Below are positions 1-38,447 of a stretch of 38,447 nucleotides of DNA, piece by piece. A program made the position numbers and the translations under genes. The notes under the pieces are model-generated. The model was not told where the DNA came from. It ran no database searches and saw only the letters and a program-made list of their open reading frames with translations. Source of the stretch: Verrucomicrobiales bacterium (GTDB taxonomy: Bacteria > Verrucomicrobiota > Verrucomicrobiia > Limisphaerales > CANJXF01); the NCBI GenBank assembly GCA_947478865.1, contig CANJXF010000042.1, forward strand, positions 1 to 38,447, in the 5' to 3' direction. Positions within the stretch are counted from its first letter, which is position 1; every line of letters starts with the position of its first letter.

Positions 1-1
1 C

Positions 2-103
2 ACCCAAATCTTTGATTACATCGAGAGCTTTTACAACCGTCAGCGCACCCATAGCGCCCTGGATTTTCAATCGCCAGTTGACTTCGAACTCCTAAACAAC
101 TAA
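2..103 (+). CDS. IS3-family transposase (OrfB), C-terminal end only
   Basis: Only the last 33 codons are in the window. The reading frame from base 2 gives a peptide containing [17 protein letters not shown] and then SPVDFE before a TAA at 101-103. This is the typical end of the DDE integrase domain of IS3-family OrfB proteins (IS150/IS3 subgroup), where YN..R.H..L...P..... closes the catalytic core. The rest of the element lies to the left of the window, so intactness cannot be judged. It is outside the signalling genes that follow. Confidence 0.85.
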
Positions 104-150
104 CCAAATGACCCAACTTTTTTGTCCGCCGTTTCAGAGCAAGCCCAGGC
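104..150 (+). mobile_element. probable right end of the IS3-family element
   Basis: The bases directly after the transposase stop (CCAAATGACCCAACTTTT and following, to about 140) resemble the short non-coding right end usual in IS3 elements. The left inverted repeat is outside the window, so the exact terminus and any target duplication cannot be fixed; the end given is a guess. Confidence 0.3.
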
Positions 151-183
151 TGCGCAGGCAGCGCTAAACAAATTGGAGAAGAA

Positions 184-693
184 ATGAACACCACGGAAAA
201 CACAGAAACAATTTCGCGAGAAGGTGACACTCATCGTGAATTGAAAGACTTCATTGCGGAGCGACCCTTCTTGAGCGGCTTGAGCGAGCAGTACCAAAAG
301 ACGCTGCTTGACTGCGCGATGCTTCAGCAGTTTGCGCAAGGTGAGAAAATTTTCCACGAAGGCGATCCGGCGAATCGTTTCTATCTTATTCTCGACGGTG
401 AGGTGGCGCTGGAATCCGAGGGCGCTGACAGCGGGCCAATCCATATCCAAACCCTTCGATCGGGCGACGTGCTGGGCTGGTCATGGCTTTTCCCGCCGTA
501 TTACTGGCATTTCAGCGCCCGTGCGACAAAACCGACGAAGGCAATTTTCTTTTATGGAACAAGGCTGCGCCATATCTGTGAAGAAGACACAGCGTTCGGT
601 TATGAATTGATGAAGCGCATCGCTGGAGTCGTGATCGATCGATTGCAGGCAACGCGCAAAGAATTATTGGAATTAGCGAAACGACAACATTGA
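184..693 (+). CDS. Cyclic-nucleotide-binding (Crp/cNMP) domain protein without a DNA-binding domain
   Basis: This 169-residue protein is almost entirely one cNMP-binding beta-barrel. Residues about 40-130 contain GEKIFHEGDPANRFYLILDGEV, the usual first half of the barrel, then LRSGDVLGWSWLFPPYYW, and the chain ends in a long helix rich in Leu and Arg. There is no C-terminal winged helix, so unlike Crp/Fnr it should not bind DNA by itself; it may act as a ligand-sensing partner. The phosphate-binding cassette of true cAMP binders (RxA after GE) is not clear, so the ligand is unknown. The ATG at 184 has a GGAG sequence about 5 bases upstream. It stands alone between the IS remnant and the PocR regulator. 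Confidence 0.8.
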   Translation: MNTTENTETISREGDTHRELKDFIAERPFLSGLSEQYQKTLLDCAMLQQFAQGEKIFHEGDPANRFYLILDGEVALESEGADSGPIHIQTLRSGDVLGWSWLFPPYYWHFSARATKPTKAIFFYGTRLRHICEEDTAFGYELMKRIAGVVIDRLQATRKELLELAKRQH

Positions 694-723
694 ATAAAGA
701 GCAAAACTGAGGAGGATTTCGTT

Positions 724-756
724 ATGCGAAAGCCAAAATCTAAGGAATTTCCTTAG
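724..756 (+). CDS. Ten-codon ORF with a perfect Shine-Dalgarno (possible leader peptide)
   Basis: ATG at 724 opens a short frame, MRKPKSKEFP, ending in TAG at 754-756. A textbook GGAGGA sits at 711-716, seven bases upstream, which is stronger than the ribosome sites of most genes around it. The stop lies inside a 17-base palindrome. The peptide is basic (four Lys/Arg of ten). It may be a leader or regulatory peptide ahead of the PocR/AraC gene, or an accidental frame; expression is not shown. Confidence 0.35.
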   Translation: MRKPKSKEFP

Positions 757-767
757 TAAGTATACTT
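740..767. promoter_or_regulatory. Two adjacent perfect palindromes upstream of the PocR/AraC regulator
   Basis: CTAAGGAATTTCCTTAG (740-756) is an inverted repeat with 8-base arms around one T. It is followed one base later by the 10-base palindrome AAGTATACTT (758-767). They lie 47 bases after the end of the cNMP-binding gene and 71 bases before the PocR/AraC start. A short T-rich stretch (766-775) follows, so the first could also form a weak terminator hairpin; as dyads they could equally be operators. Confidence 0.4.
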
Positions 768-837
768 CTTTTTAGCAGAGCCGATGTGGGACTGCTCCCC
801 ATTGTTTGCAACATGCCATTAAGCATATTTTGGCGGC

Positions 838-1806
838 ATGCAAACAACAATTGCGCAGGAAAAAATCGGAAAACGAAATTCTCTAGCCCCCGCTGTTGTC
901 TCCAACCTGGCCAACGGCCAATCCGAAGCTAAAGAAAGCAAAAATTTGATCGAGGCTCTTTCTGCTTCGAAAATCTATCAGGATTATGAACAGGCCTTCA
1001 GCGAGATGACCGGTTTGCCGGTTTCGCTTCGCCCGGTTGAATCGTGGCAACTTCCGCAACACGGCAAGAAGCACGAGAATCCTTTTTGCGCGATCATGTC
1101 CGATAAGAGTCGCAGCTGCGCCGCTTGCCTGCGGTTGCAGCAGGAACTCGCCGACAAAGCGCAAAACGAACCCCACACCCTCACCTGCGAACTGGGCTTG
1201 TGCGACACTGCGGTGCCGGTTCGTCTTGGCGAAAAATTGATTGGCTTTCTGCAAACCGGGCAAGTCTTTCGCAAGAAACCGACGAACAGCCAGTTCGAGC
1301 GCACGGCCAAACTGATTGCCGAATGGGGAATCGAAACGGACAAGGATCAGTTGCGGCAGGCGTATTTCGAAACGAGAGTCGTTTCACCCAAACAGCACGA
1401 GGCGATGGTCAACCTGCTCGCGATTTTCGCCCAACATATTTCCATGGTGAGCAATCAGGTGCTGGTCCATGAACGCAACTCGGAGCCGCCGTTGATCGCG
1501 CGCGCCAAGCGTTACATCGAAGACAAACAAGGTGAGGATCTGTCGTTGAGCGAAGTGGCCAAAGCGGTGAACACCAGCACGTTTTATTTTTGCAAGATGT
1601 TCAAGAAAGCAACCGGTTTGCATTTTACCGAATACGTTTCGCGGGTTCGCATCGAGAAGGCGAAGAATTTGTTATTAAATCCGAATCTGCGCGTGAGCGA
1701 AGTCGCGTTTGAGGTCGGCTTTCAATCCCTGACCCACTTCAATCGTGTATTTAAAAAAGTCGTCGGCCAATCGCCAACCGAATATCGCGAACAGCTCTCC
1801 GTTTGA
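838..1806 (+). CDS. AraC-family transcription regulator with N-terminal PocR sensor domain
   Basis: This 322-residue regulator has a PocR-type ligand domain at about residues 40-195. It shows the cysteine pattern [18 protein letters not shown], then [12 protein letters not shown] and [12 protein letters not shown] two-helix-turn-helix AraC domain follows at about 215-320 ([24 protein letters not shown], then [22 protein letters not shown]). PocR domains sense small hydrocarbon derivatives such as propanediol in the founding member; the ligand here is unknown, and the clustered Cys residues could instead bind a metal or redox cofactor. It precedes a four-gene two-component cluster by 52 bases on the same strand and may control it or be co-transcribed. 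Confidence 0.9.
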
Positions 1807-1858
1807 TTCGAAAAAATGTAAAGTCGTCTTTCCGCCCGGCGTGGATATATTTACGCCG

Positions 1859-3094
1859 ATGGCCGACTACTCGCAGATGACCAAGGCTCAGTTGATTGAG
1901 CGGTTACAAGCCTGGGAACACGCCAGTGCTGCTCAAACAGCGCCGATCAAGGAGCTTCAGGATCTCAAGGCCGCGCTGGATGCCCACTCGATCGTCGCGA
2001 TCACTGATGCGCAGGGTCGAATCACCTACGCCAATGATAAATTCTGCGAAATCTCCAAATATTCGCGCGAAGATTTAATCGGGCAGGATCATCGCATCAT
2101 CAACTCCGGCTGTCATTCGAAGGAGTTTTTCCACGACCTCTGGACAACCGTCACGAGTGGAAAAATCTGGAAAGGCGACATTCGCAATCGCGCGCGCGAC
2201 GGGAGCATTTATTGGGTGGCCACGACGATTTTTCCTTTTGCTGATGACGCCGGGAAGCCCACGCAATACATCGCGATTCGCACGGACATTACCGGGCGAA
2301 AGCGCGACGAGGAACGGCTGGCCGAACTTGCGCAAAGCCTCGCGGAGAAAAACAAAGAGCTCGAAACGATCGTTTACGTGGCATCGCACGACTTGCGCTC
2401 GCCCCTGGTAAACATTCAAGGCTTCAGCAAAGAACTGGGGGCGGCGTGCCGGAGCATCCATGCGTTGCTCGACGCTTCGGCGGGCCAGGAGATCCGCAAA
2501 GATGAGCTGCGCGCCATTCTCGATCAGGACGTTCCCGAGGCGTTGGAATTCATCCAGGCTGGCGTAGCCAAAATTGATTCATTGCTCGCCGGTTTCCTGC
2601 GCTTCTCCCGACTCGGGCGAGCCGCGCTTAACATCGAAAATCTCAACATGAACGAGCTGCTGGCGGGCATTGCTCAGGCGATGGAATTTCAACTCAAGGA
2701 GAGCGGGACGACATTGCGGATCGAAAACCTCCCCGACTGCCAGGGCGACTTGACGCAAATCAGCCAGGTGTTCTCCAACCTGTTGGGCAACGCGCTAAAA
2801 TATTTGGATGCAAAAAAAACCGGTGTCATCGAAGTGTCCGGTTCAATTGAAAACGGCCGCGCCATTTATCGCGTCATTGACAACGGCATTGGAATCGCAC
2901 AGGAACATCAGTCGAAAATTTTCGAGATTTTTCATCGACTCAACCCGAAGGAAACCGAAGGCGAAGGCCTTGGGCTGACGATTGCGCAACGCAGTCTGGA
3001 GCGACAGGACGGAAAGATCTGGGTCGAATCCAAACCAAACGCGGGCAGCGTTTTTTTTGTTTCTTTGCCGGCCAGCCCGAGGAATATGAAATGA
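1859..3094 (+). CDS. PAS-domain sensor histidine kinase (HisKA/HATPase_c)
   Basis: From the ATG at 1859 the protein has 411 residues. A short coiled coil (1-40) leads into a PAS domain (about 42-155) with the aerotaxis-receptor-like run [25 protein letters not shown] and FFHDLW. The HisKA phospho-acceptor is His177 in ASHDLRSPL, and the ATPase domain has NLLGNALKY (N box), VIDNGIGI (G1) and [10 protein letters not shown] (G2). No membrane segment is seen, so it is a cytosolic sensor, perhaps redox- or oxygen-linked through PAS. An upstream start at 1745 would overlap the AraC gene by 62 bases and adds a non-conserved tail, so 1859 is preferred. The SHDLR..L box is typical of phytochrome-like kinases that signal to Rcp1-type receivers, which fits the next gene. 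Confidence 0.9.
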
Positions 3095-3537
3095 GCATGA
3101 CAAAAGAAGTCGTTATTTTAATTGTCGATGATGATGCCGGCCACGCGCGGCTGATTCAGAAAAATTTGCATCGCGCCGGCTTGCACAATTCCACCGAGTG
3201 GTTCGAGAACGGACAGGACATTCTCGATTTTTTATTTCAAAGGGGAAACCGAGTTCGCAGCAAGAACACCTCTTATTTGCTGTTGCTGGACATTCGCATG
3301 CCCAAGGTCGATGGGATTGAGGTGTTGCGCCAGGTCAAGAACGACCCGGAGCTGAAGAAAATCCCGGCTCTGATGCTCACGACTACCGACGATCCTCGCG
3401 AAGTGGAACGCTGCCACGCTTTGGGCTGCAACAATTACGTGGTGAAGCCGGTGGACTACGACAAGTTTTCCGACGCCATTAAACAATTGGGCCTGTTCAT
3501 TTCCCTCGTGCAAGTGCCGGAAATTCATTCGCATTAA
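3091..3537 (+). CDS. Rcp1-like single-domain response regulator
   Basis: This 148-residue stand-alone receiver overlaps the kinase stop by four bases (ATGA), which implies translational coupling. Acidic residues are Asp13-Asp15, the phospho-acceptor is Asp67 in [13 protein letters not shown], and the conserved Lys is in [11 protein letters not shown]. The insertion with ILDFLFQRG before the acceptor Asp and the [24 protein letters not shown] end are characteristic of the Rcp1/CheY-like receivers that partner PAS/phytochrome kinases. It has no output domain, so it is probably a phosphate shuttle or protein-contact regulator between the two kinases. Confidence 0.9.
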
Positions 3538-4967
3538 TGGATTCGAGCCGTTCCAAGCCAGCGACCATCCTTGTGGTAGATGACGACCGCGGGGTTTTGC
3601 GCCTGATCGAAAAATCTCTCCAGCGCGAAAATTTTTGCGTCGCGAAGGCGGACTCGGGAAAAGCCGCCCTCGATTGGCTACAGCAGCATCGTCCAGACTT
3701 GATGCTCCTCGATCTCAAGCTCGCCGATAGCAACGCAAAAGACTTGATCGCAAAATTTGCCGCAGCCAAGCGCTTGTCTCCGTTCATCATCATCACGGGA
3801 CAGGGGGATGAACGGGTGGCCGTTGAGATGATGAAAAGCGGTGCGATGGATTATGTCGTCAAGGACGCGCAATTCTATGACCTCGTTCCAACGCTGGTGC
3901 GGAAGGCGCTGGAGCAAATCGAGCGCGAGCAGAAACTGGCGGCAGCCGAGGAAGCGTTGCGAATCAGTGAAGAACGATTTCGCGTCGCGCTGAAATATTC
4001 GCCCATCGCAGTCTTCAATCAGGACGCGAATCTGCGCTATACTTGGTTTCACAACATGCCAATCGCCGAACCGGAGAAAACCGTGCTCGGCAAGACAGAT
4101 GAAGATTTGTTTCCGCAGTCCGAGGCGGATCGTCTGGTGCAGATAAAAACGCGCGTGCTGGCAACCGGTCTGGGACTGCGGCAGGAGGTCAATTGCACCG
4201 TGAACGGCGAAACCCGCATTTATGATCTGGCGGTTGAACCGGTGCGCGATCCGGCCGGCAAGATCGTGGGAATCACCGGGGCGGCCATGGACATCACGGA
4301 ATCTAAACGACTGGAACGAGAAGTCCTCCAGATCAGCGAACTGGAGCAGCGCCGAATTGGACAGGATTTGCACGACGGAATTTGCCAGCATCTTGCCGGG
4401 ATCGAATTGATGAGCCAGGTGCTCGAACAAAACCTGGAAAAAAAATCCAAGCTCCAAGCAGCCCAAGCCCAAAAAATCTCGATGCACGTCCGCGATGTCA
4501 TCGGACAAACCCGTTCGCTGGCCCGCGGGCTTTCACCCCTTGTTCTCGAATCAGAAGGATTGATGGCGGCGCTCGATGAATTGGCCGCAAACACGGAAAA
4601 ACTCTTCGGGGTGCAATGCCGGTTTGCCTGTCCGATGCCCGTGGAGATTCATCAGTTGATCACGGCGACGCATCTTTTCCGCATCGCCCAGGAGGCGGTG
4701 ACCAACGCAGTGAAGCACGGAAAATCCACGGAAATCGAAATCAGCCTTGAGAGGAAATTGGACAAGCTGGTGTTGACGGTTCGAGATAATGGCAGCGGGT
4801 TTTCGCAATCGCCTGGAGGCACCAAAGGAATGGGGTTGCGCATTATGCAATATCGCGCCGGCATGATCGGAGCGACCTTGTTATTTCAAAAACAAAACAA
4901 AGGCGCCGCCGTTGTTTGCTTTCTCCCGCTGACCTTCCTTGCACTGAAAAGCGCGACCACGCCATGA
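3537..4967 (+). CDS. Receiver-PAS-histidine kinase (HisKA_3, NarX/DegS type)
   Basis: The 476-residue protein begins with a receiver (residues 8-125, acceptor Asp59 in LMLLDLKLAD). A PAS domain follows (about 148-265, opening with ERFRVALKYSPIAVFNQD), then a HisKA_3 dimerisation domain with His279 in RRIGQDLHDGICQHL, and a compact HATPase (NAVKHG, VRDNGSGF, GTKGMGLRIMQYRA). The ATG at 3537 shares one base with the stop of the preceding receiver (TAATG). An N-terminal receiver on a HisKA_3 kinase suggests its activity is tuned by an upstream phosphorelay, plausibly from the PAS kinase two genes before. Its partner regulator is the overlapping NarL-type gene. Confidence 0.9.
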   Translation: MDSSRSKPATILVVDDDRGVLRLIEKSLQRENFCVAKADSGKAALDWLQQHRPDLMLLDLKLADSNAKDLIAKFAAAKRLSPFIIITGQGDERVAVEMMKSGAMDYVVKDAQFYDLVPTLVRKALEQIEREQKLAAAEEALRISEERFRVALKYSPIAVFNQDANLRYTWFHNMPIAEPEKTVLGKTDEDLFPQSEADRLVQIKTRVLATGLGLRQEVNCTVNGETRIYDLAVEPVRDPAGKIVGITGAAMDITESKRLEREVLQISELEQRRIGQDLHDGICQHLAGIELMSQVLEQNLEKKSKLQAAQAQKISMHVRDVIGQTRSLARGLSPLVLESEGLMAALDELAANTEKLFGVQCRFACPMPVEIHQLITATHLFRIAQEAVTNAVKHGKSTEIEISLERKLDKLVLTVRDNGSGFSQSPGGTKGMGLRIMQYRAGMIGATLLFQKQNKGAAVVCFLPLTFLALKSATTP

Positions 4968-5650
4968 CGAAAAGAGACAAACAGCCATCCGCGAAGACCA
5001 CGAAGATCCTCCTCGTTGACGACCACCCCATGATGCGGGAAGGACTCCGGCAGATCATCGGCTGCGAACCTGACCTGCTCGTTTGCGGCGAAGCGGAAAA
5101 TGCATTTCAAGCCCTGGAACTCGTCGGAAAACTGAAACCCGACCTCGTTCTGGCAGACATCACGCTGCCGGATAAAAGCGGTTTGGAATTAATCAAAGAC
5201 ATTCAGGCGATGCACCCGAATCTACCGGTTCTGGCCATCTCCATGCACGACGAAGCGCTCTATGCCGAACGCGTTTTGCGAGCGGGCGGGCGGGGCTACA
5301 TCATGAAACACGAGGGCGGAAAAAAAATGATGCAAGCCATCCGCTGCGTCCTGAGCGGCCAGGTATCCGTCAGCGAAAAAATGTCGATGAAGATTCTGGA
5401 AATTTTTTCCGGGCGGCGGATGGATTCCAGCAGTTCCCCGGTTGAAAATCTCACCGATCGCGAGTTTGAAGTTTTTCGCCATATTGGAGAAGGTCTGGGC
5501 ACAAAAAAAATCGCCGAACAAATGCGCGTGAGCGCCAAAACGGTCGAGGTCCACCGCATCAACATCAAAGCGAAATTAAATCTCAAAACCATGCCCGAAC
5601 TGATTCGTTACGCCGTTCGTTGGGTTGAGTCGCAATCAGCACGGGGATAA
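4964..5650 (+). CDS. NarL/FixJ-type response regulator
   Basis: The 228-residue regulator starts at the ATG overlapping the kinase stop (ATGA at 4964-4967); a TTG at 4916 would only add a non-conserved tail. The receiver has DDHPMMREGLRQII, acceptor Asp65 in LVLADITLPDKSG, and the Lys in GYIMKHE. The C-terminal LuxR-type HTH (about 155-215) reads LTDREFEVFRHIGEGL, then KKIAEQMRVSAKTVEVHR and IKAKL. It should be phosphorylated by the preceding HisKA_3 kinase and bind DNA as a dimer. It closes the operon-like run; no clear terminator follows. Confidence 0.93.
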   Translation: MTKRDKQPSAKTTKILLVDDHPMMREGLRQIIGCEPDLLVCGEAENAFQALELVGKLKPDLVLADITLPDKSGLELIKDIQAMHPNLPVLAISMHDEALYAERVLRAGGRGYIMKHEGGKKMMQAIRCVLSGQVSVSEKMSMKILEIFSGRRMDSSSSPVENLTDREFEVFRHIGEGLGTKKIAEQMRVSAKTVEVHRINIKAKLNLKTMPELIRYAVRWVESQSARG

Positions 5651-5690
5651 TGAATCCTCAATTACTCTCCAGCGATTTCACATCTGATCG

Positions 5691-6299
5691 ATGAACGAAC
5701 AGACCATAAAGCATCTCTCGGCGGCTGACAAAGTTCTAGGACGTCTCATCCTTAAAGTAGGCCCATGCACCTTGAAGCCGGAGAAGAATTGCAGCCCATT
5801 TCAATCGCTGGTGCGCTCGGTGGCTTATCAGCAACTCACCGGCAAAGCGGCGGCGACCATCCTGGGCCGCGTCACAGACTTGTTTCCAGACCGGCCGTTT
5901 CCCGAACCGGAAGATCTGGCGGGGATTTCAGATGAGAAGTTGAGGGCCGCGGGTTTGTCACGAGCCAAAGTTGCGGCAGTCAAAGACATTGCTGCGAAAA
6001 CCTTGTCTGGAGTCGTTCCAACGACGAAGGAAATCCGCAGATTATCCAACGAAGAAATCCTGGAGCGACTCACCTCCATTCGCGGAGTCGGCCCGTGGAC
6101 GGTGGAAATGCTGCTGATGTTTCGGCTCGGCCGGCCGGATGTATTACCCGCCACAGATTACGGTGTGCGGAAAGGTTTTGCGCTGACTTACAAGCTGGAC
6201 GAATTACCAACACCAAAAGAACTCTTGGCTCACGGAGAAAAATGGCGACCTTACCGCACCACCGCCGCCTGGTATATGTGGCGCGCACTAGAGCTGTAA
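5691..6299 (+). CDS. DNA-3-methyladenine glycosylase II-like (HhH-GPD)
   Basis: The 202-residue protein is a HhH-GPD base-excision glycosylase of the AlkA/MAG type, which removes alkylated bases from DNA. Residues 39-55 carry SLVRSVAYQQLTGKAA, the usual first helix of the fold. The helix-hairpin-helix is LTSIRGVGPWTVEMLLMF (about 127-144), and the catalytic Asp is residue 156 in VLPATDYGVRKG. There is no FeS cluster loop and no AlkA N-terminal domain, as in short bacterial MAG-like members. It sits 40 bases after the NarL-type gene on the same strand and may be read from the same transcript. Confidence 0.9.
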   Translation: MNEQTIKHLSAADKVLGRLILKVGPCTLKPEKNCSPFQSLVRSVAYQQLTGKAAATILGRVTDLFPDRPFPEPEDLAGISDEKLRAAGLSRAKVAAVKDIAAKTLSGVVPTTKEIRRLSNEEILERLTSIRGVGPWTVEMLLMFRLGRPDVLPATDYGVRKGFALTYKLDELPTPKELLAHGEKWRPYRTTAAWYMWRALEL

Positions 6300-6424
6300 G
6301 CGAGGCCTATCGGGCAATTTCCGAAAGCCGTCATCAAAGCTCACGGCTTGAACCTAGGAGCGGTCCCGCAATCGCAAAACAGCCGATTAACTGGTTCCTG
6401 CCTTACACCAAGCGAGTCTATTAT

Positions 6425-7282
6425 TTATTTTATCGCCGCACTACTGCGTTCCATAAACCAAGTGGTATCGAGAGTGTTATTCGCCGGAAAACCTTGATGG
6501 TCTCCCCGGATCACGGGTTGCACAGTTCCAGCCTTCGTGGCTCCGTTGTATTTATCAAGCCACTTCTTGATTTCGCTGTGTCCGTCGGCGAACCCAATTC
6601 CGCAGGCGCCATTGTGATAGCTTGCCGGCAAATCAGTCCAGCCTAGCCCACCGGGCATGCTATTGACCAACCAACCATCGTTGATGCTATCAGGATGCTC
6701 GTCCACGAATACCCAAACTCGGGATGGCGTTGGGCTTTTAATGTCGGAAAGCTTATGGTAGTTGTAGTAACCAGCGGTCGGGCTTGGACTGTCCAGCGTG
6801 CCATCAAGGTAGGCGTTCATCGAGACGCTTCGGACACGGGGCAGATTTGCTGACCTCATCACACAGGGATAGATGTCTCCAGGGCACTTGTAGATAGCAA
6901 CGTTCTTGGTATACGGCCCGATCTTGGCATTCTTGAGAAAGGCTGAATTCGTATTATCGATATTCCCAACACTGAAATCCAACCATCCTTCTACCCAACC
7001 GCCCCGGCTTGCGCTACCGCTGACGTTGGGAGGCAACCTATCCCGGTTGTCGTCGGCGTACATGATCCACGCCAGCGTCAGCTGCTTTTGATTGGCCATG
7101 CAGTAGATGCCCTGCGCTTTGACCTTGGCCTTGCTTAGGGCGGGCAGCAAAAGGCCGGCCAGAATCGCAATGATCGCAATGACGACGAGCAATTCAATGA
7201 GAGTGAAGCCATACTCGCGTTCATCCGACTTTATTGACGCGAGAGACGCCGAGATTTGTGATATTTTCACTGGTTTTATCAT
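6425..7282 (-). CDS. Prepilin-type N-terminal cleavage/methylation protein (H-X9-DG type), copy A
   Basis: The 285-residue protein starts with a 25-residue basic leader ending in YG, then [16 protein letters not shown], the type IV prepilin peptidase site with Glu+5 and a hydrophobic helix. The rest is a pseudopilin-like globular domain of the kind massively expanded in Planctomycetota and Verrucomicrobiota. Near the C-terminus is the H-X9-DG signature ([13 protein letters not shown]). It should be processed by PilD and sit at the membrane with its domain outside. The next gene upstream (7338-8156) is a close paralogue, 55 bases away. The function of this family is unsettled. Confidence 0.93.
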
Positions 7283-7337
7283 TTTTAATGTTTAGTAATG
7301 TTGGCACCGCGACTCACGGTTTTACTTCTCCTCTAAT

Positions 7338-8156
7338 TCACTGGATCGGTGCGGTGGATCTTTGCAGAAACCACAAGGTGTCGTTCGGGGCACTCCCACC
7401 TTGGCGCGGCTTTGTTTGTCTAGTCACCGATTCCAACGTGGCCTTATCCCTCCACTTGTGGATCTCGGCATGGCCGTCGGCAAAACCAATGCCACAGGCG
7501 GCGCCGTGATAACTTGCCGGCAAATCTCCCCATCCCCCGCCGCCAGGCCAACTGTCGGTCAGCCAGCCGTCGTTGATGCTGTCGGGGTGTTCATCCACAA
7601 ACACCCACAAATTGGACGGAGGGGGCCGCCTGATATCAGAACGCTTGCGGTATTCGTAACAAGGGGGCGTCTGCCTCGCGCCATAGCCTTCACCGGGGGA
7701 AACCCCGACAAAGGAATTCATGGAGACACTGCGGACACGGGGCATGCCTGTTTTTCCCGATACGAAGCACGGATAAATATCCGCCGGGCATTTGTAAATA
7801 CCAACGCTCTTGGTGTAGGGGCCAATCTTGGCATTCGTCAGGAACACCGTGTTCGTATTATCCTTGTTGCCAACATCAAAGCTCAGCCATCCATCCACCC
7901 AGCCGCCCCGGCTCGAGCTGCCGCTGGCGTTAGGCGGTACCTGGTCCTGGTTGTCGTCGGCATACATGATCCAAGCCAGGGTCAATTGCTTTTGATTGGA
8001 CATGCATTGGATGGCCTGGGCCTTGACCTTGGCTTTGCTCAAAGCCGGCAATAACAGCCCGGCAAGAATCGCGATGATAGCAATGACGACCAACAACTCG
8101 ATCAGTGTGAAGCCGCACTGGCGATCAACAGGGCTGTTGGAAGATGCAGACTTCAT
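7338..8156 (-). CDS. Prepilin-type N-terminal cleavage/methylation protein (H-X9-DG type), copy B
   Basis: The 272-residue protein has a short leader ending CG before [16 protein letters not shown]. Its body closely follows copy A: IMYADDN, then [51 protein letters not shown]. The tail has [13 protein letters not shown]. The two genes are a tandem duplication with moderate divergence. The four Cys of the globular domain are shared (CMSNQKQ, YKCP, IYPC, ACGIG), suggesting conserved disulphides in the exported part. Confidence 0.93.
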
Positions 8157-8214
8157 AACTCAAAATCTCAGCCAAGTATTTCAATTTTTCAATCGAATTA
8201 AAACCGGCCTAAGA

Positions 8215-8351
8215 GCCTGTTTGAAATTGCCCGCAATGCGGTGGCACCCGGATTTTTCAGCGATGTTCTCCATGGCAACTTTTTTCCGCCGGACTGGAAG
8301 CCACGGCTCTACTTCATCCAAGATGGCTGACGCCACAGTTTTCAAACAGGC
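8215..8351. repeat. Short MITE-like element with 12-base inverted ends
   Basis: GCCTGTTTGAAA at 8215-8226 is matched exactly, inverted, by TTTCAAACAGGC at 8340-8351, bounding 137 bases. There is no convincing protein inside. Such ends without a transposase are what a miniature inverted-repeat element or a deleted IS copy would leave. It lies between copy B of the prepilin pair and the terminator of the beta-helix gene. Confidence 0.45.
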
Positions 8352-8387
8352 CATAAGTTTTTCTTCGGAGAGGAAATTCCAATCAGA

Positions 8388-8414
8388 CAAAAAAACCGGG
8401 CCGCAGCCCGGTTT
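8388..8414 (-). terminator. Rho-independent terminator of the 8495-11968 gene
   Basis: On the - strand, 80 bases after the stop at 8495, AAACCGGGC and GCCCGGTTT pair perfectly (9 base pairs, four-base loop). The stem is followed by an uninterrupted T tract (the A run 8388-8395 on the + strand). Confidence 0.85.
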
Positions 8415-8494
8415 GATATTCGATCCTCGACGACAAATCCACGCCGAGGAATTGAAGCGGGACGCGGCCATGAGCCGCGTCCCACGAGAGGCTG

Positions 8495-11400
8495 CTACCG
8501 CACGAGGCGGACGAAGAGCGAACTTCCACCCGCTATATTCACTGGCGGGGCCACATTTCCTGGCGTGACGTTAGCCCAGGATCCCGATGACAGTGAGGGT
8601 CTAGTCTGCACCGTGAAAAGCCCGTCTTCCGGATTCCAAGACAGGTTGAAACTATTGCCCGGGCCCGCCGGGGTAATGGTCACGACCGGCTGCGGTGCGG
8701 CGACCGGCGCCGGGTGGCTTACAACCGTGTAAACGGTTTGTTCGCTGAGTGAATCAGGTCCCGTTGTCGCGTTATTTGTGCTGTTGATGATACCCTTGGC
8801 GGCAAAGCAAATTTGCCGTGTTGTCATCGCTACAACTGGGTTCAACGTCGTGTAACCCAACACGTTTGCAGGATTCTCGTCGTGGTTCACGAACGGGAAG
8901 AAGGAGTGCGTCAGCCAGTTGAAGTTGGAGCCATCAAACTGAGCAACACGCGCTGCCGCCTGGAATGGGAAGGTCCCATCGGGCTTATACATATAGGTAA
9001 CGCAGACCCGGTTGAGCGCATCAACCGCAACCGAGGTCCGATCGACCGATTGATAAACAGGATCGCCGTCAGACACGATCGACCCGCCGACGAACTGGCC
9101 GGTGCGAGTATCCCATGCAGCCACGCCGATTTCCTTGCCAGCGGCTCCTACCTTGCCCGCCACGAAGACGTAATAGCTGCGAATATCTCCGCCGATACGA
9201 TGCGCATCACCGCGACCGCCTGGATCAGCACTTCCACCGAAGTTCATTCCACTGCTGACGTTAACACTGTTTGAGAAGGTCAGGTTGCCACTGTTATTGT
9301 AGAAGAGCATCGAGTCATGAACTCGAATCACAAACCCGCCTTTGACCGAGCACATGTTATCAAAAATATCCTGAGCCTTCGCCAACGTCGGGCCCTTCAC
9401 CACAGTCCCATTGGGCTGGATGATCGCGAAAGAGGTGACTTCACCAGCCGGGCTGAGAATGCAACTCTTGTCGTCAATCATAACCACGATATTCCCGTTA
9501 TCCAGGAAGTTGGGGCGACCACCCGTGCGCCCGACTTGCGGCGCGTTATTGCCTAGACCCATGACTCCGTCAAACGGGCCATAGACATAATCCCAGGCAT
9601 TGGAGACGGGAGTTTGCGCCAACGTGGTCGGGTTAAGGGTGAAGATCTGCTCTGCGGGATAGCGGTTAAGACCAAAGTAGATGTCGTTGTTTTGCCAACG
9701 ATTTACCCCGGTCTGGAATTCTATGAGCTGGCCAAGTGAAACCTCAGCTTCGGTGATGAACTTATTGGCACCGTAGCGCTGGTCGCCAGCGACACGTCCG
9801 GGATTTCCATTCTGGCGTGAGAGGTTGAGCGGACCTTTGAACGGCGTCCCGTTGTCCGCGTAAAAAGCATAGTCCACCTTTGCGGCACCGCCAGCCGCCG
9901 GCTGTTTGGCGATGGCGTTGTTTTGCTTGGTGAAAGTACCGTCATTGGCGTAGGTGTTGAATTCGACCAAGAATGTGCTGTCGCCGACGGAGCTGACGAA
10001 CGGCTCCCAGTTTCCGAGCGAGGCGGAGGGAGGCTGGTTCGCCAAATTGATGAATCCGTTGGTCACATAGTTACCAACAGAGTCATACCAGCAGGCGACG
10101 TCCGGCACAACCTGGGTCAAGCCCACCGATGAAGCACCGCCCGGAATTATGTATCCTGGGTTCGAGAAGTTACCGGTATGGACGCGCCCGTTGTGCGTGC
10201 CAGCGGGGTCAGCGGAGTAGTTAGCAGTCACTGTGACAGCACCGGAACCGGTTGGAAGCACGATGTTGAAGCTGCCCTCGTTGGGCACGGTGAAGGAACC
10301 GAGATATTTCCGGCCCTGCGGGAACCCGAAGTATCCGCCCAAGGGATTAACCAGTTCCAACAAGTTGAATTCTTGACCGTTCGTCCAGCCTTCAGCATCA
10401 AGTTCATAGACGTCGAGAATTACCGTGGTGTAGCCAACTCCACCCTTCGGGAAGGTTCCGGTCAGATGTGGAAAAGTATTGGTTATGCTCAAAACCGGAG
10501 TGAGATCACCAGCGACGGACATGTAGGGTGTTTCGTAACTGGTATAACCGGCTAATAAGGAACCGGTGCCGTTTGCATAGTTGAAGGGCAACAGGGTGTT
10601 TCCGACCGTTTTGTTCCCGCGGAAGGAAAGCCGCGTGCCGGTGTTCAAGTCAAAAAGCTTGTTAGGAATGTCCGCTATCGGAGATGGATAAGCAGTGGTG
10701 AACGGCCAGCTGTTGAAGATCACGTTTGCTTCAAGGCTGTCGCTAACTCCATCGAAGTCTGAACCGACTCTCGCTGTGGCTGTGCCACTGTCCAGTTTGA
10801 CAAAGCGACAGGCGTTTGTAAAACGAGTTGCACCATCAATACCAACACCGACATAGTTTCCCGCCACGACGATATTGGTTCTTGGCCCGCTATACATGTA
10901 AACGTTTCTCCAGCCGGTAGAGACCGAGCCGCCGAAGACGTTGCCTTCTTCCGCGTCATTGACGCCGTCGCCATCCGTTCCGATCGTCAGATTTGCAACT
11001 CCGTTACCGCCACACTCAAAGTCGCCATCCCCTTGTTGAGCACCATCAGCGAGCTGGGAAAAATCCGTGCTGTGCAGACCGTCAGGCAAGACGTTGGCGA
11101 AATTTCCGGAATACCGATGGCCGTAACCTACAAGATCAGCCCCGTAGCCGCCAAGGATCACGTTGAATTCCGCCCTCGGGTTAAGGGAGTTTTTAGCTAC
11201 ACCAATGGTTCCATTGACGGCATAGACCGTGTTTGAAGCAGCGGCTTGTTTACACCCATAGGTTGCAATACATATTGTTCCGCTGTTCGGAACGCCGCCG
11301 GTGAGATCAATCTGGCCAGTAGCTGGGTCCACACCGAACCAGCAGCCGCTGATATGCCAACCCGTTGCGGTACCAGCCATGACCGCCATGTCCGGTCCGG

Positions 11401-11968
11401 ATTTGACTGTTGTGGCGATGCAGACGCATTTCATATCTCCACCCGCAGGCTCAGTTGAGCTATAGGAGGCAAGGAATGCGATGCCCTTGACGTGAATGTT
11501 GGTGCCCTTATAGAGCGGGAGAATTGCAACCTCAGTCACACCCCAGCCAGAATCCGTGACTGCACCCCAAGTGTTGGTGTCCGTGAGGGTGTTGACACCG
11601 CTCGCTCCACCCATCGGCCGGCCGGCCCCATTTCGGGAGTCGAGAACCACCTTGAGCTGGGCGTTGTTTGCCTCATGGATGCCATGCGTATTGGCCGAAG
11701 CTCCCGGCTGGGAATAGCCGTCAATCGTCACACTGTTATTGGTGATGAACGCATATCCGCCCGCAGGCGTGGCAATGTATTTTACCCCACCGCCGGGGAT
11801 ATTGAAATTGATCGTGTCACCATCCGCCAAAAGGCCAATGGCTTTGACCATGTTGGTTTTGCCGGCGGTAAAGTCGGTGTTATCCACTGTGTTAACAGTG
11901 ATCGTTTTAGCATGAGCCGCAGCTGCCAGAAGCAGGGACGACGATAGGAGACATATGATTTTTTTCAT
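8495..11968 (-). CDS. Large secreted protein, beta-helix N-terminal part, Verrucomicrobial C-terminal tail domain
   Basis: From the ATG at 11968 the protein has 1157 residues. A Sec signal peptide is clear (KKIICLLSSSLLLAAAAHAK), so the TTG at 12025 is unlikely. Residues about 20-420 have the turns of a right-handed parallel beta-helix (NNSVTIDGYSQPG, GNYVGVGIDGATR), with DGDGVNDAEEGN and FDGVSDSLEAN loops that look calcium-binding. The middle has unassigned beta-rich sequence. The last 70 residues (FNLSWNPEDGLFTVQT, then LFVRLVR) match the tail domain shared by other secreted proteins here. It is probably surface-exposed or released, perhaps polysaccharide-related; no catalytic signature was recognised. 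It is a single-gene unit with its own terminator. Confidence 0.8.
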   Translation of the reverse strand: MKKIICLLSSSLLLAAAAHAKTITVNTVDNTDFTAGKTNMVKAIGLLADGDTINFNIPGGGVKYIATPAGGYAFITNNSVTIDGYSQPGASANTHGIHEANNAQLKVVLDSRNGAGRPMGGASGVNTLTDTNTWGAVTDSGWGVTEVAILPLYKGTNIHVKGIAFLASYSSTEPAGGDMKCVCIATTVKSGPDMAVMAGTATGWHISGCWFGVDPATGQIDLTGGVPNSGTICIATYGCKQAAASNTVYAVNGTIGVAKNSLNPRAEFNVILGGYGADLVGYGHRYSGNFANVLPDGLHSTDFSQLADGAQQGDGDFECGGNGVANLTIGTDGDGVNDAEEGNVFGGSVSTGWRNVYMYSGPRTNIVVAGNYVGVGIDGATRFTNACRFVKLDSGTATARVGSDFDGVSDSLEANVIFNSWPFTTAYPSPIADIPNKLFDLNTGTRLSFRGNKTVGNTLLPFNYANGTGSLLAGYTSYETPYMSVAGDLTPVLSITNTFPHLTGTFPKGGVGYTTVILDVYELDAEGWTNGQEFNLLELVNPLGGYFGFPQGRKYLGSFTVPNEGSFNIVLPTGSGAVTVTANYSADPAGTHNGRVHTGNFSNPGYIIPGGASSVGLTQVVPDVACWYDSVGNYVTNGFINLANQPPSASLGNWEPFVSSVGDSTFLVEFNTYANDGTFTKQNNAIAKQPAAGGAAKVDYAFYADNGTPFKGPLNLSRQNGNPGRVAGDQRYGANKFITEAEVSLGQLIEFQTGVNRWQNNDIYFGLNRYPAEQIFTLNPTTLAQTPVSNAWDYVYGPFDGVMGLGNNAPQVGRTGGRPNFLDNGNIVVMIDDKSCILSPAGEVTSFAIIQPNGTVVKGPTLAKAQDIFDNMCSVKGGFVIRVHDSMLFYNNSGNLTFSNSVNVSSGMNFGGSADPGGRGDAHRIGGDIRSYYVFVAGKVGAAGKEIGVAAWDTRTGQFVGGSIVSDGDPVYQSVDRTSVAVDALNRVCVTYMYKPDGTFPFQAAARVAQFDGSNFNWLTHSFFPFVNHDENPANVLGYTTLNPVVAMTTRQICFAAKGIINSTNNATTGPDSLSEQTVYTVVSHPAPVAAPQPVVTITPAGPGNSFNLSWNPEDGLFTVQTRPSLSSGSWANVTPGNVAPPVNIAGGSSLFVRLVR

Positions 11969-12455
11969 AAATATACGTTTGAACTGGGATTTGAAAAGTT
12001 TCGCAATTTGCGAGAAGATGTGCAAGAACTTTTTACCGGTTTGATGGTAGAAAACGGTATTTCACGGTTTTTGTACGAGAGAAAACCCCCTTCGGTCCCG
12101 GCTTTTCAATGGGTGTAGCCAAGTCCAGAGTGACCAAGATAAAAAGGGCTCCAGCTGTTTGATTGCGCATTCCAAGGAGAGAAAAACTTTAATTCTGACA
12201 AGCCTGAAAACGCCCTTTTTGAAAAATGACGGGGGACTTATCCCGAATTCCGAAATAGGAATTGAAAACAGGCGGTGCAGCGGCGGGCGTCCGCGCCTGC
12301 CATCGAGCCGGGGCGTCCCGCCCGGCGAGTCTCGGAGGGAGAAGTCAGGCGATCCCATCGGGGAGACCGCTCGCATCGCAGGCTGAACTTCCGCCGCTTA
12401 AAAAGAAATGAGCGGGGTCTTTCGAAATAAGGCAGCCGCTCGCTGACCGGTGGAT
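11969..12455. other. Intergenic region with GC-rich possible dispersed repeat
   Basis: No gene was recognised in these 487 bases. Bases about 12275-12330 are very GC-rich (ATCGAGCCGGGGCGTCCCGC and flanks) and both strands give low-complexity Pro/Arg/Gly-rich frames. That is the look of a dispersed repeat rather than coding DNA. The promoter of the beta-helix gene should lie at 11970-12150 on the - strand, but no confident -35/-10 pair was found. Confidence 0.4.
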
Positions 12456-14732
12456 TTAATCCGAACTCTCGCTCAGAATCTTTCCGTAAGCGACCCGCGC
12501 GTGGTCGTAGGCTTGCCGGGCCTCTTCCAGCTCACCGGCTTTGATGAACTTTTCCTTTTGCGACCAGCATTGGTCAACCCCTTTCAAACACCATTCCGCA
12601 CTGCGCTTCGAGGCGCGAATCGGTTTGCCATCCACTAGAACAAAAATGGGGTTGGTATGGGACGAAGGGAGGATGCGCAAGGCCACCCAACTGCTGCGGT
12701 CGATCTTCACGTCAAAGGCCACCTGCTGCGGTTTGCCATCAGCCACGATTTTCATCTGCGCAACCGGATAGCCATTGACGATGACTTCAACGGGAACTTC
12801 GCGGCTGGATTCAATCCGGGCGCGCTCGATGTCCCAATAGGGTTTCTTGGCGTAATCTGATTTCTGCAACTCGGGATTGGGCTGCTCGTTCAAGCGTGCG
12901 GCGACGTTGGCCGTTATTTTGACCGTGGCCGGCTGGGACAGGTTCAGTTCGCTCCCCTTTTCACCCAGGGCCACGCCGTTGACTTGGAATTCCATCAGAT
13001 GACTCTTGCCGTCGCTGACGTAGTTGCGTCCCTGGCGAATGCCCTGGCACCATTGGTCGTAGTCCAGCTTACCATCGAGCTTCACATAGGAGCGGCCCAG
13101 GCCAACTTTCTCGCCGTAGATGCAGGGGAAATCCGTCTCGCCGCTGATGCGGGTGCGGTAGCCGACGTTCAGGGTGTGATACCACATGTTCAATTCCCAG
13201 ACGTAGGGCGTATCGACCATGGAAAGGAAATCGACGGCGGGCAGCAGTTTGCCATCGGGACCGGGCAATTCATGCGTGACGTCGACGATGTATTCGTTGG
13301 CGCCGATTCCGGTGAAGGGCGGGATAATGTAATTCGGCAATTCAGCGGTTTTCACCTCCAGACCCCAACCGGAATGGGCCGGGCCGCAGACGGAGCCTTG
13401 CTTTTTTGCCCAGCGGAGTGTGTTCAGGCAAAGGGTGGGCCAATGGTCTTTCGATTCGCCGCCCGGATAGATCTCCTCCCTGAGCCGCAACAAACAAAGG
13501 TGGCCGGATTGATGCGAGCCAAATCCCGAGACCTCGATGTCATATCGCAGGAGGTAAGGATATTGGGAAACCTTGTCGATCGCGCCGCAGAAGAATTGCT
13601 TCTGGTAATCGAAGCAGGGCCCCCAGGTGAGATTCGCGCCAATTTTCAAATCTTCTCCGACGCAATGGCGGATCATGTCGGAAGCGAGGACGCCTTCGGT
13701 CGGTTTTACATAATGCGAACAACCGGCGGCGTGAATGTGATGATCGCCCGACCACCAACCAGTGAGCGAGGGATCAATCCAGCGTTTCACCTTGAACTCA
13801 AGCTCGCGCGTCTGCCGGTTGATCTTAAGGTGCTGGATTTGAGGAACGGATTCCGGCCCGCGCGAGCATTCCACGACGTAATCGCCGTCGGGCAGGCGAA
13901 TGGTTTCTCCATCACCGCGATAGACCTGTTGATGAAACGCGAAGTCGGGCGCCAGCCGCTTTGCGCGCGAAGGATAAACCCGGCCCTGTTCATCCTTAAT
14001 GACAAATGAGGCGGTCGTCGGCTTGTTGTTTTCATCGCGGACTCGAAAGGTCACCTCGCGAGCCGGGTGAATATTGAAAAGCGCATTTGCCTCACTGCGA
14101 AAGCCGATGTCCTGGGTTCCCTGGCCGACGTTGAAGGATATCTTTGCTTCACGCTTCCCGGCATCGCGGCTGTAGATTTGAACAATACGATATTCCAGGT
14201 TCAAACCGCTCAAGGTTGGCTGAAGCGGCTGCTGGTCGAACATCATCAAATCGACCCAGCGATCAGGCACCTGTTGCGCGGTCGAGCCCGCCAGTTTTTC
14301 CGCATTCGGGCTGGATACCCGCAACGCCGCGGTGGTTCCGGATTCGTTGACCACCTTCACGAGAAATTGCCGCCAACCTTGTTCAACCAACTCCGGTTTG
14401 GCTGCGCCAAGGGCAACTTTCACCCTCATCTCGGGATTGATTGTGACGCCAAACAAACAATGCCGATCCAAAATCTCCTGAAGCTTTTCGCTGCCGGTTT
14501 TTGCGTCGCCTTGCTGGATCACTGCGGCCATCGCCTTTCCTTCCTCGGCGCTGAAAGGCGAGCCGAGATAATCCTGCGCTTCGATCAAGCGGTTCACCTG
14601 GGCCGCGAACGGTTGCCAGTCCACGTTCTTCTCGATGGGCAAGGCTGCGCCCGGCACCGTGGGCGCAAGCAAAAAAAGTGAGGTGAATCCGACCATCGCC
14701 ACTCGCCAAAATGAATTGTGTTGAGCTTGCAT
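12456..14732 (-). CDS. CehA/McbA-family (PHP-like) metallohydrolase, exported
   Basis: The 758-residue protein has a signal peptide (hydrophobic core AMVGFTSLFLLAPTV, cleavage near PGAALP). Residues about 210-300 form a beta-sandwich with TFRVRDENNKPTTASFVIKD. The metallohydrolase core starts with GWWSGDHHIHAAGCSHY (about 335-351), the HxH metal motif of CehA/McbA and PHP-type enzymes. Further likely metal ligands are in GFGSHQSGHL, CGPAHSGWG, VDVTHELPG and RISGETDFPC. CehA and McbA hydrolyse carbaryl, but the family is broad and the substrate here is unknown. The C-terminal 60 residues carry a charged helical tail (SQKEKFIKAGELEEARQAYD). The PQQ-type gene lies 67 bases upstream on the same strand. 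Confidence 0.82.
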   Translation of the reverse strand: MQAQHNSFWRVAMVGFTSLFLLAPTVPGAALPIEKNVDWQPFAAQVNRLIEAQDYLGSPFSAEEGKAMAAVIQQGDAKTGSEKLQEILDRHCLFGVTINPEMRVKVALGAAKPELVEQGWRQFLVKVVNESGTTAALRVSSPNAEKLAGSTAQQVPDRWVDLMMFDQQPLQPTLSGLNLEYRIVQIYSRDAGKREAKISFNVGQGTQDIGFRSEANALFNIHPAREVTFRVRDENNKPTTASFVIKDEQGRVYPSRAKRLAPDFAFHQQVYRGDGETIRLPDGDYVVECSRGPESVPQIQHLKINRQTRELEFKVKRWIDPSLTGWWSGDHHIHAAGCSHYVKPTEGVLASDMIRHCVGEDLKIGANLTWGPCFDYQKQFFCGAIDKVSQYPYLLRYDIEVSGFGSHQSGHLCLLRLREEIYPGGESKDHWPTLCLNTLRWAKKQGSVCGPAHSGWGLEVKTAELPNYIIPPFTGIGANEYIVDVTHELPGPDGKLLPAVDFLSMVDTPYVWELNMWYHTLNVGYRTRISGETDFPCIYGEKVGLGRSYVKLDGKLDYDQWCQGIRQGRNYVSDGKSHLMEFQVNGVALGEKGSELNLSQPATVKITANVAARLNEQPNPELQKSDYAKKPYWDIERARIESSREVPVEVIVNGYPVAQMKIVADGKPQQVAFDVKIDRSSWVALRILPSSHTNPIFVLVDGKPIRASKRSAEWCLKGVDQCWSQKEKFIKAGELEEARQAYDHARVAYGKILSESSD

Positions 14733-14799
14733 CAGCTTGAATTTTTCCAGGGTTTGTTGGGGAACAATCTACCCGGAGGAAGGCCGCTGACCAGTATTT

Positions 14800-16362
14800 T
14801 TATCGTGCCAACGGCACTCGCAGGCACGCGGCTTCTTGATCGTTGCGGACCAGCAACAAATCGCCCGAGAGCGCGATTGGATTCCAGGTTTTAGCATGGA
14901 AAACTTTGAATCGCGTCAGTTCATTCGGCGATTCCGAGGTCGGATGCAGCAGAACCAATTCACCGGATTCTGCCATCAGCAAATAGAGGTCGCCAACCAC
15001 GAGGCCCTGGCCGTGTCCGTAGCGGCCTTCCTTCCAGGGTTGCGAACCATCCTTCAAGTCCACGCAGGCGAGAATGCCGTCGTCCAGGCCGTAGAGAAAT
15101 CCGTTGCGGGCAAACAGGTGCGAAAACTTTGCCTTCATGCGAATCGATTTCCACAGCATCTTGACCGCAAGTTTGGAATCGGTATCGCGCGAAATCTCCA
15201 GCAGTTCCGCGCCGTAGCCATATCCGCTGGAAAAGAGGATTTGATTCTCGCCAATCACCACTGGCGATGCGCAAACGGCATTGCCGCTGCGCCAGGGTTT
15301 TTCCCACAAGGTTGCGCCGGTCTTTACGTTGTGGCCGGAAACCGAGCCGTGATTGAAGGCTACAATCTGGCGCACGCCAGCCAGGGTCGCGAGTGACGGC
15401 GAGGCGTAACTGGGATTGGCCGTGCCTCCGGTCCAAGCGGGTTGCCCGTCTTCAGCGCGAAAGGCGTAGAGCGAATGATGCGCGTTGTCGCCGCCGTGAA
15501 CAATCACCTGCCCGTCCACCAGGAGTGGGGAACTTGCCCCGCCCCAGTCAGGAACCTTGCCGCCATCGGCGAGCAGGTTTCGCGTCCAGATCAGGCGTCC
15601 GGTGGAAAGATCCATGCAGTTCAAAAGACCGGTCGCGCCGCAGGTGAAAACACGATTACCCTCGATGGTTGGAGTGGCGCGGGGACCGTCGCCGGCGACC
15701 ACGGTGTTGTAACGGGCCTTATCCGAGTGCAGCCAGAGTTGCTGGCCGCTCTTGAGTGCGTAAGCCACCACGCACTCCTCTTCCCCGCGCTGCTCTTGCG
15801 TCAGGCAAATTTCTCCGACGATCGCAAAACCGGACCAGGCCGCGCCGACTTTTTGCCGCCAGAGCACCACCGGCGGATGCGACAACCAATTCGTCTCCAG
15901 CCTCGGACCGGCGAGCACTCCATTGCGGTTGGGGCCGAGGAACTGCGGAAAATCATTCGAGCTATTGCGATATGAAATGGCAGGGGCATTCGTCGCCGTG
16001 GCTTGCGGTCCAAACGCGGCGCGATTCGCCCAGCGGAATTCCAGGATCGGCGCCAGGTCTCCGCTTAACCCGCGAACGCGAAAGAGCAATGCTCCCATGA
16101 CCAGCAGACCAACGATGCCGCCGGTGATGCCGAGGCGGACCCGGTTTCGGGCGCGGGAGAAAAAAGTCCACCAGACCAGCAGCAAAATCGCCGAGACCAA
16201 AACGATTTGGGCAGTGACAATGTTGCGCTGTTGAAAGGGCCAACTGGATTGAAGGCGCACCCAAATAATGGCGATAAGGGCAACGGAGAAGAGTCCGATT
16301 CCCGGCCACCAGCGGATGCCGCGGGCCGGTGGTTTGGCGTTTGTTGGTTGCGATTCAGCCAC
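14800..16362 (-). CDS. Membrane-anchored PQQ-like beta-propeller protein
   Basis: The 520-residue protein starts at a GTG. Three hydrophobic helices fill residues 18-108 (GIGLFSVALIAIIWV, AQIVLVSAILLLVWWTFF, LGITGGIVGLLVMGALLF). They are followed by an exported propeller with repeated Trp-docking strands: FPQFLGPNRNGVLAG, SGQQLWLHSD, TGRLIWTRNLLADG, DGQPAWTGG, TGATLWEKPWRSG, KDGSQPWKEGRYG. The QFLGPNRNGV opening is typical of PQQ_2-type proteins of Planctomycetota and Verrucomicrobiota, often called outer membrane assembly BamB-like. No PQQ-enzyme catalytic residues were identified, so a scaffold or binding role is likelier than dehydrogenase activity. Confidence 0.88.
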   Translation of the reverse strand: MAESQPTNAKPPARGIRWWPGIGLFSVALIAIIWVRLQSSWPFQQRNIVTAQIVLVSAILLLVWWTFFSRARNRVRLGITGGIVGLLVMGALLFRVRGLSGDLAPILEFRWANRAAFGPQATATNAPAISYRNSSNDFPQFLGPNRNGVLAGPRLETNWLSHPPVVLWRQKVGAAWSGFAIVGEICLTQEQRGEEECVVAYALKSGQQLWLHSDKARYNTVVAGDGPRATPTIEGNRVFTCGATGLLNCMDLSTGRLIWTRNLLADGGKVPDWGGASSPLLVDGQVIVHGGDNAHHSLYAFRAEDGQPAWTGGTANPSYASPSLATLAGVRQIVAFNHGSVSGHNVKTGATLWEKPWRSGNAVCASPVVIGENQILFSSGYGYGAELLEISRDTDSKLAVKMLWKSIRMKAKFSHLFARNGFLYGLDDGILACVDLKDGSQPWKEGRYGHGQGLVVGDLYLLMAESGELVLLHPTSESPNELTRFKVFHAKTWNPIALSGDLLLVRNDQEAACLRVPLAR

Positions 16363-16411
16363 GTTGCTCGCCAGTTCACCAGAGGAATTCAGAATAGCGA
16401 AGAGAAATTCA

Positions 16412-16433
16412 ACCAGAGTTGAGAAACTCTGGT
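16412..16433 (-). terminator. Perfect hairpin after the 16521-17345 gene
   Basis: ACCAGAGTT and AACTCTGGT pair over 9 bases with a GAGA loop, 88 bases beyond the stop of the prepilin-type gene. On the - strand the trailing sequence (TGAATTTCTCTT) is only moderately T-rich, so it may be a weak terminator between this gene and the PQQ-like gene. Confidence 0.4.
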
Positions 16434-16520
16434 GCTTGAGTCTGAAGGTGAACGCTTGTAAAACCGCCCTCGGCAGAGCTGTGACAGAGTGTTCCCTAGC
16501 CCAGGTCTGGCCAAATCGGT

Positions 16521-17345
16521 CTAGCGAAAGACCGCTCGTTGAACCCGCTTCAAGTCCACCAACGTATTTACATTACGGGTCTGCGTTGCGCTGACGGATA
16601 GATCCTGATCCACCGAGAGAACAATCCATCTCCATCGCTCGGCATGGCCGTCGGCGAAGGCAAAAATGCCGGACTGGCCATGACGAACCGTGGGAGAATT
16701 CTGCCATTCAGTGAGGCTGTTTGCATTCACCGCAAAGTAACCGTCGTCCAGCGTCAGGAGGCTTTCGTCCAAAAACACCATGGCCTCGGCTGGAGATGGA
16801 TCCTTCACCTCTGCCAGTTTTTTATATTGGGGATACTTGGCGCCTAAAACCCAACTCGTATCCGATGACCCGTTCTGCCCATCGCCGCCGCCCATCCGCC
16901 CTTGCATGGAATAGTGGCGCACCAAGGCCACGTTGCGCATGTAGGCCGGTCCATTCGCGGGACCGCCTTTGGCCGTAGGACATTGATAAACCCCCACGTT
17001 GGGATTGTATTTAAAGAGCAGCCCGTTGCGGATGGCGTTTAAATTTGTGGCGCCGGGCAAGTCATGCACACTCCCCACCGTCCCGTCAATCCAGGCGCTG
17101 GAACTGCCCAACCAGTTCGGGACCATCTTATCATTGAAATCGCCGGCATACATAATCCAGGCGGTCACGAGCTGTTTCTGATTGCTCACGCAGGTGATCG
17201 ATTGCGCCTTGATCTTGGCCTTGGTTAAGGCTGGCAGAAGCAGGCCGGCCAGGATCGCAATAATCGCGATCACGACCAAAAGTTCGATCAAAGTAAAGGC
17301 GCGTCGCGTCACACTTCCGATCCGCAGGCTGGAGTTGGTTTGCAT
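16521..17345 (-). CDS. Prepilin-type N-terminal cleavage/methylation protein (H-X9-DG type), copy C
   Basis: The 274-residue protein has a 15-residue leader ending in RA, then [18 protein letters not shown]. The globular part has [46 protein letters not shown] and the tail [17 protein letters not shown] (H-X9-DG). It is more distant from copies A and B than they are from each other. It is followed downstream by the PQQ-like gene and preceded by rapA, all on the - strand, with no obvious functional link. Confidence 0.92.
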
Positions 17346-17433
17346 GTTAAAATTCAGGGCTTCAACTCAGATTAGCCGTTTTTCCCTCGCGGTCAATACC
17401 GGCAAATCGACCTGATGATTTTTTTCATTTTCC

Positions 17434-20277
17434 TCAATTTGGCCCGCTCTGAATCAGGCGAATCGCATCCAAGCGCAGCCGCGCATTCGCCAAGTGCTGG
17501 TCGAGGGCGCGCTGCTGCTGAACGAGTAATTCTATCTCCTCGATCCGCACGCTGCGATTGACCTTTTGCAGCGCTTTCAATCGTGTAATTTCGCTTCCCA
17601 GTTGCGCGGTCATCTCACGCCGCGCCTGCGCCCCGATCTCACCGATCTGACCCGCGGCGATGGCTTGCGCTTTTTCGAGCAGGTTCGGGAGCAAGTCTTC
17701 GCGCAGCTCCGGTTGATCGAGCAGCGCGTAGGGCTCGGCCGGCTTCAAATTGCGCGCCACGGATTCCGCAGTGATCGATTTGCCCGAATCGGTTCCGCGA
17801 TGATCCACCAGCACCCGCAGCGGCGTGGGCGGGAGAAATCGATCGACGTGAAGATCCGGCGGAGCAATGCATTCGAGCAGGTAGATCGTTTCCAAATACA
17901 GTCCGGGCGCTTTGTCCGGCCACCGGGCAAAGGAACTGTTGCCTTTTTCGGAGCCGAGCAAAAGGTCGAGGGCGCCGGTGACCAGCGGATGATCCCAGGT
18001 GAGAAATTGGATGTCTTCGCGGGACAGCGCGCGCTTGCGATCGCAGGTGACGGTGAGCCCTTCCGTCGGCAGGCCGGGAAATGATTCGGCAAAAACTCCC
18101 GCCGACCCAAGTTGAAACGTGCGATGCGTCAACTCTTCGACGTGGATCGAGAAGTGATCAAACACCGAAACCATGAATTCGTCCAATGACGCATCGGCAT
18201 CGTGCGCTTGGATTTCATCCACCAAACGAGCCGCGACGGCGGGCCGCGACGAATTCAGTTCCAGCAAGCGATCGCGCCCCTGCTCCAGGCGCGTGGCGAC
18301 TTCTTTCCGCGCCGCTTTTGTTTCATCAATCAGCCGAACCAATTCAGCGCGAGATGTCTCTTCGGTTTCGTGAAAGTCCTGCGCCAGATCGCGAATCGCC
18401 GCGCCGAATCGTTCCAGCAATTCACGGCCGCCGTGGAGATTTTTTTCGAACGCATTCAGGCCGTCGTCGCACCAACGCGCCAGGACTTCCTGCGAACTGC
18501 CCGCGACGAACGGCACGTGGACTTGAATTTCGGAAGTCTGCCCGATGCGGTCGAGCCGGCCGATGCGTTGTTCGAGCAGCTCGGGATCGAGCGGCAGATC
18601 AAACAGCACGAGGTGATGCGCAAATTGGAAATTGCGCCCTTCGCTGCCGATCTCCGAACAAATCAAGAGGCGCGCGCCATCTTCCTCGGCGAACCACGCG
18701 GCGTTGCGATCGCGCTGCACGAGCGCGAGCCCTTCATGGAATACCGCCACCTTCACCGTCATGCGCTCGCGCAGTGCGGCGTCGATCGCCTCAACTTTGC
18801 GCTGCGTGCGGCAGATCAACACGATTTTTTCGCGCTCCAGGCTGCGCAGCAAATCCGCCAGCCAATCGAGGCGTGGATCGCGCGAGAAAATTGGTTTAAA
18901 ATCTCTTGCGCAAGCCGCGTCCGTATCCGCCGCAAATTCCTCGGCCAACGTGTCGAATAATTTACTATTCTCACGCGGCGTTTTCAGCGCGTGCAAGCGC
19001 GCGTTGCGTTTCGGAAAACCGGAAATCGTCGCGCGAGTATTGCGAAACATGACGCGGCCCGTTCCATGTTGATCGAGCAGCGCACTGATCAAATTCTCGC
19101 GAACCTTCGCCTCCATTTTCTCCACGATCGGGCGCAACTCGCTTTCATTTTGCGCGAGAATGGCCGCCAGTTTTTTCACGTCGGCGGGAAAGAGCCTTCT
19201 TTCGCTCAAAATCTTTTCTGCAATGCGCGCGACATCGCGGTAGTGCTCCGCTTCGTGCCTGAATTCGTTGAGATCGTGAAAGCGGTTCGCGTCCAGCAAA
19301 CGCAGTCGCGCGAAATGGCTGGCCACTCCGAGCTGCTCGGGGGTCGCGGTGAGCAGGAGAAGACCGGGCGCCGTGCGACTCAGCGTCTCGACGATTTCGT
19401 ATTCGCGACTGACCGATTCCGGCGACCAGCCGAGATGATGCGCTTCATCTACCACCAGCATGTCCCAACCGGCGGCGAGCGCTTGATCGACGCGTTTCGC
19501 GTTGTTCGCGAACAGCCCGATGCTGCACAAAATCAGCTGGTCATCGAGAAAAGGATTCGCCTCGGGATTGGATGTTTCAATCGCGTCGCAACGTTCCTCG
19601 TCGAAAATATGAAACCAAAGATTGAAGCGCCGCAGCAGTTCCACAAACCACTGGTGCACCAGCGACTCCGGCAGAAGAATCAATATGCGCCGCGCACGAC
19701 CGGTCAGGATCAAGCGATGCAAAATAAGGCAGGCTTCGATCGTTTTCCCGAGGCCCACTTCATCCGCGAGCAAGACGCGCGGCACGAGGCGACCGGCGAC
19801 TTCGGACGCGATATAAAGTTGGTGCGGAATGAGATCGATGCGGCCACCGACAAATCCGCGCACCCGCGATTTACGCCGGCGATGCTGCTGCCGCAGCGCG
19901 GCGAAGCGCAGATCGAACACTTCGGGCGCATCAACCTGCCCGGCCAAGAGGCGCTCCTCGGGTTTGTTGAAACTGATCGAGTCGCTCAAGTCCGTTTCGC
20001 ACCACTCGCGCCCGTCGCCGCGATAAAAAATCAAACCGCCTTGTTCGCGAACCGATGCGACGGCGAGCGTGACGTCGTCGCGATTCCGGATCGTGTCATT
20101 CACCCGAAAGCGGACGCGTTTGAGCGGCGCGTTATCGAGGGCGTATTCGCGCGACTCGTTGCTTGCGACAAAAGCGATTATCACCGTGCGAGCCGTGACA
20201 CGGCGCACCGAACCCAAGCCGAGTTCCGGCTCGCTCTCGCTGATCCAACGTTGGCCCACCTCAAAGTTTTGTGACAT
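17434..20277 (-). CDS. rapA: RapA-like SNF2-family helicase (RNA polymerase recycling)
   Basis: The 947-residue protein (E. coli RapA has 968) starts at the ATG at 20277, MSQNFEVGQRW; frame upstream to 20406 lacks similarity to RapA. N-terminal SH3-like/Tudor parts (1-115) read GLGSVRRVTARTVIIAF. The SNF2 ATPase has LLADEVGLGKTIEA (Walker A, Lys178), VVDEAHHLGWS (DEAH at 277-280) and LLLTATPEQLG (motif III). The helicase C domain has LLICSEIGSEGRNFQFA and EQRIGRLDRIGQ (motif VI). The C-terminal 300 residues match the RapA C-terminal region in layout (FDLPLDPELLEQ just before, long helices after). RapA binds RNA polymerase core and remodels stalled complexes. It is divergent from bioD. Confidence 0.92.
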   Translation of the reverse strand: MSQNFEVGQRWISESEPELGLGSVRRVTARTVIIAFVASNESREYALDNAPLKRVRFRVNDTIRNRDDVTLAVASVREQGGLIFYRGDGREWCETDLSDSISFNKPEERLLAGQVDAPEVFDLRFAALRQQHRRRKSRVRGFVGGRIDLIPHQLYIASEVAGRLVPRVLLADEVGLGKTIEACLILHRLILTGRARRILILLPESLVHQWFVELLRRFNLWFHIFDEERCDAIETSNPEANPFLDDQLILCSIGLFANNAKRVDQALAAGWDMLVVDEAHHLGWSPESVSREYEIVETLSRTAPGLLLLTATPEQLGVASHFARLRLLDANRFHDLNEFRHEAEHYRDVARIAEKILSERRLFPADVKKLAAILAQNESELRPIVEKMEAKVRENLISALLDQHGTGRVMFRNTRATISGFPKRNARLHALKTPRENSKLFDTLAEEFAADTDAACARDFKPIFSRDPRLDWLADLLRSLEREKIVLICRTQRKVEAIDAALRERMTVKVAVFHEGLALVQRDRNAAWFAEEDGARLLICSEIGSEGRNFQFAHHLVLFDLPLDPELLEQRIGRLDRIGQTSEIQVHVPFVAGSSQEVLARWCDDGLNAFEKNLHGGRELLERFGAAIRDLAQDFHETEETSRAELVRLIDETKAARKEVATRLEQGRDRLLELNSSRPAVAARLVDEIQAHDADASLDEFMVSVFDHFSIHVEELTHRTFQLGSAGVFAESFPGLPTEGLTVTCDRKRALSREDIQFLTWDHPLVTGALDLLLGSEKGNSSFARWPDKAPGLYLETIYLLECIAPPDLHVDRFLPPTPLRVLVDHRGTDSGKSITAESVARNLKPAEPYALLDQPELREDLLPNLLEKAQAIAAGQIGEIGAQARREMTAQLGSEITRLKALQKVNRSVRIEEIELLVQQQRALDQHLANARLRLDAIRLIQSGPN

Positions 20278-20487
20278 CGCTGAGGCGATCTTAATCCAGG
20301 CAACCCCATTGATTAAGGAAATTTGCACTCCGATTTTTTGTCCAAACCAGAGATTGCCTCCACCATCCGAGAAACTGCACTGGCAACGGAATCGTTTTGC
20401 CCGCAATTACCCCATCGAAACCGCGGAAGTTCGCCAGGAGACTTGCCGATTTGCTTTGTCCTGTCTGTCTGGCCATTCTTGGACGCC

Positions 20488-21153
20488 ATGTCGAAGCCAA
20501 TTTTCTTGATCATCGGAAGCGATACCGGCGTCGGCAAAACCGTGCTGACGGCTTTGTTGACGCGACGCCTGCGCGAGCGCGGTGTTCGTGTCGCCGCGCT
20601 GAAGCCGATTTGCTCTGGCGGACGTGATGACGCGCGGCAGTTGCATTCCGCTGGGGGTAAAACCCTCGCTCTGGATGAGGTCAACCCGTGGCATTTCCGC
20701 GCCCCGCTCGCGCCCTTGATCGCCGCGCGCAGGGAAAGCAAGTCCGTGAATCTGCGGGATGTCGTTCAGCACATTGGTCAAGTGAACCGGCGTTTTGAAA
20801 CCGTGATCGTCGAGGGCGCGGGCGGATTGCTCAGTCCGTTGGGAGAAAATTTTGATTCGCTCGATCTCCTCCTCAAGCTGCGCGCGATGCCGATTCTCGT
20901 TTGTCCCAATCGGCTCGGCGCGATCAATCAGGTTTTGCTGGTGCGCAAGGCATTGCCGAAAGCCGCCGCCAAAAAACTCCAGGTCGTTCTGGTGTCGCCT
21001 CCGCGCGCCACCGCCAGCAGTCGAAGCAATCCAACGTTACTCGCCGACTTAATGGAGCCCTCCCGGCTGCACGTCTTGCCGTGGCTTCGGAATTTGCAGT
21101 CCCCTCTGACCCCAACCGTTCAAGCGACACTCGACGCGCTGCTCGGCGGTTGA
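20488..21153 (+). CDS. bioD: ATP-dependent dethiobiotin synthetase
   Basis: From the ATG at 20488 the protein has 221 residues, the normal BioD length; a start at 20323 would add a non-conserved tail. BioD closes the ureido ring of dethiobiotin from DAPA, CO2 and ATP in biotin synthesis. The P-loop is GSDTGVGKT (residues 10-18), the catalytic Lys is in VAALKPICSGGRDDA, switch-like VEGAGGLLSPL follows at about 110, and CPNRLGAINQVLL is the family's later motif. The end is less conserved. It is not next to bioA, bioB or bioF here. The 210-base gap to rapA must hold two divergent promoters; none was confidently seen. Confidence 0.9.
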   Translation: MSKPIFLIIGSDTGVGKTVLTALLTRRLRERGVRVAALKPICSGGRDDARQLHSAGGKTLALDEVNPWHFRAPLAPLIAARRESKSVNLRDVVQHIGQVNRRFETVIVEGAGGLLSPLGENFDSLDLLLKLRAMPILVCPNRLGAINQVLLVRKALPKAAAKKLQVVLVSPPRATASSRSNPTLLADLMEPSRLHVLPWLRNLQSPLTPTVQATLDALLGG

Positions 21154-21233
21154 AACTCTGACCCACGCCAGAGATCTTCCGCTTTCCCACACCAACCATG
21201 ACTGCCGAGCATGGTGCGGACTTTTGCCCCAGT

Positions 21234-21812
21234 TCACTCGCCTTTTTTATGCTTGGAGTTGGCGCCAATAAATCGACCCAAGACGATCAGCACGACCGCA
21301 CCGATAAATGCAAACAGAAGCTCTTCGTACCGGATCATTACCGGACCCATCCCGAAATCCGCCTTGGTCAGATGGACAATAATACCTCCCAGAAACGCCC
21401 CAGCCAGCCCCAGGAGCAACCGGCCCACTTTTCCAAGGCCCGTGGTTTTGAGCGCGGTCATCATCCCGGCGACGGAGCCAACCAGCACGCCCATGATAAT
21501 CCAGGCAACAATTTCATCGCGATTACGGTTCTTCAACCGGCTTTCATCCACCCGTTTCCAGAGATTTTCAAAGCGGGTTTCCACCGAGCGACCGGCGTCC
21601 TGCACCGATTCCTTGGCCTCGTTCGCCGCGTCCTGGACTGCGGTGGCCGCATCTTTCATTTTTACTTTGGTGTCTTCAACTACGGCTTTGGTTCGATCCG
21701 CAACCCCGGGGTCATCAGCGGCGCGACCGGCGACCGGGAAAAACGCCAGATTCAGTTGGAGGAGGAAAAGTCCGCTCACCGTCAGGGCGCGGAGGATGGA
21801 TTTGGATTTCAT
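21234..21812 (-). CDS. Signal peptide, amphipathic helix and GlsB/YeaQ/YmgE-like membrane domain
   Basis: The 192-residue protein has three parts. First is a signal peptide (ALTVSGLFLLQLNLAFFPVAGRA). Then comes a soluble helical stretch (35-90) with 11-residue-like repeats (TKVKMKDAATAVQDAANEAK, SVQDAGRSVE), like LEA or apolipoprotein-like stress proteins. Third is a C-terminal domain with three hydrophobic helices (IVAWIIMGVLVGSVAGMM, GKVGRLLLGLAGAFLGGIIV, YEELLFAFIGAVVLIVLGRFI) matching the transglycosylase-associated GlsB/YeaQ/YmgE fold. The standard family members are about 80 residues and lack the exported helix, so this is an unusual fusion. It is probably an envelope stress protein; the function is inferred. 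It is convergent with bioD. Confidence 0.75.
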   Translation of the reverse strand: MKSKSILRALTVSGLFLLQLNLAFFPVAGRAADDPGVADRTKAVVEDTKVKMKDAATAVQDAANEAKESVQDAGRSVETRFENLWKRVDESRLKNRNRDEIVAWIIMGVLVGSVAGMMTALKTTGLGKVGRLLLGLAGAFLGGIIVHLTKADFGMGPVMIRYEELLFAFIGAVVLIVLGRFIGANSKHKKGE

Positions 21813-21865
21813 ATTTTGTAACTGTGGCGGTCAAATCTCGGAAAACTATTTGCCACTTGCAACAT

Positions 21866-21961
21866 AAATGGGACAAGGCGCCACCGGCACGGCACGAACG
21901 GTTCCTCGCCAACGATTTCCTGATCGACTATTGCGCCGACGCGGCAATCAGTTTCCGTTGA
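21866..21961 (+). pseudogene. Possible C-terminal remnant of an unknown protein
   Basis: This frame gives KWDKAPPARHERFLAN and then DFLIDYCADAAISFR before TGA at 21959-21961. The composition is protein-like, but the upstream frame runs into sequence close to the start of the neighbouring - strand gene and has no good start. It may be what is left of a deleted gene, or chance. It fills most of the 190-base gap between the Transgly_assoc protein and the DUF1501 gene, where nothing else was seen. Confidence 0.2.
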
Positions 21962-22003
21962 TTCATGATTCTCCCACGTAACCGGCTCCCGGGAGGCGGG
22001 ATC

Positions 22004-23473
22004 TTAAGAAAGAATGCCCTGGACCACCTGAGACTTTTCCACCCCGGTCAGGCGCGCATCGAGCCCCTGGAATTTGTGCGTGAAACGGGTGTGATCAATG
22101 CCCAACAAGTGCAGCATTGTGGCGTGAAGGTCGTGGACGGAGACGACGTTTTCCACTGCGGCATAACCGAAGTCATCGGTTGCACCATAGCTGATGCCGC
22201 GCTTGATCCCGCCACCGGTCAGCCAGATGGAGAAACCCTTATTGTGGTGATCACGGCCCGGCGAGCCTTTGTTGGTCTGGGCCATGGGGGTGCGTCCGAA
22301 TTCGCCGGCCCACACGACCAGCGTTTCATCGAGCATTCCGCGCTCGCGAAGATCGTTGACCAGTGCGGCGCAGGCGCGATCGGTTTCGCGGGCTTTCTCC
22401 GGGAAGTATTCCCGCAGACCGTTATGATGGTCCCAGTCGCGGTGGTAGAGCTGGATGAACCTCACACCACGCTCGGCCAGCCGGCGGGCGAGCAGGCAAT
22501 TCGACGCGAACGAGCCGTCGCCGGGCGTGCAGCCGTAGCTTTCCTGAATGCTCGTCGGCTCGGCGGCGGTGTCCATCAAACCGGGCACGCTGACCTGCAT
22601 CTGGAACGCCATTTCGTACTGCGCGATGCGCGTGGCGATCTCCGGATCATCCACGGTGGCATCGTGGCGCTGGTTGAGAGAGTTCACGGCCTGCACCACA
22701 TCGCCCTCCTGCAAGCGGGTCACGCCGGGCGGGTTGGTGAGGTAAAGAACCGGATCGCCCTTGCCGCGAAGTTGAACCCCTTGAAACCGGCTCGGCAGAA
22801 AACCGGAGGACCACTGGCGGCTGGCAATCGGCTGCGGCGATCGGCCACCGCCCTGCGAAACCAGCACGAGAAAGCCGGGCAAATCCGCCGCGTCACTGCC
22901 CAGGCCGTAAGTGAGCCACGAACCCATCGAAGGCCGTCCGACAATCTGCGAGCCGGTGTTCATGAACGTATGCGCCGGGTCATGATTGATCGCGTCGGTG
23001 GTCATCGAGCGGATGATGCAAAGCTCATCCGCGACGCTGCCGACATGCGGAAAAAGATCGGTGATTTCCGCGCCGCAATTTCCGAAGCGCTTGAAGCCGG
23101 TCTGCGGCCCCAGGCAGACCAGTTGCTGGCCTTGAAGCTGCGCGAGCTGCTGGCCCGTCGTCAGGCTATCCGGCATGGTCTTGCCATCCATCTGGGCAAG
23201 CTTCGGCTTGAAGTCGAAGGTTTCGAGGTGCGAGGGTCCGCCGGCCATCGAGAGCCAGATCACCCGCTTGACCTTGGCCGGATGATGCAACGGCTGAATC
23301 ACGCCGGGCCAGGCTTTGCCCGCGCTGCGAACCGCCTTCGCCGCTTGCAGCAATCCGGGGTTCAGCAATGACGCCAGCGCCACGGAACCGAGCGAGCGGC
23401 CGGCGCGACCGAGGAAGACGCGGCGGGTTTGCTGTTGGCGGGAGAGTTGGCGCAATTCACCGGCGAGATTCAT
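22004..23473 (-). CDS. DUF1501 domain protein (Tat-exported, sulfatase-like fold)
   Basis: The 489-residue protein has a twin-arginine-like leader (QQTRRVFLGRAGRSLG, then a hydrophobic stretch to LLQAAKA). The body follows the DUF1501 pattern: VKRVIWLSMAGGPSHLETFDFKP near the start, GSWLTYGLGSD, GVRFIQLYHRDWDHH, VWAGEFGRTP, GRDHHNKGFSIWLTGGGI. This resembles alkaline-phosphatase-superfamily metal sites (several Asp/His), although the biochemical role of the family is unknown. In Planctomycetota and Verrucomicrobiota it is nearly always paired with a DUF1549/DUF1553 cytochrome-like protein, as here: only three bases separate its start from the stop of that gene. Confidence 0.92.
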   Translation of the reverse strand: MNLAGELRQLSRQQQTRRVFLGRAGRSLGSVALASLLNPGLLQAAKAVRSAGKAWPGVIQPLHHPAKVKRVIWLSMAGGPSHLETFDFKPKLAQMDGKTMPDSLTTGQQLAQLQGQQLVCLGPQTGFKRFGNCGAEITDLFPHVGSVADELCIIRSMTTDAINHDPAHTFMNTGSQIVGRPSMGSWLTYGLGSDAADLPGFLVLVSQGGGRSPQPIASRQWSSGFLPSRFQGVQLRGKGDPVLYLTNPPGVTRLQEGDVVQAVNSLNQRHDATVDDPEIATRIAQYEMAFQMQVSVPGLMDTAAEPTSIQESYGCTPGDGSFASNCLLARRLAERGVRFIQLYHRDWDHHNGLREYFPEKARETDRACAALVNDLRERGMLDETLVVWAGEFGRTPMAQTNKGSPGRDHHNKGFSIWLTGGGIKRGISYGATDDFGYAAVENVVSVHDLHATMLHLLGIDHTRFTHKFQGLDARLTGVEKSQVVQGILS

Positions 23474-23476
23474 AAG

Positions 23477-25930
23477 TCAGGAACGGGTGATCGTTTCATG
23501 CAGGTTCAACAGCGCACGGGCCACATTGGTCCAGGCCGCAAGCTCGGCGGCATCGAGGTCGGCGGGCGGTTTGGTGTTGCCGACCTTCAAGTAGGCCTCG
23601 GCGGCGGAGCGATCGCGCTGATATTGGCCGCGGTGTTTGTCGAGCAAGGCGCGGAGCGTGGCGATCTCCTTGGACTGAGGCGGGCGGCTGAGCGCCTGTT
23701 GCCAGGCCCAGGCAATGCGGGCGTTTTCGTTACCATTGCATTCGCGCAAAATGCGCACCGCAAACACGCGGGCGGCCTCGACGTAGCTCGGGTCGTGCAG
23801 CAACGCCAGGGCCTGCTGTGGAATATTCGAACGGCTGCGATCCGCGACACATTCCTCGCGGCTCGGCGCGTCGAATGCCACCATGCTCGGATGCAAAAAT
23901 GAGCGCTGCCACCAGGTGTAAAGACCGCGGCGATATTGGCTCGCTCCCGCGCTCGCCTCATAGGTGCGCGTCGGAAAATTTAAATTCTCCCAATAGGTGT
24001 CGGGCTGATAGGGGTTCACGCTCGGGCCGCCAACGGTTGGATCGAGCAGGCCGGCAAGTGACAGCGCATTGTCCCGCACCAGTTCGGCCTCGAGCCGCCA
24101 GCGGCCCTGCCTCGCCAGCAATCGATTGTCCGGATCGCGTTCGATCATCTTGCGGGTCGGGACCGAGCTCTGTCGATAGGTGGCGCTCGTGACGATGAGG
24201 CGAACCATGTGTTTCATGTCCCAGCCGCTGTCCATGAATTCGCACGCGAGCCAGTCGAGGAGCGCTTGGTTCGGCGGCGCTTCGCCCTGCGCGCCCAGAT
24301 CATCAAGCACCTTGGAAAGGCCCATCCCGAAAAACTGTTTCCACAGCCGGTTCATCACGACGCGGGCCGTAAGCGGATTGTCGCGGGACACGAGCCAGTT
24401 CGCGAGGTCGAGACGATTGAGGTTCCGGCCGGACGAATCGCCGCCAGGCTTGACCAGAAATGCCGGCAACGCCGGACCAACCCCCTCGCCCGTTTCATTC
24501 ATCCAATCGCCGCGCGGCAAAACGCGAACGGTGCGCAACTCTCGACTCCGCTCGGTGACCAGGGTGCGCGGCACAGTAGACTCGAAATCGGCGCGCGCCT
24601 TTTTGGACTCAGCGAGACGCTTCCGCAGGTCGGTCAGTTCGGTTGACTGCTCTTTGAAATGGGCAAAAACTTTTTCTCGCTGCACGGCGTCGCGCTGATC
24701 CTCCGGCACCTTGAGCAGGCTGGCTATTTCTTTGCTCGGCGGTTTCTTTTGTTGAGGAGCTTCAACCACCTTTGGGCCGGGCACCCCCTCTTCGTTCTTG
24801 GGTCTCGTCTTTTCGGAAGCAGGAACAGTCTTTTGTTCCTCGCCGGCCAGGGTTGCCAGCTGGTCTTTCTCCCAGGACGCAAAGGCCTCTGCCAGCTCCG
24901 GATGCGGCGAGTCAAACTCGCGCTGGAGCCGGGAAACTTCCTGACTGTGCCATGCCAGTTCGCGGGCTTGCGCTTCCGTGGGAACGAACATGCCCTCCTC
25001 ACGCCGACCGATGGCCGCTTCCTTCACATCGGCAAAAAATGCGCCAAGCGAATAGAAGTCGCGCGTGGTGATCGGATCAAACTTGTGATCGTGACATTGC
25101 GCGCAGCCAATCGTCTGGCCCAACCAAACTGCGCTGACCGCGCGGACCCGATCGGTCAGGTAGCGGGCCTCGTAGTCCTTCGGTTGCGTGCCGCCCTCCT
25201 CCGTCGTGAGGAGAAGCCGGTTGAATCCCGTGGCCACTTTTTGCTCCGTGGTTGGGTCAGGCAACAGGTCGCCCGCGAGTTGCTCGCGCGTGAAGCGATC
25301 AAAGGAAGTGTTCTGGTTGAAGCTGCGAATAACGTAATCGCGATACGGCCAGATGTTGCGCGGAGTGTCGGAGTGATAACCGATCGTGTCCGCGAACCGC
25401 ACGACATCAAGCCATCCAATGGCCATCCGCTCGCCGTAGTTCGGCGATGCCAGCAGGCGGTCCACCATCCGTTCATAGGAATCAGGCGAACGGTCTCGCT
25501 CAAACGCGGCGACCTCCTCCGGCTTGGGGGGCAGGCCGACCAAATCGAGGTGCAATCGCCGCGCCAGAATGCGCCGGTCGGCTTCTCGCGACGGTTTCAG
25601 GCCTGTTTCCTTCAATCGTCTCCCGACCAGTTGATCAATCGGGTTGGCGCGAGCGGGAACCGCAGCTTTCTCCGGGGCCGTGTAAGCCCAATGCCCGCGA
25701 TATTCCGCGCCCTCGGCGACCCAGCGTTTCAGCAATTCCTTTTGTGCCGCGGTCAGCTTCTTGTGCGATTCCGCCGGCGGCATCCGGTCATCTTCATCCG
25801 TCGTGAAGATGCGCCGCACCAGTTGGCTCTCCGCGGGTCTCCATGGCACGATGGCAATTTCACCGGACTTGGCGGGCTTCGTTGCCACGTCGCGCAAGTC
25901 CAGGCGCAAAGCCGGATCGTCCGAAAACAA
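23477..25930 (-). pseudogene. DUF1549/DUF1553 (PSD1-type) protein, N-terminal haem domain missing
   Basis: About 817 residues are readable. Opening residues DPALRLDLRDVATKPAKSGEI and SQLVRRIFTTDEDDRMPP are the second half of the usual PSC1 cytochrome domain, but the signal peptide and the CxxCH of that domain are gone. DUF1549 follows (about 93-310, LARRLHLDLVGLPPKPEEV and the internal CAQCHDHKFDPIT), then a coiled coil (about 400-460), then DUF1553 (about 515-780, NRLWKQFFGMGLSKVLDDLG and ATYRQSS). The only start codon is a TTG at 25930 inside a terminator hairpin stem. The 5' end thus seems lost in a rearrangement; downstream DUF1501 appears intact. It may be non-functional, or made without export. 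Confidence 0.75.
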
Positions 25931-25963
25931 AACGGCCCGCAGGCGAAAACCTGCGGGCCGTTT
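25930..25963 (-). terminator. Strong rho-independent terminator
   Basis: A 14-base-pair stem (AAACGGCCCGCAGG against CCTGCGGGCCGTTT) with a CGAAAA loop. On the - strand it runs into GTTTTGTTTTC, a good U tract. It should stop transcripts from the thrS C-half and the 26122-27183 gene. It is fused directly to the first readable codon of the truncated DUF1549/DUF1553 frame. Confidence 0.8.
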
Positions 25964-25976
25964 GCTTGAAACTGAT

Positions 25977-26003
25977 TTACGCCCTTCGCTCTTTAATCGC
26001 GGC
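25977..26003 (-). repeat. Sequence matching the last eight ThrRS codons and stop
   Basis: On the - strand this reads Ala-Ala-Ile-Lys-Glu-Arg-Arg-Ala-stop, the same eight residues that end the ThrRS C-half at 27212. The base differences between the two copies (GCA/GCC and GCG, ATC/ATT, CGC/CGA) are all synonymous. Similarity fades within about ten bases further upstream. It is followed by the terminator 14 bases on, so it may be the original thrS 3' end, or a transferred copy. A chance match or part of an unrelated dispersed repeat cannot be excluded. Confidence 0.45.
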
Positions 26004-26121
26004 GCTGCGGCAGGATCGCGACCGCTGAGGACAAGGCGCAGCCGAGGAACGGAGGAGTCGGGAGAGTTCCTTTCTGTTCCGCGTTAAAAAACCAACCTCA
26101 CCTTCGGCACGGGTGACGGTT

Positions 26122-27183
26122 CTAGAGCATGCCCCGGCCAAACATCTGCTGACTCAACGACTCAACGGCTTCCTCCAGCGCGGGCAACGAGGATGCAGGC
26201 CGGAGCTGGATTTGCAGTTCGTCGCAGAGCGGTTGAAGGACGGGTTGCAGGCGCGAACCGCCGATGAAGATTTTTTCCGGCAGGCTTTTGCCCATCAGAA
26301 GTGCCTTGACCAAGGTGCGTCCGGCGGCTTCGCCGGGGGTGAGCGCGCCGCTGGCCACATCCATTCCTACAACCAGGCCACGCTGTTTTTCCACGAGCAG
26401 GCTGAACCGGCCAAAGCACGGGCGTCCATTTTCAACGAACGAGCCGCCAGGCATCAGGGTGCAATCGAATTCACAGGCAAGGCCGGGTTCAGGCTTAAGC
26501 GCGCGGAGTTTTTCGAGTTGCGCGGCGGTCGCCTGGAACGGCTCCAAGCCGGTGAGCGGCGGCAGCAGGAGCGGTCGCCAGTCGAGGTCATCGGGCTTGA
26601 GCGGACGGTCGGGTAACGACACAGGCAGAAAGGGAATCTCCGTCACGTCGCGGTTGTCAAACAGGTCGGGCTGTTGCTCGAAAAGTTTGCAGAACGCAGT
26701 GAGGCGCGGGAGGTCAGCGAGCAGTTGATCCGCTTCGGCCCGGTTGATGTGCCACGGATGCCAGCCGGGCTCGGACGAACGGAACTGTGGCCAAACCAGA
26801 CCTTTGCCAGCGGGCTTGAACGCGGCGGCTTTCAGCACGGCGAGATCTTCCTTCGCGAGTTCGCGCTTGGGAACAAATTCGACCTTGAGGCAATCGATGC
26901 CGTCAACGTTGTTCAAATCTTCGGGATCGGATGAATCGCTGAGCATGGAGAGAATCCAGCGCAACCCCGCGCGCCGATAGAACACGGCGGCAAACACCTC
27001 GCCCGCGTTGCCAAGGACATGGCCGATGCGCGTCTCGCCGGTGACGGGATCAATGAGACCGACGGAATCGCTGTCACAGGCGAATCCCCACGGCTCAAGC
27101 GCGGCAAAGTCAGCGGTGGCGGCGAGCAAGGCACGCCAAGTTTCCGGAGCGACAGGCGGCGGCGGGGCGAGCTTGGTCGGCAT
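26122..27183 (-). CDS. Uncharacterised protein, resembles DUF6930 proteins
   Basis: From the ATG at 27183 the protein has 353 residues; longer starts (to 27345) would overlap thrS heavily. No signal peptide or membrane segment is seen. The C-terminal 110 residues have a layout I associate with DUF6930: FGRFSLLVEKQRGLVVGMDV, GRTLVKALLMGKSLPEKIFI, RLQPVLQPLCDELQIQL, then SSLPALEEAVESL. The N-terminal part has alternating Trp-rich segments (PETWRALLAATADFAALEPW, WPQFRSSEPGWHPWHI). No catalytic site was recognised. The gene starts 28 bases after the stop of the ThrRS C-half on the same strand and ends before the strong terminator, so it should share that transcript. Confidence 0.65.
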   Translation of the reverse strand: MPTKLAPPPPVAPETWRALLAATADFAALEPWGFACDSDSVGLIDPVTGETRIGHVLGNAGEVFAAVFYRRAGLRWILSMLSDSSDPEDLNNVDGIDCLKVEFVPKRELAKEDLAVLKAAAFKPAGKGLVWPQFRSSEPGWHPWHINRAEADQLLADLPRLTAFCKLFEQQPDLFDNRDVTEIPFLPVSLPDRPLKPDDLDWRPLLLPPLTGLEPFQATAAQLEKLRALKPEPGLACEFDCTLMPGGSFVENGRPCFGRFSLLVEKQRGLVVGMDVASGALTPGEAAGRTLVKALLMGKSLPEKIFIGGSRLQPVLQPLCDELQIQLRPASSLPALEEAVESLSQQMFGRGML

Positions 27184-27211
27184 AAGTAGCCAGTGTTTGA
27201 TCCCGGCGGCC

Positions 27212-28312
27212 TTACGCCCTGCGCTCTTTGATTGCTGCCAGAATATCCGCCACGACTTCCGCCTTCGGCTTCGCGCCGACGTTGCCTTTCCCATGCAAGC
27301 GCACGCTGATGTTGCCCGCTTCCACATCGCGCCCGCCGATGACAAGCATGGTGTGGACTTTCGCTGATTCCGCGTCGGCGATTTTCGCTTTGATCGGTTC
27401 GGGGCCGAGATCGCTGGTCACGCGGACTTCGGCGGCGCGGAGTTGTTGCGCGATGTCTTTGGCGTAGGCGATGAGATTGTCGTCGGCGTTGAGCGTCAGG
27501 ACGCGGACCTGTTCGGGCGCGAGCCAGAGCGGGAAGTTGCCCGCGTAATGCTCGATGAGGAAGCCGATGAACCGCTCATGTGTGCCGAGCGGCGCGCGAT
27601 GGATGCACAACGGTGTCTTGTTCGAGTTGTCCTTGTCGCGGTAGGTCAGGCCGAACTTGGCGGGCACGGCGAAGTCCACCTGATTCGTGGCGATGGTGAA
27701 CTCGCGGCCGATGGCGCTCCACACCTGCACGTCAATCTTTGGCCCGTAGAACGCCGCCTCGTTGGCGACCTCCACGTAGTTGATGCCGGATTCGATCAAC
27801 ACCTGGCGCACCATGTCCTCGGTCTTCTTCCACAACTCCGGCTCGTTGACGTATTTCTTGCCGAGCCCTTCCGCCGCGTGCGTGCTGAAACGCATCTGAT
27901 ATTTTTCCAGGCCGAAGATTTTGAAATACTTCAGATACATGTCGTTCACGGCGCGGAACTCGTCGGCGAACTGCTCCTCGGTGCAATAGATGTGCGCGTC
28001 GTTCATGTTGAGCGAACGCACGCGCATGAGGCCGAACAACTCGCCGCTCTGCTCGTAGCGATAGCAGGTGCCGTATTCCGCGAGGCGCAACGGCAAGTCG
28101 CGGTAACTGTGCGGTTCAGCCGCAAAGATGCGGTGGTGATGCGGACAGTTCATCGCTTTGAGGTAATAACTCTCCGGCTCGCCCAGTTTTTTCAATTCCG
28201 CGCGCAACGCGGACAACTCGTTGAACGCGGCGGTCACGGGCTGCGGCGCAACGCCGGCTTTGACGGCGGCTTCAACAGCAACAAATTCTTCGTCATTCAA
28301 AATGGCAGACAT
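27212..28312 (-). CDS. thrS: Threonyl-tRNA synthetase, C-terminal half of a split gene
   Basis: From the ATG at 28312 this is 366 residues: an amphipathic linker (1-47), then the ThrRS core from YYLKAMNCPHHH (zinc Cys56). Class II motif 2 is GTCYRYEQSGELFGLMRVRS with NDAHIYC (His107). PNEAAFYGPKID-like sequence (here ANEAAFYGPKID) comes next, and motif 3 with the zinc His is IHRAPLGTHERFIGF. The anticodon-binding domain starts at WLAPEQVRVLTL. It lacks the editing domain and motif 1, which are encoded at 33285-34271. The TTG at 28354 would overlap the preceding stop and adds 14 unlike residues. Alone it cannot be a complete synthetase; with the other half it could be. There is no clear ribosome site. 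Confidence 0.9.
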   Translation of the reverse strand: MSAILNDEEFVAVEAAVKAGVAPQPVTAAFNELSALRAELKKLGEPESYYLKAMNCPHHHRIFAAEPHSYRDLPLRLAEYGTCYRYEQSGELFGLMRVRSLNMNDAHIYCTEEQFADEFRAVNDMYLKYFKIFGLEKYQMRFSTHAAEGLGKKYVNEPELWKKTEDMVRQVLIESGINYVEVANEAAFYGPKIDVQVWSAIGREFTIATNQVDFAVPAKFGLTYRDKDNSNKTPLCIHRAPLGTHERFIGFLIEHYAGNFPLWLAPEQVRVLTLNADDNLIAYAKDIAQQLRAAEVRVTSDLGPEPIKAKIADAESAKVHTMLVIGGRDVEAGNISVRLHGKGNVGAKPKAEVVADILAAIKERRA

Positions 28313-28318
28313 GCCGGA
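28312..28318. repeat. 7-base direct repeat (copy 1) at the thrS break
   Basis: TGCCGGA here and at 33293-33299 flank the block that separates the thrS halves. Both copies have the same codon phase (TCC GGC A on the - strand). Joining the two at this sequence restores one continuous reading frame. Confidence 0.6.
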
Positions 28319-28350
28319 GAAAATAGCCGTCCGCGAACCGCAATGAAATC

Positions 28351-29190
28351 TCAATTTTTAACGCGGTAAAAGCGGTTGGCATTTGTGGCATTGGAGTCCG
28401 TGAATGATTGGAGGTAATTGTTTCCGGTGAATGGACCGGCAAATGTAGTCCAGTTGGTCGTAGCGAGGTTGGTGGAGACTTCCGCGTAGTAGGTTGCGCC
28501 GAGTTTTGTGCCGAAAGTCGCGGTGAATGAGTTCATCGTTTTAGTCGGCGATGAAATCGTCAGACCGGCTTGAAAATACAAATAGAAGATTTCTGACGGT
28601 GTGTGGATTGGGCCGCCGTCCGTGCCGTTGGCGGAGGTGTCGAGGATTTTGACGCCGAGCGTGTAGAGGCCGGGCACACTTGCCGCGAACGTGCGTCCGT
28701 GGATGTGGCCGTAGGGATCAGAGCCTGGCGAGCCGTCGCTCTCGCTCAAGTTGAAATGGTTCGCGCCATTCGTCGTGCCGACGGGAATTGTGAAGAGCGG
28801 ATTACTGACGGCGGGATTTCCCGCGTCCTGTTCCCAAACCGAGAACGCGCCATTCTGCGGGCCGGTGACGGAGACGAATTGCAGTTGCAGATACGCACCG
28901 TCCGCCGCGTGGCCGAAAGCCGGGCCGCCGTTGTCGGGTGTGGAAGCAAGCGCGGTGAATGTGAGTCCCGCACCTTGATACAAGTTCGAGAACGAACCGG
29001 CATTTGTGTAGCTCAGATATACATCATAGCCCGCGTTCGTCCCATAGACGTAACCGTTGACGAAATAAAGCTGGGCGTTCTGCGTGGTGTTGACTGCGCC
29101 CGCGTTGATATGGATGTGCTGGGCGCAAAGCAGACGCGGCCAGATCAAAATGGTTATTAGTGCAAAGATGAGTTTGATTTTTTCTTTCAT
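28351..29190 (-). CDS. Secreted HIHGR-motif protein, paralogue 1
   Basis: The 279-residue protein has a signal peptide (LIFALITILIWPRLLCA) and a mature start with HIHINAGA. The body has FTALASTPDNGGPAFG, IPVGTTNGANHFNLSE, DPYGHIHGRTFAASVPG, GGPIHTPSEIFYLYFQAGL. The HIHGR region followed by a ..S.PG.Y..G motif resembles the actinobacterial surface-anchored repeat (choice-of-anchor M type) often linked to metal uptake; that comparison is from memory. The C-terminal 70 residues (YYAEVSTNLATTNWTTF, ending RFYRVKN) form the shared tail domain. It lies three bases after the 29194-30048 paralogue. The His-rich features suggest metal binding, which is inference. Confidence 0.8.
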   Translation of the reverse strand: MKEKIKLIFALITILIWPRLLCAQHIHINAGAVNTTQNAQLYFVNGYVYGTNAGYDVYLSYTNAGSFSNLYQGAGLTFTALASTPDNGGPAFGHAADGAYLQLQFVSVTGPQNGAFSVWEQDAGNPAVSNPLFTIPVGTTNGANHFNLSESDGSPGSDPYGHIHGRTFAASVPGLYTLGVKILDTSANGTDGGPIHTPSEIFYLYFQAGLTISSPTKTMNSFTATFGTKLGATYYAEVSTNLATTNWTTFAGPFTGNNYLQSFTDSNATNANRFYRVKN

Positions 29191-29193
29191 TGG

Positions 29194-30048
29194 TCAGGGC
29201 AGATTGTTGAGTTGGCGAATCCGGTAAAAACGATTTCCGGTTGGCGCGTTTGTGTCGGTGAATGATTGAAGCGCGTTGTTGCCCCGCAAAGGTGCAGCGG
29301 CGGATTGCCAGTTGTTTGATGCGAGTGAACTGGTCGCTTCCAGCAAATTGCTGATGCCGGGCGGACTGCGAAAGGAGACGTTCACGCGGTTGGTGAAAGT
29401 TTGAATCGTTTCAATTCGTAACCCTGCTTGAAATCTCACCAGCAAAATGTCGGAAGGTGATTGAATCGGCCCGCCACCGACGCCGTTGGTGGAAAGGTCA
29501 ATCACACGGAAGCCCACGATGCAAGTTCCCGGCGCGCTCGTCGTGAACTCACGTCCGTGAATATGTCCGTATGGATCTGCGCCCGGCTCACCATTGTTTT
29601 CGCTGATGACCAAATAATTTGAACCGTTCGTTGTGCCGACTGGCACGCTGAAGGTGATGTTTCCCAAATCGCTCTCACCATCGCCTTCCCAAAAAGCGAA
29701 GCTGCCGCCGGGCGGTCCAGCCACGCTCACCACCTGCACCGCGAGTTGTGCGCCAAACGCGGCGCAACCGGAAATCGGCCCGCCATTGGGCGGCGTCGCA
29801 GCAAGCGCAGAAAACGTGAGCGCGTCGCCCCGATAGTAACCGGTGTTCAGTCCATTCGTGCGCAGGATTTGAGGCAAAGCGAAACTGCTTAAACTGGCAT
29901 CGAACAGATTGCCGTTACTAAAAACGAGTTTGTCGTTTTGGTTTGTGCCGAGTGCACCGGCGTAGATGTGAGTGTCTGCCCGGCCTGGGAGTGTGAAAAC
30001 TCCCAAGCCGAGCATTACCAAAACAAACTTGGTTGTGAATCTCCGCAT
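29194..30048 (-). CDS. Secreted HIHGR-motif protein, paralogue 2
   Basis: The 284-residue protein has a signal peptide (FVLVMLGLGVFTLPGRA) and mature start THIYAGALG. It matches paralogue 1 along its length: FSALAATPPNGGPISG, VPVGTTNGSNYLVISE, DPYGHIHGREFTTSAPG, GGPIQSPSDILLVRFQAGL, and a tail ending RFYRIRQLNNLP. The two are a tandem duplication, with only GA/GT spacing changes. The stop is followed after three bases by the start of paralogue 1, so they form one transcription unit with the gene upstream (30055-31002). Confidence 0.8.
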   Translation of the reverse strand: MRRFTTKFVLVMLGLGVFTLPGRADTHIYAGALGTNQNDKLVFSNGNLFDASLSSFALPQILRTNGLNTGYYRGDALTFSALAATPPNGGPISGCAAFGAQLAVQVVSVAGPPGGSFAFWEGDGESDLGNITFSVPVGTTNGSNYLVISENNGEPGADPYGHIHGREFTTSAPGTCIVGFRVIDLSTNGVGGGPIQSPSDILLVRFQAGLRIETIQTFTNRVNVSFRSPPGISNLLEATSSLASNNWQSAAAPLRGNNALQSFTDTNAPTGNRFYRIRQLNNLP

Positions 30049-30054
30049 GACGCT

Positions 30055-31002
30055 TCAAGGAACGTAGTTGTAACGGAAGAATTGCTGATTTGCTCCGCTG
30101 TCAAGCACGACGCCGGGTTTTCCATCCACGGTCACAGGTGCGTTGGTCACGTTCGCCCAAGTCGCGGGTGAGAGCGATGGCGTGGCTTGCAACGTCCAGT
30201 TAGTCGCCGTGCCGGAAGGCCAAGCAACGAAAACTTTTTGCGCGATGCTCAACGTGGGAGTCGGCGTGATCGCCATGGTCGCGGAAATGCCGCGAGCCGA
30301 CGCGGCTGTGCCGGCGGTTTTGTTTGCGATGTCGTTTCCACCAATCATGATGGTGTAATCGCCGGCAGCCAAAGCGAAGCTGCCAGTCACGCTGCCGCCA
30401 CTGGTGGTGGACGATGCCGAACCTTTGTAAGTGAACGTGGTCAACTGCGAAAAGTCGCCGGGCAAATCGCCGTCGCCGCCAATCTTCCACTCGCCAAGCG
30501 CGTTCCAACTGCCGTCGGTCGGCGCTTCGGTCGTGGCGTTGGTGTCAATGTTTTGCTGCACCCACCAAGTGCGCCACGCGACGGAAGAAGGACTGAAATC
30601 ATGATCCGGGCTCACCGGCAGATTAGTCCAGCCCACGGCAAACGGCGCGATGGCCGCGAGTCCAGAATAGATGGAAAACGCAGGCGTGAGGTCACCCAGC
30701 GAAGTTCCGGTGGCGAGAGGATTTGCGGCAACGGACAGTGTGACCAATGAGGAATTATCCAGATGAAACCGGAAGGCGCGGCCTTTGTGGCTGTCGCCAA
30801 GAACGCCGTCTGCGGCATCAGCCCAACCGAAGTTGCCGGTGCAGGTTTGATTGGTGATCGCCTTGACACCGTTCGTCAGGCCGGAAAAAGCCCCGAAGTC
30901 GCGTCCCGAATATGTCAGGTGAGCTTGGGCATATTGGCTTGTAGCGAGAACGCCCACCGCGAGGATTGTGCCGAATACATTTTTAAGTTTCATAACTTTC
31001 AT
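30055..31002 (-). CDS. Secreted protein with shared tail domain, function unknown
   Basis: The 315-residue protein has a signal peptide (GTILAVGVLATSQYAQA) directly followed by HLTYSGRDFGAF. The middle reads like a lectin or calcium-dependent beta-sandwich (AFRFHLDNSSLVTLSV, TPAFSIYSGLAAI, FALAAGDYTIMIGGNDIA), a layout common in exported pre-peptidase C-terminal-like (PPC-type) domains. The end (WTLQATPSLSPATWANVTNAP and NQQFFRYNYVP) is the tail domain of the neighbouring secreted proteins. It ends six bases before the next gene. No enzyme signature was seen. Confidence 0.75.
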   Translation of the reverse strand: MKVMKLKNVFGTILAVGVLATSQYAQAHLTYSGRDFGAFSGLTNGVKAITNQTCTGNFGWADAADGVLGDSHKGRAFRFHLDNSSLVTLSVAANPLATGTSLGDLTPAFSIYSGLAAIAPFAVGWTNLPVSPDHDFSPSSVAWRTWWVQQNIDTNATTEAPTDGSWNALGEWKIGGDGDLPGDFSQLTTFTYKGSASSTTSGGSVTGSFALAAGDYTIMIGGNDIANKTAGTAASARGISATMAITPTPTLSIAQKVFVAWPSGTATNWTLQATPSLSPATWANVTNAPVTVDGKPGVVLDSGANQQFFRYNYVP

Positions 31003-31029
31003 ACTGTGAATTTTTTCTTGGTTAATTTT

Positions 31030-31665
31030 TTACGGATTGCCATCGGGCCGCACGAGGCGGTCACCGGTGGACTGGATTTGTTGAATGACTTTTGACCACG
31101 CGAGCCGTTCGACGTGTCCGTCGGCAAATAGATAATTCGCCGAACTTGCATGGCGCTTCACCGCGACCTGTTGCGGAAACACGGCGACGGAATAACCGCC
31201 ACTGGACGCGTCCGCAAAATGGAAGTGGTCCGAGCCATCATATTGGTCGTCACACTCCGCCATCCAGAAGGTCGCCGATGGAGACGGCATGGTTGTCAGT
31301 TTGGAAAAGTCCAACTGCGGCGCGCCGAACGGATGCGGGGTCAGGAAGTCGTTGACTGCATAACTGTAAAGACGCTGTTCATTCTTGTCGTCCGGGCAGC
31401 GAAACACGTTTGTGCCCGTGTCCCGTTGCAGCGTGCCCACCCACGACGCGTGCTCATGCGAAGTCATGGGCAGCTTGTCGTTGTTATCGCCGCAATACAT
31501 CACCGCGCCCAATCCAATCTGCTTGAGATTGGACAGGCATCGCGTTGCCCGCGCCTTGGCCTTGGCTTGGCTCAACGCAGGCAGGAGCAACGCCGCGAGG
31601 ATTGCGATTATCGCAATCACCACGAGCAACTCAATCAATGTAAAGGCAGCGTTACGGGAACGCAT
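31030..31665 (-). CDS. Prepilin-type N-terminal cleavage/methylation protein (H-X9-DG type), copy D
   Basis: From the ATG at 31665 the protein has 211 residues: leader RSRNAA, then [20 protein letters not shown]. The body is shorter than in copies A-C ([44 protein letters not shown]). The C-terminal tail [13 protein letters not shown] fits H-X9-DG. It is the only prepilin-type gene inside the block between the thrS halves, on the same strand as its neighbours and 27 bases upstream of the secreted-protein operon, with which it is probably co-transcribed. Confidence 0.9.
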
Positions 31666-31778
31666 GACGGACGGCTGAATCAACAGCGTTTGGAATCAAA
31701 CGGAAATGTTCACACCCAGCACACGGCTTGGGTGAACAGAAACAACTCCGCCGGAGCGGAGAACAATCGAAGAAGTAA

Positions 31779-32159
31779 TCAGGCCGTTCGGGGCGGCGGC
31801 ACGGGCGGGGTGGTGGAGAAGGAAGCGGGTAATTCAACGCGCCATCCAACCAGCGTGAATGCGGACGGCGTGGCAAAAACAAAAGGTGAAGTTTGGCTCA
31901 CGAACTCAAACTTCTTGAGCGTGGGCATCGAGGCTTCTTTTTTTTCCTCGGATTTTTTCCCGGCCTTGATTGCTTTGCAAAGCGGACAAGGATGCTCGCC
32001 GTCGAAAGTCTTACTCACAGCCTCGGTCAAAGAATCATTTGCGGAAAGGTTTGCCGCGATCATCGTCGTCCACGCCACGGATTGCAGCAACGCCCAATGC
32101 CCGCCGAGCGAGAGCGTCAGCGTCAACACGACCAGCCACTTGGACAGGCGGAGCAACAT
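31779..32159 (-). CDS. Small membrane protein with CPLC motif (possibly DUF2946-like)
   Basis: From the ATG at 32159 the protein has 126 residues. One hydrophobic helix (KWLVVLTLTLSLGGHWALLQ) is followed by an exported part with GEHPCPLCKAIKAGKKSEEKK. The C-terminal 50 residues are Pro- and Thr-rich. The CPxC with an adjacent His could bind a metal; the layout recalls DUF2946 proteins, some of which accompany copper genes, but the resemblance is weak. The longer TTG start at 32201 is less likely. It is 114 bases upstream of the prepilin-type gene. Confidence 0.6.
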   Translation of the reverse strand: MLLRLSKWLVVLTLTLSLGGHWALLQSVAWTTMIAANLSANDSLTEAVSKTFDGEHPCPLCKAIKAGKKSEEKKEASMPTLKKFEFVSQTSPFVFATPSAFTLVGWRVELPASFSTTPPVPPPRTA

Positions 32160-32249
32160 CGCGCCCAAGCTAGAGGAACGCAGTGCCACATCAAAGGACA
32201 AAATACAGCCTCCATTTCTGGAAGCTGTCGCGTTTTCTGAATTTAATTT

Positions 32250-32951
32250 TTATGGACTTGGCGGCGTTGGCGGTTTGGGCTTCACGTTCGCTTTCGCTTT
32301 GCCACCGCCCGAATCCACAATGATGCGGGCGTTGTTGTAGTCTTCCACAAACTTCGCATTTGCGGCGGCGAACTGCGGCACAAGCGCGTCCATCTGATCG
32401 TTCAACGCGGCATCGGCGGCATCAAACTCATCAGACATTTGCTTGGTGGCGGTCGAACCAGAGGCCACGGCGTCACGCGGTTTGGACAGGCTCGCGGAGT
32501 AGGCATCAATTTTCGCCTTGAGCGCGGTGAGCTTGGCAGCGGTCACGCCATAGGGCGCAAGGTTGGCTAGGTTCGCCGTCGCGGCGGCGTGGATGTTCAA
32601 CGCGTTGGTCGCGGCGAGGGTGTCGCGGCCTTCCATGTAGGTGCTGACGCTCACGTTCGTCTTGGCGGCGAGGTCGTTGTTCTTGACCTTCTTGGCGTAG
32701 GCGTTGGTGGCGAGGGCAACTTCCACGGTGGCGGTAGCCATCGTTTTGCGGAGGGCTTCTTTGTCGGCAGAAAGACCGGTGGAATCCACGGCTTGGCTCT
32801 GCGCGAGGTTTTGGATGTTAATGACGCGCGCGCCGAAATCGGCGTAGCCGTCAACGAATGCCTGCAATGTTTGCCAGGTGCTGTTATTGCGGTCGCAAAC
32901 TGCCTTTACCGCAAGATACATGGATAACTTGTTTTCTTGCTTGGAGGTCAT
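32250..32951 (-). CDS. Helical protein of unknown function beside the 21-base array
   Basis: From the ATG at 32951 the protein has 233 residues; a TTG at 32987 is possible. It opens TSKQENKLSMYLAVKAVCD and is Ala-rich and helical throughout (DKEALRKTMATATVEVALA, YGVTAAKLTALKAKIDAYSA, FDAADAALNDQMDALV), ending NARIIVDSGGGKAK plus a Pro-Lys tail. No signal peptide, membrane segment or catalytic motif is seen. The pattern is that of a four-helix or coiled-coil bundle. I recognise the type (short, helical, KQENKLSMY opening and a closing IIxxGGGK) only as recurring hypothetical proteins of several phyla; no function is known to me. Its start abuts the tandem array, so the two may belong together. 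Confidence 0.65.
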   Translation of the reverse strand: MTSKQENKLSMYLAVKAVCDRNNSTWQTLQAFVDGYADFGARVINIQNLAQSQAVDSTGLSADKEALRKTMATATVEVALATNAYAKKVKNNDLAAKTNVSVSTYMEGRDTLAATNALNIHAAATANLANLAPYGVTAAKLTALKAKIDAYSASLSKPRDAVASGSTATKQMSDEFDAADAALNDQMDALVPQFAAANAKFVEDYNNARIIVDSGGGKAKANVKPKPPTPPSP

Positions 32952-32989
32952 ACGAGGAAAAGGTAAAAAATCCGTATCGTTCGTCAACC

Positions 32990-33283
32990 CGAAAATGGCG
33001 GGAAGTCGGGAGCAAATCCGGTGACGACGGGAGGCAGATTGGCTACGCCAATCGCCAGCTTCGGGAAGTCCAAAACCACTGGCAAAAATTAGCCAGTCAG
33101 AGCGGAGAAGTCGCCTGACAGATGCAGGAAGTCAGCCGCCAGCATCGAGAAGTTGACCGCCAGATGCGTGACGACGGCTGACAGATACGCCAATTTAACT
33201 GACAGAACCGCCAAGTCTGATTCCAGACCGGCCAATTAACCCGTCAGCATCGCCAAGCCAAGTGGCAGACGCGCCAAGTCTTA
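32990..33283. repeat. 14-copy, 21-base degenerate tandem array
   Basis: Fourteen imperfect 21-base units run head to tail with no spacers. On the + strand, most units start with a codon like CGN, AGN or TGA, then CAG, and have a core near CGCCAAGT or GGAAGT. Read in frame, units give heptads such as RQLREVQ, RQHREVD and RQHRQAK, interrupted by stops (TGA in units 7, 10 and 11). The - strand frame gives hydrophobic heptads (LAVLSVK, LAYLSAV) with a few stops. It is not a CRISPR array (no spacers). It lies exactly between the 32250-32951 gene and the stop of the ThrRS N-half. Confidence 0.85.
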
Positions 33284-33284
33284 T

Positions 33285-34271
33285 TCACGGATTGCCGGAC
33301 GCGGGTGAGCCATCCTTTTTCGCGTGGTCGGAAAGTTGTTTCTCCAGTTCGGCGATGCGTTGCTCGATGTCCTTGCGGTCGGCGCGGTGTTCGTCCATTT
33401 CCATTTTCGGAAACATGGACTCCGCGTAATACGGCAGATGGCCAGAGGTTTTATACATTTTCTCCTTGGCCAAATGCGGCGTGCGGACGCGGACGTAGCC
33501 GGCGGCAAATTCGGTTTCCTTGGCCAGCTTCTCCAGTTCCTCGACTAGCACCGTGCCCTTGGGCAGCCACAGCGGCATGCCCGGCCCGACAAATTCCGTG
33601 TCAATCGCGAACAGCCCCATCTCCGCGCCGATCTTGCGATGGTCGCGACGCTTGGCCTCCTCGAGCATCTTGAAATACTCGTCGAGTGCGGTCTTGTTCT
33701 TGAACGCCGTGCCGTAGATGCGCTGGAGCTGCGGGCCTTTTTCGTCGCCCTTGTAATACGCGGCGGCCACGCTGGTGAGCTTGAACGCCCCGATGTTGCC
33801 CGTGCGCATCACATGCGGCCCGGCGCAGAGATCGATGAAATCGCCATTCTTGAAATAGGAAATCGGCTCGTTCTCCGGAATGTTCTGCACGATGTCCAAC
33901 TTGAACTTCGACGGGACCTGGCGGTCGGCCACAGCGGCAAGCCGACCGTTCTGTGCGTCTTTCAAAGCCTGTTCGCGCGTGACGACCACTTTTTCAAACG
34001 GCTGATTGGCTTTGGTGATCGCCTTCATCTCCGCCTCGATCTTCGGGAAATCTTCCGGCGAAATGCGATGCGACAATTCTACGTCGTAATAAAAACCATT
34101 TTCGACCGGCGGCCCGGCGGCGAATTGCGCTTCCGGCCAGATTTTCAAAATCGCCGTCGCGAGCACGTGCGCGCACGAGTGGCGCAAGCGTTCGAGGTCG
34201 GTCATTTTCGCGCGGTCATCGAGACTTTTGCGTTCCGGATTCGGTTGCGGCGGCTGATTTTCTTCGTCCAT
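33285..34271 (-). CDS. thrS: Threonyl-tRNA synthetase, N-terminal half of a split gene
   Basis: The 328-residue protein lacks the N-terminal TGS domain and starts with the editing domain: RHSCAHVLATAI (His31, His35) and DLCAGPHV (Cys149, His153), the residues that hydrolyse Ser-tRNA(Thr). Class II motif 1 (GPGMPLWLPKGTVLVEELEK, about 229-248) and RTPHLAKEKMYKTSGHLPYY follow. After YYAESMFPKMEMDE it continues into a charged helix (RKDIEQRIAELEKQLSDHAKK) and ends with SPASGNP. Motifs 2 and 3 and the anticodon-binding domain are encoded 5 kb away at 27212-28312. The break falls in the linker between motifs 1 and 2, so both halves keep folded domains. There is a long helix at this end and another at the start of the C-half that could pair. 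Confidence 0.9.
   Translation of the reverse strand: MDEENQPPQPNPERKSLDDRAKMTDLERLRHSCAHVLATAILKIWPEAQFAAGPPVENGFYYDVELSHRISPEDFPKIEAEMKAITKANQPFEKVVVTREQALKDAQNGRLAAVADRQVPSKFKLDIVQNIPENEPISYFKNGDFIDLCAGPHVMRTGNIGAFKLTSVAAAYYKGDEKGPQLQRIYGTAFKNKTALDEYFKMLEEAKRRDHRKIGAEMGLFAIDTEFVGPGMPLWLPKGTVLVEELEKLAKETEFAAGYVRVRTPHLAKEKMYKTSGHLPYYAESMFPKMEMDEHRADRKDIEQRIAELEKQLSDHAKKDGSPASGNP
33293..33299. repeat. 7-base direct repeat (copy 2) at the thrS break
   Basis: TGCCGGA, the partner of 28312-28318. It lies within the codons Ser-Gly of the N-half end, four codons before its stop. Confidence 0.6.
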
Positions 34272-34352
34272 AAATTTTTTGTCGAGTTGGAAGGTAACAA
34301 AAGAACTCTTGGAAAAGCCAGCGCGAGAATTATCGCCGATAGCGGCTTAATT

Positions 34353-34450
34353 GGATCGCGGCGTTTACGCCGCTTCGTCGTTCGGAAGCCTGCGAGACGA
34401 TTATTCCTCACCGGCGATCGAACGTTGAAGCGGCCTGAAGTCCGCGCGCC
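34353..34450. repeat. MITE-like element with 28-base imperfect inverted ends
   Basis: The left end (GGATCGCGGCGTTTACGCCG from 34353) and the inverted right end (34423-34450) agree at about 20 of 28 positions, bounding 98 bases. The left end also contains a perfect 6-base hairpin (GCGGCG TTTA CGCCGC, 34358-34373). Such GC-rich elements are frequent between genes of this phylum in my experience. It lies in the 216-base gap upstream of the thrS N-half, so the thrS promoter must be to its left (34272-34352) or read through it. Confidence 0.5.
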
Positions 34451-34487
34451 GGAGACCAACCCCGGACACGGGGGTCTATCCAGTCTC

Positions 34488-36104
34488 TTATTGCACCTGA
34501 CGCAGGCGGAAGAATTCGCTCGCTTGTTGAGCCGGCACGTCCACCTCAAAGAAATAAGGAGTCACCGAGACAGAGTTCGTGACCGCAGTCCAGAACGTCG
34601 GCGTTTCCAGCGCCGGGGAATTTTCCAGAACGGCGTCCGCGGAAGTTCGTGGCCAAAGAATAGTTCCGCCAACCGGCTGCTTCAACATGCCGAGCCGAAT
34701 GGCGTTTCCGATCACAATGGTTCCGCTTTGGGTGGCAGTGGCGGTTCCGACACGCGCGATGAGAGACCAACCAAATGCGCCCGGCGTGCTGTAGGCGTGT
34801 GCGGCGTAGCGATTCGTGTTCAGCGGCGAGCCGTCGCCGAAGTTCCATTCGTAGCTGACGTTTGCAATCGTATTGCTCGGTGTGGCCACCGCGCTGAAGG
34901 CTGCAGGCCAGCCCGCCGGATAATCCGCCGACACCAGCGCATTGACTGCGATGGAGTAAGGCCCCTCAGCCACGATCACTGTGCCGGTCGCGAGAGTCGA
35001 GTTTTTCGAGCCATCCCACGCGGCAAAAGTGAACGTGTCGGTGCCGATAAAACCCGCATCCGGGAAATATGTCGCCACGTTGTTGCTCACGCCGACGGAG
35101 CCGTGCGCAGGTTGCAAAGTCACCCGCGCCGCCGCGCCCGCTCCGGTGATGGGCAGGGCGAAGCTGAGGGGTTGGTTGTTCAGCGTGTTGTTGGTGACGT
35201 TGCTGGCCGTGGGGTTGGCGGCCGAGTTCGCGCTGCTTTGGAACGGACCATTGTGGCAGTTGTAGCAGCCGACCTCCGCGCCTTTGAACGTCGGGAAGGT
35301 TACCGCCGTGCCGTCCATGCTGACTGTGATGCTCCGGCTGGCGTGCATCCGCGAGAGCGGCGTGCCGCGATAATCCATGCCGTGACACTTCTGGCAGTTC
35401 GCCAGCGAGCCGATGTAGTCATGATGCCCAGTGACCCACGCCTGGCTGATCGGGTGCATGCCGTGCGGGCCGTTGGTGGAGGTGAAACTGCTCACGCTCA
35501 TTGAAGCGTGGCACGAAGTACACTCGACCATCACGCCGGCATGGCCCTGAATTTTTTCGTTCCGGATATTGTCGTTGCGATGGGTGGCCGGAAATTCCGC
35601 ATGGGTCGAGCCGTGACAAGCGGAGCATTGGAGGCCGCCATGGCCGGCGGAAAAGCGATAGAGCGAGAGGCCGGGAGCAGGCGTATTGGGCTGGGTCGCG
35701 AAAGTCTGGTTCGTCGCCACGCGCACGCTGCCGTTTGTTTCAAACACGGACGTGTAGCGGATCTGCCCGTTGTTGCTGGTGGCCGTCCCGCTGTGGCAGC
35801 TCTGGCAATTCGGTTCCATGAACCAGCCGACGCGAGCCTGCGATCCCACCTGGCTCATGGTGCCGTGACAACTCTGACACTGCATCGACATCGAGCCGTC
35901 GCGGGCGATCGCGCCACCCATCGCGCCGCGCAGGCACTTGGTCGCGGAGCCGGGATGACAGCGGTAGCACGAGGCGCGGTTCGCGGAGTTGTCGAGCGTC
36001 AGGTGCAGGTCGGGATCCATCACCGTCGCGTGCTTCGCGTGAACCGACGCGGTGAGCGGCGGGATGGCCAGCGCCAGCAGGATAGAGCGAGTGAGTGAGT
36101 TCAT
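34488..36104 (-). CDS. Seven-haem c-type cytochrome with beta-sandwich and PKD domains
   Basis: The 538-residue protein has a signal peptide (LLALAIPPLTASVHA) and seven CxxCH haem sites in the first 285 residues: CYRCH, CQSCH, CQSCH, CSACH, CTSCH, CQKCH, CYNCH. A cadherin-like domain follows (about 300-385, SFALPITGAGAAA, FIGTDTFTFAAWDG), then a PKD-type domain (about 390-465, YEWNFGDGSP) and the shared tail domain ending EFFRLRQVQ. It is probably an extracellular or outer-membrane electron-transfer or haem-storage protein. The 36150-36629 membrane protein is 45 bases upstream on the same strand and may connect it to the quinone pool; that is inference. Confidence 0.9.
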   Translation of the reverse strand: MNSLTRSILLALAIPPLTASVHAKHATVMDPDLHLTLDNSANRASCYRCHPGSATKCLRGAMGGAIARDGSMSMQCQSCHGTMSQVGSQARVGWFMEPNCQSCHSGTATSNNGQIRYTSVFETNGSVRVATNQTFATQPNTPAPGLSLYRFSAGHGGLQCSACHGSTHAEFPATHRNDNIRNEKIQGHAGVMVECTSCHASMSVSSFTSTNGPHGMHPISQAWVTGHHDYIGSLANCQKCHGMDYRGTPLSRMHASRSITVSMDGTAVTFPTFKGAEVGCYNCHNGPFQSSANSAANPTASNVTNNTLNNQPLSFALPITGAGAAARVTLQPAHGSVGVSNNVATYFPDAGFIGTDTFTFAAWDGSKNSTLATGTVIVAEGPYSIAVNALVSADYPAGWPAAFSAVATPSNTIANVSYEWNFGDGSPLNTNRYAAHAYSTPGAFGWSLIARVGTATATQSGTIVIGNAIRLGMLKQPVGGTILWPRTSADAVLENSPALETPTFWTAVTNSVSVTPYFFEVDVPAQQASEFFRLRQVQ

Positions 36105-36149
36105 GGTTCAGGTTGAAGTGGGCGTTTGGGTTGTTTGATTTAAGTGCAG

Positions 36150-36629
36150 CTATTCGTGAGCGCGTTCACCCGGCGCGGCTCTCGTCGCACCCGGACGGAT
36201 TTCGGTGTGGCGCACCTGTCCGCCGAGGTTGGCGGTCCACGCCATGAGACCAGTGACGATGAGTGCGCCGATCAATGTGATGACTCCAAACCACGCAGGC
36301 ATGAGACGGCTTCCCCGAAACCAGATCAGCCCCGCCAACGCCGCCACGCCGACCGTCAGCAATCCGCCCAACGCCACCCCGGCAGCCTCTTCGTGTTGTT
36401 CGATCAGGGCGCGGGATATACCGGGCAATCCTTTGACGCCGTCCTCGGCCGGCTCGCCGGTCATGTAGGCGGGAATGGCCACCAGCGCGGAAATCACCAG
36501 CACGCCGAGCGCGGCCCGCTTGAGGTCAGTGCTGCGCCGCCAGAGCGCAAAGGCGAGCAAGCCGAAACCGCAGAGTGTGCCGACGACGGGGAGGTGATTC
36601 AGCAGCAGATGGAGATGAATAAGGTTCAT
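36150..36629 (-). CDS. Four-helix membrane protein with conserved His (DUF2231-like)
   Basis: The 159-residue protein has four hydrophobic helices (LNHLPVVGTLCGFGLLAFAL, AALGVLVISALVAIPAYM, VALGGLLTVGVAALAGLIWF, FGVITLIGALIVTGLMAWTA). Possible haem ligands are His5, His7 and His12 in LIHLHLLLNHLP, His in IEQHEEAA and His in VRHTEIRP. Such proteins, short and close to DUF2231, occur beside cytochromes and may act as quinone-oxidising b-type cytochromes. The identity is from pattern only. It shares a strand and close spacing with the seven-haem cytochrome. Confidence 0.65.
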   Translation of the reverse strand: MNLIHLHLLLNHLPVVGTLCGFGLLAFALWRRSTDLKRAALGVLVISALVAIPAYMTGEPAEDGVKGLPGISRALIEQHEEAAGVALGGLLTVGVAALAGLIWFRGSRLMPAWFGVITLIGALIVTGLMAWTANLGGQVRHTEIRPGATRAAPGERAHE

Positions 36630-36672
36630 AAGAATTTCGTTCCGTTTGTTGCGGTTGATCGGTGGTTAAAAC

Positions 36673-38088
36673 TCATGGGTTATAGCGCAAGCGGTAGAAC
36701 GCCTGTGGCGGTTTGTTCGTTAGATCATTGAAATTGTCCGAGAGATAAATCGAGCCGTCGGCCCAGGCTTGCACCGGCCAGCTTTGCAGCGGACCAGTGA
36801 ACGCGGCGTTCGTGGCGCGCTGGCATTCGTAAAAATACCACGGCACGCCGGTAAAGCTAATCGTGGCTGTCCCATCCGGCGCGCGGTCGAGCGCGATGCC
36901 CCGGCTGGTGACGTTGGTGATGATCCCGATGGTGGCCGAACCTATGGACGTTGCGCCATGGCTGTCGGCGATGGTGTAGCTGAAGGCGTCGTTCGTCGCG
37001 TTTGCGGGAATGAGGATTTGCGTGGCGTTGGTCGCGAGCGCGAGGCCGTTGGAACTTGTCGCGCTAACGCTGACGAACGTGACCGGATCGCCATCCGGGT
37101 CGTAATCATTCCACATCAAATCGGCGAGGTTGATGGTAAGCGGCTGGCCGGCGAGCTGGAAGAAGTCGCTCCCGAAAGCCAGCGGCGCCGAGTTGGTGCT
37201 GGCCGTGGACGCGGCGGTGAAATTGGCGAAGATCGACCGGTTCGTGGTGCAAGTAAACGAGTAGCTGTCGTTCGTGCCGACCGGCGTATCCTTTTCCGTC
37301 CAGTTCAGGAACGCATAACCGGGATAGGCATTCGCCACCAGGGTCACGTTCGCACCAGGCTGATAAACTCCCGCGCCGGTGACCGTTCCGCCAACGCCAA
37401 GGTAGGCGCTCGCGTCGATGCGCCGGCCATAGGCGAAATGCCCCACCAGCGTACGATTCGCGGTGACGTTGAATTGGAAATTCGGATCGGTGCTCACCGG
37501 CACGCCGTTCTGCGTCCAATTTACAAAGCACCAGCCGGGTTCGGGAATCGCCTTCATCTTCGCGAGTTCGCCGGGTTCATACTTTGAAGAATCCGCCTCG
37601 ACCGCGCCGCCACTCGGGGGATCGGCGCTGACGGCGATCGTATAGACCGGCTTGAACTTCGCGACCATCACGCGGTTGGTGGTGACCGTGAAGGAGTTGG
37701 TGCGCGCGGTGCTGACCGTCACGCCGTTGACCGTCCACTTGGAAAACTTGTAGCCCACACTCGGGATCGCGATGACGGTGGCCAGTGTGCCGGGGGCATA
37801 CGCGCCGTCACCGAGCGTCGCGCCGCCATTGGCAGGCAGCGCCGAGGTGGTGATGACGACATCGCCGCCCGCGGAAATGAAATTCGCCACCAACACCCGG
37901 TTGGATTGCGCCACAAAATTGAGGTTCGGCGAACTGCCGACCACCGCCGCGCCCTCGGTCCAGTTCGTGAAGACGTATCCCGGGCCGGGCGTGGCGACAA
38001 GGGTCACGTTGGCGGCGCTCGCAAATGTGCCGCCGCCGGTCGCCGCGCCGCCGCTGACCGGTGACGCACTGAGGTTCCCGGAAACCAT
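36673..38088 (-). CDS. InlB-type repeat surface protein, 5' end missing
   Basis: 471 residues from an ATG at 38088. The first 300 residues are four to five copies of the bacterial (InlB B-type) repeat: GG.....G.Y..G..VTL.A.P..GY.F.NWTE...PV.......F....NR.L.ANF, with cores [43 protein letters not shown] and YPGYAFLNWTEKDT. A cadherin-like domain follows (about 310-400, DYDPDGDPVTFVSVSA), and the tail domain ends AFYRLRYNP. There is no signal peptide, and the ATG is only two codons after an in-frame TGA and starts in the middle of a repeat. Earlier repeats and the signal peptide therefore appear deleted; the gene may be a remnant. Confidence 0.75.
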   Translation of the reverse strand: MVSGNLSASPVSGGAATGGGTFASAANVTLVATPGPGYVFTNWTEGAAVVGSSPNLNFVAQSNRVLVANFISAGGDVVITTSALPANGGATLGDGAYAPGTLATVIAIPSVGYKFSKWTVNGVTVSTARTNSFTVTTNRVMVAKFKPVYTIAVSADPPSGGAVEADSSKYEPGELAKMKAIPEPGWCFVNWTQNGVPVSTDPNFQFNVTANRTLVGHFAYGRRIDASAYLGVGGTVTGAGVYQPGANVTLVANAYPGYAFLNWTEKDTPVGTNDSYSFTCTTNRSIFANFTAASTASTNSAPLAFGSDFFQLAGQPLTINLADLMWNDYDPDGDPVTFVSVSATSSNGLALATNATQILIPANATNDAFSYTIADSHGATSIGSATIGIITNVTSRGIALDRAPDGTATISFTGVPWYFYECQRATNAAFTGPLQSWPVQAWADGSIYLSDNFNDLTNKPPQAFYRLRYNP

Positions 38089-38207
38089 CGGGTTTCAAAT
38101 TTCGCGAATTTATTCTGGAGAATTCCAAAGAATCGCGCTGGGCGGTGATGCCAAAGAGTTTTTGAAGCCAATTTAAACTCAGCTGTGTTCTTTTAAAATA
38201 AAAGGGC

Positions 38208-38235
38208 TTGCGGCATTGAGAATAGCCTCTATATT
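38208..38235 (+). promoter_or_regulatory. Probable sigma-70 promoter of the initiator tRNA
   Basis: TTGCGG (38208-38213) and TATATT (38230-38235) are 16 bases apart, 16 bases before the tRNA, which would put the start point near 38242. Confidence 0.6.
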
Positions 38236-38244
38236 GCGAACTCT

Positions 38245-38328
<84 letters not shown>

Positions 38329-38343
38329 ATTTTATCCAAAGGA

Positions 38344-38447
38344 TTGGAAACCCATTACTCAGTTTACGTCCTGCGCAATCCGCTAAACCAAAGCTACATT
38401 GGCCTCAGCGAAAATCTCCCGCAGCGGATCCTTCAGCACAACTCTGG
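38344..38447 (+). CDS. GIY-YIG nuclease-domain protein, N-terminal start only
   Basis: The frame from a TTG at 38344 gives HYSVYVLRNPLNQSYIGLSE and NLPQRILQHNSG before the window ends. SVYVL followed by SYIG is the GIY-YIG core opening, with Arg/Gln-rich helix after it. Short GIY-YIG proteins (SLX1/UvrC-like) are often next to tRNA genes. Only the first 34 codons are visible and the start codon is uncertain. Confidence 0.6.
   Translation, partial: METHYSVYVLRNPLNQSYIGLSENLPQRILQHNS

Follow-up and report, generated by a model that had tools for sequence, protein, structure and literature searches.

The window, a stretch of 38,447 nucleotides, contains the gene for threonyl-tRNA synthetase (ThrRS; thrS) in two separate halves (Table 1), as the first-pass annotation had proposed. 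The N-half (328 amino acids) covered positions 1-256 of the TIGR00418 model (240 bits, E 6e-71) and the C-half (366 amino acids, counted from the ATG at 28312) covered positions 256-561 (346 bits, E 4e-103), the two meeting at position 256 and jointly spanning the model from 1 to 561. Both open reading frames were free of internal stops, as had also been claimed, and neither half reached the single-chain cut-off of the model (383.65 bits). Pfam detected tRNA_SAD (PF07973) in the N-half and tRNA-synt_2b (PF00587) and HGTP_anticodon (PF03129) in the C-half, and residues 69-326 and 322-638 of the S. aureus enzyme (1nyq) aligned with the N-half and C-half, respectively. Domains, motifs and their order are shared with bacterial ThrRS (TIGR00418; S. 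aureus 1nyq, E. coli 1qf6); the differences are that the enzyme is here encoded as two chains, is broken after motif 1 and before motif 2, has an extra helical linker of ~86 amino acids and lacks the TGS domain, which was absent from both halves in the window. Many C-half columns, C56, H107, H238 and R247 among them, were invariant across 25 rows, and we take C56, H107 and H238 to be zinc-site positions. A search for a second, contiguous thrS had been proposed at first pass; in the whole genome (4.4 Mb, 97.3% complete, 114 contigs, MAG-like data) TIGR00418 gave no match of at least 60 bits apart from the two halves.

Table 1. Features of the split thrS locus in the window.
Feature	Position	Strand	Evidence or remark
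N-half of ThrRS: editing (SAD) domain and class II motif 1	33285..34271	-	TIGR00418, PF07973, 1nyq alignment
Conserved C-terminal tail of N-half, charged, helix-like	33288..33407	-	15-genome alignment
Degenerate repeats directly past N-half stop	33000..33284	.	family D1 at 33188-33286
Interval between halves, ~5.0 kb, N stop to C start	28313..33284	.	six ORFs, same strand as both halves
ORF 3' of N-half, function not assigned	32250..32954	-	no Pfam match
ORF in interval, function not assigned	31779..32201	-	ORF list, Pfam
Pseudopilin-like ORF (N_methyl, DUF1559 start)	31030..31683	-	PF07963, PF07596
ORF, function not assigned	30055..31002	-	no family in Pfam or NCBIfam
ORF, paralogue-like to ORF 28351-29190	29194..30048	-	no Pfam/NCBIfam family; repeat D2
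ORF directly 5' of C-half	28351..29190	-	no Pfam/NCBIfam family; repeat D2
~46-nt block with TATTTT box	28313..28358	-	directly 5' of C-half ATG; promoter-like
C-half of ThrRS: motifs 2 and 3, zinc-site columns, anticodon-binding domain	27212..28312	-	TIGR00418, PF00587, PF03129, 1nyq alignment
Conserved N-terminal head of C-half, two predicted helices	28169..28312	-	17-genome alignment

Each frame of the window contained 25-49 stops between the N stop and the C core. The first ORF past the N-half (32250-32954) had a counterpart, 95% identical and in the same position, in genome G266 (locus L221), and sequence like the degenerate repeats also followed the N stop in L075, L216 and L221. A 62-nt repeat (D2) was common to the ORFs at 29194-30048 and 28351-29190, which look like paralogues. 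No toxin-antitoxin or restriction-modification genes appeared in the window's own interval. Only one tRNA passed the threshold in an Rfam scan of the window, which gave no intron RNA, and Pfam detected no intein domain in either half. A block like the one directly 5' of the C-half ATG was present at 12 of the 13 loci compared, three being truncated heads; its promoter-like character would fit a leaderless start.

Comparison with related genomes detected the same pair in 24 genomes representing 13 family codes and two or more orders within the class. Within the order, a complete split-type N-half was present in 22 of 320 genomes, 20 of which also had the C-head, and four further genomes with the split pair fall outside the order. 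An intact thrS was found in none of the 24, all of them draft genomes. In a sample of 196 genomes, a single-frame thrS above the cut-off was detected in 150 of the 180 genomes lacking a split-type N-half and in 0 of the 16 that had one (Fisher p 8e-12, only a guide since the genomes are related). The halves were on the same contig and strand in 18 of the 24 genomes, 0.6-8.2 kb apart, and on different contigs in the other six; in one genus the N locus and the C locus were separate, each with its own conserved neighbours. Those split-type records that bear names are all MAGs. When 59 genomes of the order that lacked a clear intact match in the first listing were re-searched, 15 gave no thrS match at E 1e-19, so the absence of an intact copy from a single assembly means little by itself.

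Several candidates were set aside. Two genomes, G154 and G028, were called as having thrS in one frame (1076 and 1066 amino acids), and this assignment was rejected because 21 and 12 in-frame stops lay between the N stop and the C core; both are therefore split. Genome G464 was rejected as an independent split since an identical piece of the gene was present at both contig ends, and its thrS was taken to be intact in the organism and interrupted only by the assembly. In G161 and G181 thrS ran through shifted frames, likely as a result of sequence errors, and neither genome was used.

All 24 split pairs had a conserved charged tail on the N-half and a conserved helical head on the C-half. Six columns were invariant in the tail among 15 aligned split genomes, and six in the head among 17. 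The break had been placed at first pass in the linker between motif 1 and motif 2, and this position held; the segment that is cut, however, is an insert of ~86 amino acids specific to the lineage and not the short linker usual in ThrRS. The long charged helix noted on each side of the break fits the predicted models. In the model of the C-half, the head comprised helices at 7-18 and 24-42 (pLDDT 80-91 for blocks 11-40). Relatives of both segments were found uncut in a set of 75 linkers: intact thrS L226 contained the N-type tail (E 5e-12), and intact L142 contained both a related head (E 2e-6) and a related tail (E 5e-4). Because their relatives sit inside intact enzymes, tail and head are parts of the enzyme. 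AlphaFold predicted three helices in the linker of intact L142 (288-312, 324-335 and 341-359; pLDDT 85-96 for blocks 291-360), from an alignment in which MAFFT misplaced the C-half heads, and the break in the split enzymes would fall at the first loop of this modelled linker. The motif 2 region had a pLDDT below 50 in the models of both the C-half and the intact relative, and the models carry no information on the N/C interface.

Selection on both halves, which the first-pass annotation had proposed to check and, if purifying, to count in support of a functional split, was found to be purifying: dN/dS against the window was 0.12-0.26 for the N-half and 0.14-0.36 for the C-half (10 genomes each). 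Core pN/pS was close in split and intact enzymes (0.27 vs. 0.20 for N and 0.24 vs. 0.23 for C), with somewhat weaker constraint on the N cores of split enzymes, and pN/pS was higher in the more variable tail (0.47) and head (0.61). Co-divergence of the N and C cores in split pairs was not significant (Mantel r 0.41, p 0.08). A tree of the joined cores was computed from 126 of 151 rows, 25 having been left out in advance because they were divergent, short, cut or near-duplicate and 28 duplicates having been dropped before the 151 were set. Split and intact rows were intermixed, the 15 split rows requiring 14 changes compared with a shuffled mean of 14.5. We read the mixed tree as reflecting transfer and recombination, and it neither backs nor rules out a single origin of the split. 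The shared tail and head sequences, in turn, argue for one origin.

These data bear on the idea that the halves are remnants of a broken thrS and that another enzyme charges tRNA-Thr. These genomes do contain orphan pieces of thrS, and some MAGs lack any thrS match, yet no pair-bearing genome had an intact thrS, TIGR00418 detected archaeal ThrRS as well in control genomes, both halves were under purifying selection and the active-site columns were kept, which leaves such decay very improbable. Colinearity of the halves on one strand, seen in 18 of the 24 genomes, could instead suggest that they are joined into one normal chain by an intron, trans-splicing, a split intein or stop read-through. 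We give this little credence: the frame of N contained 12-60 stops in 13 of 15 intervals, 7 in L177 and 8 in L074, its own stop counted throughout; TGA, TAA and TAG were all used as N stops; most intervals were unrelated to each other; and the missing Rfam intron in the window, the relatives of tail and head inside intact enzymes and the separate loci in one genus all speak against joining. The data are MAG-like and the assembly has 114 contigs, and an assembly error joining unrelated contigs had been named at first pass as a possible refutation, but the arrangement recurred in many assemblies, on contigs of up to 433 kb and with tail and head every time, which makes an artefact very unlikely.

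The reading of the halves as a functional split enzyme is thus supported. The data show intact halves that recur, no other thrS among the matches, mutual exclusion with intact thrS, purifying selection, a conserved tail and head and uncut homologues of the linker; assembly, stoichiometry and activity we infer. The halves very probably make up a ThrRS of two obligate subunits, with the break lying between motifs 1 and 2 of class II. The synthetase would be made as two polypeptides, the N-half supplying the editing domain and motif 1 and the C-half supplying the zinc site and the anticodon-binding domain together with motifs 2 and 3. A whole class II catalytic domain is present in neither, so the halves must assemble. 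The active site would most likely be re-formed through the native core of the domain and a helical linker domain cut in a loop, with the charged tail helix of N packing against the two head helices of C. Motif 1 is the dimer interface of class II synthetases, and the working form is therefore probably (N-C)2.

The LeuRS alpha/beta of Aquifex aeolicus, studied by Zhao et al. in 2005, is reportedly encoded by two genes and cut inside an insertion of the catalytic domain. It resembles the split ThrRS in both respects, and differs in being a class I synthetase, another enzyme with another fold. The AlaRS of Nanoarchaeum equitans is, like the split ThrRS, a class II synthetase from two genes; it is cut at a different place in the protein, and its host is an archaeon with a reduced genome. 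PMC3655853 gives its two genes (NEQ 211-547) and an unsplit gene in a relative. In archaea with a free ThrRS-ed, ThrRS is shortened only by the editing domain, according to PMC7373986. There, editing and aminoacylation are on different genes, whereas here the division runs through the catalytic domain. Trans-editing of this kind, by a free editing protein beside a complete catalytic ThrRS, would account for an editing domain on one of two genes and is nonetheless scarcely credible, as neither chain has a complete catalytic domain, motif 1 being on the N-half and the C-half beginning after it. In having two genes and no intact copy found, in related albeit draft genomes, the window's ThrRS resembles split synthetases. 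No report of a split ThrRS was found among the openly licensed PMC papers listed. We know of no two-gene ThrRS and of no synthetase whose break lies between motifs 1 and 2 in the class II core.

Two observations go beyond the first-pass annotation: the halves can sit at separate loci, and the gaps of relatives hold cargo. Toxin-antitoxin or restriction-modification genes were present in 8 of 18 intervals, and no relatives of these genes were found among the flanking ORFs. The nucleotidyltransferase pair of L076 is presumably toxin-antitoxin. The DUF433 gene has a partner without a Pfam or NCBIfam family, which we assume to be toxin-like. Most intervals had nothing in common, and phmmer (81 interval vs. 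129 flank ORFs, E 1e-3) gave one pair only, a DUF7309 gene. No integrase was among the interval families listed (the best 25 of 63 and 25 of 49), in which only two Y1_Tnp ORFs appeared; these figures and those for flank Pfam (best 25 of 121) may miss rarer families. The flank PADLOC list (9) was complete at E 1e-10. At some loci the C-half sat directly after a toxin gene. Tentatively, the split thrS may serve addiction modules as a stable landing site, with toxin-antitoxin and restriction-modification cassettes between the halves, although we hold this to be somewhat less than an even chance. The conserved flanking halves would then allow block transfer between species by homologous recombination, deletion of cargo would put an essential enzyme at risk, and orphan tails and heads would be scars of past exchanges. 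If so, the essential enzyme would be the vehicle and its splitting the price.

Synthetases rank with the most conserved enzymes, and few of them have two-gene versions. By a full-length thrS model, the split genomes score as having no match above the cut-off. Since the pair recurs in many lineages and intact relatives carry a related linker uncut, the gain of an obligate interface may be traced step by step. Intact, split and separated states occur together, and the gap holds defence and toxin genes, which makes it testable what becomes of an essential gene when insertions recur.

The N-half (editing, or SAD, domain and class II motif 1) and the C-half (motifs 2 and 3 and the anticodon-binding domain) of threonyl-tRNA synthetase (ThrRS) in the window are both open reading frames. 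The third-best TIGR00418 match in the window genome (4.4 Mb, 114 contigs, 97.3% completeness) scored only 59.7 bits. The N-half aligned with positions 69-326 and the C-half with positions 322-638 of S. aureus ThrRS, and together they add up to one ThrRS minus the TGS domain. The interval between them, about 5 kb, holds six ORFs, all on the strand of the halves. The first-pass annotation had proposed a two-subunit ThrRS if both halves are made, and failing that a need for another thrS; the best reading by far, which we hold with high confidence, is that the pair would constitute an obligate two-gene ThrRS with the class II catalytic domain cut internally.

Coordinates of the thrS halves and associated features
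Feature	Sequence	Position	Remark
N-half	window	33285-34271(-)
TIGR00418 positions 1-256	window	33387-34184(-)	strong match, N-half
C-half	window	27212-28312(-)
TIGR00418 positions 256-561	window	27242-28174(-)	strong match, C-half
DUF7309/DUF6930 gene	window	26125-27183(-)	3' of C-half
DUF7309/DUF6930 gene	locus L154	6546-7658	3' of N-half
Degenerate repeats	window	33000-33280	directly past N-half stop
ORF, common prepilin-like N-terminus	window	6425-7282(-)
ORF, common prepilin-like N-terminus	window	7338-8156(-)
ORF, common prepilin-like N-terminus	window	16521-17345(-)
ORF, common prepilin-like N-terminus	window	31030-31683(-)	the one of the four covered by the Pfam scan
650-bp block	locus L244	15662-16311	similar to block in L264
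650-bp block	locus L264	4-653	similar to block in L244

None of the 24 genomes that carry both halves gave a contiguous thrS. Two of them, G154 and G028, scored over the thrS cut-off, but in each the score summed a pair of half matches from a single frame, which held 21 stops in G154 and 12 in G028 between the N stop and the C core. In a 196-genome sample, none of the 16 genomes carrying a split N-half had thrS over the cut-off vs. 150 of 180 others by cut-off scoring (Fisher p 8e-12). Single absences mean little because 15 of 59 re-searched genomes, namely those without a clear intact match listed before, gave no match to thrS at E 1e-19; the weight rests on exclusion across genomes. Four genomes given as 93-97% complete (G025, G029, G055, and G087) lacked a thrS match at E 1e-19, which may reflect missing assembly or something else.

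The split recurs well beyond the window. All 320 genomes of the order were searched with profiles of the conserved C-terminal tail of the N-half (35 positions, from 15 genomes) and the conserved N-terminal head of the C-half (48 positions, from 17 genomes), and tail matches were detected in 34 genomes and head matches in 30, weak and partial matches counted. A complete N-half with a terminal tail (open frame of 318-424 aa) was present in 22 genomes, 20 of which also had the C-head; some C-halves were otherwise cut by a contig end, and the profile search gave no C-head match in G175 and G242. A search of 384 class genomes gave five matches from beyond the order; four were true splits (G359, G455, G493, and G610) and the fifth, in G464, was probably an intact gene severed by contig ends. 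Both halves thus occur in 24 genomes across 13 family codes. Named records with the split include WYBW01000009.1, CAIVQH010000041.1, SXTU01000169.1, and JALOTT010000156.1.

Both halves are under constraint, with dN/dS relative to the window of 0.12-0.26 for the N-half and 0.14-0.36 for the C-half (10 genomes each). Core pN/pS in split (11 genomes) vs. intact (18 genomes) genes was 0.27 vs. 0.20 for the N core and 0.24 vs. 0.23 for the C core. Constraint was weaker on tail and head (pN/pS of 0.47 and 0.61), each of which has six invariant columns.

The cut falls in the linker between motifs 1 and 2, a gap of only a few residues in S. aureus ThrRS. Throughout the order this linker is hypervariable in sequence as well as length, with about 3-32 aa found in many genomes, 40-111 aa in others, and 216-243 aa in some. 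The window equivalent is 86 aa (tail 38 aa, head 48 aa). Related uncut linkers were found in intact enzymes among a set of 75 linkers: L226 (tail E 5e-12, head part just E 0.03), L142 (head E 2e-6, tail E 5e-4), and L157 (head E 1e-3). AlphaFold placed linker helices at 288-312, 324-335, and 341-359 in intact L142 (block pLDDT 85-96 across 291-360), for whose model Foldseek ranked S. aureus ThrRS first, and head helices at 7-18 and 24-42 in the window C-half alone. The break is predicted to sit in the loop following the first linker helix, on models that are both low-confidence in the motif 2 region and an alignment in which head rows are misplaced. Intact ThrRS of L138, L140, and L128 carry an in-frame IS200-like transposase domain (Y1_Tnp; barely above cut-off in L140) within a linker of 216-241 aa, and the linkers of L098 and L082 are similar to these in sequence.

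Two arrangements were observed at the start of the C-half. The roughly 46-nt block that runs up to its ATG was alike in 12 of 13 compared loci (three of the 12 being truncated heads; L221 was the exception), and TATTTT in this block, just upstream of the ATG, looks like the -10 box of a leaderless start. In the second type, a small gene lies directly 5' of the C-half: HicA in L154 and L072, the partner of a DUF433 gene in L104, and similar small ORFs in L177, L214, L215, and L217.

The halves were on the same contig and strand, N ahead of C and 0.6 to 8.2 kb apart, in 18 of the 24 genomes, and on separate contigs in six (G003, G199, G272, G455, G493, and G610), although the separation in G272 may merely reflect a contig end near the N-half. 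In G455, G493, and G610, which belong to one genus, the N locus and the C locus each had conserved neighbours: G610 shared 2.4 kb next to N and a 4.9-kb stretch including C with G493, and 1.1 kb next to N with G455. In G610, neither the 17 kb upstream of C nor the 11.9 kb downstream of N contained a partner half. The two genes need not form one locus. G610 and G493 have similar 650-bp blocks, located near N in the former and about 5 kb upstream of C in the latter (table).

Fragments of the halves were seen at several loci. L214 contained a full N-half, three truncated N tails among other genes and then the C-half, L215 two tails and two heads, and L070 a truncated C-half between the halves; fragments were also detected in genomes where thrS is contiguous (G170, G084, and G239). 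Split and intact rows were intermixed in the tree of cores. These scars and the mixed tree therefore indicate that the thrS locus is often exchanged. Extra thrS 3' fragments were seen near thrS in several genomes (L069/L154, L078, L083, L091, L094/L109, and L098). The DUF7309/DUF6930 genes of the window and L154 share 84% identity over 352 columns, and text similar to the window repeats follows the N stop in L075, L216, and L221.

The cargo of 18 intervals (81 ORFs, 64.8 kb) was compared with 129 flank ORFs of the same loci (141 kb). In the intervals, PADLOC detected DarTG, methyltransferases, and type II restriction enzymes (best 25 of 63 families); the flanks yielded none of the three (all nine families seen, e.g., IetA, Csa3, and mad2). 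Pfam matches listed for the intervals included RE_AccI, DNA methylases, HicA, DarT, and a nucleotidyltransferase pair, and flank matches reflected ordinary metabolism (best 25 of 121 families). By phmmer, the single interval ORF with a flank relative was the DUF7309 gene, which is neither a toxin nor a restriction gene. Library-named toxin-antitoxin or restriction-modification genes were present in eight of 18 intervals (L066, L067, L070, L072, L074, L076, L154, and L221); L221 had a methyltransferase only, L074 held DarTG and nothing else, and the nucleotidyltransferase pair of L076 is presumably a toxin-antitoxin system. No such gene was seen in the window interval, which counts against cargo as part of the mechanism here. 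The data allow a bolder reading, to which we give tentative and less than even credence, that split thrS may serve as an addiction-module landing site, where toxin-antitoxin or restriction-modification cassettes would settle between the halves of an essential enzyme.

Follow-up and report, generated by a model that had tools for sequence, protein, structure and literature searches.

Degenerate 21-bp repeat arrays recur upstream of a helical-protein gene family in Verrucomicrobiota and Bacteroidota

Introduction

A tandem array of degenerate 21-bp units fills the gap between one half of a split thrS gene and a gene for a helical protein in the Verrucomicrobiales contig analyzed here (hereafter the window, 38,447 nucleotides). 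To which of its two neighbors does such an array belong, and does it act as coding sequence, as RNA or as DNA? A reading made from the sequence alone had offered either a decayed repeat protein or a structural or binding array of RNA or DNA, possibly belonging to an insertion in thrS, and had proposed a link to the helical-protein gene. In this work, the array was analyzed in the window and across homologous loci in two phyla. The features of the window used below are the following:

32986..33279, minus strand: 21-bp repeat array, 14 head-to-tail units, spacer-free and indel-free
32250..32951, minus strand: HG, gene for a 233-aa helical protein, homologues found by profile search
32195..32228, minus strand: intrinsic terminator after HG, a 10-bp stem followed by ATTTTGTCCT
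32982..32987, minus strand: TTGACG, a weak -35-like hexamer at the array end, 31-36 bp before the ATG, with no clear -10

The Array in the Window

Across positions 32940-33320, sequence identity at lags of 21, 42 and 63 bases was 0.45, 0.44 and 0.48, compared with about 0.25 at most other lags. A scan of lag-21 identity in 250-base segments of the whole window (maximum 0.532, mean 0.280, sd 0.039) placed all starts above 4.5 sd at 32940-33138, i.e., over the array. The lag identities and the 14 units without indels bear out the 14-copy, spacer-free, degenerate 21-base array of the sequence-only reading; its coordinates, 32990-33283, describe the same array in a register shifted by 4 bp. TRF did not detect the window array because its units are less than about 70% alike. 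The consensus, read in the direction of the HG gene, is ACTTc.CG..tCTG.C.g..G. Its placement between the helical-protein gene and thrS also holds: in the 32990-33283 register one end adjoins the stop codon (33285) of the N-terminal thrS half, and in the 32986-33279 register the other end lies 34 bp before the HG ATG (32951). Stops had been reported on both strands, and indeed each of the six frames contains 2-4 of them. The array sequence occurs once genome-wide, its two-unit consensus pattern shows no excess outside the array (12 matches versus 10 for a reversed control), and no 21-bp arrays were found elsewhere in the 399 kb of this genome that were sampled.

The thrS gene is split into an N-terminal half (33285-34271) and a C-terminal half (27212 to about 28312), which are separately started and lie about 5 kb apart; the split point corresponds to a variable linker in intact relatives. 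No other ThrS C-terminal half was found in the genome, and the two-piece ThrS is therefore likely functional. Between the halves, positions 28000-32250 carry pseudopilin-like and secreted-protein-like genes. A second genome, G250, has thrS split with the array and HG, followed by different cargo; its content after HG (L055:1-9400) is completely different from that of window positions 28000-32250, as if the split were an insertion hot spot. In the relative G028, thrS is split in the same way, but a 220-aa gene is the only one called between the halves, and array and HG are both missing. G003 has a separate thrS C-terminal half, the N-terminal half being absent from that contig. Since G028 is split without the array and HG, and G250 carries other cargo, the array and HG are passengers of the thrS split and not its cause. 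The proposed membership of the array in a thrS insertion is therefore correct as to the split, which is real, and incorrect as to the array, which belongs to HG and occurs with it at unrelated sites elsewhere.

Recurrence of the Array Upstream of HG

In a profile search of the order, 38 of 293 genomes contained HG homologues, often in multiple copies and often truncated. Outside the order, HG was rare, being found in four of the 288 other genomes of a phylum-wide sample, and further homologues were identified in Bacteroidota. An array with a 21-bp period was located just upstream of HG in 43 of the 60 full-length loci, Bacteroidota included, compared with 8 of 430 control intervals drawn from the same loci as the HG copies (odds ratio 133, p 1.5e-39). 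Among periods of 16-30 bp, none except 21 was enriched upstream of HG. The proposed link between the array and the gene at 32250-32951 is thus supported in two phyla.

Array and HG occur together in the Bacteroidota Flaviaesturariibacter aridisoli and Prolixibacteraceae, and arrays are present in G567, a member of the class outside the order. In the genome of the window itself, a diverged HG paralogue (C27) is likewise preceded by a 21-bp array, which differs from that of the window and lies about 230 bp from the gene. The F. aridisoli genome (G293) contains 15 HG copies, 14 of them distinct, as two copies share the same sequence along 1,562 bp, as far as the contig ends, and possibly represent one locus assembled twice. 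A 21-bp array accompanies eleven of the distinct copies, no two with the same consensus, and G276 has six full-length HG copies with an array. A search for the repeat unit elsewhere, as had been suggested, therefore has a twofold outcome: the exact sequence is specific to each copy, whereas 21-bp arrays stand beside HG homologues in two phyla. The result that would have marked a private minisatellite, a unit absent elsewhere next to a gene that lacks an array, did not occur.

Coding Sequence, RNA or DNA

A coding function for the arrays was considered and rejected. The conservation signal lacks a 3-bp period, every frame of the window array is interrupted by stops, and no frame is open in all arrays. 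Several arrays alternate between 20 and 21 or between 21 and 22 bp; the 20/21-bp alternation and the missing 3-bp signal exclude codons as a general explanation, and the decayed repeat protein of the sequence-only reading is not sustained. A neutral private minisatellite or a decayed repeat-protein gene would account for the degenerate units and the closed frames of the window, but it is contradicted by the association test, with the same period before homologous genes in two phyla, by spacings in some arrays that are not multiples of three, and by the constraint on conserved columns described below. We regard this explanation as very improbable.

Another alternative is a function at the RNA level: the array would be transcribed, either in the 5′ leader of HG or alone, and HG would bind the single-stranded units of a guide array, sponge or packaging scaffold. 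In its favor, the orientation of the array is fixed relative to HG, and some arrays alternate two unit types with a period of 42 or 41 bp. The window array alone folds better than its shuffles (z -4.0, sense), though across 28 arrays tested on both strands there was no consistent excess of structure (mean z 0.08 sense, -0.72 antisense), so that the RNA structure proposed earlier is not supported family-wide. Clean blocks of conserved repeats and variable spacers were not found, the best 12 columns holding 72% of the information against 70% in the null. The arrays of L064 and L250 consist of near-identical units, and those of L076 and L184 reuse the same variable parts, which also speaks against an RNA function. 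Terminators beyond the array were found in 1 of 45 loci at either end.

The position of promoter-like sequences also argues against RNA. Between the array and the ATG, TTGAC is present in 17 of 30 Verrucomicrobiota loci (3.9 expected) and TACCTT in 6 of 16 Bacteroidota loci (0.85 expected), so that roughly half of the loci carry a promoter-like consensus match there. In the window, the TTGACG hexamer is the only such sequence, and a strict sigma-70 scan gave no promoter. With such motifs between array and HG, the array at these loci would be regulatory-region DNA and not mRNA. Overall, we hold an RNA function to be possible but unlikely.

At the DNA level, 534 of 558 unit spacings are exactly 21 bp, with a median of 13 units per array. 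A distance of 21 bp corresponds to two turns of B-DNA, and this period is kept across deeply diverged loci. In the conservation profile, signal is present at one and at two cycles per unit, the latter equal to 10.5 bp, but not at 3 bp; the two-cycle signal can come partly from clustering of conserved columns. The other option of the earlier reading, a structural or binding array, is supported by the 21-bp arrays at 43 of 60 full-length HG loci.

Cognate Pairing of Arrays and HG Proteins

The array consensus is copy-specific even inside one genome (G276, G293). Similarity between arrays tracks HG protein identity (Mantel r 0.77, p 1e-4, 24 arrays) on the same strand only, a co-divergence that could partly reflect joint descent of linked sequences. 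In some pairs, the consensus is still recognizable at 44-32% HG protein identity. Comparison of L078 with L079 revealed column constraint: where a third array is conserved, 30 of 104 sites differ between the two, against 62 of 104 sites in variable columns (p 6e-6). The window and L055 follow the same trend in a sample too small to test; their arrays show 8.5% divergence, and their HG genes 13% at fourfold sites. As consensuses differ within one genome, one host factor that recognizes one sequence could not act on all copies. The obvious copy-specific reader would be HG itself.

The strict two-turn phasing upstream of promoter-like motifs could also mean that intrinsically curved or flexible DNA does no more than strengthen the HG promoter and needs no dedicated protein. 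However, the conserved columns are not A/T-rich (A/T content 0.41 versus 0.45 in the least conserved), and curvature alone would need no consensus kept to 44-32% protein identity. This makes an effect of curvature alone improbable.

Module Boundaries and Spread

DNA homology between genomes extends from the array (its start or within it) to just past HG, while the flanks differ. Because this homology spans the array to just after HG in unrelated surroundings, the two form a unit; the module comprises the array, the HG gene and a terminator, about 1.1-1.2 kb in all. Homology between the window and L055 stops just beyond the HG terminator. Their arrays are homologous unit by unit (91.5% identical), and their HG proteins are 96% identical; the hosts belong to different families. 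Around HG, each neighbor family is seen in at most 4 of 61 loci. The immediate upstream neighbor is on the minus strand in 30 cases and on the plus strand in 28, so the array does not serve as a joint promoter for a constant gene pair.

In a tree of 60 HG proteins, host families are mixed and three Verrucomicrobiota copies are nested among Bacteroidota; the copies L078, L079, L081 and L091 are interleaved by family. This mixed and nested topology suggests horizontal movement. The module might accordingly be viewed as a selfish mobile element, with the array as a recombination, integration or replication end and HG as the mobilizing protein. Its patchy, multi-copy distribution (14 distinct copies in G293, six full-length copies with an array in G276) with many truncated copies, its sharp homology limits in unrelated flanks, and near-identical copies across families (the window and L055, and the interleaved set above) would all fit. 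Against it, HG has no match to a recombinase or nuclease family in the family libraries, searches of plasmid and phage proteins and a scan of viral_contigs gave no match, and the array is one-sided, ending before the promoter-like region. We therefore consider such an element rather unlikely.

The HG Protein

HG is predicted to be all-helical (AF2, mean pLDDT 90.4), with a flexible, Gly/Pro-rich C-terminal tail of the PPTPP type. This tail type is found in most HG copies with an array and could be connected with what the array does. The pI values of HG proteins range from 5 to 9.5, most being near neutral or acidic. The family has no convincing match in Pfam, NCBIfam, PHROGs or PADLOC. The matches obtained were weak or scattered, among them those of HG members to Prominin (E 0.02-0.06), of five members to NCBIfam PQLLE (1.8e-4) and of four members to PADLOC DinG (2.5e-5), and they are regarded as probably compositional. 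A search of solved structures with the HG sequence returned nothing below E 0.15, and Foldseek gave best E values of 0.48 in PDB and 0.2 in BFVD. The sensor helical bundles of McpS and TorS were rejected, since their best VIA-align Z of 8.7 is in the usual range for helical bundles. Family libraries and structure searches revealed no recognizable DNA-binding domain.

Comparison with Known Systems

Plasmid iterons bound by Rep are direct repeats of ~17-22 bp, helically phased and located upstream of the gene for the binding protein. The module resembles them in its helically phased direct repeats upstream of a gene (21 bp, 43 of 60 loci). It differs in that HG has no Rep family match, no plasmid context and no match among plasmid or phage records, and in its about 13 far more degenerate units and many mutually different copies per genome.

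In type II plasmid partition, ParR binds the about 10-bp repeats of parC as a ribbon-helix-helix protein, together with an actin-like motor gene (PMC5016525). Here too, tandem repeats lie upstream of a gene or operon, beside its promoter, and we count it as a likeness that ParR is a small protein whose C-terminal tail is functional and that it both occupies its repeats in helical register and acts as a repressor (PMC5016525). In contrast, the module has 21-bp units and no plasmid match. As to a ribbon-helix-helix fold, HG shows no family match, an all-helical model and structure searches without a clear match. The motor ATPase/GTPase partner is absent, as neighbor families recur in at most 4 of 61 loci and HG has its own terminator in the window.

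TIGR arrays consist of 8-12-nt repeats and 9-nt spacers, the repeats being conserved within and different between loci (PMC12045711). They place an array beside a single helical-protein gene with locus-specific repeats, as here, which lends the RNA alternative some support; TIGR-Tas arrays have 5-15 units, a 12-nt repeat with a 9-nt spacer would also give 21, and in TIGR-Tas the array is processed to a 36-nt guide RNA. However, none of 34 HG members matched Pfam Nop, the TIGR-Tas domain, at E 0.1, and a PF01798 search of four genomes (G000, G276, G293, G294) found no HG locus. A terminator follows the TIGR array, compared with 1 of 45 loci here for each direction, and the module further differs by its lack of clean repeat/spacer blocks, its promoter-like motifs between array and gene, and its repeated variable parts.

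No published account of such repeats in these phyla was found among open-licence papers. Because ParR/parC, iterons and TIGR-Tas each fail at least one testable defining feature, we rate the module as belonging to no known kind; it has no convincing match among the protein families, solved structures or described repeat classes compared.

Proposed Model

As the best explanation, to which we give about an even chance, we hypothesize that the array is the cis-acting DNA part of a two-part module, its phased sites being bound by HG to form a nucleoprotein array. In this view, the cognate HG protein would bind cooperatively to about 13 sites that are in phase and face the same side of the DNA, possibly as an oligomer whose Pro-rich tail stays free. 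The resulting filament or wrap, located beside the HG promoter, would be operator- or centromere-like and could serve HG autoregulation, marking or tethering of the locus, or both. ParR on parC and Rep on iterons would be the models for such action, and the divergence of arrays and proteins would keep copies within one genome orthogonal. The mostly near-neutral or acidic pI of HG, its lack of a recognizable DNA-binding domain, the existence of array-less copies and the negative strict promoter scan of the window weigh against this model.

More tentatively, and with somewhat less than an even chance, these loci could represent a dispersed, undescribed class of modules in which ~13 phased 21-bp sites are read only by their own HG, with more than 12 orthogonal assemblies per genome and a role in marking, tethering, silencing or selfish maintenance. 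A two-phylum module with up to 14 distinct copies in one named-strain genome and without a convincing match among the classes compared represents an unrecognized type of genetic element in bacteria. The many co-diverged pairs would provide a natural library of orthogonal protein-DNA recognition, should each HG read its own array.

Atypical Loci

In 17 of the 60 full-length loci no clear lag-21 array was present, some arrays being displaced or having a period of ~20.5 bp. The array is displaced from HG by other sequence in L084 and L179. Repeats with a 41-bp period lie 130-360 bp upstream of HG in L181 and L183, and in L183 this period consists of alternating 20- and 21-bp units. HG is truly array-less in G037, G044 and L070, and it can therefore exist without an array; no other period upstream of array-less copies was convincing. 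Several array-less copies (L052, L054, L059, L060, L062, L066, L070) have tails of K-V-A or K-A-A in place of the PPTPP type.

The near-identical units upstream of HG in L064 and L250 are probably the result of recent expansion or homogenization. An orphan 21-bp array without an adjoining HG was found in Flaviaesturariibacter (G293, L213:16897-17148), the only orphan within 386 kb of this genome. Downstream of one array-less HG copy, a nearly perfect 20-bp minisatellite (ACCCATCGCGCCCAGACCAA) is located at L067:5282-5407.
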